DNA of 45,542 nucleotides. It comes from SAR202 cluster bacterium Casp-Chloro-G2. GTDB taxonomy: Bacteria > Chloroflexota > Dehalococcoidia > Lucifugimonadales > UBA3495. Where the stretch lies: positions 1 through 45,542 of the forward strand of contig MUCI01000064.1 of NCBI GenBank assembly GCA_002816575.1, read 5' to 3'. The position numbers and the translations under genes were made by a program. A model generated the notes under the pieces. The model was given only the letters and a program-made list of their open reading frames with translations, was not told the origin of the DNA and did no database searches. This document shows, piece by piece, positions 1 to 45,542 of the stretch (its first letter is position 1; every line of letters begins with the position of its first letter).

Positions 1-411
1 CAGACCAGTTGTTTTGGGCTTTTACGCTTGGCAGTACCGTGGTTGCCCTATGAAAGCGGGGGGTTGAGCGCATCAGGCCGCATTTGACGTCCTTGGAATT
101 GGTGAATATAGTTGGCGCTATCCCAGAGGGAGCTATATCCAGGAAAGTCGGTTTGATCTGGGGAATCCAGGCTAAGATCAGCTTGGAAGAATGAGTGCAG
201 ACGGAGCAATTCTAAGGCAGGAACCCAGACGAGAGCCATCTGGGCGTCTATTACGACACACCCATTCTACTATAACCGGTTCTTAGCGGAAGAGGCGCCG
301 AATGATCGTGGGGTAGCTGCCCCGGGCCCCATCATTGCATGGGACCTAGAGCAGCTACCGTGATTGCCCGTCGTGGTGCCAAAGTTTTTGCTAAGGACTA
401 GATCGAGTCGA
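1..411. other. Non-coding stretch at left edge
   Basis: I see no supportable gene here. Short open frames exist on the minus strand but have no convincing ribosome binding site or recognisable product. At 301-336 there is an inverted repeat whose outer arms are AATGAT and ATCATT, with an inner GGGG/CCCC pairing. It lies downstream of the stop codon of the minus-strand substrate-binding protein gene and could be a terminator, but no T-run follows it. Confidence 0.4.
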
Positions 412-2124
412 TCACTTGGCGAGCTCGACTGTCCAAAGAGCGCTGGCATACGGGAGCAGGGGCCAGGGTTCCCAGGACGCAACGCCCTTGCCAACTCCCC
501 AGGGGGTGTTGGCAGTGAATAGGCTCCACTCGTAGTTCTCTTCCCTGGCCGCCACGTAAATCTCATGATAGGCGTCATGGCGTTCTTGCATGGTGCCAAT
601 CGTGCCAAGATTCTTCACGGTCAAGTCCCTGAGGACCGGGTCGCGAGCGACGTAGGACTCCGCTTCACCATAGTGGCCGTAAGCGATGCTGCCACCGTCA
701 AAACGGTCTTCGTTGGGGCGAATGACGAAGTATCCGGGGACCTCGGCGCCGTGCATCTTGTCCTTGATCGATACAGAGTCACCAACCTCAACTTCGCAGT
801 TGATGCCGAGGTTTTTCTTCCACATGTCGCAAACCAACTGGGCGGCATCCGGAACGAAGGGCAGCTCGGAAGCTTCCCAGGTGAACAGGGTGAAGGGATC
901 GGGGAAGCAGGATCCGTTCGGGCAACCATCCGCTGCCAATAACTCTTGCGCCTTGGCCGGGTCGAAGGGCCAAGAGTCCAAGTCTGGCTCGTAACCGAGG
1001 GCGGACGGGCTAACGTGGGCCCAACCTTTGGTCTCGGCCACTTCAGGACCGTACAAGGTGTTGGCGATCAACTCTTTGTCGATGCCATAGTTCAACGCCT
1101 GCCGTATGCCCTTGGTGAAAGGATACGGAGTAGATTCATCGAACCCATATTCGGTGATCATGTAGAGGTAAACCGCTTCAGGGGCAAAGACGATCTTGCC
1201 GCCGGCGTTCTCTATCTGGTCACGGACTTCCAGGTTGGCCTCAACCAGATCGACTTCACCAGCCCGCAGGGCGGCTACTCTGGTGGAGAGTTCAGGAATG
1301 GCCCTGAGTTCCAGGGTGTTGAACCGGTGGTCCCGGTTCTCTATGTCCCAGTACCCGTCGAACCGCTCGAATTCCATGAGCGAGCCCTTGTCGTGCTTGA
1401 CCAGATTGAAAGGCCCAGTGGTACCGGGGGAGGGGTCGTCGTTGTAACCGTCGCGGCCAACGCTCTCACGATAAGCCTTTGAGAAGATGGTCCCGGACGG
1501 GTCCGCGCCCATCTCCGAAAGGTTGAAGGAAAGGAACATCAGGGGTTCAACGGTGGTAACGCTCACTTCCCCGGAATCGGTCACGATCCATGGCTCAGTG
1601 GAACGGGCCAGAGCGCGGACTGAAGGGCTTACAGCCTCTTCTTCAGCCCTGGGTCCGAACTGCTCCTCCAAGGAGAAGGCCACGTCTTCCGCGGTCAAGA
1701 TGTCTCCGTTATGGAAGGGGACTCCTTCACGGACCTTAAAGCTCCAAGTCAAACCGTCCGGAGTGAAAGTCCAAGATTCAGCGATAGCGGGAACCAGCTC
1801 TTTGCCTTGTTTTCCCTGGATGAAGTAATCATGAACCAGGCGTTGGTAAACTCCGCCCTCGCCACGAACATCGTGGTCGGTAAAGAGTTCATTGCCCCAG
1901 TCAGATGTGGCAACGACCAACGTGCCGGTGGTCGCTCCTGAAGTTCCCGATGGAGCGGATGTACTCCCTGGCTTGGCCGTGGGGACCGGTCCTCCGGTGC
2001 TGGAGCCGGCGTCGGGGACTGCCGTGGCCGAGCTGCCGCAGGCGACAATCACCACCAGGGCCAACATCATGGCCACCGGCCAGTACCTGGCAACTGACTT
2101 TTTTAGGAATCGCGGGATAGGCAT
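412..2124 (-). CDS. ABC transporter substrate-binding lipoprotein, family 5 (peptide/nickel type)
   Basis: Extracytoplasmic solute-binding protein that would deliver an oligopeptide or other small ligand to an ABC importer. The ATG at 2124 is preceded by AAGGAGA. The product (570 aa) opens with a basic stretch, a hydrophobic segment and a lipobox ending at Cys29, so it should be a membrane-anchored lipoprotein. A Ser/Thr/Gly/Pro linker follows, then the SBP_bac_5 body with typical phrases such as AESWTFTPDGLTWSFKVREG and RQALNYGIDKELI. Length is normal for DppA/OppA-like proteins. No permease or ATPase gene is adjacent on the right; the partner may lie left of the window or elsewhere. The ligand is unknown. 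Confidence 0.93.
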   Translation of the reverse strand: MPIPRFLKKSVARYWPVAMMLALVVIVACGSSATAVPDAGSSTGGPVPTAKPGSTSAPSGTSGATTGTLVVATSDWGNELFTDHDVRGEGGVYQRLVHDYFIQGKQGKELVPAIAESWTFTPDGLTWSFKVREGVPFHNGDILTAEDVAFSLEEQFGPRAEEEAVSPSVRALARSTEPWIVTDSGEVSVTTVEPLMFLSFNLSEMGADPSGTIFSKAYRESVGRDGYNDDPSPGTTGPFNLVKHDKGSLMEFERFDGYWDIENRDHRFNTLELRAIPELSTRVAALRAGEVDLVEANLEVRDQIENAGGKIVFAPEAVYLYMITEYGFDESTPYPFTKGIRQALNYGIDKELIANTLYGPEVAETKGWAHVSPSALGYEPDLDSWPFDPAKAQELLAADGCPNGSCFPDPFTLFTWEASELPFVPDAAQLVCDMWKKNLGINCEVEVGDSVSIKDKMHGAEVPGYFVIRPNEDRFDGGSIAYGHYGEAESYVARDPVLRDLTVKNLGTIGTMQERHDAYHEIYVAAREENYEWSLFTANTPWGVGKGVASWEPWPLLPYASALWTVELAK

Positions 2125-2506
2125 AAAGAGTCTCCTTGATTGAGGGTAGTAAGGGCGGCCGTGATTGGGATAGGTTATGTGTCGTTGCGAACAATGTTTG
2201 CCGCCGAGGGAACCAAGCTCGTCCCCGCAGATCAATTATCTGCCAGTTCCCTTTGGCCGCTCATCTCAAAAACGACGTCCTAATCGGATATTAGAGCCGT
2301 CCAGGTATAGGCTCTCGCCTTGATACGGTCAACGAAGTCGTTGGTTGTTCGTAGGCAGATTGTTAAAGTCCTGCCAAAGTTGCCCCCCCCATCAACTTGG
2401 CGATCCCTGTTCTTCGGTGCTGATTTCGATGCTGATTTAGATACGATCGAGAATAACATCGAACGGCGCCTAGCCCAGCCGGGCACCGCTCATTGAGCAG
2501 GGCTAA
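2125..2506. other. Intergenic region with inverted repeat upstream of the binding-protein gene
   Basis: No gene is seen. At 2227-2243 there is a perfect inverted repeat with arms GCAGAT and ATCTGC around a 5-base AT-rich centre, about 100 bp upstream of the binding-protein start. It could be an operator or a small hairpin in the leader. A run of eight C residues lies near 2384-2391. No clear promoter was found. Confidence 0.35.
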
Positions 2507-3070
2507 TCATGTCGGCACTGGGGACAGCCACGCCTCTCCTATCAGAATGGCTTCCACCTGGGGCGCCGCGGCTAGGGCCAGGACGCGCACGTCGTTGTCG
2601 TCCTTCAGATCGGCCAATGGACCCATGGAGTGGGAGATGACCGCGATCGGATAATCGGGTATCCCCTGGGCCCGGGCCATCCCGCGTCCCGTGGTCTTAA
2701 CCAGTTTCTCGACCCCAATGCTGGCAGCCGGGATCCCTGCCTTTTCCATGAGTAATGCGTCGAGCACACTGCCCGACGTGCATGAGCCTCAATCCCCGAT
2801 CCCGGTGATGACCGCATCACAGGATTCGACGATCTCGTCCCGTATGGACGCGGGCGCCACATTGCCGATGAAAGGCTTCTTTCGGAACGTCACCGACTCG
2901 AAGCTGTACTTCTGCCGCAACAGGTCAATCACGGAATTGATGACCCGGTCGCCGTAGGGGCGTCCGTTCCAGATGACGCCCAGGCGCAGGCCGTCCAGGG
3001 TTCCGGTCCGTTCGGCCATCATGATCTTCCCGGTGGCCGGACCGGCGGTTGGATTCAATACTTCTATCAT
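2507..3070 (-). CDS. UGSC-family selenoprotein (in-frame UGA read as selenocysteine)
   Basis: The ATG at 3070 has a strong AGGAGG site. The frame runs to a TGA at 2789-2791 and continues in the same frame to 2507 with coherent protein sequence, giving 187 aa with selenocysteine at residue 94 in the motif GIGD-U-GSC-TSGS. The U-G-S-C redox motif after an acidic glycine-rich strand is the hallmark of the UGSC (seleno)protein family. The N-terminal half carries a WNGRPYGDR segment and the C-terminal half an ISHSMGPLADLKDDNDV segment. The reaction is unknown; a redox role of U94 and Cys97 is inferred from the motif. The preceding gene on the same strand (3139-4251) is its likely partner, 68 bp away. 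Selenocysteine machinery is not in the window, so a pseudogene with a nonsense mutation remains the alternative. Confidence 0.85.
2764..2781 (-). promoter_or_regulatory. Candidate bacterial SECIS hairpin in the UGSC gene
   Basis: Seven bases after the UGA on the coding strand the sequence can form a short stem, GCAC pairing with GTGC, around a 10-base loop that begins with G (GTCGGGCAGT). Bacterial SECIS elements lie inside the coding region just after the UGA and carry a G at the start of the apical loop, so position and loop fit. The stem is only 4 bp, 5 with a G-U pair, so this is a weak structural call. Confidence 0.4.
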
Positions 3071-3138
3071 GGAGACCTCCTATTCGCCGTGATGCGCTAA
3101 GGTAAAAATCGAACTGGTCCTGCAAAAGCTGCCTGCCC

Positions 3139-4251
3139 CTATACGGGGTGAACCGCCACGGTCATCGGATCGGTGGAAACGCCGTAAGGCGCCAGGAAGC
3201 ACAACCGGGGACCGGCATTGCCGCCGCCGACCACCACGTAGATGTCGGAGCGTCTCAGCAGCGTGGTGTCGTCGAACATGATTCGGTCGTACTCGTGGGG
3301 CTTGAAGACGTAGGCGTAGCGGTCTTCATCCCCTGGCTGCACCGCCTGCGCCACACCTGCGAACCCGTCGTATTCCGAAGAATGGAGCCCCCAAAGCCCT
3401 CGGCGCTTCAGGTCGGCGACCGAACGCTTGCAGTTGTCCATCAGGTAGCGGCGAACGTCGTGTTTGCTCCAACCGCGCTGGATGAACAACTCGGCGAAAT
3501 GAGGCGGGACCAGCAGGATGTAGGTGCCCCGGTAGAAGTCATAGGTGGAGATGGCGTCGGCCATGGAGTCCAGCATCAGCTCGGGATTGGCCGTGCGCTG
3601 GCAGTAGACCTGGTAGGGGCCGGGGTAGGTGGACACGGCAGTGACCGTGCTCTGCTCCCGGTCGAATCCCAGCATCACGTGCAGCGGGTCCCAGGAAGTT
3701 TCCTCGTTCTCGGCGATGCAGTAATGGCCTCGGCCCGGATTGCCGAACTGGCCGCGCTGGATGCCGTCGGGCCGGGACTCGGTGCAGTTCCAGAACAGCA
3801 GACTGATGGCCCTGGCCACGGTGCTGCTGGGCCGGTTTCCGGCGGAACTCAGCAGGTACATCCCGCTGTTGAAGCCCAGGTCTCTGCCCATCGGGCCGTT
3901 GACGATCAACATGGGCCAGGCGCTGCCCAGGGTGGCCATGTGGTTGAACCGGAAGTCGGGATGGCAGATCGCTTCGACCGAGGCCACCAGCACCGGCATG
4001 TACTCCTTCTTGCAGCCGGCCATGACGGCGTTGATAGCCAGGTGCTCGGCGGTAATCACGCGGTCCCGTTCCGGAACATCTCCCAAAGGCCGGCCGGGTT
4101 CTAGTCCCGCGTAATCCAAGAACTCCATCACTTTCATCTCGGTGGGCGGCACCACCGGCAGGCCATCAGTCCAGCCCCTTTCGAAATACAGTTCCATGGC
4201 TGCGTCCAGGTTTTCCACTGAGATTCGGTCTGCGGTCAATCGATCGACCAT
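3139..4251 (-). CDS. Uncharacterised UGSC-partner protein
   Basis: A 370-aa soluble protein of unknown function. It opens with YFERGWTDGLPVVPPTE and contains LAINAVMAGCKKEYMPVL, PMLIVNGPMGRDLGFNSG and HYCIAENEETSWDPLHV, phrases I associate with uncharacterised proteins encoded beside, or fused to, UGSC-motif proteins. ATG at 4251 is preferred because GAGGTG lies five to six bases upstream; a GTG at 4263 in the same frame has no such site. The UGSC gene follows 68 bp downstream with its own strong ribosome site, so the two are probably one transcript. Conserved Cys residues (for example in MAGCKKEY and HYCIAENEE) could interact with the selenoprotein. The catalytic role is unknown. Confidence 0.8.
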   Translation of the reverse strand: MVDRLTADRISVENLDAAMELYFERGWTDGLPVVPPTEMKVMEFLDYAGLEPGRPLGDVPERDRVITAEHLAINAVMAGCKKEYMPVLVASVEAICHPDFRFNHMATLGSAWPMLIVNGPMGRDLGFNSGMYLLSSAGNRPSSTVARAISLLFWNCTESRPDGIQRGQFGNPGRGHYCIAENEETSWDPLHVMLGFDREQSTVTAVSTYPGPYQVYCQRTANPELMLDSMADAISTYDFYRGTYILLVPPHFAELFIQRGWSKHDVRRYLMDNCKRSVADLKRRGLWGLHSSEYDGFAGVAQAVQPGDEDRYAYVFKPHEYDRIMFDDTTLLRRSDIYVVVGGGNAGPRLCFLAPYGVSTDPMTVAVHPV

Positions 4252-4655
4252 GGCGCACCTCACAAATGTTGTTTGGCCAGTCCGAGGAGATCAGTTGGAC
4301 TGGCCTAGTGCGGGACCCGGCACGGAGAGTGCGGCGGAGCCTTGGGCTGATGTCACGGACCGCCTTGGGCCAGGGTCCATTGGTACAACTGTAATCGGTA
4401 TAAACAAGGGTCGACAGATACAGTTGCATCATCCGCAATGATGCAGATGCATCAATTAACCAAGGACTCCCCCGGCCAAGAACTCCGGACCGTTCGTACT
4501 CGCCGGCTTCAGAATCAGGAAAGGTCTCGACCAGCGCCTACCCGAACTCCACCGGAACATATGGGGCGGCGGTTCTCATTGGTGGTAGAATCATATCTCC
4601 ACGCGCCTCGATGAGCCGCCAGAGCAACCCACCGAGTAGTTGAGGAGGAGCAATC
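4252..4655. promoter_or_regulatory. Divergent intergenic region with candidate operator at 4425-4453
   Basis: This 404-bp gap separates the minus-strand UGSC pair from the plus-strand catabolic run and has no gene. At 4425-4445 the arms TGCATCAT and ATGATGCA flank the spacer CCGCA. Immediately after, GATGCATC (4446-4453) is itself palindromic and repeats the ATGCA core. Such a cluster between divergent genes fits a repressor or activator site. No regulator gene is nearby and no convincing -35/-10 pair was found. Confidence 0.4.
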
Positions 4656-5774
4656 ATGGACTTTGGGTTATTCGATACTTGGAACGCCTTGTACGCCGGT
4701 GACACGGTCCCCTGGGACCCCGCTTACGCCGGAGGGGAGCTTCTGGAATCAGAGGCGTACAGCAAGAACTTCGAACAGGTCGATGCCGTTGAATCAATGG
4801 GCTGGGATTACATCTGGCTGGGGGGAGGCCACTTCTCCAGGCAGGCCAGCATGGACCCCCAGGTGCTGATGCTGGCAGCCGTGATCGCCGCCCGCACCAA
4901 GAACATCAAGATCGGGTCGTCCATCCACCGCCCGCTGATGAAGCTGGAGGGAGAGGAATTGTCGGCACGGGCGCTGCCCCACGAGAGATACGCCTTCGAC
5001 AACCTGATGTTGGACGACCCATTCCAGGTCGCGGAGCAGATCTCCATAGTGGACCAGGTCAGCCAGGGCCGGTTCATCTACGGCGCCGGAGCGCGGTCTC
5101 GCGGCTCTGAGGAGCGCCGGGACTACTTCTTTGAGTTCCTGGAAGTGATGAAGCAACTCTGGACCGAGGAGCACTTCTCCGGCTTCGAGGGAAAGTATTA
5201 CAACTACCCGGCGTTCTACGAGCCGTACCTGTCCATACCCAAGCCCTATCAGAAGCCCTATCCCCCCATGTTGCTGCCCGTGGATAGTCAAGAGAGTTTC
5301 GTGCCCATGGGCCGGTTGGGTTACCGGATCGCCATCGGGGCCGGAAGCTCCCCACACAACATCAGGGGGTCCCAGGTCCTGCGCGAAGACGTGCAGAGCT
5401 ACAAGAATGCCTGGAAGGAAGCGGGGCACCCCGGCGAGCCGACCACCGTGGTCCGCATCCCGACCCTGCTGGCTGACACGAAGGCAGAAGCCGACAGCCA
5501 ATCCGAAGACCTGATGCGGCTCGCCCGGCAATATTATTCGGGAAGGGCGGGCATCGGAAGCACCGACGCCGGCGCCGCCAGTCCCGACGCGACCGCCGAG
5601 GTCAACCTGTTCGGCACAGCCGAGGAGGTCGTCGACAAGATTGAGGTGCTCCGCGAAGCATTCAGCACCGACGAGATCATGTTCGAGGTCAACTGGACGT
5701 CATCGGTCCCCCGGGACATCGTGATGAACACCATGCGCATCCTGACCGACAAGGTCATACCCAATTTCAAATGA
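4656..5774 (+). CDS. LLM class flavin-dependent oxidoreductase
   Basis: Bacterial luciferase-like monooxygenase (TIM-barrel, FMN or F420 dependent), 372 aa, expected to oxidise an organic substrate with O2 and reduced flavin in the cytoplasm. Family features include the N-terminal MDFGLFDTWN strand, AVESMGWDYIWLGGGHFS, IKIGSSIHRPL, PFQVAEQISIVDQVSQGRF and the LWTEEHFSGFEGKYY segment. GAGGAGGAG precedes the ATG. It is the first gene of a plus-strand run; the fumarylacetoacetate hydrolase-like gene follows after 55 bp with its own ribosome site. It is one of three LLM proteins in this window, all divergent from one another. The substrate cannot be told from sequence. Confidence 0.92.
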   Translation: MDFGLFDTWNALYAGDTVPWDPAYAGGELLESEAYSKNFEQVDAVESMGWDYIWLGGGHFSRQASMDPQVLMLAAVIAARTKNIKIGSSIHRPLMKLEGEELSARALPHERYAFDNLMLDDPFQVAEQISIVDQVSQGRFIYGAGARSRGSEERRDYFFEFLEVMKQLWTEEHFSGFEGKYYNYPAFYEPYLSIPKPYQKPYPPMLLPVDSQESFVPMGRLGYRIAIGAGSSPHNIRGSQVLREDVQSYKNAWKEAGHPGEPTTVVRIPTLLADTKAEADSQSEDLMRLARQYYSGRAGIGSTDAGAASPDATAEVNLFGTAEEVVDKIEVLREAFSTDEIMFEVNWTSSVPRDIVMNTMRILTDKVIPNFK

Positions 5775-5829
5775 TTCAAGATCGGGCGCATCCGATCAGA
5801 CGCTGATCAAGGAGCGTTAAGGAGCCTAA

Positions 5830-6612
5830 ATGAAGTTCGCCAGGTTCGAGACCAACGGATGGGAAAGCTACGCTGTCGTCGAAGGAGACCAGCTCAGGGT
5901 GATCCAAGGCGACCTCTTCGGTCAGCATCACTTCACCGACGCCAGATACCCCATCAGCGGCGTGAAGATACTGCCGCCCACCAGGCCCAAAAGCTTCTGG
6001 GCGGTGGGGCTGAACTACGCTGACCACGTTGCCCACCAGGTGGAAAATCTGGACGCCGAGCGCATAACCAGGGACGCCCAGACCTTCCGTCCCTGGCAGA
6101 AAGGGGTCAGCAGCATCATCGGCCAAGACGACACGATCGTCCTTCCCAAAGAGTCGGACTACGTCCACTATGAGGGCGAGTTGGTGATCGTGATTGGCAA
6201 ACCCGCCCGGCGGATCACCCCCGAAGAAGCCCCCAATTTCATACTCGGCTACACCTGCGGCAACGATGTCAGCGGAGAGGGGTCCTGGTCCAACGACCCA
6301 TCCAACTGGCGGAAGAAAACCAGCGATACGTTCGGTCCGGTCGGCCCGTGGATCGAGACCGATATCGACCCCCAATCGGTAGACATCATCACGCGGGTCA
6401 ACGGCAAGGAGAACGACCGGGGCAGCACCTCCGGCATGACTTTCAACTGCTACGAGACGGTTAGCCGGATCAGCCAGTTCGTGACGCTTCACCCCGGAGA
6501 CCTGATCCTGACCGGCGCTCCCGGTGCGGTGGATGGGCTCAAGCCCGGCGACGTGGTGGAGATTGAGATCGCCGAGATCGGCACCCTTCGAAACCCGGTC
6601 GCCGCCGAGTAA
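5830..6612 (+). CDS. Fumarylacetoacetate hydrolase (FAH) family protein
   Basis: A 260-aa enzyme of the FAH / 2-keto-4-pentenoate hydratase fold, which cleaves or hydrates beta-diketo or oxo-enoic acids using a divalent metal. The N-terminal MKFARFETNGWESYAVVEG, the VGLNYADHVAHQ loop, YEGELVIVIGKPARRI with metal-binding acidic residues, GYTCGNDVSGEGSW, and the C-terminal LHPGDLILTGAPGAVDGLKPGD are typical. Length is normal. AAGGAGC precedes the ATG. Position after the LLM oxygenase suggests it acts on a downstream oxo-acid product, but the substrate is an inference. Confidence 0.93.
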   Translation: MKFARFETNGWESYAVVEGDQLRVIQGDLFGQHHFTDARYPISGVKILPPTRPKSFWAVGLNYADHVAHQVENLDAERITRDAQTFRPWQKGVSSIIGQDDTIVLPKESDYVHYEGELVIVIGKPARRITPEEAPNFILGYTCGNDVSGEGSWSNDPSNWRKKTSDTFGPVGPWIETDIDPQSVDIITRVNGKENDRGSTSGMTFNCYETVSRISQFVTLHPGDLILTGAPGAVDGLKPGDVVEIEIAEIGTLRNPVAAE

Positions 6613-6790
6613 CCGGCTGAAAACCTATCGGGTTGGAGCAATGGCCCCGGCAGCGCCCACCGGCCGTTGATTACGGGTTGTTCCCAGTTGTTCCTGGGTA
6701 TTCAATGCCAGCCTCTGTTGGCATGACTCCAGGTTACTTCTCTGCCTCGGGCCGCACGCGGCAATCTTTGAATCTGATGGAGGCTGTCTG

Positions 6791-7849
6791 ATGCCCTATC
6801 ATATGTACGTTTCCCTTCAGGACGATGACAAGATATTAGGTTTCTCCATGGACTCCGAGACCGGGAGATTGTCCCCAGCGGGTGAAACCCTAGCCCCCGG
6901 CGGGCCATCATCCTCAGCTATCAGCCCAGACAAAAAGACCTTTTATGTCGGCCATCGCAACAGCAACGAGATCTCGAGTTACCGGATAGATACCGCCACA
7001 GGGGCACTGGAACCAGTCAACAAGGTCCAACTGGATGCTTCGCCAACTTTCCTGTCACTGGACCGGAGGGGCCGGTATCTACTTTCCTCCTACTACCAGG
7101 GGGCCCACGTAGCGGTCCATTCCGTGGGGGCTGACGGATCGGTGGGTAGCCAACCCATAGAATGGCTGGAAACCGCGACCGCCGCCCACGCGATCCAAAC
7201 TGACCATTCGAACAAGTTCGCCTTCGTGCCGCACATCGCACGGCTGAGCGACAGCGTGATGCAACCTCCAGGGGATGCACTCGGGCCCAACGCCATCTTC
7301 CAGTTCAAGTTCGACGAGAACACCGGCAGGCTAACACCCAACTCACCGTTGAAGGTTGAGCCGGAAGAATTCCTTGGCCCGCGCCATCTCTGCTTCCATC
7401 CGAGCTTGAACGTGGTCTATTTCTCCAACGAACAGGGAGGCAGCGTAACCGGCTACCAGATGGATCCCTCGGCCGGGACCCTATCGGCCTTCCAAACCAT
7501 ATCGACCCTGCCCGAAGGTTATTCGGGGAGGAACACCTGCTCCCAGATACAGATCACTCCGTCCGGGAGATTCTTGTACGCCCCCAACCGGGGCCACAAC
7601 AGCGTCGCCGGTTTCTCCGTGGATGCATCTTCCGGCCGGCTGACCGCCATCGGGCGGGCGCCGACCGAGTCGGTTCCCAGCGCGTTCAGCCTGGACCCAG
7701 ACGGAAGGTTCCTCTTTGCCGCCGGCTCGGAGTCGGACCGTTTGGCGTCATACCAGATCGACGCCGAGACCGGCGTCTTGACCCCCCTTGAGACCTATGC
7801 GGCGGGCAAGCGGCCCATGGGAGTGCTGATCGCGAACGTCGGAGAGTAG
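6791..7849 (+). CDS. Lactonase family beta-propeller protein (6-phosphogluconolactonase-like)
   Basis: A 352-aa seven-bladed propeller of the YbhE/cycloisomerase-type lactonase family. Repeated blades read D-x-x-T-G-x-L/L-x-P, for example MDSETGRLSPAGETLAPGG, IDTATGALEPVN, DENTGRLTPNSPL, DPSAGTLSAFQTI, DASSGRLTAIG and DAETGVLTPLETYAAGKRP. GPRHLCFHPSLNVVYFSNE is the usual central blade. GGAGGC precedes the ATG. No signal peptide is visible, so it should be cytoplasmic. In a catabolic run beside FAH and a C-C lyase it would open a sugar-acid or other lactone; true Pgl function in the pentose phosphate pathway is less likely here because no such genes are near. Confidence 0.9.
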   Translation: MPYHMYVSLQDDDKILGFSMDSETGRLSPAGETLAPGGPSSSAISPDKKTFYVGHRNSNEISSYRIDTATGALEPVNKVQLDASPTFLSLDRRGRYLLSSYYQGAHVAVHSVGADGSVGSQPIEWLETATAAHAIQTDHSNKFAFVPHIARLSDSVMQPPGDALGPNAIFQFKFDENTGRLTPNSPLKVEPEEFLGPRHLCFHPSLNVVYFSNEQGGSVTGYQMDPSAGTLSAFQTISTLPEGYSGRNTCSQIQITPSGRFLYAPNRGHNSVAGFSVDASSGRLTAIGRAPTESVPSAFSLDPDGRFLFAAGSESDRLASYQIDAETGVLTPLETYAAGKRPMGVLIANVGE

Positions 7850-7965
7850 ACTCGGTGTCTCGGGAATGAGGCCATCTGCTGCGACGTGAAACCAGCTTGG
7901 GAACAGGGCCAACCCGTCAGCCCGAAGGTCGGGCGTTCGTCGAAAAAACAAAAGGGGGATCCACA

Positions 7966-8826
7966 ATGTCTCTCGCCCGCGAGCGGTTTCGCGCCGCGCT
8001 GTCCCGGCCTGATTGCACTCTGGCCGCGAATATCTTCGACCCGCTGTCGGCCCGCATCGCTCACATGCTGGACTATGAAGTCTGTTTCCTGTCCGGCTCG
8101 GTGCACAAGGTTGCCAACCTGGCCGTGCCCGACATCGTGCTGACCAACCTGTCGGACCTGGTGGACGTTTGCCGGCGCATCACCCGCATCGCCGACGTGA
8201 GCTTGATGCACGATGGGGAAGACGGGTTCGGCAACGCGGTCAACGTGGTGCGCTCCGTCAAAGAACTGGAGGCGGCGGGCGTCTCCGCCATCGAGATCGA
8301 AGACGCCATCCCGCCGTCCCGTTTCAACCAAGAGGACCTTGGCCTGTATTCAGAGGCCGAGCAGGTGGGCAAACTGGAGGCGGCGGTGGCCGCGCGCAAC
8401 GATCCCATGACCGTGATAGTCGCCCGGACCACTGTACTGGCCCGATTCACCCTGGATAAAGCGCTGGACCGGATCAAAGCCTACTCTCAGACCGGCGTGG
8501 AGGCCATCAGACTGGCCGGTTTGCGCACCAGGGACCAACTTGAGGCGGTGCACCAGGCAACCCCGTTGCCCATCACGGTGCTGAGTCCTCCCGACGGCAT
8601 GACCAACGACCGGGAGTTCCTGGCGGCCAACGGAGTGAGGATATTGATGGCGGGAAACCCGGCCTTCGGGATGGCCATCCAGGCCGTGTACGATGCCCTG
8701 AAGCACCTGAAGGACGGCGGCCCGGTGGGCGATCTGACGCCCAGGGAAGCCGATGCCGAGTTGCTGCGCCGCGTGAACCGCACCGACGAGTTCATCCAAC
8801 TGCAAAAGCAGTTTCTGCGCCACTGA
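7966..8826 (+). CDS. Isocitrate lyase/PEP mutase superfamily protein, oxaloacetate decarboxylase-like
   Basis: A 286-aa TIM-barrel lyase. The pattern FDPLSARIAHMLDYE, FLSGSVHKVANLAVPD, HDGEDGFGNAVNVV and IEIEDAIPPSRF follows the Pseudomonas oxaloacetate decarboxylase type of the superfamily rather than isocitrate or methylisocitrate lyase, whose flexible-loop KRCGH motif is absent. Metal-binding Asp/Glu residues lie in the DGED segment. ATG at 7966 is chosen because AGGGGG lies upstream and family similarity begins there; an upstream ATG at 7897 would add residues without similarity. It may decarboxylate or cleave an oxo-diacid from the neighbouring pathway; the exact reaction is unproven. 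Confidence 0.88.
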   Translation: MSLARERFRAALSRPDCTLAANIFDPLSARIAHMLDYEVCFLSGSVHKVANLAVPDIVLTNLSDLVDVCRRITRIADVSLMHDGEDGFGNAVNVVRSVKELEAAGVSAIEIEDAIPPSRFNQEDLGLYSEAEQVGKLEAAVAARNDPMTVIVARTTVLARFTLDKALDRIKAYSQTGVEAIRLAGLRTRDQLEAVHQATPLPITVLSPPDGMTNDREFLAANGVRILMAGNPAFGMAIQAVYDALKHLKDGGPVGDLTPREADAELLRRVNRTDEFIQLQKQFLRH

Positions 8827-8937
8827 AATAACCCTGACGGGCGCGGCCCGGCCACGCCGCTGCCAGGGCAATCTCAGATCGAGCGTATGTTAAAATCGCA
8901 GTGTTCCGGCACACAGGCTAGTGAATAGGAGAAAGCT

Positions 8938-11250
8938 ATGGCTTCCAACGTGGTTCTGTCCAACCAAGAATTCAATGTGGTGGGCACCAGGCCCATCCGT
9001 CACGACGGCAATGACAAAGTAACCGGGCGAGCGCGCTACAGCGCCGATATGACTCTCCCCCGGCTATTGCACGGCAAGATTCTACGCAGCCCCCACGCCC
9101 ACGCCCGCATCAGGTCCATCGACCCGACCCGCGCCCTGTCGCTGGATGGCGTGAAGGCAGTGGTAACCGCCGCTGACTTCGCCCAGCCAAGCGGCAAGAT
9201 CGCCGACCTGGGTGAAGGCGCCATGGCCAACCCCAAGTGGATCAGCAACAACTGCATGGCCGCCGAAAAGGCCCTGTACAAAGGGCACGCCGTGGCCGCT
9301 GTCGCCGCGACTACCCTCGGGATCGCCGAACAGGCAATGGCCTTGATCGATGTTGACTACGAGGTGCTGCAGGCCGTGGTAGACCTGCCTTCGGCCATGA
9401 AAGACGACGCGCCGATTTTGCACGAAAGACTAGCCAACTCGGAGAACGCGAACATCCGCCCCGGTGGTCTGCGCGATGACGACGATACCGGCAAAGCCAC
9501 CAACATCTCCAACCACTTCGTTTTCGAGTTGGGAGACCCGGAGAAAGGACTCAAGAAGGCTGATATCGTGGTGGAGCGGGAGTACACCACCTCCACGGTG
9601 CATCAGGGTTACATCGAACCGCACACCGCCACCGCCATGTGGGGAGAAGACGGCAAGTTGACCATCTGGTGCAGCAGCCAGGGTCATTTCCAGATCCGAG
9701 ACCTCACCAGTCTGGTCCTCGGCGTTCCCGTTTCTGACATCAAGGTGATTCCCATGGAGATCGGCGGCGGCTTCGGCGGAAAAACGGTTATCTACCTGGA
9801 GCCGGTGGCCGCGGCGCTTTCCAAGAAAGCCAGGCGTCCGGTGAAGATATCAATGGGCCGCGCTGAGATCTTCGAGGCGACGGGGCCGACCTCGGGCAGT
9901 TCCATCCGGGTGAAGATCGGAGCCAACAACGACGGTATGATCACCGGCGCCGATGTCACCATGATCTACGAAGCCGGTGGCTTCCCCGGATCGCCCATCA
10001 ACCAGGCTTGCCAGTGCGTTCTGGCGCCCTATGAGATCGCCGATGGGCGGATCGAGGGCTACGACGTGGTGCTAAACAAGCCCAAAGCCGCCGCCTACCG
10101 CGCACCAGGCGTGCCTGCGGCGGCCTTCGCGGTGGAGTCGGTCATCGACGAGATCTGCGAAAAGCTTGGGGTTGACCCGCTGGAATTCAGGGTTAAGAAC
10201 GGGTCCAAGGAAGGGAGCCGCCGCATCCCCGGTCCGGTCTTGCAAAGGGTCGGCTACATGGAAACCTTGGCGGCGGCCATGAATACCGAACATTACAAAA
10301 CCCCACTGACGGGCCCCAACCAGGGCCGGGGAGTCGCCGCTGGGTTCTGGTTCAACGGCACCGGACCAGCCTGCGCCACCGCCAGCGTCAATGCCGACGG
10401 CACGGTAAGTCTAACCGAGGGCTCGCCCGACATCGGCGGCGGCCGGGCGTCGATGGCGATCCAGTTGGCTGAAGTGCTGGGCATACCCGCCGAGGACGTA
10501 CACCCATCGGTGGGCGACACCGACGCCATCGGCTATACCTCTTTGACCGCCGGCAGCGGGGCTACCTTCAAGTCCGGCTGGGCTTCATTCGAGGCAGCCA
10601 CGGATATCAAGCAGCAGATCATTCAGCGGGCCGCGCGGATCTGGGATGTCGGGCCCGAGCTTGTGGAATACGCCGATGGCGTGGCTTCCCACAAGTCAGA
10701 CCCAGAGTTGAAGTTGACCTTCAAGCAGATCGCCGCCCGGTTGAACGGGACCGGTGGACCGGTTATCGGTCGCGGCAACGTGAACCCGGCGGGAGTGGGT
10801 AATGCTTTTGCGGTGCACATAGTTGACGTGGAAGTAGACCCGGAGACCGGCAAGGTGGACATCCTGCGCTACACCGCACTACAGGACGTGGGCAAGGCCA
10901 TCCATCCCAGCTACGTGGAGGGTCAGTTGCAAGGTGGAGTAGCACAGGGGATCGGCTGGGCGCTAAACGAGGAATACGTCTATAACGCATCCGGCGCGAT
11001 GGCCAATTCGTCCTTCTTGGACTACCGGATGCCCACCAGCCTTGACCTGCCAATGATTGACACGGTGATCGTGGAGGTTGCCAATCCTGGACATCCCTTT
11101 GGAGTCCGGGGGGTCGGTGAAGTGTGTATAGTGCCTCCCATCGGCGCGGTGGCAAACGCCATCCACGCCGCCGCCGGCGTCCGCATGGGTGTGCTGCCCA
11201 TGTCTCCGGGCAACATCCTGGAAGCCCTGTGGGCCCAGGAAGGCAAGTAA
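8938..11250 (+). CDS. Xanthine dehydrogenase family, molybdopterin-binding large subunit
   Basis: A 770-aa molybdenum hydroxylase large subunit, which hydroxylates aldehydes, N-heterocycles or aromatic acyl compounds using water. Seen: RPIRHDGNDKVTGRARYSAD at the start, HGKILRSPHAHARI, the cofactor loop GGGFGGK near residues 277-283, AYRAPG near 386-391, and the catalytic Glu728 in GVRGVGEVC. The AYRAPG loop lacks the Cys of true CO dehydrogenases (AYRCSF), so this is not form I CoxL. AGGAGAAAG precedes the ATG. The usual FAD and 2Fe-2S subunit genes are not adjacent on either side, so this is an orphan subunit or uses partners encoded elsewhere. Confidence 0.94.
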   Translation: MASNVVLSNQEFNVVGTRPIRHDGNDKVTGRARYSADMTLPRLLHGKILRSPHAHARIRSIDPTRALSLDGVKAVVTAADFAQPSGKIADLGEGAMANPKWISNNCMAAEKALYKGHAVAAVAATTLGIAEQAMALIDVDYEVLQAVVDLPSAMKDDAPILHERLANSENANIRPGGLRDDDDTGKATNISNHFVFELGDPEKGLKKADIVVEREYTTSTVHQGYIEPHTATAMWGEDGKLTIWCSSQGHFQIRDLTSLVLGVPVSDIKVIPMEIGGGFGGKTVIYLEPVAAALSKKARRPVKISMGRAEIFEATGPTSGSSIRVKIGANNDGMITGADVTMIYEAGGFPGSPINQACQCVLAPYEIADGRIEGYDVVLNKPKAAAYRAPGVPAAAFAVESVIDEICEKLGVDPLEFRVKNGSKEGSRRIPGPVLQRVGYMETLAAAMNTEHYKTPLTGPNQGRGVAAGFWFNGTGPACATASVNADGTVSLTEGSPDIGGGRASMAIQLAEVLGIPAEDVHPSVGDTDAIGYTSLTAGSGATFKSGWASFEAATDIKQQIIQRAARIWDVGPELVEYADGVASHKSDPELKLTFKQIAARLNGTGGPVIGRGNVNPAGVGNAFAVHIVDVEVDPETGKVDILRYTALQDVGKAIHPSYVEGQLQGGVAQGIGWALNEEYVYNASGAMANSSFLDYRMPTSLDLPMIDTVIVEVANPGHPFGVRGVGEVCIVPPIGAVANAIHAAAGVRMGVLPMSPGNILEALWAQEGK

Positions 11251-11350
11251 GAGGCAGCCGCGAAACGGCGCCAGATAAACCAAGCGCCGCCCGGTACGGA
11301 TCCGTTTCGCCCTCGCCCTGAATCGACCAACAAACCGGAAACACGATTGA

Positions 11351-11384
11351 GAGGCCCCAGGCTCATGCACGAGCCTGGGGCCTC
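11351..11384. terminator. Perfect 14-bp hairpin downstream of the molybdenum hydroxylase gene
   Basis: Arms GAGGCCCCAGGCTC and GAGCCTGGGGCCTC match perfectly around the loop ATGCAC, 100 bp after the stop codon of the upstream gene. The stability suggests transcription termination, though no T-run follows. It is directly followed by the palindrome TGTGCGCACA. The rest of the 11251-11701 gap holds no gene I can support, only the promoter candidate at its right end. A related hairpin occurs at 44290-44324. Confidence 0.6.
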
Positions 11385-11641
11385 TGTGCGCACAGCCCCA
11401 TCTCGATCGAGTCGCCCTCCAGCCAAGCTTTGGGGGAATGTTGAAAGCCCGATCTTTTGGTTCCATCAACCTAGACCGTGTGGTAGGCTGTTCGATGCGA
11501 ACCGCCAGGCTGCCACGGCTTTGAACTAGACGTTGGCGCTAACACCGCCGGAATAGACTCGCCCGGTGAAGTTTGCCCCGGCCGTCTGCGGAAGTCATCT
11601 TCGGTTTGGTCCGGTCCAATGTTCTTAGTCCTGGCGGCCGC

Positions 11642-11669
11642 TTGACAGGAAATGGTTTCCGAATAATCC
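11642..11669 (+). promoter_or_regulatory. Candidate sigma-70 promoter with internal dyad for the GMC gene
   Basis: A consensus -35 TTGACA (11642-11647) is followed after 16 bp by TAATCC (11664-11669), 33 bp before the ATG of the GMC oxidoreductase. The spacer contains the dyad GGAAA-TGG-TTTCC, which could be an operator. Spacing is one base short of optimum. Confidence 0.5.
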
Positions 11670-11701
11670 TAAAGTCGAGATTAAATATCTAGGGAGAATC
11701 C

Positions 11702-13276
11702 ATGAAATACGACATTGTCATCGTCGGCGGCGGGGCTGCTGGTTCGGTGCTGGCCAGCAGATTAGCCGAGGACTCGAATACCTCGGTGCTGTTGCTGGAA
11801 GCCGGGCCGGATTACCCGGACCCAGCCAGCCTGCCGGACGAGGTTAAATTCGGCCACACACGATACGCCGAAGCCCAGGACTCACAGCACAACTGGGCGC
11901 TGCGCGGGACCATCACCGAAGAGCAGGGCGAGATTCACGTGGCCCAGGGCAAGGTGATTGGCGGCGGTTCATCCATCAACGGTCAGGCGATGCAAAGAGG
12001 ACTGCCCGAGGATTTCGAGAACTGGGCCGAAATGGGCAACACCGAATGGTCCTACACCAAGGTGCTGCCCTTCTTCAGGAAGTCGGAGCACGATCTGGAC
12101 ATACGTGATGACTTCCACGGCACGGACGGACCGATGCCCGTAAGGCGCCGCCAGTCCGGCCCGACGCCCGACATTCAAAGGGCGTTCCGGGAGGCCTGCT
12201 TGCAGGAGGGCTTCAACGTCACGGAAGATACCAATGGCCCCAACCCGGCCGGGGTTGGCGTGGCGCCTTCGAACAACCTGGACGGCATGAGGATGAGCGC
12301 CGCCATGACCTACCTGGGTCCCATGCGCCACCGCCTCAACCTGACGGTGCGGGGCGGGGTACTGGTCAGGAAGATTCTGATAGAGAACAACAAGGCCGTT
12401 GGCGTGGAAGCCGAAAGCGGCGGCGATGTCTTCAACATCGAAGCTGACCGGGTGGTACTGAGCGCCGGAGCTATCAAATCGCCCCACCTGCTTATGCTGT
12501 CAGGCATCGGCCCGGAAGACCAACTGAAGGAATTTGGGATTCCCATCATCAAGGCGGCGCCAGGGGTGGGCCAGAACCTCTTTAACCACCTCAGCTCCCA
12601 CGTCGCCTTCAAGGTCAAGGACGGGGTGACCCTGTCCGGCGATGTCGACGCGGTCCATTACAGCCTGCATTACTCGTCGGAGGGGACAGGCATCGTGAAC
12701 GACATGGTGCTGCGGACGAATCCGGTGGTTGACGAACGTGAGGAGAAAGTACCCGGGTTACGGACCAAATACGTCACCGACGGTATCTCGCCCGATCAGG
12801 TGGGGCGGATCTCCTGCACGCTTGGCCTGCCCGATGGCTCAGGACAGGTCAGGCTGGCGTCAACCGACCCTTCGGTGCAGCCGTCTTTCAACTACCAGTA
12901 CCTGCAGAACGCCAACGACGCCAAGCGCGTCCGGGACGGAGTACGGATGGCCACCAGGTTCCTGGAGACCGATGCGTACAAGGACGTGTTGGACCACCGG
13001 ATCAACCCCACCGACGATATCTTGGCCGACGATGACGCTTTGGACCTGTGGATACGCCAGAACGTGGGCACTGCCAGGCACGTTTCCGGGACCTGCAAGA
13101 TGGGACCAGATTCGGACCCGATGGCGGTGGTCGATCAGTACTGCCGGGTAAAGGGGATACAGAGCTTGTGGGTGGTTGACGCATCGGTGATGCCTCGGGT
13201 CCCCAGGTCCGGCGGCGCCCATGCCACGGTCCTGATGATCGGAGAACGGGCGGTAGACTGGATCGCGGCGGGTTAA
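11702..13276 (+). CDS. GMC family oxidoreductase (choline/alcohol dehydrogenase-like), His-His type
   Basis: A 524-aa FAD-dependent alcohol oxidoreductase. The Rossmann motif GGGAAGSVLASRL (residues 9-21) and LLLEAGP bind the FAD ADP moiety; GKVIGGGSSINGQ is GMC signature 1; GAIKSPHLLMLSGIGP is signature 2. The C-terminal active site shows His460 in ARHVSGTCKMG and His507 in GGAHATVLM, a His-His pair as in glucose and aryl-alcohol oxidases. AGGGAG precedes the ATG and a promoter candidate lies just upstream, so it is probably transcribed alone; a strong terminator follows at 13341. A second, different GMC gene lies at 27753. The alcohol substrate is unknown. Confidence 0.94.
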   Translation: MKYDIVIVGGGAAGSVLASRLAEDSNTSVLLLEAGPDYPDPASLPDEVKFGHTRYAEAQDSQHNWALRGTITEEQGEIHVAQGKVIGGGSSINGQAMQRGLPEDFENWAEMGNTEWSYTKVLPFFRKSEHDLDIRDDFHGTDGPMPVRRRQSGPTPDIQRAFREACLQEGFNVTEDTNGPNPAGVGVAPSNNLDGMRMSAAMTYLGPMRHRLNLTVRGGVLVRKILIENNKAVGVEAESGGDVFNIEADRVVLSAGAIKSPHLLMLSGIGPEDQLKEFGIPIIKAAPGVGQNLFNHLSSHVAFKVKDGVTLSGDVDAVHYSLHYSSEGTGIVNDMVLRTNPVVDEREEKVPGLRTKYVTDGISPDQVGRISCTLGLPDGSGQVRLASTDPSVQPSFNYQYLQNANDAKRVRDGVRMATRFLETDAYKDVLDHRINPTDDILADDDALDLWIRQNVGTARHVSGTCKMGPDSDPMAVVDQYCRVKGIQSLWVVDASVMPRVPRSGGAHATVLMIGERAVDWIAAG

Positions 13277-13340
13277 ACCAGCCCTGACGAAGTCTAAGAT
13301 GCCGGCCTGAAACCGGCGGACCGCAGAACAACCTAGAAAG

Positions 13341-13376
13341 AAAAAAGCACCGACCGAATCTGGCCGGTGCTTTTTT
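13341..13376. terminator. Intrinsic terminator after the GMC gene
   Basis: A-run plus stem: AAAAAAGCACCG and CGGTGCTTTTTT pair across a partly paired interior (ACC/GGC with one mismatch) and a small loop. The T-run on the plus strand and matching A-run make it usable in both directions. It lies 64 bp after the GMC stop codon. Confidence 0.85.
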
Positions 13377-13771
13377 ATTCCGTGAGGCTCGAACTCTCGG
13401 TCAAAAACGGTTTGGTGGTTTCGGCGGCTAAACGCCGCTTTCTTTGAGGTACCGATAATCGACGTTGGTTCTTTTTCAACTCTACCTCAGGCTCCCGCAT
13501 CTCTTTCGGGACCTTTAGGACAGCCGCCATGCTAGATGTGAGGCTGCGAACGCATCATCGGATTCCATATCGGCGAATCTAAGCCCTACGCCGGGGATTC
13601 CAGATGAGGGTTCCCACTCAACCAAGAATGGTGTAGGCACCGCTGTGCTGATCACTTCCAACGCGCATGCTGTTGGGTAGCGAAAAATGGATCGCGGGTC
13701 GCGTTGGGTCCAACATGCTTGGTTCGCAGGTATCCACCTCGCCGTTGGTATCGGCCCCGCGGATAAATGGT
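13377..13771. other. Non-coding stretch between terminator and CGNR-like gene
   Basis: No gene is supported. A minus-strand frame at 13515-13778 has no recognisable product, and the plus-strand frame of the downstream gene extends left to 13667 without a ribosome site. Low coding signal here and the strong terminator to the left suggest an insertion or decay boundary. Confidence 0.35.
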
Positions 13772-14698
13772 ATGACAAACGATGTATTCAAGATTCCCGA
13801 TCAACCCGGCCTTTGGGTAAAGGGTGGAGGCTGGCTGTTTGAATGGCTAGAAGTCCCAAGCCAAACTTGGCCGCTTGAATCTGGCGATACCGAAGTCGAG
13901 TGGGCTCTGGTCTACAGAATGTCCGGCGAGCCAAAGTTGGAGGTTTACGATCCTCTTTCTCAGCCCGAGCCGGTCTATCTGGCGTTTGCCGATCTGGGCA
14001 AGGCGGTGTGGGACGGTTGTGACCGGCGATTATTGGACGATTCGAAACTTGATGCAGATGTTCAAGAACGATTTGAGACTGCCGCAGGCCGGTTTATATT
14101 CCAATACGGGCCGCCGGTAGATCCAGGAGCCACCGGCATATCCCCGATGGAGAGGTCGGTGCACCACATGTTGCGTCAGGCACAGTTGGTCGACCTCGCC
14201 GTCCGATACCTCCGAGTGCGAAAAGGGGAGGAGGACACGAATCGACTTCGAAGTTATCTCCAGGCCGCACCGACGGCTGCAACGAAGAATGGCGAGGAAC
14301 TTTCAGCCGAGTCGCCAATTCCGACATTGGACTCATTCTATGAGATAGTGACCGCGGCTGAGGCGATGATTGATGGTCTGCAAACAAGTCAACTGAACCT
14401 TGGCGGTCTGGGGCTTGCCGTCCGGCCGCCCAGGCCTGACGAATCATCGCGGGATTGGACATTTGAACTGCGGTTCGAACATCTATTGAGCGTGATCTGG
14501 TATCAAACCCTAAAGTCGATCGTCTTGGGAACGCTGGTACGCGCCTGCCGGAACGTGCGCTGCCGCAAGCCCGGGCGGTTATTCGAGCCGTCTCGGACGA
14601 ACCAGTGGTACTGCAGCACAAGATGCCGCAACACGCATAACGTGTGGATGTTTAGGCATCCCACACAGTCCGGGCGCCTTGACGATGTACTCCCTTGA
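13772..14698 (+). CDS. CGNR-like zinc-finger domain protein
   Basis: A 308-aa protein of unknown function. The last ~45 residues carry ACRNVRCRKPGRLFEPSR followed by WYCSTRCRN, a C-x4-C...C-x3-C pattern with trailing Asn-x-x-x-W. It resembles the CGNR zinc finger, a putative DNA-binding domain usually found C-terminal to an ABATE-type domain, but the Gly of the name motif is Arg here. The N-terminal part is rich in Trp and acidic residues and I do not recognise it. ATG 13772 is preferred over 13667 because the protein becomes compact there; the ribosome site (GGAT) is weak for either. It may be a transcriptional regulator; this is the only DNA-binding candidate in the first 42 kb. Confidence 0.6.
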   Translation: MTNDVFKIPDQPGLWVKGGGWLFEWLEVPSQTWPLESGDTEVEWALVYRMSGEPKLEVYDPLSQPEPVYLAFADLGKAVWDGCDRRLLDDSKLDADVQERFETAAGRFIFQYGPPVDPGATGISPMERSVHHMLRQAQLVDLAVRYLRVRKGEEDTNRLRSYLQAAPTAATKNGEELSAESPIPTLDSFYEIVTAAEAMIDGLQTSQLNLGGLGLAVRPPRPDESSRDWTFELRFEHLLSVIWYQTLKSIVLGTLVRACRNVRCRKPGRLFEPSRTNQWYCSTRCRNTHNVWMFRHPTQSGRLDDVLP

Positions 14699-14829
14699 CC
14701 AGGGTCCGGGAGTCGTGGCAACCGGTGATCACCTACGACCTCGGACCGGCGTTATGGCCTTCCGGGAAAGTCAGATTTGGGACGGGGTGGTCTGTATATC
14801 AGGCGCTGGCTTCCCCGGTGGCTCGCTGG

Positions 14830-15681
14830 CTATCTCGCGCCGGGCGACCAGTTGTAGATCTTCTGGAGAGAGCCGCCCATGAGGACCGACCGCTCCGCAT
14901 CCGATAGTTGGTCCGTAACCCGGAACGCCTCCACGCCCTGCTCGTAGTTCAACAGCAGCACCGCCCGGGTCCAGTCGGTGCCCCACATGCACCGGTCGAG
15001 TCCGAACGCATCGAACACCTTGCTCAGAGGCTCCCAGATGTCCGGGTAGGGGAAAGGCTGGTGGGACAGGGTGCCGGCGCCGGAGATCTTGATAGCCACG
15101 TTGTCGTAAGCGGCCAGGGCCAGCACGTTTGCCAGGTCGGCGAACGGTTCCGGCGGCGGCGGCGGCTCGAAAGGCTGGACCAGACCCACATGATCGACCA
15201 CGATCTGCGTGTCTGGATTGCGCCGGGCCAACTCGCCCATGAGTTGCAACTTGCCCGAACACATGACATTGATGGGGATTCCGGCCTGGGCGCCGGCGGC
15301 GAAGATCCGGTTGAGACCTGGGTCATCCGCCGTGTATTCCTGGGCGGTGAGCATGACGCGGGCCCCAGCCACGCCGGGAGTCGCCGCCCAATCCGCGACC
15401 TCATCGGCCACCGATTCCGACGCGGGATCGAAGGGCTTGATCAGGGCAAACCGGTCCGGGTGGGCCGCGTATACCTCCAGCGCATAGCTGGCATCGTAGC
15501 GGTAGAGACTGAACGGTGATATCAGCAGGGCCCCGTCAACGCCGACCGCGTCCATCGCCGCCACCATGTCGTCACCCGTAACCTCGTCCGGCCCCTGTAA
15601 AAAGCCGCTCCAAGGACGGCCCGGATGATTTCTCTCATAGGCGTGTACTTGGACGTCGATCGTGGGAGTTTGTGTTGCCAT
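14830..15681 (-). CDS. Amidohydrolase family protein (amidohydrolase 2 type)
   Basis: A 283-aa metal-dependent TIM-barrel hydrolase or decarboxylase related to 2-pyrone-4,6-dicarboxylate lactonases. It begins PTIDVQVHAYERNHPGRPW, where the usual D-x-H-x-H metal motif reads Q-x-H, then DGALLISPFSLYRYDASYALE, the strand IVVDHVGL with a ligand His, and FGLDRCMWGTDWTR with the catalytic Asp. ATG 15681 is chosen with GGTGAG about ten bases upstream; a GTG at 15690 would overlap that site. It diverges from the MFS transporter across a gap that holds a perfect palindrome. Probable role: hydrolysis or decarboxylation of a cyclic or aromatic acid; the substrate is unknown. Confidence 0.9.
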   Translation of the reverse strand: MATQTPTIDVQVHAYERNHPGRPWSGFLQGPDEVTGDDMVAAMDAVGVDGALLISPFSLYRYDASYALEVYAAHPDRFALIKPFDPASESVADEVADWAATPGVAGARVMLTAQEYTADDPGLNRIFAAGAQAGIPINVMCSGKLQLMGELARRNPDTQIVVDHVGLVQPFEPPPPPEPFADLANVLALAAYDNVAIKISGAGTLSHQPFPYPDIWEPLSKVFDAFGLDRCMWGTDWTRAVLLLNYEQGVEAFRVTDQLSDAERSVLMGGSLQKIYNWSPGAR

Positions 15682-15727
15682 CGCGCTCACCGCATTCCTA
15701 TCCGGATTTGAAGGCCAGCCGGCCTCG

Positions 15728-15739
15728 GGGTCATGACCC
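15728..15739. promoter_or_regulatory. Palindromic candidate operator
   Basis: GGGTCATGACCC is a perfect 12-bp palindrome in the 305-bp gap between the divergent amidohydrolase and MFS transporter genes, 47 bp upstream of the amidohydrolase start. Position suggests a regulator site. Nothing else is recognised in the 15682-15986 gap. Confidence 0.4.
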
Positions 15740-15986
15740 TTCAGCTTAATGCTGGCAGTGTAGGAGTGCGATCCGGCCCCGTCAATAACTTTTCAGATCT
15801 GGTTGGGAACGGTATAAGTCGCTGCATCGGGCCTTAGAAGGCGATTATCCGTCTGATTTGCATTGCGAAGCAGATTGACGCACCGGGTCCGTAGGCATAT
15901 AGTTCGCGCTACCCTTGGGATGTAAGCGTCAAGGGAAGCCAATCTCGTTATTCCAAGCACGATTCTGGATGGGACGTAGCGATAAT

Positions 15987-17249
15987 ATGGCGGAAAACTC
16001 AATCACATCGACCGACGAAGAGCGCCTTGGCGTCCGCAGGTCCGCGCCGTTCGTCTTGAGCGGGTTGAGCGCGGGCCACGGAATCTTCCACTGGTTCAGC
16101 CAGAGCTTCTTCGTGATGCTGCCGGAGGTGGTCGCCACCTTTGGCCTGAGCGGACTCCAGGTGGGCGCGATCTCGGCCACCCGCGAGGTAATCTCGGGAA
16201 TGATTGCCCTTCCCGGCGGCGTGATAACGGACATGGTGCGGCGCCACTGGGGTCTGGTGCTGGCCGGCTGCATGGGTCTGTTCGGACTGGGCTGGCTAAT
16301 CATGGGGATCGCGCCGGTCTACCCGGTATTGCTATTGGGCATGGCGGCAGTCGCGGCGGCCGCCTCCATGTGGCATCTGCCCGCGGCGGCGGCGTTGTCG
16401 CGGCGGTTCGCTGACCGGCGCGGCTCCGCTCTATCCATCCATGGCGTCGGCGGCAATATCGGCGATGTGCTTGGCCCCGCATTGACCGGCGTTCTGCTGC
16501 TGTCCCTCAGTTGGAGGGGGGTCCTCAGCATCTACGCCGTGGTGCCGATGCTGCTGATATTCGTGGTGTTTTGGTCATTCCGGGATATTGGCCGCACGGC
16601 TTCTCAAGCCGCCCCTGCCGCCAGGTTCCGCGAACAGATGGCCAACACCCGCCTGTCCTTCGCGGAGCATCCCCGGCTGTGGGGAATCATGGCCGTGGCG
16701 GGCCTTCGAGGCATGGCCAATGTGGCGTTTCTTCCCTTTCTCGCTCTTTACCTGGGACTAGACGAGGAATTGGGCTTGGGCAATGCTGCACTGGGGCTGC
16801 ATATCGCGCTGCTTGTGGGCGTGGGGGTCGTGGCTGCGCCGGCCATCGGCTACCTATCGGACCGGGCCGGCCGGAAATTAGTGCTGGTGCCCGGCATGCT
16901 GACCCTGTGCGTTCTGACGGCGCTGCTGGTCCCGTTCGGTGACGGCATCGGGTTGATTGTTATCCTGGCGCTGCTGGGCATCTTCTTTTTCAGCGACCAG
17001 CCGATCCTGACCGCCGCGGCCCTGGACATAGTTGGCGACCGGGTTGCCGCCAGCACTCTTGGCGTGTTCTCTTTCTCCAGGTTCGTGCTTGCGGCCGCAT
17101 CCCCGTTGATCGGCGGCAAACTGTTCGATGAAGTGGGGATCGAATCCACCTTTTTCTACATCTCAGGCATCTACCTGCTGGGCACGATCGTGCTGCTGGC
17201 GGTCCCTCTCTCGGCGTCCAAAGCCACCAAGGATGGCGGCGAGGATTAG
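15987..17249 (+). CDS. MFS transporter
   Basis: A ~420-aa major facilitator permease with about 12 hydrophobic segments. After HGIFHWFSQSFFVMLPEVVATFGLSGLQVG comes the loop PGGVITDMVRRHWG (motif A-like G-x-x-x-D-x-x-x-R), and in the second half APAIGYLSDRAGRKLVLV, a clean motif A copy. The ATG at 15987 is chosen because the hydrophilic N-terminus starts there; no strong ribosome site is visible and starts at 15969 or 15915 are possible. It is divergent from the amidohydrolase, so it may import that enzyme's substrate. Transport direction and ligand are not determinable. Confidence 0.92.
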   Translation: MAENSITSTDEERLGVRRSAPFVLSGLSAGHGIFHWFSQSFFVMLPEVVATFGLSGLQVGAISATREVISGMIALPGGVITDMVRRHWGLVLAGCMGLFGLGWLIMGIAPVYPVLLLGMAAVAAAASMWHLPAAAALSRRFADRRGSALSIHGVGGNIGDVLGPALTGVLLLSLSWRGVLSIYAVVPMLLIFVVFWSFRDIGRTASQAAPAARFREQMANTRLSFAEHPRLWGIMAVAGLRGMANVAFLPFLALYLGLDEELGLGNAALGLHIALLVGVGVVAAPAIGYLSDRAGRKLVLVPGMLTLCVLTALLVPFGDGIGLIVILALLGIFFFSDQPILTAAALDIVGDRVAASTLGVFSFSRFVLAAASPLIGGKLFDEVGIESTFFYISGIYLLGTIVLLAVPLSASKATKDGGED

Positions 17250-17369
17250 CCTGGATCTAGGCAGGGTGATGCTGGGGCGCCGCTCAGACGCGCGGCGAGC
17301 ATTTCGTAGTCTCCGGGGGGGAGTAAATTGCCTCAAAGGGTGGGGCATCGGTCTCGGATAGGGCCCGCG

Positions 17370-17895
17370 CTATACGAACCAGCCCATCCCCTTGTGGTAG
17401 CCCCTGAGGTAGGCGATCTGCCCGCCGTGAACGCAATTATCGAAGCACAAAACTCCCAAAGAATGTGCCTATGGATGCCGGTGGCCGGGGCGGAACGTTT
17501 AGCTGGCGTTCCATATCGGTCACAGACAAAGCCCCGATATATTCACTGGCCGCCGCCTTAACGCCGGCGTAGTAGCCGACGAGCGATTCCTTGGCCGGAA
17601 GCTGCCAGGCCGCGACCTGTTCTTTGGTCCAACCCTGCCCCGTATTGTCGATACCGCCGTCGAGGCCGAACTTGTCATTCCAACCGTCTTTGACCCACAA
17701 CTGAGGAACTTCCTGGCACCACGTATGCACAAAGCGGTCGACGACCCGGGTCATGTGCCAAAGGAGCCACCCCATGGAGTTTGACTCGTCGTTTAATCGG
17801 ACCCCGATCATTGCGTCGTCCACATCTTCCAGGGCTTTATCCACCATGGCCCAGTTACGCTCCAGGGCGGTTAGGGCAGTTTCTGCAGCTGACAT
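17370..17895 (-). pseudogene. DinB family protein, frameshifted near its C-terminus
   Basis: DinB/YfiT-like four-helix bundle proteins bind metal through three His and often act as thiol transferases or are of unknown role. The main frame from ATG 17895 reads GWLLWHMTRVVDRFVHTW, typical of the family, then stops at 17437. Shifting frame at the AAAA run (17449-17452 on the plus strand) restores CFDNCVHGGQIAYLRGYHK and GMGW to a TAG at 17370-17372, exactly the expected C-terminus with the third His ligand. One extra base therefore breaks the gene. It may be a real recent mutation, a sequencing or assembly indel at a homopolymer, or less likely a +1 programmed shift. It follows the MmgE/PrpD gene in reverse order on the same strand. 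Confidence 0.8.
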
Positions 17896-18033
17896 CTATT
17901 CGACTCCAAGCACCTGATGTTTCAGGGGATTAATCTACCGGCGACCAGCCTGGTTGTCCAACCAAGAGCACAAAGGCCAGCGGCCGCCATCGCCGCGCCC
18001 GACCGTGTCACCAACCGGTGTTGCCTACCGGTT

Positions 18034-19431
18034 TTATTTGATTGTGAGCTTGACGAGATGGTCGGCCCGGTCCTGGTTGTCGAGATCGCGGCAGGTCGCA
18101 ATGATCTCTTCGAACCGCGACTCAGGGATCGGCACACCGGGAATCACGCCGCGGATCCGCCGCGCCTCTTCATCGAAATCCCACATGAATTCGCGCCCGG
18201 TGGACTGTTTCGTATAGCTCTTGCCATCTTTGGTGAAGATGGTGATGCGGGGCCCAAAGAGCGTCATATCGTGCGACGGGATGATGGTAACCCGGTGCAT
18301 CAGTTCCAACACCTCCGGCGGGTCGCCTCCACCGTCCGCGGCGCCCATCTGCTGGCTCCGTAGCACCGGGAAACCCCGTTGGCAAACGCCGTACGCGGTG
18401 TAGTACTTGGTGCTCCCCGGCCCCGGCTCGCCGTCCTCCCGCCGGCTCGGGAAGGCCGGACTGGGATACTGGGTCTCAAGCCAGTTCACCACAGCCTCGA
18501 CGCGCTCAACGTTCTCATAGCGGACATCGTGCTCAGCACAGAGCTGGGCCGTCACGTCCACGTGGGCGATGTTGTAGCCGGCCGTTGAGTAGATGCGGTA
18601 GAGGGTTTCGAGGAACATCCAATCTTTCCCCAGCCCTTCGGTGATCTTGTCCAGGCTGGTCTGGGTGTCGCCAACAAAGCTGTGGGTAAGCCGGCCCGTG
18701 TTGTTGCCGGCATAGGCGTGATAGAAGCCGGCCTCGCCTTCAAGGGTGGTATCGCCGCCCACATGTCCCATCTGGGCCAGCGTCACCGCGAGCATGGCGT
18801 TTCGGACCGCGGCCCCCTCACGCAGAGCGCGGCCGCCGTTGCGAGGCCCTTCCAGGTTGCCCGCCGCCAGATGAACACAGAGCGCGATGGCGCTGTTCAC
18901 CTGGTCTTCGTTAAGGTCCATCATCTTTGCGGCGGCGATGGCCGGGCCGAAGATGCCGAACACCGGACCGGCATGAAATCCGCGGGCCATCACCGTGGGG
19001 ATGAAGTCGGACGCCAGCCGCTCCATGACTTCATAGCCGGCGGCAACACCGGTCAGGAATTCCTTGCCGGAGGCGCCGGCGGTTTCCGCGCCCACAAAGG
19101 CGCCCGGAAGTATGCTGGTGCCGGGGTGCGTGAGCATGCGGAAGGAGTCCAATTTACCGCCGGACATGGCCATCTCCGCATTGGCGAAGGCGGCGCCGCC
19201 CTTGGTCGCCGTTGTGCCGTCAACCATGATGGTGGCGCCCCGGCTCACGCCAGATTCTTCGGCGGTGATGAGCTGCACGGCCTGCTGGCCGCTGTGCGTC
19301 TGCGAGCCAAGGAGCACCGATGCAAGACTGTGAAGCGTGACGCCCTTGGCCCGGTCTATCACCGCAGGGGGAAGATCGTCATAGCGCAGTCCTACGACCC
19401 ACTGCGCAAGTTGCCGGCTGAGAGATTCCAT
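18034..19431 (-). CDS. MmgE/PrpD family protein
   Basis: A 465-aa member of the 2-methylcitrate dehydratase / cis-aconitate decarboxylase / iminodisuccinate epimerase family. N-terminal ESLSRQLAQWVVGLRYDDLP, the helical core with ANAEMAMSGGKLDSFR and HPGTSILPGAFVGAE, and GFHAGPVFGIFGPAIAAAKM are family features; the C-terminal domain contains AGYNIAHVDVTAQLC. Length matches the family (about 450-480 aa). GGAGAAAG precedes the ATG. No methylcitrate-cycle genes are nearby, so propionate use is not supported; many family members of this environmental type have unknown dehydratase or isomerase substrates. Confidence 0.92.
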   Translation of the reverse strand: MESLSRQLAQWVVGLRYDDLPPAVIDRAKGVTLHSLASVLLGSQTHSGQQAVQLITAEESGVSRGATIMVDGTTATKGGAAFANAEMAMSGGKLDSFRMLTHPGTSILPGAFVGAETAGASGKEFLTGVAAGYEVMERLASDFIPTVMARGFHAGPVFGIFGPAIAAAKMMDLNEDQVNSAIALCVHLAAGNLEGPRNGGRALREGAAVRNAMLAVTLAQMGHVGGDTTLEGEAGFYHAYAGNNTGRLTHSFVGDTQTSLDKITEGLGKDWMFLETLYRIYSTAGYNIAHVDVTAQLCAEHDVRYENVERVEAVVNWLETQYPSPAFPSRREDGEPGPGSTKYYTAYGVCQRGFPVLRSQQMGAADGGGDPPEVLELMHRVTIIPSHDMTLFGPRITIFTKDGKSYTKQSTGREFMWDFDEEARRIRGVIPGVPIPESRFEEIIATCRDLDNQDRADHLVKLTIK

Positions 19432-19548
19432 ATCTTTCTCCGATGTGTTGCTAGAGTTTTTCGTGCGCCTTGGAAATAAGGCCCTAAATGGCAGCCCAGG
19501 TAGTCTATCGCATCATCAAGATCGAGGGAGCTAGACGAACTCCCGGTC

Positions 19549-19576
19549 AAAAAATATCCTCAGCTCTTGACGGCTG
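19549..19576 (-). terminator. Weak terminator candidate downstream of the NHL gene
   Basis: On the minus strand CAGC and GCTG can pair around an 8-base loop, followed after GAGGATA-like sequence by a run of T residues (A-run 19549-19554 on the plus strand). The stem is only 4 bp, so the call rests mainly on the T-run and on position 61 bp after the NHL stop codon. Confidence 0.3.
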
Positions 19577-19636
19577 GGAAAGATCAAACCCTGCCTAGAT
19601 CACACCCTTGGTCCATGCGGTGACGCCCCAGTTCGG

Positions 19637-20671
19637 TCACCTCATGCCAACCACTCGGACACGGTGGTTGATGCCGTCGGCGATGTACAGATTGCCGTTC
19701 CGGTCGATCCCGCAGCCGTGTGGGCGCTCCAGCCCGGCCTCCGTGGCGCTTCCGCCATCGCCGTCGCCGCCCTGGTGTCCTCCGGCGATGGTCATCACGA
19801 TCCCGGTTTCGGCGTCGATAAGCCGGACGGCATTGTTCTCCGTGTCGACAACGATCACGTTGTCGTGATGGTCGCACCGGATGGCTTTGGGGGCACCCCA
19901 AGTGGCGGTCAGGGCTGGGCCGCCGTCCCCGCTGTAGCCAGGCTGGCCGGTCCCCGCGAAAGTGCTCATGATTCCGTTGGAATCCACTCTGCGGACGCCG
20001 TTGCCTTCCCTCTCGGCGATAAACGTGTCGCCCTTGCTGTTCACGCACACCGCCCTGGGTCCGAAGAGTGACGCTTCGGTGGCCGGCCGGCCATCGCCTT
20101 CCCGCCGTTTCTCGCCGTCGCCCGCGAAGGTGGTTATGATGCCGGTCTTCAGGTCCAGGCGGCGTATGCGCTGGTCCTGGATGTCGGCGATCAGCAGCCC
20201 GCCCTTGCCGTCCAAGAAGCAGTCGTTGGGTTCGCGCATCTGGGCCTGGGCGCCGGGGCCGCCGTCGCCTCCGTAGCCGGGTTCTCCGGTCCCGGCCACC
20301 GTGGTGATGACGCCGGTGGCGGCGTCGACCTTGCGGATAGCCGCGTTGAACCGGTCTACGATGTAAATATCGCCGTTGGTATCCACGGTTAGTGAATATA
20401 AGTTGTTCATGGTCGCCATCGTCGCGGGGCCGCCGTCGCCAGAGTACCCCGCCTCGCCGGTGCCCGCCACCGTGGTGATCACCTGCGTGGTCCTATCGAT
20501 ACGCCGTACCGTGTGGGTCCGTCCGTCGCAGATGTACAGATTGCCGTCCACATCGAACGCGCACCCGTAAGCCTCGCCGATCAGCGCCTGGGTTGCGGGG
20601 CCTCCGTCACCGGCGTAACCTTCCTGGCCCGTACCGACCACCGTGCAGATCTTTCCTAACTCGAAGTCCAT
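19637..20671 (-). CDS. NHL-repeat beta-propeller protein
   Basis: A 344-aa six-bladed propeller. Six repeats share the pattern GTGxxGYxGDGGPAT (for example GTGQEGYAGDGGPAT, GTGEAGYSGDGGPAT, GTGQPGYSGDGGPAL), each followed by a strand ending in D-x-x-G-N-L/I-Y-I-x-D, such as DVDGNLYICDGRTHTVRRID. No signal peptide or catalytic motif is visible. NHL propellers serve as binding scaffolds or, in a few cases, as lyases or lactonases. ATG 20671 is chosen with a GGGGCGGG stretch upstream; an in-frame TTG at 20683 is possible. It is the last gene of a minus-strand run starting at the LLM and hotdog genes. Function is unknown. Confidence 0.88.
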   Translation of the reverse strand: MDFELGKICTVVGTGQEGYAGDGGPATQALIGEAYGCAFDVDGNLYICDGRTHTVRRIDRTTQVITTVAGTGEAGYSGDGGPATMATMNNLYSLTVDTNGDIYIVDRFNAAIRKVDAATGVITTVAGTGEPGYGGDGGPGAQAQMREPNDCFLDGKGGLLIADIQDQRIRRLDLKTGIITTFAGDGEKRREGDGRPATEASLFGPRAVCVNSKGDTFIAEREGNGVRRVDSNGIMSTFAGTGQPGYSGDGGPALTATWGAPKAIRCDHHDNVIVVDTENNAVRLIDAETGIVMTIAGGHQGGDGDGGSATEAGLERPHGCGIDRNGNLYIADGINHRVRVVGMR

Positions 20672-20730
20672 GTCCCGCCCCAATGTTGAAATTTAGGTCC
20701 CGTAAGCGAACAGCGTTGGCCGTGGGGCTG

Positions 20731-21672
20731 CTACCGCCTGAAATGTGGAATCACGTCTTGGCCGATGGTGGTGATCGTTTGCAATGCCCGCTCACGTTCG
20801 TCCAAGGCGCACCGGAACAATACCTCGGTCACGCCGGCCGACTCCATGTCTTCCAGGTACGCGATGCATTCATCCGGGCCGCCGACCACCAACGACCGTT
20901 CCAGTTCAGCCGCGCCGAACCCACGGTAGCCATTTTTAAAAAGCGTCTGGGCCTCGCGGTGGCCGGCGGTTGAAGTCGGACCAAGATGCGCGTCACGCCG
21001 GAGCACGATGCTCATATCGTGCATGCCGCGGCCGCAGTCCGACACGGCTTGTTTGTACACCGCTATCCCCTTTTTCGCCACGTCCGGTGTGGAGCCTGGG
21101 GCGATCACCCATCCGTCCGCCATCTTAGCCGCCCTCCGTATCGCCGGTCTCGCGCTTCCGGCGATCCACATGGGCAGTGGCCGGGAGATGGGTTTGGGAT
21201 TCATGGAAACGGGGGCGTCGATGGAGTAGTGGCGGCCCCGGTAGGTGACTCCGTCGCCCGCCCAAAGCAGCTTCATGATCTCGAATGTTTCGACGAAGCG
21301 GGAGACCCGGTCTCCCTGGGTTGTTTGAAATGCCGTGAAAGCGGCGGGGTCGTATCCGAGAGCATTGATCACCGTGGTCCTGCCGCCGGAAATCACATCA
21401 AGGGTGGCCAGTTGCTCGGCAAGCAGCAGGGGATTGTAGAATGGCAGGAGGAAGAGCGGCAACAACCGCATGTTGCCACTGACCGGCGCAAGACTGGAGA
21501 TGGAGGGCAGCACTTGCAGGTAGTGGTTGTCGGTCAGATGGTGGTCGCCCAACGAGAATGAGTCGAACCCAAGCTGGGCCATGAGTCCAACTTCCTCGAC
21601 CAGGTTGGCCATGATCTTCAAGCTGTCCTGGTCGATAGGATAGCTCGAAGTTAATGACATGCCGATCTTCAC
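20731..21672 (-). CDS. LLM class flavin-dependent oxidoreductase
   Basis: A 313-aa luciferase-like protein closest in shape to the F420/FMN-dependent group. Features: MKIGMSLTSSYP, AQLGFDSFSLGDHHLTDNHY with the paired His, MRLLPLFLLPFYNPLLLAEQLATLDVISGGRT, and LLWAGDGVTYRGRHYSI. The start is GTG at 21672 and is well supported: GGAGGAAG lies seven bases upstream. A downstream ATG (residue 5) lacks spacing for that site. The hotdog gene ends 43 bp upstream on the same strand, so the two probably share a transcript. Substrate unknown. Confidence 0.92.
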   Translation of the reverse strand: MKIGMSLTSSYPIDQDSLKIMANLVEEVGLMAQLGFDSFSLGDHHLTDNHYLQVLPSISSLAPVSGNMRLLPLFLLPFYNPLLLAEQLATLDVISGGRTTVINALGYDPAAFTAFQTTQGDRVSRFVETFEIMKLLWAGDGVTYRGRHYSIDAPVSMNPKPISRPLPMWIAGSARPAIRRAAKMADGWVIAPGSTPDVAKKGIAVYKQAVSDCGRGMHDMSIVLRRDAHLGPTSTAGHREAQTLFKNGYRGFGAAELERSLVVGGPDECIAYLEDMESAGVTEVLFRCALDERERALQTITTIGQDVIPHFRR

Positions 21673-21715
21673 TTTGGCACTTCCTCCGGCGCACGGTCGT
21701 GGGGTGCGCAGCGGT

Positions 21716-22579
21716 CTAATTGACTATCTTGGCCCGTTCTTCCACGGTCGCGATCTTGAAGATGGTCCAATGCCTCAACTGGGCCAGCGCAACGCCTGCT
21801 TGGTCCACCAGGAGGACATCGTAGCTGGCAAAATGGTGGGCCTTTCGCTCGTAGGCGTCAAGCAGGTGCGCGCCTCCGATGACCGTGGTCCCGACCGGTA
21901 TCCTGCGGTGGTGCTGCACCCGGCTCCGGGTGTGCATGGAGCTTGGGACGGCGAAATTGTGCCGGAGAAGTTTCTCGGCCCACCCGGCGGTCCAAGAGGG
22001 ATGGGCGATGGCCTTCGCGCCGACAAACAATGGGTTGCCGGTGTGCTGTTTCTGAGCGATGAAATCTTTGGCTGTTTCCGGTGATAGTTCAAGCTCCATC
22101 GCCGACCAGTCTTTCCCGATCTCCGCATTCTCCAGTGTTAGGGGACCTTTGCTATCCGACTCACCTGCCGGAGTCATGGAGCGCGGTTTGGTGAGTTCGT
22201 GAAGCCACGGCGCCTTCCCCAGGCCGACCGTGCCGGCCACGCAGACATCGCCGGACTCATTGATCATCTCCACTTTCCAAGATTCGGCGGGCGAAGCTGG
22301 AATCAACCCGGTCAACGTGGCTCTAACCGTGAGGGTGTCGCCGGGGAAGGTGGGTTGCCGGAAGGAATACTCGGCCCAGCCATCTTCGAGCCAACCCTCA
22401 CCCAGCGCCTCCAGTATCGTGTCGGTGGCCCATCCCCAGACGGTGACGCCGCCGACCAGTGGGCCGTTAAACCCATAGGCCTTCGCGACTTCCGTCGAGT
22501 GGATCGGGTTGGTTATATCGGGGCTGTCATCGTTATCAAGATAGGCGACGACCGTCTTCTCGATTCTCGTTCCTGCCAT
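21716..22579 (-). CDS. MaoC-like hotdog-fold dehydratase/thioesterase family protein
   Basis: A 287-aa protein with two hotdog-like halves. The N-terminal half has NPIHSTEVAKAYGFNGPLVGG, matching the hydratase pattern (His, then A-x-x-x-G-F-x-x-P-x-x-x-G), and the beta-strand GDTLTVRATL. The C-terminal half ends in HHFASYDVLLVDQAGVALAQ. Enoyl-CoA hydration or a related acyl-thioester step is the family norm, but no CoA-ligase or dehydrogenase of beta-oxidation is nearby. GGACGG precedes the ATG. It sits between the cupin and an LLM oxidoreductase on the same strand, with small gaps, suggesting one operon. Confidence 0.82.
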   Translation of the reverse strand: MAGTRIEKTVVAYLDNDDSPDITNPIHSTEVAKAYGFNGPLVGGVTVWGWATDTILEALGEGWLEDGWAEYSFRQPTFPGDTLTVRATLTGLIPASPAESWKVEMINESGDVCVAGTVGLGKAPWLHELTKPRSMTPAGESDSKGPLTLENAEIGKDWSAMELELSPETAKDFIAQKQHTGNPLFVGAKAIAHPSWTAGWAEKLLRHNFAVPSSMHTRSRVQHHRRIPVGTTVIGGAHLLDAYERKAHHFASYDVLLVDQAGVALAQLRHWTIFKIATVEERAKIVN

Positions 22580-22629
22580 CGCGCCACCGTCCTATCATTG
22601 GAGTAATCTGGTTGGGAACGACGAAGAAA

Positions 22630-22992
22630 TCAGCCTTTGGGGAGCCAAGGGCCGTCTTCCAAGGGCACATTCATCGAGATCCGGGACCCTTGACCGATTC
22701 CCCGGGTGATATGCCCATGCCCGGTGGTGTCCTGGGCGATCAGGATATCGCCGGGACCGAGGCGTTTGACCGTCCCATCGGCCACTTCGATCTCGGAGAT
22801 GCCTTCCAGGTGCACGACGTACTGGATGCGGGATGCGTTGTGATAGTCGTCCATTGAAGGCGACTGGTTTTGATTCAGCCTGGTTGCGCCTTCCCCGATG
22901 TGCTTGACGATCTCGGCGAACTGATCGGTGGAAACGTCGATTAGGCGCGACTCGCCGTCGGCGGCCGGGTAAACCGTAACGATCTGGACCAT
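22630..22992 (-). CDS. Cupin domain protein
   Basis: A 120-aa single-domain cupin. The C-terminal half forms the usual barrel: HLEGISEIEVADGTVKRLGPGDILIAQDTTGHGHI, with the PGD turn and a His in TGHGH as possible metal ligand. Motif 1 His residues are less canonical (DDYHNASRIQYVVHL). TAGGAGGG precedes the ATG, a strong ribosome site. It is followed after 50 bp by the hotdog gene on the same strand. It may be a metal-dependent isomerase or oxygenase, or a simple small-molecule binding protein. Confidence 0.82.
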   Translation of the reverse strand: MVQIVTVYPAADGESRLIDVSTDQFAEIVKHIGEGATRLNQNQSPSMDDYHNASRIQYVVHLEGISEIEVADGTVKRLGPGDILIAQDTTGHGHITRGIGQGSRISMNVPLEDGPWLPKG

Positions 22993-23061
22993 CAGACCCT
23001 CCTAGTTATGTTGTCGTTATATTGTTCTCAAGGGAAATGTCCGGAGGCGGCTAAACTCGGG

Positions 23062-24228
23062 TCAGCGGTTCCCGGCCAGATAGGAATCGGTGGCCCGTTT
23101 CAGGCCGGCCCTACGGTTGGCTTGAAGCGCTTCCTTCATGCTGGCCGACCGCTGCTGGGAGTCGATGATCCCGGTGAGGCTGCCTTGGTATTGGGGCATG
23201 ACGTAGCGGGCCATCAACTCATAGCTGCGGTGCAACTTGTCGCGGGGCGCCCAGTCTTCCGCCCGCAAGAGCAGACCGCCGAACCCGCCGCTGGCTTCCT
23301 GAAGGCGCTCGATGCCGGCGATGCAATCGTCAGGGGTCCCCACGATCCACTGATTGTGCTCCACCATGTAGTCGACGACCTCGTTGGCGGGAACGTCGGG
23401 GATGGGATTGCCGTTGGTGCCGCCGGTGTATTCCGTCACCACACGGCCTGCGCCAATCCGGATGTCCTCGAATGCCTGCTCCCGGGTTTCGGCCAGATGA
23501 CACCCAACGGACAACCGCCAGTCTTCACGCCGCACGGTCTTCCCGTTGGCCGCCGCCGTCTCTTCGGCGATGGCCCACTGGTCCTTCAAAGAGGTGCTTC
23601 TGACGGCGTCGCGAGGCACGCTCAGCGAGATCACGGAGACCCCGTGCTTGCCGGCCAACAGCACCCCGGACGGGGACTGAACGGAGGCCACGGCCACCGG
23701 CAGCGTCGGCTTCTGGTAGGGCCGCAGCTGCAGCGTGGCGTCTTTCAACTTGAACCAGTCGGTCTCGCAAGTCACCGGTTCGCTGCCATCCAGGAGCCGC
23801 ATGATCACTCCCAGCGATTCGTCCATCATCTCCCGCTGCCGCTCGGGGTCGATGCAGAACATGTTGGCGTCCGACGCCAGAGCGCCGGGCCCAACGCCCA
23901 GCATCACCCGTCCGCGGGTCAGGTGGTCCAGCAACACCATGCGGTTGGCCACCATGTAGGGATGGTGGTAGGGCAGGCTGACCACGCCGGTGCCCAGGCG
24001 GATGTGGCGCGTGCGGCCGGCTGCGGCGGCGATGAATACCTCGGGGGACGCGATGGTCTCCCAGCCGCCGCTGTGGTGCTCTCCGATCCAGGCTTCATCG
24101 AACCCCAGGCTATCCAGCCACTCGATCAATTCCAGGTCGCGTTCCAGGGCCAGAGTGGGGTTCTCGCCCACCCGGTGAAAGGGGGCCATAAAAGTCCCGA
24201 AGGTCATGTTGTCAGTAAGGGAAGTCAA
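23062..24228 (-). CDS. LLM class flavin-dependent oxidoreductase
   Basis: A 388-aa luciferase-like monooxygenase of the longer type. Seen: FGTFMAPFHRVGENPTLALE, WLDSLGFDEAWIGEHHSGGW with the conserved E-H-H, HIRLGTGVVSLPYHHPY, RGRVMLGVGPGALASDA. The start is TTG at 24228: GGAGGAG lies six to eight bases upstream, whereas ATG 24207 has no ribosome site. It follows the oligopeptidase B gene with a 29-bp gap on the same strand and could be co-transcribed. The C-terminal tail is long and basic. The substrate is unknown. Confidence 0.92.
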   Translation of the reverse strand: MTSLTDNMTFGTFMAPFHRVGENPTLALERDLELIEWLDSLGFDEAWIGEHHSGGWETIASPEVFIAAAAGRTRHIRLGTGVVSLPYHHPYMVANRMVLLDHLTRGRVMLGVGPGALASDANMFCIDPERQREMMDESLGVIMRLLDGSEPVTCETDWFKLKDATLQLRPYQKPTLPVAVASVQSPSGVLLAGKHGVSVISLSVPRDAVRSTSLKDQWAIAEETAAANGKTVRREDWRLSVGCHLAETREQAFEDIRIGAGRVVTEYTGGTNGNPIPDVPANEVVDYMVEHNQWIVGTPDDCIAGIERLQEASGGFGGLLLRAEDWAPRDKLHRSYELMARYVMPQYQGSLTGIIDSQQRSASMKEALQANRRAGLKRATDSYLAGNR

Positions 24229-24257
24229 TTTGATCTCCTCCGTCCAGTTTGAATCTA

Positions 24258-26333
24258 CTAATCATCTTTGCCGGTTGAGCCGGCAGGCCCGCTCATCCCA
24301 AACACTTTCAAAGCGAAAGCGTACTCCAGTGCCACTTCTTTCAGCCGGTCGAACCGGCCCGACGCTCCCCCGTGCCCGGAATCCATATGAATCTTCAACA
24401 ACAGGAGATTGTCGTCGGTCTTTGAGTCCCGCAGACGAGCGGCCCACTTGGCCGGTTCCCAATAGGTCACCCTGGGGTCGCTGATGCCGCCGGTGATCAG
24501 CATATGCGGGTAATCTTGGCGCTTGACGTTGTCGTAGGGCGAGTAGGTTTTGATGTAGTCGTAATAATCCTTCACCTGGGGATTGCCCCACTCGTTATAC
24601 TCCATCGTGGTCAGTGGCAGAGTATCATCCAGCATCGTGTTCAGCACGTCCACGAATGGAACGTCGGCGACGAGCGCCTTGAACAGGTCGGGGCGCAGGT
24701 TGGCCACCGCCCCCATCAGCATGCCGCCGGCGCTGCCGCCCGAGGCGATGATTCTACCTCTTTGGGTGTAGTTCTGAGCGATCAGGTGCTCGGCGCAGGC
24801 GATGAAATCGGTGAATGTATTACGTTTTTTGAGCAGTTTGCCCTCTTCGTACCAGTCCCACCCCAGGTCCATCCCGCCCCTCACATGGGCCACGGCAAAG
24901 ATGAATCCCCGGTCCACCAGGCTCAGCCGGGCCGACCCAAAATTCGAATCGACCACTATGCCGTAGGACCCGTACCCGTAGAGATAGAGGGGCGCGGACC
25001 CGTCGAGGGGAGTCTCCTTGGCAAAGAGGAGCGATATGGGGATCAGAGTGCCGTCTTCCGCCGGCGCGAATATCCTTCTGGCCTCGTATCTCTCAGAGGA
25101 GAAGTCTCCCAGAACCTCCGTTTGTTTCCTCAGTTCCCTGGTGTGGGTTTCGATGTCGTAGTCGTATATCGCCGCGGGGGTCGTCAGCGATGTGTAGGCG
25201 AACCGCAACGCGGGTGTATCCCATTCCCGCCCTTCGATCACTCCAGCCGAGTAGTCATCTTCATCGAAAGCCACGTCAAAGGCATTCCCAGAGGCATGTT
25301 CGACGACTCTTATCTGGGGCAACCCGTTTTCACGACAAGAAAGAACCAGGTGATTGCGGGTAACCGTGATGCCGCTGATGGGGCGGCCCGGCACGTGGGG
25401 AATCAGGTCCTGCCAATTCTCCGATGCGGGGGCCGTTACCGGTGTTTCCGAAACCTTGAAGTCCTTGGCCCCATCCGCGTTGTTGCGGACCAAGAACCGG
25501 TCGCCGTGGTCGGCAACATCATATTCCAACCCTTCCCGGCGCGGCTCGATCAGCGTCAACTCGGACCCAGGATCGCCGGCATCCATGAACCGCCACTCCG
25601 ACATGTTGTTGCCTGAAGCTGCGACATAGAGGAAGCGTTTGCTGGAAGATTTAATCACACCAACGAAGAACCGCTCGTCCAGCTCCTGGTAGACCAGTTC
25701 ATCCACCGAAGGATCATCGCCGAGACGATGCCTGAATATCTTGACCGGCCGGTGGTTCTCGTCCAGCACATCGTAGAAGATGGTCTGGTTATCGTTCGCC
25801 CATTCCAGGGAGTAATAAGAACCAGGGATGGCCTCCGGCAACAGGTCGCCCGTCTCCAGATTCTTGATGTGGATGGTGTATTGCTCCGACCCGTCGGCAT
25901 CCACCGAATAAGCCAGCCACCTGTGGTCCGGGCTGTTCGCCAGATTGCCAACGCGGCAATAATCCAGGTCCTTTGCCAGTTCGTTAACGTCGATAAGAAT
26001 CTCTTCCGGAGCGTCCAGGGATAGATGCTTGCGGCAATAGACCGGGTACTGGTTCCCTTCCTCGTAGCGGGTGTAGTAGAAGTAGTCGCCATCTTTCTGC
26101 GGAACGGTGGAGTCGTCCTCTTTTATCCGGCCTCGCATCTCCTCGAATAGGGCCTCTCGAAGACCACTCTCCGGCTCCAGCATCGCTTCGGTGTGGGCAT
26201 TTTCGGCGTTGAGGTATTCCAGGGTCTCCGGGTCGTCGATATCACGGAGCCAGAACCAGGGATCGTTTCTGATGTCACCGTGATTCGACAGCTCTCGCGG
26301 TCTTTGCGGGGCGGAAGGCGCTTGGTCTGTCAT
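24258..26333 (-). CDS. ptrB: Oligopeptidase B (S9 family serine peptidase)
   Basis: A 691-aa prolyl-oligopeptidase-type enzyme that cleaves small peptides after basic residues in the cytoplasm. An N-terminal propeller starts with DPWFWLRDIDDPETLEYLNAEN. The alpha/beta hydrolase domain has YGYGSYG, HVRGGMDLGWDWYEEGK, the nucleophile Ser534 in ASGGSAGGMLMG, VPFVDVLNTMLDDTLPLT and EWGNPQ, which is the oligopeptidase B pattern, the Asp in SDPRVTYWEP and the His in DSGHGG. ATG 26333 is chosen with GGTGA five bases away; ATG 26360 is possible. It leads the minus-strand block and diverges from the Gfo/Idh gene. Confidence 0.94.
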   Translation of the reverse strand: MTDQAPSAPQRPRELSNHGDIRNDPWFWLRDIDDPETLEYLNAENAHTEAMLEPESGLREALFEEMRGRIKEDDSTVPQKDGDYFYYTRYEEGNQYPVYCRKHLSLDAPEEILIDVNELAKDLDYCRVGNLANSPDHRWLAYSVDADGSEQYTIHIKNLETGDLLPEAIPGSYYSLEWANDNQTIFYDVLDENHRPVKIFRHRLGDDPSVDELVYQELDERFFVGVIKSSSKRFLYVAASGNNMSEWRFMDAGDPGSELTLIEPRREGLEYDVADHGDRFLVRNNADGAKDFKVSETPVTAPASENWQDLIPHVPGRPISGITVTRNHLVLSCRENGLPQIRVVEHASGNAFDVAFDEDDYSAGVIEGREWDTPALRFAYTSLTTPAAIYDYDIETHTRELRKQTEVLGDFSSERYEARRIFAPAEDGTLIPISLLFAKETPLDGSAPLYLYGYGSYGIVVDSNFGSARLSLVDRGFIFAVAHVRGGMDLGWDWYEEGKLLKKRNTFTDFIACAEHLIAQNYTQRGRIIASGGSAGGMLMGAVANLRPDLFKALVADVPFVDVLNTMLDDTLPLTTMEYNEWGNPQVKDYYDYIKTYSPYDNVKRQDYPHMLITGGISDPRVTYWEPAKWAARLRDSKTDDNLLLLKIHMDSGHGGASGRFDRLKEVALEYAFALKVFGMSGPAGSTGKDD

Positions 26334-26438
26334 TCGGTTCACCAATCTCAGATAGTGCATTCTCTTAGGAATCGGCTATCGGCGCAACAACCCGGGACCC
26401 GCTTTGGACCATTGGGGTCTGATTATATGGTCCGGCGG

Positions 26439-26468
26439 TTGAGAGTAGGCGATGACTTTGGCTATAGT
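26439..26468 (+). promoter_or_regulatory. Sigma-70-type promoter for the Gfo/Idh gene
   Basis: TTGAGA (26439-26444), an 18-bp spacer and TATAGT (26463-26468) lie 29 bp upstream of the ATG at 26498, in the divergent gap with the oligopeptidase B gene. Confidence 0.55.
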
Positions 26469-26497
26469 GTAACGATTCAGATTGAGGAGCAGATCCA

Positions 26498-27595
26498 ATG
26501 CCAGACAAGATCCGCTTGGGATTCGTGGGAGCCAACGTAAACTCGAACTGGTCATCCCAATCGCACTACCCGGCGCTGCTGGCCAGCCCGGACGTCGAGT
26601 TCACCGCGGTTTGCACTTCCAGGCCCGAGAGCGCGGAAGAGGCCCGTCAAGCTTTCGGCGCCAAGTTAGCCTTCCACGATTTCCGGGAGATGGTGGCGTC
26701 GCCGGACATCGACGCGGTGGCCGTCGTGGTGCGGGTGCCCTTGCACTATGAGCCGACGAAGGCGGCCATCGAGGCCGGCAAGCACGTCTACACCGAATGG
26801 CCGTTGGGCCGGAACACCGCCGAAGCCGAGGAACTAGCTGCATTGGCCAAGGCCAAAGGCGTCCAAACGGTGGTGGGTTTGCAATCGCGGGTCAGCCCGG
26901 CTCTGCTGTACATCAAGGAGTTGATCGAGGGCGGCTACGTGGGCGAGGTGCTGTCTTGCCATGTCACCACCATGCGTGACGGCGCGTTGGAGCGCCCTTC
27001 CAGCCGCACCTGGCAGCGGGATATCAATCTGGGCGCCAACACCCTAACCATCGCCAACGGGCACGTGATCGACGCCCTGCGTTTCGTTTTGGGCAACTTC
27101 TCGCGGGTGGCGTGCATGGTCACGACCCAGGTGCCGAAATTGTACGAGACCGACACCAAACAGTTTGTGGATGTCACCGCCCCCGACAACGTGCGGGTAT
27201 CAGGGCAGCTTGAGCGCGGCGCGGCGGCATCGGTGCACGTGGGCGCCGTGCCCTGGGCCGGCAGCGGATTCCGCATGGAGATCTACGGCCGGGAGGGAAC
27301 GCTGGTCACCACCGGGAGCGTCTCCTCGCAGCGTGGCGAGATGCTGCGGGTGCAAGGCGTCCAGGGCGGACACGACCTACAAGACCTGGCCATACCGGAA
27401 CGTTTCGTCTACGTTCCGGACGACTTCCCCCGCGGCGACCCGTTCAACGTCGGTCAGATGTATGCACTGTTCGCCGAGGCGGTCCGAACTGGAAAGAACC
27501 GACTGCCGACGTTCGATACCGCCGTCGAACTCCACCGCTTCCTCGATACCATCAAGGAAGCGTCGGATGCCGGCCGGGAGCTGCCGGTCGCCTGA
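26498..27595 (+). CDS. Gfo/Idh/MocA family oxidoreductase
   Basis: A 365-aa NAD(P)-dependent oxidoreductase, acting mostly on sugars, inositols or similar polyols. The Rossmann start LGFVGANVNSNWSSQSHYPAL is slightly unusual (G-x-x-G-A), then VCTSRPESAEEARQAFG, DIDAVAVVVRVPLHYEPTKAAIEAGKHVYTEWP (EKP motif as EWP) and SLQSR-type loop VVGLQSRVSP. GAGGAG precedes the ATG and a promoter candidate lies upstream. A clear terminator follows at 27649, so it is probably monocistronic. The change of the usual Lys of the EKP motif to Trp removes a residue that is catalytic in many members, so activity may differ. Confidence 0.92.
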   Translation: MPDKIRLGFVGANVNSNWSSQSHYPALLASPDVEFTAVCTSRPESAEEARQAFGAKLAFHDFREMVASPDIDAVAVVVRVPLHYEPTKAAIEAGKHVYTEWPLGRNTAEAEELAALAKAKGVQTVVGLQSRVSPALLYIKELIEGGYVGEVLSCHVTTMRDGALERPSSRTWQRDINLGANTLTIANGHVIDALRFVLGNFSRVACMVTTQVPKLYETDTKQFVDVTAPDNVRVSGQLERGAAASVHVGAVPWAGSGFRMEIYGREGTLVTTGSVSSQRGEMLRVQGVQGGHDLQDLAIPERFVYVPDDFPRGDPFNVGQMYALFAEAVRTGKNRLPTFDTAVELHRFLDTIKEASDAGRELPVA

Positions 27596-27648
27596 CCTGA
27601 TCTGGCGGGAGGCCCTGAGAAAGCTCTCAGTCAGAATATTCAGACCAA

Positions 27649-27689
27649 GATGGCAGGCATGCCTTTCCAGGTCCCTGCCATCGTTTTTT
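27649..27689 (+). terminator. Intrinsic terminator after the Gfo/Idh gene
   Basis: Perfect 9-bp stem GATGGCAGG / CCTGCCATC (27649-27657 and 27674-27682) with a 16-base loop, followed by G and a run of T. It lies 54 bp after the stop codon. Confidence 0.88.
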
Positions 27690-27752
27690 AACTTTGGGGC
27701 CAAAGCTTTATGTTCACCGGCTAACTTGGGCGGTGACGGGAGAATATCGTTC

Positions 27753-29294
27753 ATGAAATACGACCACATCGTGGTTGGCGGCGGCACTGCCGGTTGCATC
27801 CTGGCCACCAGGCTATCGGAAGACCCGGCCCGGTCGGTCCTGTTGCTGGAAGCGGGACCGGAATACCCGGACTTTGAGCGGTTGCCCGACTCATTGAAAT
27901 ACGGCTGGGGAATGTTGAATCTGGAAGCGCGGAAAGCGGGCGGACCCTTCAACTGGTCGTTCACGGGGACAGCCACGCCCCAGCAGGCGGCGCCAATGCC
28001 GGTGCCGCGGGGCAAGGCGATGGGTGGGACCAGTGCGATCAATGGCCAAACATTCATCCGAGGGGCGCCCGAGGACTTCGACACCTGGGCAGCCATGGGC
28101 AATGAAGGCTGGTCCTATGTGGAGTGCCTGCCATTCTTCCGCAAGCTTGAAAGCGACGAGGATTATTCGGGAGATTTCCACGGCAGCGACGGGCCCGTGC
28201 CGGTGCGGCGTCACCACCGGGAGACCTGGCCGCCGGCCCAAGAGGCGTTCTATCAAGCCTGCATCGCGGCCGGGCATCGATATATTCCGGACATCCACGA
28301 GCCAGATTCCACCGGAATCAGCCTCCGGGCCGAGAACAACGTCGAAGGCGTGCGGATGAGCATGGCCCTGGCATACCTAGACCCCAATCGGCACCGGCTC
28401 AACCTGACCGTCAAGGCCGGGGTGCAGGCATTGAGAGTCCTTTTCTCCGGCAACCGGGCCACGGGCCTGGAAGTGGAGAGCGGCGGCGAGCGCTTCGTCA
28501 TCGAGGGCGATGAGATTATCCTATGCTCGGGAGCGGTGGGTTCGCCCCAGATCTTGATGCTTTCCGGCATCGGCCCCGCCGGCCATCTGGCGGAACTCGG
28601 GATCCCGGTGGTGGCCGACTCTCCCGGTGTGGGTCAGAACATGCGCGACCACCCCAACGTCACCGTCAAGTTCACGGTGCAAGAGGGCACCTACGACGAC
28701 CCCAATGGGATGAGGGCGCTTCGCCTACGGTTCACCGCCACGGGCTCAGATACGCCCAATGACATGATCCTATCTCCGGCGTCGATGAACACGGTGATCG
28801 CGGAGGGAGAAAACCCCAGCCACACCATAAACTGTGGCCTGTACCTGGCGGCAGGCAAGGGCGAGCTTCGCCTTACGTCGGCCGATCCCCACGCCCACCC
28901 CAGCATGAACTACCACTATCTGGAAGAACCCTGGGACCGGGAGCGGCTGCGGGAGGCGGTCCGAAAGTGCGTCGACCTCCTGAAAGACCCAGCGTACGCC
29001 CAGATCATTGGGGAACGGACCGCACCGCTGGATTCCGACCTCGTTTCAGATCAGACGCTGGACGACTGGATGCTCCGAAACGTGAGCTCGTCTTTCCACA
29101 TTTCCGGCACCTGCAAGATGGGGCCGGACGATGACAACGAGGCCGTGGTCGACCGGCGTTTGAAGGTGCGCGGCGTCGAGGGACTGCGGGTGGTGGACGC
29201 ATCGGTGATGCCGGATGTTGTCCGCGCCAACACCAACGTCACGACCATGATGATCGCCGAGCGGGCTGCGGAGTTCATCCGCAACGGACAGTAG
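27753..29294 (+). CDS. GMC family oxidoreductase, His-Asn type
   Basis: A 513-aa FAD-dependent alcohol oxidoreductase. HIVVGGGTAGCILATRL and LLLEAGPEYPDF bind FAD; GKAMGGTSAINGQTFIRG and GAVGSPQILMLSGIGP are the two GMC signatures. The active-site pair is His449 in FHISGTCKMG and Asn495 in ANTNVTTMM, the His-Asn arrangement of choline and cholesterol oxidases, unlike the His-His pair in the other GMC protein of this window. ATG 27753 has GGGAG upstream; the frame is open further left but that part overlaps the Gfo/Idh gene and the terminator and has no family similarity. The substrate is unknown. Confidence 0.94.
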   Translation: MKYDHIVVGGGTAGCILATRLSEDPARSVLLLEAGPEYPDFERLPDSLKYGWGMLNLEARKAGGPFNWSFTGTATPQQAAPMPVPRGKAMGGTSAINGQTFIRGAPEDFDTWAAMGNEGWSYVECLPFFRKLESDEDYSGDFHGSDGPVPVRRHHRETWPPAQEAFYQACIAAGHRYIPDIHEPDSTGISLRAENNVEGVRMSMALAYLDPNRHRLNLTVKAGVQALRVLFSGNRATGLEVESGGERFVIEGDEIILCSGAVGSPQILMLSGIGPAGHLAELGIPVVADSPGVGQNMRDHPNVTVKFTVQEGTYDDPNGMRALRLRFTATGSDTPNDMILSPASMNTVIAEGENPSHTINCGLYLAAGKGELRLTSADPHAHPSMNYHYLEEPWDRERLREAVRKCVDLLKDPAYAQIIGERTAPLDSDLVSDQTLDDWMLRNVSSSFHISGTCKMGPDDDNEAVVDRRLKVRGVEGLRVVDASVMPDVVRANTNVTTMMIAERAAEFIRNGQ

Positions 29295-29525
29295 GAACTG
29301 GGCCTCGGCCCATCGAGATGCGCACCGGTGGAACGCGAAATTAGCCCAAGCAGCCGCAAGGGATAGACCGAGTTGACCGGCGTGGCGTTGGAATCCTAGA
29401 CTGGAACCGCTCGCGACCGCCTTGGCAGATTCCGGGGCAGATACCCGGGCACCCATCCGGGCGTATATCCGGCTTTCTTGGATTTCTCGTTATCATCTCG
29501 ACATCCGCGACCGAAACGGCCTAAT

Positions 29526-32186
29526 ATGGCCGCTGATTCCCAGGTCACCCTCAAGATCACCTCTTTCTTGGAGGCGAAATCCGGCTGGTTGATACTCTTC
29601 ACCATCCTTCTGACCGTGGCATTGGCTGTGCCCATGATTGTCATGACCCCGGAACAAGACGCGTCTGACAATCCGGGCGGCCCGGTGTTCGACCTTCAGG
29701 ACATCGTGGACCGAGAACTTCCGCGCCGGATATTCACCCCCTTCTACATGGTGGAAGCCCGGGATGGTGACATACTTACCCGGCAGCCGCTGTTGGAACT
29801 GCTGCGGAATTCCCAGAAGTTGAGGGAGGCGGACGCTGCAGGCGAACTCAACCCGCCAGACCTGCCCAATCAGCCGTACCTGTACAACGGCTTCGACGCC
29901 GACCGGCAGCAACCGGTATTCGGCATCTTCACCTTTGCCGACGCGGTGCTGGAGGCATTGGCCGCCCACCCCCTTCTGAACACCGATCTGGACCGGGCGA
30001 CCGAAGACCAGGTCAAGATTGCAGTGAGCGCTGTTTTAAGCGACCCCCGCACCGACTGGCTGAATGACCAGCTGTCTCAACAGAGATCGGTGGAACGCCG
30101 CACCGTCCTCGGCCAGGAGATTGATTATTGGACGGCGCCCGCCTACGCCTTCGGCGTTTTCGCCGACAACGAACTTCTGGGCGGCGGTGGCATGAGCATC
30201 GGCGCCACCAGCGACCCAACAACCACGGGCAAGGAGCATTTCAGCCGAAAAGTCCAAACGATATTGCGCGGCGAACAGATCAACTATCAACTGTGGGGCG
30301 TGGCCATCGACGCCAGCCTGGAGATCGCCGACGAAGTGAACACCGCCGTCCCATTCATCATGGCCACGGTGATAGCCGTGCTCATCGTTGTTGGAATCGC
30401 CCTGCGCTCTGGGATGTTGGTACTTCTCACCGCCGTGGGTCTGATTTCCATGATCGTCTGGCTCAAGGGGCTTTCCAACCTGGTGGGACTGAACTCATCG
30501 ACCACTCTGGACTTCATCGTGCCGATCGCCATGATTTCCCTGGGGGCCGACTTCGTGATCCACGCCGTAAACCGCTACCGGCAGGAGCGCCGGCTGGGCC
30601 TGGACCCGCGGAGCGCGTTTCGCGTCGGCATCGCTGGCGTTTTGACCGCGCTGACGCTGGCATTCTTGACTGACTCCATAGCCTTTCTATCAAACGCATC
30701 GGCGAACATCGAAACCGTGATCGGTTTTGGCATCGGCGCGGCGCTGGCCACCTTGGCGGCTTTCGTGATCCTGGGTCTGGTGGTCCCGGTGACCTACATG
30801 AGGTTTGAAGCCTGGCGGTCCCGGCGGGACCCGGCTTCGTCTACACCTGTGATGGACGCCGGCGAAAAGAGCGAGGAGCGGGAGCGTTCCCGCATGGTGA
30901 CCCCTCTCCTTCTTTTGGCGACCAAGTGTTATCTGGTGCTGGCAGTCGCGGCTGCGGTCACCGCCGTTGCGGGGTTCTACGCCACCAGGCTGGAGGCCAC
31001 TTTCGACGTCAAAGACTTTTTCAAGAGCGACTCCGACTTCGTAGTCGGCCTGGACAAGGTGGATGAACATCTTGCCGAAACCGCGGGCGAACCGGCCATC
31101 GTTTACGTGCGGGGCGACCTTGCAGACCCGCGGGCCCTGGACGCGCTTGAAGCGTTCAGGGTGTCATTGGTATCGGACCCCAACGTGGCCAAGAACAACT
31201 ACGGTGAGGTAACCCTGCAGGCGAGGCCGCTCTTTGCGGTGATCGGCCACGTTATGGACTCGGATTACGCCCGGGCAAAGATCGAGGAGGCTTCGGGGGT
31301 TTCCCTGGAACCGGGCCCAACCGCGCGCACGGCCTCATATGCCGGGAAGACCTACACCTGGCCCGGATCAAGGGACCAGATCACGGCCATCTATGACTAC
31401 ATCGCCGTGAACGGGGTGCCGCAGGGTCCGGACCAGAACATCTACGACTACCTGGAAGTGGGCGAGACGTTGTCTCACGATCCGTCGGGAGCGGAGGAAG
31501 ATTCAACTGTTTTCATATTCGGGGTACCGGGAACCCGGGAACAGACCAACGTGATCGAATCCCGTAAGACCTTCTCCGCCGCGATCGCGTCATTGGAGGA
31601 AAACCCGGCGATCTCGTTCGCCGGTCTCACCGGGTCGCCTTACACCCGGCAAGCCTCATTGGATGCCACCACCAACGGTCTGCAACGGGCCTTTCCCATC
31701 GCTCTAGTAGCCTGTTTGGCCTTAGTGATCGTGGCCATGAGATCGGTCCGGTTTGGGCTGGTCACCATCCTGCCCATAGCGCTGGTGGTCGCCTGGCTCT
31801 ACGCAGTCATGAATATCTTTGGGTTTGGCCTAAATTTCATCACCGCCACCATCGCGGCCATATCCATCGGAGTGGGTATCGACTACTCGGTGCACTTCAC
31901 CGAGCGGTTCCGGCAAGAATTGCGCGTCACCGGGAAGCGTGACCAGGCCATGCGCCGGACTATCACCGGCACCGGTGCGGCGCTGATTGCTTCGGCGGCC
32001 ACCAGCGTCATCGGCTTTGTGGTCATGGCGTTCGCGCCCATGCCCATGTTCGCCGCCTACGGCATCCTAACCGCCATAATGATCTTCCTGGCTGCCGTGG
32101 CCGCCCTGTTGGTGCTGCCTTCGCTGTTGTACCTGGTGACTCCGGCTGGCGACGCCGATGGCCGCCAAGCCCGGGCCGACGCTTAG
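29526..32186 (+). CDS. RND superfamily transporter (HAE3/MMPL-like)
   Basis: An 886-aa inner-membrane exporter with the duplicated RND layout: one N-terminal membrane segment (GWLILFTILLTVALAVPMIV), a large periplasmic domain, a five-helix block with IVPIAMISLGADFVIHAVNRYRQE, a second membrane anchor, a second periplasmic domain, and a final block with ISIGVGIDYSVHFTERFRQE. The paired G-x-D-(F/Y)-x-(I/V)-H segments are the proton-relay helices of the hydrophobe/amphiphile efflux-3 and MMPL group, which move lipids, hopanoids or hydrophobic compounds. ATG 29526 is chosen; the ribosome site is weak and a start at 29478 is possible. No membrane-fusion partner is adjacent. The convergent ABC-2 exporter follows. 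Confidence 0.92.
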   Translation: MAADSQVTLKITSFLEAKSGWLILFTILLTVALAVPMIVMTPEQDASDNPGGPVFDLQDIVDRELPRRIFTPFYMVEARDGDILTRQPLLELLRNSQKLREADAAGELNPPDLPNQPYLYNGFDADRQQPVFGIFTFADAVLEALAAHPLLNTDLDRATEDQVKIAVSAVLSDPRTDWLNDQLSQQRSVERRTVLGQEIDYWTAPAYAFGVFADNELLGGGGMSIGATSDPTTTGKEHFSRKVQTILRGEQINYQLWGVAIDASLEIADEVNTAVPFIMATVIAVLIVVGIALRSGMLVLLTAVGLISMIVWLKGLSNLVGLNSSTTLDFIVPIAMISLGADFVIHAVNRYRQERRLGLDPRSAFRVGIAGVLTALTLAFLTDSIAFLSNASANIETVIGFGIGAALATLAAFVILGLVVPVTYMRFEAWRSRRDPASSTPVMDAGEKSEERERSRMVTPLLLLATKCYLVLAVAAAVTAVAGFYATRLEATFDVKDFFKSDSDFVVGLDKVDEHLAETAGEPAIVYVRGDLADPRALDALEAFRVSLVSDPNVAKNNYGEVTLQARPLFAVIGHVMDSDYARAKIEEASGVSLEPGPTARTASYAGKTYTWPGSRDQITAIYDYIAVNGVPQGPDQNIYDYLEVGETLSHDPSGAEEDSTVFIFGVPGTREQTNVIESRKTFSAAIASLEENPAISFAGLTGSPYTRQASLDATTNGLQRAFPIALVACLALVIVAMRSVRFGLVTILPIALVVAWLYAVMNIFGFGLNFITATIAAISIGVGIDYSVHFTERFRQELRVTGKRDQAMRRTITGTGAALIASAATSVIGFVVMAFAPMPMFAAYGILTAIMIFLAAVAALLVLPSLLYLVTPAGDADGRQARADA

Positions 32187-32213
32187 ATATCGGATGGGGC
32201 CTGCCCGTCCGGT

Positions 32214-32945
32214 CTAGGGACGCCTCACCGTGACGGCAGCTAGGGTCAGAAGAACCGCGGCGAATCCGGCCAACACTCCCAGATCCGTTGCCACGTCCGC
32301 CAAGGACTGCCCGCGAAGCATTATGTCTTGAAGCGCCTCCACGGCGTAGGTCAGCGGCAGCAGCCTGGCGATAATCTCGAGATAGCGCGGCATGTCTTCG
32401 ATGGGTAGAAAGATGCCTGATAGAAAGATCTGAGGCACGAACACCATGGGAATAAACTGGACCACTTGGAACTCGTTGCTGGCGAACGTGGAAACAAAGA
32501 CCCCCAGGCTGACCGATACAACGGTGAGCATGGACAGCAGCACGAATATCTGCCAAAGATCACCCTGGTAGTTGATCTGCAGCGCGATCACGGTGAACAT
32601 CAGCACCACCACCGTCTGGATGGTGGCAAACAGCAGGAACCCCAATAGATACCCAAGCAGTATGTCCCAACGGCCCACCGGGGTCGTCATCAGGCGCTCC
32701 AGCGTTCCCTGCGCGCGCTCCCTCAAGAAGCTGACGCCGGTCAAGATGAAGGTGAAGAATAGGGCGAAGACGGCGAGCAGGGCCGGCGCCACCCGGTCCA
32801 ACACTTCCCGCTGATCAGTGAAGGTGAAACCCACCAGGGCCATGACCACGATTGGCGCCACCAAGATCAAGGCCAACGACCGGCGGTCGCGGAGCATCTG
32901 CTGGATGATGCGGTTGGCGATCGCGGTAGTCCTTCCGGGTGACAT
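32214..32945 (-). CDS. ABC-2 type transporter permease
   Basis: A 243-aa membrane protein with six hydrophobic segments. The loop GVSFLRERAQGTLERLMTTPVGRWDIL between segments two and three is the typical coupling region of ABC-2 exporters, and VPQIFLSGIFLPIEDMPRYLE is the usual conserved segment before the last helices. It starts 2 bp after the stop of the ATPase gene, so the two are translationally coupled and form one exporter. Likely cargo is a drug, lipid or polysaccharide; it cannot be told from sequence. Confidence 0.92.
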   Translation of the reverse strand: MSPGRTTAIANRIIQQMLRDRRSLALILVAPIVVMALVGFTFTDQREVLDRVAPALLAVFALFFTFILTGVSFLRERAQGTLERLMTTPVGRWDILLGYLLGFLLFATIQTVVVLMFTVIALQINYQGDLWQIFVLLSMLTVVSVSLGVFVSTFASNEFQVVQFIPMVFVPQIFLSGIFLPIEDMPRYLEIIARLLPLTYAVEALQDIMLRGQSLADVATDLGVLAGFAAVLLTLAAVTVRRP

Positions 32946-32947
32946 GG

Positions 32948-33718
32948 TTACTGTCCCAACCGCACGAAGTGTAGAAAGGCGTCTTCAAGCGATGCGCCGG
33001 CGATGCCGGCCGCGGAACTCAACTCAGATGGGCTGCCCTCGGCGATCACCCTACCTTCTTGAAGAAAGGCCAACCGATGGCAATGGGCCGCGTCGTCCAT
33101 GGTGTGGCTCGACAGCACCAAGGTGACGCCTGACGCCGCGAGACTCCGGAAATGGTCCCAAAACGAGGCTCTCAACTCCGGGTCCAGCCCAACTGTAGGC
33201 TCATCCAAGATCAACAACAATGGTTGGTGGACCATGGCGATGGCCAGGCTTACCCTCTGCCGCATGCCCCCGCTAAGACTGAGCACGGCGTCTTTCCGGC
33301 GTTCCCAAAGCCCGACCAGATCAAGGACCGCTTCTTCTGCTTCCCGGCGTTCTTTGGCGTTGGACAGGCCGAACATCCGGGCGAAGAAGTCCACGTTTTG
33401 TTCCGCGGACAGTTCCAGATAGAGGGCGTTAAGCTGGGGCATGTAGCCGATATTTCGGGCGGTACGGGACGAAGGCTTTTCTCCAAAGACCGTAAGTTGG
33501 CCGCCATCGGTTTTGAGCAGACCGGCCATGAGGCGGATCAACGTGGTCTTGCCGGCCCCGTTCGCACCCAAGATGCCATAGATCTCGCCCTTTGGGATGT
33601 GCATGGACACGCCGTTGAGCACCTGGCGCTGGCCGTAACTGAACACAACATCGGTAGCGTCAACCACGAAGCTTGCAGCAACGTTCTCTTTGTCTCGATC
33701 AACCGAAGGCAGTGCCAT
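32948..33718 (-). CDS. ABC transporter ATP-binding protein (exporter)
   Basis: A 256-aa nucleotide-binding subunit. Walker A GANGAGKTT at residues 51-59, Q-loop Gln95 in GYMPQLNALY, signature LSGGMRQR from residue 148, Walker B LLLILDEPT ending at residue 175, and H-loop LSSHTMDD. The pattern is that of the CcmA/DrrA-type exporter ATPases. GGGGG lies just upstream of the ATG. It is the first gene of a two-gene operon with the ABC-2 permease. Confidence 0.94.
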   Translation of the reverse strand: MALPSVDRDKENVAASFVVDATDVVFSYGQRQVLNGVSMHIPKGEIYGILGANGAGKTTLIRLMAGLLKTDGGQLTVFGEKPSSRTARNIGYMPQLNALYLELSAEQNVDFFARMFGLSNAKERREAEEAVLDLVGLWERRKDAVLSLSGGMRQRVSLAIAMVHQPLLLILDEPTVGLDPELRASFWDHFRSLAASGVTLVLSSHTMDDAAHCHRLAFLQEGRVIAEGSPSELSSAAGIAGASLEDAFLHFVRLGQ

Positions 33719-34008
33719 CAGCCCCCACTCTGATCAAATATGACCATCTAGAATCGACCGCTCTGTTTGATTATATCGTCATCACTCGACCTTAGCCTTG
33801 AACCTGGGCTAACCCGACGTCGAAAGAGTAAACGGTTCAGGCGGAAAGACAGCAGGGAAAGGCGCTTGAGATTCCCGCATTACACACCTCGTGAGGAGTA
33901 TATTAAGTGCCCTACAAACGATTCATCCGCGGACGTCATCGTGCTTTTTTACCGGTGGGAAAGAAGTGCGTGATGCGTCCTGCGGCTCGCTTATGGAGGA
34001 AGGTCGAT

Positions 34009-34764
34009 ATGCCGATCTATGAAAGAGGACCCGTCCGGATCCAATACGAGGAGGTAGGCTCGGGATTCCCGTTGCTGATCATTCCGGGGGGCGGACTAAA
34101 TTCCACCCTGTCTTCGTTGCAGACATCGGTGCCCTTCAACCCGATGGAAACCTACAAAGACGACTTCCGCTGCATCAGCGCCGACCTGCGCAACGCCGCC
34201 GCCGGCCGGTCCAGCGGACCGCTGGAGATAGACCGCCCGTGGGACGCCTATTCCGATGACCACCTGGGGCTGATGAACCACCTGGGCATCCGAGAGTTCC
34301 TGGTCATGGGGTTCTGTATCGGCGGGCCGATGATCCACAACCTGCTCCGGCTGGCCCCGGACCGGGTCGTCGCGGCAGCGCTGATGCAGCCCAGTGGATT
34401 CAACCCTGCCTATCCCGATCTCTTCTACCAGAACAACATAAAGGGCTGGGGGCCGCCGCTTTGCGAGAAGCGCCCTGAAGTCACCATGGAGATGGTCCAT
34501 GATTTCCTCACCAACATGTATACCGACCGGGCCGACTTTGTATTCACCGCCACACGCGATTTCGTGCGCTCGGTGCAAACGCCGTTGCTGATCGCGCCCG
34601 ACGACGTGCCGGCGCACCCGTACGATGCCGCGATGGAAGTCGCCAACCTCGCACCGAACTCAGAAGTGACGATCTATCCGTGGAAAGATTCGCAGGCCCA
34701 CATCGACGAAGTAGTGGACCACGCGCGGCGCTTCCTCAAGAAGCACGAGCCCGTCAGGCGGTAG
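34009..34764 (+). CDS. Alpha/beta hydrolase with Cys nucleophile elbow
   Basis: A 251-aa alpha/beta hydrolase. The start at 34009 is fixed by GGAGGAAGG immediately upstream and by family similarity beginning at MPIYERGPVRIQYEEVG; the open frame extends left without support. The oxyanion region is IIPGGGLNSTLSS. The nucleophile elbow is VMGFCIGGPM with Cys103 where most relatives have Ser, as in dienelactone hydrolases. The catalytic His is probably His231 in SQAHIDEV, with Asp in IAPDDVPAHP. It is alone on the plus strand between the ABC exporter and the arylsulfotransferase-like gene. A hydrolase for a lactone or activated ester is the best guess. Confidence 0.88.
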   Translation: MPIYERGPVRIQYEEVGSGFPLLIIPGGGLNSTLSSLQTSVPFNPMETYKDDFRCISADLRNAAAGRSSGPLEIDRPWDAYSDDHLGLMNHLGIREFLVMGFCIGGPMIHNLLRLAPDRVVAAALMQPSGFNPAYPDLFYQNNIKGWGPPLCEKRPEVTMEMVHDFLTNMYTDRADFVFTATRDFVRSVQTPLLIAPDDVPAHPYDAAMEVANLAPNSEVTIYPWKDSQAHIDEVVDHARRFLKKHEPVRR

Positions 34765-34872
34765 GGGCGAACGGGCTTCATCTGCCGGGGCTGGTTGCGG
34801 ACCGGTTATTTGGTTCACGCCAGCCTCGGCGCGCCTCAGGGGTTACGCTACGGCACGTAGGATTATTATGCG

Positions 34873-36036
34873 TTATGCCGGTGCGTAGAGCCGGTTCAAG
34901 TTGGCGTAGCGGGCCGGGTCCAAGTCCTTGCCGTCAAGTGACGGGTGGTCCGGGCCATAGCGATGGGCGCGGAACACCGCGTTTCCAGAGATGGAGGCGG
35001 AACCGCCGCCGTGTTCGCCGCTCATGCCGGCGAAGGGATTGATGTACTCCCAGACGATGTCATGGCTGGGCGTGACCTCAAAGATTCGGCCAGGGGCGCC
35101 TTCGCAGATAAGTGTGTTGCCATTGGGCAGTCTTTCGGCGCCGCTGATGTGGTAGCTGAAGAACGATATCGGCGGGTTGCCTCGGTACTCCCAAGCGATC
35201 TGGTTATCGCTCGGATCAACCTCAATGACCCGCGAGTGGCTCATGCCCTGGCGGTGGGGACCGTTATCGAACAACAAGACGTTTCCGTTGTCCAGATGGG
35301 TCGGGTTGTGCTGATGAGAGATCTCACCGGGGCCCCACTTCCAACGGAATTCCCCGCTGGTCCTATCAACTATGCCGACCGTACTGGTCTGACGAAAACT
35401 AACCAATAGGTCTCCTTCCGTAGTCACGTTCAAGCAATTCTGATGGGTCCACTCCAACCGCCCCTCCAGCGGGCATATCATGTCCTCTTCCAGGCTCAGG
35501 TGCTCCCAGGACCGCCACTCATTGACGGTCTCGCCACTCGGCGTAACCTCTCGCACCACGTCGCCCAGCATCTGGCCTCTAGTCGTGCCGGCATCGAATC
35601 CGCCGCGCACCTGTGAGGCTAGCTCTTCGGGGAGCGCCTCCCACACCAAGACCAAAGTGTTCCCGTTGGACAGGCGTTCAAAATCGTGGTGCAGCAAAGG
35701 ATCACGGTAGGCCCAGACCACGTTGCTGTCCCAGTCTAATTCCAGGATCGCCCCCGCTGCCGTTCGCCCGCCCCTGGGCAGAAGATCCCGCTCCGGGCGG
35801 TCTAAGAAAGATACTTCCTGCGATGCCGGGCCGGTCCGAAGCAGCAGGTGGCCGTTGGGCAAAAGGTAGCTGTAGTGGATCCCCTCGTCAGACCGCCACG
35901 TATGGCACACACGGCCTTCCATATCGACCAGATTGGTGTGATGGCCGCCGAGGTTGCTGATCAGGGTGTAGCCCCGATAGCTGCTTTGCGGGGAATAATG
36001 GATCAAACCGGTTGGATGATGTGTGGACCAGCCCAT
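34873..36036 (-). CDS. Arylsulfotransferase (ASST) family propeller protein
   Basis: A 387-aa beta-propeller of the arylsulfotransferase-like family. Blades show repeated LPNGHLLLRTG, LSNGNTLVLVWEALP, LDNGNVLLFDNGPHRQG and LPNGNTLICEGAPGRIFEVTP, alternating with VWAYRDPLLHHDFERL and IVWEYINPF strands; HHDFERLSNG and HQHNPTHLDNG carry conserved His residues. GGGAG precedes the ATG. No signal peptide is seen, so unlike the enterobacterial AssT enzyme it appears cytoplasmic. PAPS-independent sulfate transfer between phenols is the founding activity of the family, but many environmental members are uncharacterised. Confidence 0.88.
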   Translation of the reverse strand: MGWSTHHPTGLIHYSPQSSYRGYTLISNLGGHHTNLVDMEGRVCHTWRSDEGIHYSYLLPNGHLLLRTGPASQEVSFLDRPERDLLPRGGRTAAGAILELDWDSNVVWAYRDPLLHHDFERLSNGNTLVLVWEALPEELASQVRGGFDAGTTRGQMLGDVVREVTPSGETVNEWRSWEHLSLEEDMICPLEGRLEWTHQNCLNVTTEGDLLVSFRQTSTVGIVDRTSGEFRWKWGPGEISHQHNPTHLDNGNVLLFDNGPHRQGMSHSRVIEVDPSDNQIAWEYRGNPPISFFSYHISGAERLPNGNTLICEGAPGRIFEVTPSHDIVWEYINPFAGMSGEHGGGSASISGNAVFRAHRYGPDHPSLDGKDLDPARYANLNRLYAPA

Positions 36037-36089
36037 GGCGGCATTGTGCTCCCTTAACTAAATCTGGACCGTCGATTCGCGGAAATATC

Positions 36090-36112
36090 TTGGACCCGCC
36101 TTAGCTTATAAT
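36090..36112 (+). promoter_or_regulatory. Candidate -10 element upstream of the Nudix gene
   Basis: A perfect TATAAT lies at 36107-36112, 68 bp before the ATG at 36180. The nearest -35-like sequence, TTGGAC at 36090-36095, is too close (11 bp), so only the -10 element is supported. Confidence 0.3.
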
Positions 36113-36179
36113 ATCTCGGCCTGAAGGTGAACGATTAATCGCCTGATCGGCCCAGTCTTTTAGGAAGGAACGAACAACG

Positions 36180-36668
36180 ATGCCACCACCGGACCGTTAT
36201 AACACTGGATACAACGTCGGCGTTGGCGGAGCGGTAGTTGACGACGGCCGATCGCTGCTGGTCCGCCGGGCGTCGCGCCGAGGCCGCGGTAACTGGCAGA
36301 TCCCCGGAGGGTTCGTCGAGCAAAATGAAACGATGGAGCTAGCCGTGGTGCGCGAAGTGGAGGAGGAAGCCGGTGTCACCGCCACGGTCCAGGGCGTATT
36401 GGGTATCAGGAACCGGTACGATGAAGAGGGTGGCAACAGCTTGTATGTAGTGATGCTGCTGGACCCTAAGTCCGGCGCACCCAACCCTGACATGAAAGAG
36501 GTGGACCGGGCCGAGTATTTTAGCCTGGCGGAGATCCAAGCTCTGGAGCAGATCTCGCCGGTAAATATCGAAGTGGCCCAGCGGGCGTTGGCCCAGGACC
36601 GCCGCATGTTGTGTGCCCAGACGGTCGATCAAGGGAATCGAGGGACCTACACGTTGTTCATTGGGTGA
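36180..36668 (+). CDS. Nudix hydrolase
   Basis: A 162-aa Nudix protein that would hydrolyse a nucleoside diphosphate linked to another group, using Mg2+. The Nudix box runs from Gly44 to Val66 and matches G-x5-E-x7-R-E-U-x-E-E-x-G-U exactly (Glu50, Arg58, Glu59, Glu62, Glu63). Before it, WQIPGGFVE is typical of housecleaning members. AGGAAGG lies about 11 bases upstream of the ATG. It converges with the DEAD-box helicase gene, 61 bp away. Confidence 0.94.
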   Translation: MPPPDRYNTGYNVGVGGAVVDDGRSLLVRRASRRGRGNWQIPGGFVEQNETMELAVVREVEEEAGVTATVQGVLGIRNRYDEEGGNSLYVVMLLDPKSGAPNPDMKEVDRAEYFSLAEIQALEQISPVNIEVAQRALAQDRRMLCAQTVDQGNRGTYTLFIG

Positions 36669-36729
36669 GGGCTGCGCCAGCCACTATCTCACCATTACCG
36701 GAGCGCCTGCCCCTCTTCTTGCCTGCACG

Positions 36730-38256
36730 TTAGAGTTGCATCGTCTCGTACGTCAGGTCGCCGGCCAGGCTTTCCTGCAAGAGGTCCAGCATTGGGAAAT
36801 CCCACTCGGTTACAAATGTGATGGCGGTGCCTTCGCGTCCCATGCGAGCGGTTCTGCCGATCCGGTGGACATACTCTTCCAGGTTTTGGGGCATGTCATA
36901 GTTGACGACGTGGGAGACCTCCGGAATATCCAGGCCCCGGGCCGCCACGTTTGTCGCCACCAGCACCTTTAGGTCTCCGGCGTGAAACGACCGCATCGCA
37001 GAATTTCGTTCGGACTGTGCCAACCCGCTATGAATCCCGGCGGCTGAAATGCCTTGCCGCCGCAGCGCCTGGGCCAGATTGTCGACGCCGGCTTTCGTTC
37101 TTCGGAACGTGAGGACCTTGCCCCCATTCACATGCGATTCCAGCAGCCGCACCAACGCACGCACCCGGTCCTGTTCCAGGACTTCGAAGTACACCTGGTG
37201 CAGGTCGGGCGATGTCTCAATGTCATTCCCTATCCGTATCCAGACCGGTGAACGCATGTGGCGGCCGACGATTCGCCGGATAAGGGACGGCATCGTGGCA
37301 GAGAATAGGGCGGTCTGCCGGTTCTTGGGAGTACGGCTCAGGATCAGTTCAATATCGGGGAGGAAGCCAATGTCCAACATCTCGTCGGCCTCGTCCAATA
37401 CCACGGTGCGAACGGCATCGATCCGCAGGGTCCCTCTACGTAGGTGATCAAGCACGCGGCCGGGCGTGCCCACAACTACATGTGTCCTACGGTTAAGCGC
37501 CGCAATCTGCTTGGCGATGGGCTGTCCTCCGTAGCAAGCGACCACGCCCAAACGGCGAAACTGGGCCAGGGAGATAAGTTCATCACGGACCTGCATCGCC
37601 AGCTCTCGAGTTGGGACCAGTATCAGACTCTGAACGAAGTCTTGGGACGGGTCTACCCGTTCCACCAGGGGAATCCCGAAAGCGGCAGTTTTGCCAGTGC
37701 CCGTATGAGCTTGGCCCACCAAATCATTGCCGGCTAACAGCGGACCGATGCAATCAGATTGGATAGGAGTGGGTTCCTCGTAGCCGATGGATTTTAGGGC
37801 GAGGGCAACTTCGCGACTGACATTCTGAGTCCCGAACCAATACGGGCCCGCCCCATCAAGCACCGCGCCGTTGGGGGGTGCTGCCTCGTTTGGAATTGTT
37901 GCCTTTTTTGGGCCGACGTTATTGCGGCCTCGTCGATTACGTCCGTTGCCGCCCCCGGAGCCTCCCTCGGAGCCGCGGCCTGCGTTTGCCGGGCGGGGGA
38001 CGACCGGAGGGGTTTGGTTAACTTGAGGAGGTTGCTCAACTTTTGGTGGAGGAGCGACAACCTCTGGTGGAGCTTGCCTGGCTTGAGGCACCGGGACGGG
38101 AGTAGTGTCTTGATCCTTACGCCAAGGACGGCGTCGCCACCACCGTGTTGGCCGATCGGGCGGCGATTCCGTCTGTGAGGTCTGGGGCTTGGCGTTGGAT
38201 GTATTGAGTACGATGCTATTTTCCTTGTTGTTTTGATTCGGGACTTGTTCAGCCAT
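36730..38256 (-). CDS. DEAD-box RNA helicase
   Basis: A 508-aa ATP-dependent RNA helicase. Residues 1-~140 are low-complexity, rich in Pro, Gln, Arg and then Gly/Asn/Arg, and probably bind RNA or are disordered. The core follows: Q-motif Y-E-E-P-T-P-I-Q, motif I AHTGTGKT (183-190), PTRELA, TPGRVLD, motif II DEAD (288-291), SAT (319-321), and HRIGRTARMGR in the second RecA domain. It ends soon after the core, with no C-terminal RNA-binding extension, so the basic tail is at the N-terminus instead. The group includes CsdA/RhlE-type proteins acting in ribosome assembly, mRNA decay and cold adaptation. A hairpin sits just before the start codon. Confidence 0.95.
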   Translation of the reverse strand: MAEQVPNQNNKENSIVLNTSNAKPQTSQTESPPDRPTRWWRRRPWRKDQDTTPVPVPQARQAPPEVVAPPPKVEQPPQVNQTPPVVPRPANAGRGSEGGSGGGNGRNRRGRNNVGPKKATIPNEAAPPNGAVLDGAGPYWFGTQNVSREVALALKSIGYEEPTPIQSDCIGPLLAGNDLVGQAHTGTGKTAAFGIPLVERVDPSQDFVQSLILVPTRELAMQVRDELISLAQFRRLGVVACYGGQPIAKQIAALNRRTHVVVGTPGRVLDHLRRGTLRIDAVRTVVLDEADEMLDIGFLPDIELILSRTPKNRQTALFSATMPSLIRRIVGRHMRSPVWIRIGNDIETSPDLHQVYFEVLEQDRVRALVRLLESHVNGGKVLTFRRTKAGVDNLAQALRRQGISAAGIHSGLAQSERNSAMRSFHAGDLKVLVATNVAARGLDIPEVSHVVNYDMPQNLEEYVHRIGRTARMGREGTAITFVTEWDFPMLDLLQESLAGDLTYETMQL

Positions 38257-38264
38257 TAAATTTC

Positions 38265-38283
38265 GGAGACGAAACTCGTCTCC
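38265..38283 (-). promoter_or_regulatory. Hairpin in the leader of the helicase mRNA
   Basis: On the coding strand GGAGACGA pairs perfectly with TCGTCTCC around the loop GTT, ending 8 bases before the ATG. The only Shine-Dalgarno-like sequence (GGGGAG) lies at the 5' arm and is too far from the start when unfolded. The hairpin may gate translation, or bring an upstream AGAGG into range when folded. Confidence 0.5.
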
Positions 38284-38305
38284 CCTCTGAGATTTTTCCG
38301 GTTTA

Positions 38306-38333
38306 GAATACTGCTTTTCTCCGGACAGTATTC
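38306..38333 (-). terminator. Inverted repeat after the zinc-ribbon gene
   Basis: Perfect 8-bp arms GAATACTG and CAGTATTC with a 12-base loop, starting 9 bases after the stop codon of the minus-strand zinc-ribbon gene. No T-run follows, so it may be a weak terminator or an operator for the downstream helicase gene. Confidence 0.4.
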
Positions 38334-38342
38334 CAATCGCTG

Positions 38343-38621
38343 CTAGCAGTTGCCGGTAGTGACGGCGCTATCAGTCTTCGTTCCCTTGAAGAAGCAATCG
38401 CTACAATAGGCTGGCCGATCACTACGGAGCCTAAATGGCAATATCGCCTCCTTGCCACACTCAGCACAAACTGCTGGGTACATGGCTTGGGGCGACCCGC
38501 CCAATCCCCGGCACTCGGGGCAGCGCCTCGGCTTGGAGGCGAAAAACCTCTCCTCGCCGACGTTGAAGGTAAAGGGTGAACTGCATTCCACGCATTTGAA
38601 AGTTCCGTCTAAAAGCACCAT
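38343..38621 (-). CDS. Small zinc-ribbon protein (four CxxC motifs)
   Basis: A 92-aa protein with two zinc knuckles. The first half, FKCVECSSPFTFNVGEERFFAS then PRRCPECRG, matches the probable zinc-ribbon domain that precedes many small bacterial proteins. The second, AVCAECGKEAILPFRLRSDRPAYCSDCFFKG, matches the CxxCGK...PFxP...YCxxCF pattern. Each knuckle has four Cys for one Zn. GGGGAGG precedes the ATG. It is located between the groEL-linked 109-aa gene and the helicase, all on the minus strand. Role unknown; nucleic-acid or protein binding is inferred from the fold. Confidence 0.85.
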   Translation of the reverse strand: MVLLDGTFKCVECSSPFTFNVGEERFFASKPRRCPECRGLGGSPQAMYPAVCAECGKEAILPFRLRSDRPAYCSDCFFKGTKTDSAVTTGNC

Positions 38622-38670
38622 CCGATGTCCTCCCCAAAATGCTGACTTAGATCAGTCAAATCCCATTTAA

Positions 38671-39000
38671 CTAATGCGCCACCATCGAAGGGCGTCGGTC
38701 TGTTAAGAACACTGTACCATCTTCCGCAAGGTATCCTTCGAAGACGAGGGCTTTCCTATCTCCACTGAATTGGAGCCCCAAGTCTAGATATTTCGCTTTG
38801 CCCCCTGCCCCACCCGAGATGAGCGCCGGATCAAAAACCCTGATTGATTGCACTCGCTGATTGCCTTGGCGTCCGGGTTGCCCCAGAAAACGTAGCTTTT
38901 CTACGCTCTCCGGGGTCATCCCAAACTGAGACATCAAAGTGTTCTTGACTACCGCCGGCAATTCCTGAGATCCAGATTTGCCCCACAATCTCCACTGCAT
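38671..39000 (-). CDS. Uncharacterised 109-aa protein, paralogue of the protein at 42899
   Basis: A small soluble protein of unknown function. It begins MQWRLWGKSGSQELPAVVK and contains the conserved core IRVFDPALIS followed by KYLDLGLQFSGDRKALVFEGY and ends in FLTDRRPSMV. The same core order (IRIFDPALIS, KYQDF, ALRFEGH, LADRRP) is found in the protein at 42899-43240, so the two are paralogues. ATG 39000 with GGAGAC upstream is chosen; the open frame continues left of it without similarity. It follows groEL after 61 bp on the same strand, so it may be part of the chaperonin transcript. Confidence 0.8.
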   Translation of the reverse strand: MQWRLWGKSGSQELPAVVKNTLMSQFGMTPESVEKLRFLGQPGRQGNQRVQSIRVFDPALISGGAGGKAKYLDLGLQFSGDRKALVFEGYLAEDGTVFLTDRRPSMVAH

Positions 39001-39061
39001 GAAGTCTCCGTCACATCCAAGAATCCGGTTTTGCCTTAGGTTATAGCCTAAAGATGCGCTG

Positions 39062-41057
<1,996 letters not shown>

Positions 41058-41223
41058 TTTATGTCTCCTTGTGTTACCTATGCGTCATATTCTTAGAGTA
41101 GGGTTCAACCAGGTCGGCTTGGGGGCATCATAAGGGTGTTACATCAGACAGTCATTGCCACCTTTTGCGGCTTGAGATTCGGTAGAGGCTCGATTCTGGC
41201 TGCGATTCCACGCGCCCACACGG

Positions 41224-41529
41224 TTAACGCCTCTTTGTCAGTTCCTCGATCTCCCGTTCTATGAGTGTGGAATCAAACCCCAACTTTACTGCTGATACCA
41301 CGTCAAGTCGCGCCTTTTCATCTTTGTGCAGGAGTGTGTAGGCAAACGCGCGACCGGCATAAGACTCAGCCCCCTCAGGGGAGATCCGCACGGCCTCGTT
41401 GTAGTCCTTGATAGCCAGATGGTAACGGCCATAGCGCCGGTAGGCGTCGGCCCGAAGGTTGTAGGCCCTGGGACTCTTTGGGTCAAGGCGGACCGCCTGG
41501 TTATATGCCGCCATCGCTTCTTTCGTCAT
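41224..41529 (-). CDS. Short TPR-repeat protein
   Basis: A ~101-aa protein with about two and a half tetratricopeptide repeats: AMAAYNQAVRLDPKSPRAYNLRADAYRRYGRYHLAIKDYNEAVRISPEGAESYAGRAFAYTLL. Such repeats mediate protein contacts. The start is uncertain: the ATG at 41529 has no good Shine-Dalgarno sequence, and the frame stays open to a TTG at 41631 without similarity. The N-terminal repeat may therefore be truncated. It lies between the VTT membrane protein and groES on the same strand. Confidence 0.65.
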   Translation of the reverse strand: MTKEAMAAYNQAVRLDPKSPRAYNLRADAYRRYGRYHLAIKDYNEAVRISPEGAESYAGRAFAYTLLHKDEKARLDVVSAVKLGFDSTLIEREIEELTKRR

Positions 41530-41652
41530 TTCTTCTACGCTTACTCCAAAGGCTTGGCCTGCCGTCTGATGAACTGCGCAGGAACCAGATTGGAATGAAA
41601 GTTTATAAAATTGGAATATCCAGGGTTCCAAGGGCGGTCAGGCTAAGGTCAT

Positions 41653-41680
41653 ACGGGGCACGGGGTACGGGGTACGGCGT
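41653..41680. repeat. Tandem 7-bp repeat ACGGGGT x4
   Basis: Four consecutive copies read ACGGGGC, ACGGGGT, ACGGGGT and ACGGCGT, just after the stop codon of the VTT gene. A short imperfect tandem repeat; no function is evident. Confidence 0.7.
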
Positions 41681-41692
41681 AGGGCTTTGTCT

Positions 41693-42331
41693 TTAGGCGG
41701 CGGTAGCCAAAGCCGACTCGGAATTCCGACGAGACCAGACCATCCCAAATAGTGTCGGAATCAAAGCAACGATGAAACCCATCAGGAGCACGTACATCAG
41801 GGGGATGGTTAGCCAAGAGCTCGCAACGGCCAAAAGATAGTACCGGGGCGCCCGGCCGATGACGTTGGCGGATACATAAGGCAGCAACGGGTAGTTAGAA
41901 CTGAGGGCCAGTATCCGAACCGGAAAGAATGGAAGCGGCGTGAAAGCGAAGACCACGATGGTCCACCACGGTTGCCAGTAGAAGCACCGGACCGCGGCCT
42001 GATAGAAAGATGTCCGTTTCAATGGCTCCAACCGTCGAATCCCCAAGACTTTTTTGACGGTGAAGTAGTCGATGAGGGATGCCGTTACAGTAGCCAGGCT
42101 AAATAGGCCCACCACCAAGCCGGGGTTGTAGAGGGTGCCGGCATAGATTACCGCAGGCTCCTGAGGGATCACGGTACCGGGCAGGAAATACCAAACATAA
42201 CCGGCCAGATGCCACCATTCCCCAATCAATAACCCAATCAATAACGTCCCCAGCAGAGCGGGGGCTATCGCTGCAGCCACCCATAGCATTGGGGTACGAC
42301 GGGCCTCCTTGAACAGGAACGCACCGGTCAA
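41693..42331 (-). CDS. VTT-domain (DedA/SNARE-associated-like) membrane protein
   Basis: A 212-aa integral membrane protein with about five hydrophobic segments. The segment FAFTPLPFFPVRILALSSNYPLLPYVSANVIGR matches the VTT core (F-x-P-x-P-x-x-P-x-x-x-x-x-x-A) and the C-terminal helix follows. VTT proteins are linked to phospholipid or undecaprenyl-phosphate flipping. The start is TTG at 42331 with TAGGAGA upstream, spacing seven, so the alternative start is well supported. The protein is somewhat unusual because the N-terminal WWHLAGYVWYFLPG segment does not resemble the usual DedA start. Its ligand is unknown. Confidence 0.75.
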   Translation of the reverse strand: MTGAFLFKEARRTPMLWVAAAIAPALLGTLLIGLLIGEWWHLAGYVWYFLPGTVIPQEPAVIYAGTLYNPGLVVGLFSLATVTASLIDYFTVKKVLGIRRLEPLKRTSFYQAAVRCFYWQPWWTIVVFAFTPLPFFPVRILALSSNYPLLPYVSANVIGRAPRYYLLAVASSWLTIPLMYVLLMGFIVALIPTLFGMVWSRRNSESALATAA

Positions 42332-42420
42332 TTCAGTCTCCTATCGCTCCAACTACAACCGTTTTCTAGGCCAATACAGCCTCCATCAAAAACGATCTGC
42401 AATTTAGGTTTGCATTGGCT

Positions 42421-42449
42421 CACAGGTTCGATCAGTCCTGTGCTATACT
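42421..42449 (+). promoter_or_regulatory. Promoter -10 with overlapping inverted repeat
   Basis: TATACT at 42444-42449 is a good -10 box. A dyad with arms CACAGG (42421-42426) and CCTGTG (42437-42442) occupies exactly the region between the expected -35 and this -10, so a regulator bound there would control the promoter. It serves the winged-helix gene at 42521, possibly as its own operator. Confidence 0.45.
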
Positions 42450-42520
42450 AGACATGAACTTCAAACCCTGATAAATAAAACATGATAATGATAGCATATG
42501 TCCCACCTTAAGGCAACAGA

Positions 42521-42838
42521 TTGAATGGACTAGAGAACATGCCTCCATGGGAATTCATTACTAACCACGGCGCCGTGCTCATCATGGTTTTCCAGCATCC
42601 GAAAATCACCGGTAGAGAAATCTCCCAGCAGATCGGCATTACCGAGAGAGCCGTGCTCAGAATCGTCGCCGACTTGGACGACGCGGGCTACATAGCAAGG
42701 ACAAAAGAAGGCCGGACCAATACCTATACCGTGAACCAAGACCTACCTCTGCCTGGTCCGATCCTAAAGGACGTAGCCGTGGGGGACCTGCTAGACGTTC
42801 TGAAGATCGGTTCCCCAGATTTCGCCACCAACGACTAA
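42521..42838 (+). CDS. Winged-helix transcriptional regulator (MarR-like)
   Basis: A 105-aa DNA-binding protein. WEFITNHGAVLIMVFQHP is followed by the helix-turn-helix KITGREISQQIGITERAVLRIVADLDDAGYIARTKEGRTNTYTV, a classic winged HTH with recognition helix and wing. It is too short for a ligand domain, so it may act as a simple repressor. The start is unclear: TTG 42521 has AAGG at good spacing, ATG 42539 has only a weak GAGA. An inverted repeat overlaps its promoter, which suggests autoregulation. The 113-aa paralogue gene follows 60 bp downstream in the same direction. Confidence 0.85.
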   Translation: MNGLENMPPWEFITNHGAVLIMVFQHPKITGREISQQIGITERAVLRIVADLDDAGYIARTKEGRTNTYTVNQDLPLPGPILKDVAVGDLLDVLKIGSPDFATND

Positions 42839-42898
42839 CCTCCTTAAGTAACCTCCTCAAGCCTGAATCGATCTAAGACTCGCAAAGGACGGTAACTC

Positions 42899-43240
42899 AT
42901 GAATCTGTTGTTTTGGACTGGATCAAAATCCCAGGAGCTAACTCAGGCAGTTCGCGCGAACTTGGAGTCCGAGTTTAAGGTTGGGCCCGAATCGTTGGCG
43001 AAACTCAGTTCCCTTGAAAAGAATGGGAAATTCGCCGGTCGAAAGGTGAGGTTTATCCGAATCTTCGATCCCGCTCTTATATCCAACAGCGATGGGTCCA
43101 AGCTAAAATACCAAGACTTCCAGGAAACTGAAGACCGCGAAGCTCTTCGGTTTGAAGGGCACATCGAACTGAATGGACCGATCTACCTGGCGGACCGTCG
43201 TCCGAAGGTTGCCAACGGATTAACTCAGGATTCCGATTAA
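42899..43240 (+). CDS. Uncharacterised 113-aa protein, paralogue of the protein at 38671
   Basis: A small soluble protein of unknown function. MNLLFWTGSKSQELTQAVR starts as in the paralogue, then FIRIFDPALISNSDG, KLKYQDFQETEDREALRFEG and IYLADRRPKV match the core positions of the protein at 38671-39000. It carries more charged residues and lacks Cys. GGACGG lies about ten bases upstream of the ATG. It is downstream of the winged-helix gene, probably co-transcribed with it. The presence of two copies near chaperonin genes suggests a stress-related or regulatory role, but this is inference. Confidence 0.75.
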   Translation: MNLLFWTGSKSQELTQAVRANLESEFKVGPESLAKLSSLEKNGKFAGRKVRFIRIFDPALISNSDGSKLKYQDFQETEDREALRFEGHIELNGPIYLADRRPKVANGLTQDSD

Positions 43241-43458
43241 CTGGGCGCAGTGTCTGCGGCATTATTGGATCACTTAAATCTGTAGAATCCCCATCCTCGG
43301 CCGCCGGCCACTAACGACATTAGGGGATTGCAGGGGAACCAGTCTTTGACTCCAATCATTAACTCTGGAACATTGAGTTTGGGATTCTAGATGAGTCTCC
43401 GAAACAAGCAAAACTGTGCTGACGATACCGACGGTCAACCTAGTCTGATGGGACTCTG

Positions 43459-43659
43459 ATGGAAACGGCTATCGGGTACCTTGGATTGGTCGCAGCCGTG
43501 ATTCGGTCGGGATTGAAAGACGAGAGTTGGGAATATCCGCTGACCGACGACGGCCGGTACTGGTGTGGCTTGGCCAACATTGATCCTGAGCACGTTTCTA
43601 AGAGAGCCACCAAGTCATTCCTTAAAAATTCTGTCCCGGTTCCGCAGAACCAGGAGTGA
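43459..43659 (+). CDS. Small hypothetical protein
   Basis: A 66-aa open frame with composition like a real protein (METAIGYLGLVAAVIRSG, then YWCGLANIDPEHVSKRATK). Only GGGAC lies upstream of the ATG. I do not recognise it. It stands alone with long non-coding sequence on both sides, so it may be spurious. Confidence 0.3.
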   Translation: METAIGYLGLVAAVIRSGLKDESWEYPLTDDGRYWCGLANIDPEHVSKRATKSFLKNSVPVPQNQE

Positions 43660-44126
43660 TTGGACGGACGCAGGAATGAAATTCTGGGCGGCCTCCTCTC
43701 ACCGGGTTGAGTAACACATCGGCGAACGCCCGATTATCTAGCGGCGCCGTTTGGACCGAGTTGGACGAGCACGTCGGCCCGTCAGCACTGGAACTTCACC
43801 CCGTAAACCGCCACAGTCGGGCCGTATCCCATGGTGACTCCACCACAGATTACTGAGATCCTCGTTTCGCTCTGCTGGATACCCACACCGCTCCAACGTG
43901 AATCCCCAACGCATCAAGACAGACCAGGCTTTGATCGTTTCGGGTCGGATACCTGGCGCCGGATTGCATTCTTAATTTCATCTCTTGTGCTGTAGATTCA
44001 GACATCAGATCTATCTTTTTCATGGGCAACGCGATGCTATGGGCATGAACCTAATCAAATTGGTAGACCGATTTCGTCCTGAAGATAGGTGCAGGGGACA
44101 CTTGGAAACTCTGAGTTGGCCTGCTG
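43660..44126. other. Non-coding stretch
   Basis: No gene, repeat or classical RNA (tmRNA, RNase P, SRP, 6S) was recognised by eye. It leads into the tRNA-like sequence at 44127. Confidence 0.35.
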
Positions 44127-44208
44127 GGGTTGCTTGTCTCCGCGGTGGGAGCGACGCGCCATTTGTAGGAGGCAAAAAGATCGCAGGTCCTGATTCTACC
44201 GCAGCCTA
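44127..44208 (+). other. Degenerate tRNA-like sequence
   Basis: GGGTTGC (44127-44133) can pair with GCAGCCT (44201-44207) as a 7-bp acceptor stem with two G-T pairs, followed by A. Inside, TCTCCGCGGTGGGAGCGACG resembles a D-arm (CTCC/GGAG) and AGATCGCAGGTCCTGATTC resembles the variable region and T-arm, with a T-stem of partial pairing. TTTGTAG would give a threonine TGT anticodon loop, but the flanking stem does not pair and the T-loop lacks TTC-purine-A. The sequence is 82 nt. It looks like a decayed tRNA rather than a working one. Confidence 0.35.
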
Positions 44209-44289
44209 GCGTGAAGTATGCAGTCTCGGGTACTTTAATCGTTAAGGTTAAGACTGGCTTCCGGGTCGATACCACATTCCCAATAAACG

Positions 44290-44324
44290 AGGCGCCCCAG
44301 GCTTCCAACGAGCCTGAGGCGCCT
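44290..44324. terminator. GC-rich hairpin (related to the one at 11351)
   Basis: Arms AGGCGCC-C-CAGGCT and AGCCTG-A-GGCGCCT pair over 14 positions with one C-A mismatch around the loop TCCAACG. It shares the CCCCAGGCT...GAGCCTG core with the hairpin at 11351-11384. A second smaller perfect hairpin, GGGGAGG-TTGGT-CCTCCCC, follows at 44340-44358. Both lie in the 3' flank of the minus-strand KOW gene. Neither has a T-run. Confidence 0.5.
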
Positions 44325-44438
44325 GATTCGTTTAACGCCGGGGAGGTTGGTCCTCCCCCAAACCTTTATTCCCGCCTGGATGTTGGTCCCGCTGACTCTG
44401 GAACGGGTTCAGCAGCCAGCGCGGCCTGGGACGCCGGA

Positions 44439-44633
44439 TCACGTCCTTGCTTCAGCCGAGAGGCGGTCCAGTGACCAAGGTTGGAATCCCGACTTGATCT
44501 CATCGTCTCCGTCCAGCAAGACCCAAAGTTGGCCGCCACTGGAATATTTGATCGTGCCCTGCCTTCCCTGGTATTCGACGCGGCGGCCGTTCACTGTGAC
44601 CCGGTCGCCGACTTTAAATTCGTGGTTAGCCAT
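44439..44633 (-). CDS. Small KOW-motif protein
   Basis: A 64-aa protein. FKVGDRVTVNGRRVEYQGRQGTIKYSSGGQLWVLLDGDDE has the KOW pattern (V-G-D-x-V ... G-x-x-G-x-I/V) of ribosomal and transcription-factor beta-barrels that bind RNA or proteins. AAGGAGAAAATGC precedes the ATG. The domain is the whole protein, so it might act as a small RNA- or ribosome-binding factor. Its function is unknown. Confidence 0.75.
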   Translation of the reverse strand: MANHEFKVGDRVTVNGRRVEYQGRQGTIKYSSGGQLWVLLDGDDEIKSGFQPWSLDRLSAEART

Positions 44634-44758
44634 GCATTTTCTCCTTCTGCATTCAAGAATGAATCAGGAACCAGCGGCCAGCGTCTGGCAGCGAAACAAG
44701 CCACTGGACCAAGATCTACACCCGATCCGCCAAAACACCGGTCGATGAGCGAAAGCAG

Positions 44759-45028
44759 TTAGGACACCAGCACATCCTTCTCGACCATCTCCGGTATCCG
44801 CCACTCATTTGAGTCGAAAGATCCCGAGGCGGTCGAACCTATACCTGCGGATAAGTCCGGTTTGCTCCAATCCGTGGCCGTGATGTAGTTCTTAAACTCC
44901 CGCCCCTCACCACACAATCTGCACACTCCCGGACTCACCAGTCCGATAGGCGGTTCGATGACCCAATGATGTACGCAAGCCGACTTCGCACAGTTTTCCC
45001 GGTCCGGCCCGATGATCGCGTTCTTCAT
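44759..45028 (-). CDS. Small zinc-binding protein (CxHHW...CxxCG)
   Basis: An 89-aa protein. CVHHWVIEPPIGLVSPGVCRLCGEGREFKNY carries a possible zinc site from Cys, His, His and the CRLC pair; the remainder is acidic and probably flexible. ATG 45028 is chosen because AGAGGTGA lies seven to eight bases upstream; a GTG at 45040 would overlap that site. I recall similar short proteins in Chloroflexota, but the role is unknown. It is on the same strand as groEL copy 2 and the KOW gene. Confidence 0.6.
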   Translation of the reverse strand: MKNAIIGPDRENCAKSACVHHWVIEPPIGLVSPGVCRLCGEGREFKNYITATDWSKPDLSAGIGSTASGSFDSNEWRIPEMVEKDVLVS

Positions 45029-45136
45029 CTCTTCAATCACCTCTTAAGTACAGCTGACCGCACGGTATCAATGATTCCGATTACCCCGTGATCTAATGTG
45101 CATCTGGACATCACTACTGGGAAACCGTTTGATGCT

Positions 45137-45542
45137 CTAGAAATCCATGGGCGGCATGGCTGGTGCGACAGGCTCTTTCTCGTCAACCTCTGCAATCATG
45201 GATTCGGTGGTCAGCACCAACGATGCTACGCTGGCCGCGTTCTGGAGAGCCGAGCGAGTTACCTTGACGGGGTCCACGATGCCCCGCTCCAACATTGGGC
45301 CGTATTCGCCCAAGTCGGAATCGAACCCGTAGTCATCGGCTTGGTGTTTCACCCGATCGAGGACCACCGAGCCCTCAAATCCAGAGTTGTTGGCGATATA
45401 ACGAAGGGGCTCTTCCAGGGACCGGCGAATGATATCGACACCCACCAGTTCATCCCTAGACATGCCATTCAGGTTGGCCAGAGCTCGCTGGGCCCGCACC
45501 AGGGCAACACCGCCGCCTGGAACGATTCCCTCCTCCACAGCC
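45137..45542 (-). CDS. groL: Second chaperonin GroEL, C-terminal part (cut by window edge)
   Basis: The 134 visible residues begin at the [21 protein letters not shown] motif and continue through [44 protein letters not shown] and [21 protein letters not shown] to [11 protein letters not shown]. They are close to but clearly different from the first GroEL, for example in the C-terminal tail ([14 protein letters not shown] against [13 protein letters not shown]). The rest of the gene lies right of the window. No groES is visible beside this copy. Confidence 0.95.

Follow-up and report, generated by a model that had tools for sequence, protein, structure and literature searches.

A divergent UGSC-family gene with an in-frame UGA, almost certainly a selenocysteine codon, in a SAR202 cluster bacterium, and the unnamed partner gene beside it

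The window analysed here is the whole 45,542-nucleotide stretch of contig MUCI01000064.1 (assembly GCA_002816575.1) of SAR202 cluster bacterium Casp-Chloro-G2. The source genome is a MAG of 1.9 Mb, 75.6% complete, and the smallest assembly of its genus. Two genes on the minus strand and the elements around them make up the locus:

3139-4263, minus strand: partner gene of 374 aa, upstream of the UGSC gene on the same strand with a gap of 68 nt; no Pfam or NCBIfam family.
3076-3081, minus strand: Shine-Dalgarno sequence AGGAGG, 5 nt before the ATG, read directly from the sequence.
2507-3070, minus strand: UGSC-family selenoprotein gene, 187 aa, Sec assigned to residue 94 (PF24696 with E=2.3e-41, read-through translation, dN/dS).
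2789-2791, minus strand: in-frame TGA (putative Sec codon) of the UGSC motif, residue 94.
2780-2782, minus strand: codon of residue 97, the likely resolving Cys (C at +3 in 124 of 124 aligned TGA-bearing homologues).
2759-2777, minus strand: bacterial SECIS-type hairpin, 8-bp stem GUCGGGCA/UGCUCGAC and loop GUG (2767-2769), from an unguided scan and covariation.

The UGSC gene starts with an ATG at 3070 and ends with a TGA stop at 2509-2507. Read-through translation of 3070-2507 gave 187 aa with a single internal TGA (2791-2789) in the context GIGD-U-GSC-TSGSVLDALLMEK. A preliminary description of this DNA had placed the gene correctly at 2507-3070 and left the strand unsaid; the continuous protein that it reported across the TGA, in this same context, and the strong ribosome site were both found again on the minus strand. 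Its assignment of the protein to the UGSC family also held, as the match to the Pfam family UGSC (PF24696) reached 142.2 bits (gathering score 25) and covered 170 of 172 positions. Furthermore, the UGSC motif with Sec or Cys in the first place is present in the window protein (U) and in its homologues (U or Cys). The score against the equivalog model NF041046 was 102.2 bits, below the cut-off of 125 bits, and therefore we consider the window member to represent a divergent UGSC subfamily; a paralogue of the same genome lies above that cut-off, with 161.6 bits. The protein is a real and conserved member of this known family.

TGA is an ordinary stop in 9 of the 26 long ORFs of the window; therefore the standard code applies, and we rejected a changed genetic code. 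Regarding the internal TGA, it is shared very widely. Each of the 7 UGSC genes in the source genome has one in-frame TGA, and so did all 91 UGSC matches in 12 congeneric MAGs. At the order level UGSC was found in 79 of 147 genomes, with exactly one TGA per match among the matches listed. The genome scan relied on an alignment carrying X in place of Sec, since an earlier one had proved too diverse, and the named genomes were searched with patterns drawn from elsewhere in the protein, the UGA not being included; TGA stood at the site in 53 of 54 named-genome loci. The sole exception (L182, near 4270, in Dehalococcoidia isolate 277c_29) has the UGA stretch deleted in frame (DYLIT-CSSCSVHDG). In the 124 aligned TGA-bearing sequences G at +1 and C at +3 were invariant. 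Since the TGA recurs in every congeneric match and these two neighbours never vary, the in-frame UGA is not a chance occurrence. We also observed in one congener a truncated UGSC fragment with two in-frame TGAs and without a nearby partner (L199, 817-1245, minus strand, contig C9 of G001), possibly a decaying copy.

The preliminary description had named U, Cys and Thr as the residues to look for at position 94 of the homologues; U and Cys were found and no Thr was seen. Cys occupied the site at 11 plasmid loci of haloarchaea, Arthrobacter, Embleya, Roseovarius and Variovorax, that is, in archaea, actinobacteria and proteobacteria, and the in-frame UGA of the window gene falls on a conserved position where these relatives have Cys. 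In order to measure selection we used the ortholog in the congener G007, which is 87% identical across its full length. On the 5' side of the UGA dN/dS was 0.14 and on the 3' side 0.06, therefore both halves are under selection as protein. This purifying selection agrees with the earlier argument that the coherent sequence on both sides of the UGA speaks against decay. In the same pair the hairpin-forming stretch was identical and the adjacent codons carried synonymous changes.

The hairpin lies 11-29 nt after the UGA. In a search of 20 diverse members for short hairpins of any kind behind the UGA, counting the T of TGA as zero, the best one had its loop at nt 22-24 and its inner 6 pairs formed in 20 of 20. 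Its covariation score was 0.314, against 0.093 for shuffled sequences; none of 500 shuffles reached 0.314, and the signal was lost when the arms were slid. The single-sequence fold of the window hairpin was a modest improvement on shuffles (z -1.6), so it is the covariation that makes the case. Variant stems among the members include CGUGCA/UGCACG, CGUGGA/UCCACG and CGGCAA/UUGCCG, which would explain why protein residues +6 and +9 change jointly in diverse members. At least 6 of the 8 pairs were kept in all 124 TGA-bearing sequences, and from 1 to 8 in the Cys homologues, which are few. An Rfam search of the UGSC region gave no match. The family of the window gene has a SECIS-type hairpin closely 3' of the UGA with compensatory changes.

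These results have to be weighed against the reading of the UGA as a true stop, where the gene would be decaying or would yield a product of 93 residues, and what follows the UGA would be a remnant or an ORF of its own. In favour of this, the window does contain an ORF with a GTG start downstream of the UGA, and the source MAG yielded no selA, selB or selC. Nevertheless, the dN/dS of 0.06 behind the UGA, the sharing of this codon position by every member of the genus, the Cys versions that read straight through in other lineages and the conserved covarying hairpin all contradict a stop, and we regard this explanation as largely refuted and very improbable. Family match, U/Cys homologues, covarying hairpin and purifying selection on both sides all support the selenocysteine that the preliminary description had proposed, and by these sequence comparisons residue 94 is almost certainly decoded as such.

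Regarding the machinery for selenocysteine, selD was found in the source MAG (contig C22; L019, 1862-816, minus strand), with an in-frame TGA of its own near the N-terminus (SHCAG-U-AAK). A search for the other three genes that had been suggested, selA, selB and selC, did not locate them in this MAG at its 75.6% completeness; they are present in congeners, and a DNA search of the MAG with the congener tRNA-Sec found nothing. Several candidates were discarded: the tRNA-Sec matches examined were called tRNA-Ser, Leu, Trp, Gly and Tyr by ARAGORN, a SelB-like match on C27 (190 bits) and a short one at the end of C51 were EF-Tu-like, and a SelA-like match on C49 (54 bits) was below the cut-off, similar weak matches occurring in genomes with a true selA. 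Within the genus, tRNA-Sec (anticodon UCA) was found in 8 of 12 genomes, selB above the cut-off in 9 and selA in 9, and at the order level selA exceeded the cut-off in 127 of 147 genomes.

These absences raise the possibility that the machinery was lost recently and that the 7 UGSC genes and selD are former selenoprotein genes, now dead in this lineage. The three missing genes are unlinked, lying on different contigs in relatives; their joint absence by chance at 75.6% completeness would have a probability of ~0.24^3, about 1.5% if independent, and the congener G002 (78% complete) is also without all three. On the other side, the seven UGSC genes and selD retain both the UGA and open frames, the hairpin is kept in every TGA-bearing sequence, the source MAG is the smallest assembly of the genus, and the tRNA-Sec of the genus lies at contig ends and beside partial copies and assembles badly. 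Because all eight UGA genes are intact, a recent loss in this species is possible but unlikely, and we give it small odds.

The partial tRNA-Sec copies comprise the 3' 65-69 nt and were seen in G010 (C31, 151031 and 152179), G007 (C27, 79215 and 80667) and G009 (C94, 10739, 4511 and 3375), as well as at contig ends in G003, G004 and G008, a pattern as left by elements integrating into selC; G004 has two full copies. Since partial copies stand beside full ones and at contig ends, the sequences suggest that elements integrate at the tRNA-Sec locus and that its assembly suffers from this. This explains the missing selC more easily than the missing selA and selB.

A further alternative is that a variant tRNA reads the UGA as Cys or another residue. 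The Cys at this position in homologues would fit; nevertheless, the congeners have a standard tRNA-Sec(UCA), selA and selB, a SECIS-type hairpin would be unnecessary and TGA ends other genes, which makes a variant tRNA extremely improbable.

The gene upstream of the UGSC gene had no family match in either Pfam or NCBIfam. With a profile built from three homologues we searched the same strand within 1.5 kb of each UGSC gene, and a partner homologue was found for 7 of the 7 UGSC paralogues of the source genome. It adjoined UGSC at 36 of 37 loci in the genus, 23 of 29 in the order, 13 of 13 on plasmids and 48 of the 53 named-genome loci with enough upstream sequence. Furthermore, the two are fused in frame with the UGA retained at three congener loci (L196, L197 and L198), and with Cys in Variovorax. 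In the partner, Cys84 was present in 24 of 24 aligned homologues and Cys182 in 21. Its best structural matches were to class I fumarate hydratase (Z 4.1, rmsd 5.9, 194 aligned), a likeness that we set aside as below a trustworthy level, and neither structural nor profile comparison gave it a recognised fold or cofactor. Taking both parts together, we put the probability that the window UGSC gene is decoded with selenocysteine and is paired with the upstream partner at around 0.9.

As for the origin of the window pair, its UGSC protein clusters with homologues from a Deltaproteobacteria/Myxococcota MAG (the closest, 54% identity) and a Betaproteobacteria MAG with 100/100 support, and not with the other paralogues of its genome. 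The best matches of the partner come in the same order; these sequence relations point to a transfer between phyla. The UGSC paralogue on contig C51 is 99.5% identical to a protein of a Chloroflexi MAG (SP22) and 94% to one of a SAR202 cluster MAG, which points to a SAR202-type Chloroflexota as the source of the window. Mobile copies were also observed. The conjugative IncP plasmid p2-T1 of Acidovorax sp. T1 carries a UGSC gene that has both the UGA and a hairpin of SECIS type, together with a partner (L184, 2236-3792); in its annotation the UGSC gene is a 97-residue hypothetical protein and the partner gene is not annotated. Cys-type pairs were found on haloarchaeal plasmids (L183, L186, L187 and L188), where they adjoin CoA transferase, CoA ester lyase, TRAP transporter or DUF6282 genes, and at L187 and L188 partner genes flank UGSC on both sides.

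We know of no function for UGSC proteins. Profile comparison gave a paralogue of the window protein a match to TIGR01917 (GrdB) with E 2.9e-6, spanning the Sec region, and one to TIGR01918 with E 1.5e-5; no UGSC paralogue exceeded the family cut-offs of the GrdB/PrdB models (26.5 bits against 602, and 24.2 against 65). The best GrdB alignment placed UGSC residues 82-159 against model positions 330-402 of 431. Moreover, 109 of 124 UGSC members have UxxCxxC, the pattern described for GrdB/F/H (PMC6778437, PMC13188914). This pattern is absent from the window member, which has Gly at +6 and is thus without the second Cys, and the GrdB/PrdB models gave it no match; therefore it should not be called GrdB. 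For comparison with a pyruvoyl-type second subunit (GrdE/PrdA), the partner has an invariant Cys and showed no Pfam, NCBIfam or clear fold match. No GrdA or GrdC was identified in the flanks examined. The gene order is trxB-trxA-partner-UGSC in Arthrobacter and partner-UGSC-trxB in Roseovarius; a motif scan of the other loci gave no clear thioredoxin-system genes, so this adjacency was seen at two loci only.

A rival explanation is that the selenoprotein is a general thiol/peroxide redox protein with a thioredoxin-like fold, as assumed in the Global Ocean Sampling (GOS) study (PMC2398784), and that the partner is a mere genomic neighbour. UxxC is indeed a common redox motif and thioredoxin-system genes adjoin UGSC twice. 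However, the AlphaFold2 model of the UGSC protein (pLDDT 87) showed alternating strands and helices, five helices in all, with a helix that begins at residue 94, directly after a strand of this alternating beta/alpha fold. The best structural matches of the model were flavodoxin-like or Rossmann-like and generic (best natural chain 8s7v_H, Z 9.7, rmsd 2.9, 127 aligned), and a PDB sequence search with the UGSC profile returned only chance-level or designed proteins. As modelled, the fold is not obviously the thioredoxin fold. Besides, the HMM matches point to GrdB/PrdB, and bacteria as well as archaea have the partner next to UGSC or joined with it in one gene. We therefore find a general redox protein doubtful.

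The GrdB-type matches, the UxxCxxC pattern, the thioredoxin neighbours and the alternating fold lead us instead to propose that UGSC and its partner form a two-component, thioredoxin-reduced enzyme for the reductive cleavage of a C-X bond, much as GrdB or D-proline reductase performs it; we give this proposal an even chance. The family, the conservation of the UGA, the hairpin and the gene pairing are established, and every catalytic step is one that we infer. The hairpin starting 11 nt behind the UGA would, by comparison, direct Sec insertion at residue 94, and Cys97 is predicted to be the resolving thiol for U94. The partner protein would bind the substrate, probably a small organic molecule; the selenolate would attack this partner-held substrate and cleave its C-X bond reductively. 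A selenenylsulfide would then form with Cys97, and thioredoxin would restore the enzyme. Phosphosulfolactate synthase genes were observed near UGSC-partner pairs in Natrinema zhouii (L186, 491-958) and Arthrobacter (L190, 1-454), a possible hint at a sulfonate-type substrate. More tentatively, and with somewhat less than even confidence, we suggest that UGSC and partner may be an unrecognised class of two-component selenoenzymes resembling glycine/proline reductases, where each of the pairs in SAR202-type bacteria would serve a different dissolved organic compound and plasmids in haloarchaea and soil bacteria would have spread the Cys forms.

Two points are newer here, and the interest of the locus lies in them: UGSC nearly always has an unnamed partner as its neighbour or fusion mate, and it is a remote relative of the selenium-bearing subunit of glycine reductase. 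They suggest that marine SAR202-type bacteria have a selenium-dependent reductase that is as yet uncharacterised. The UGSC family now has a partner gene that can be tested and a likely enzyme relative. There are natural Cys versions on plasmids of culturable Natrinema, Halalkalicoccus, Arthrobacter and Roseovarius, and SAR202 is a lineage with several UGSC genes per genome. If the enzyme proposal is true, selenium supply would bear on the breakdown of resistant organic matter by these bacteria. It is also worth taking into account in annotation that UGA-containing UGSC genes get cut or lost.

Regarding known systems, UGSC is an abundant selenoprotein family of marine and aquatic environments, and in the GOS data it counted 255 Sec and 21 Cys forms; its proteins are among the most abundant marine selenoproteins (PMC2398784). 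The window member shares with the PF24696/NF041046 family the profile match, the UGSC motif and Sec or Cys at the key residue, and differs from it as a divergent subfamily below the NF041046 cut-off. The same study notes a UGSC/Unknown_1 fusion, likewise of UGSC with a conserved domain of unknown function, and Unknown_1 is probably the partner found here; the free-standing partner beside each paralogue and the pairing with haloarchaeal Cys forms do not appear in it, to the extent that it describes the fusion. In comparison with the glycine and proline reductases, UGSC proteins are much shorter than GrdB, lie far below the curated cut-offs and have no PF07355 match, and the partner is not recognisable as GrdE or PrdA. 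Nevertheless, UGSC members other than that of the window share with GrdB/F/H (TIGR01917/TIGR01918) and PrdB (TIGR04483) an HMM match across the Sec region that is weak and yet significant, and the family has in common with GrdB/PrdB the UxxCxxC of most members, the two-gene arrangement and the thioredoxin-system genes beside some loci.
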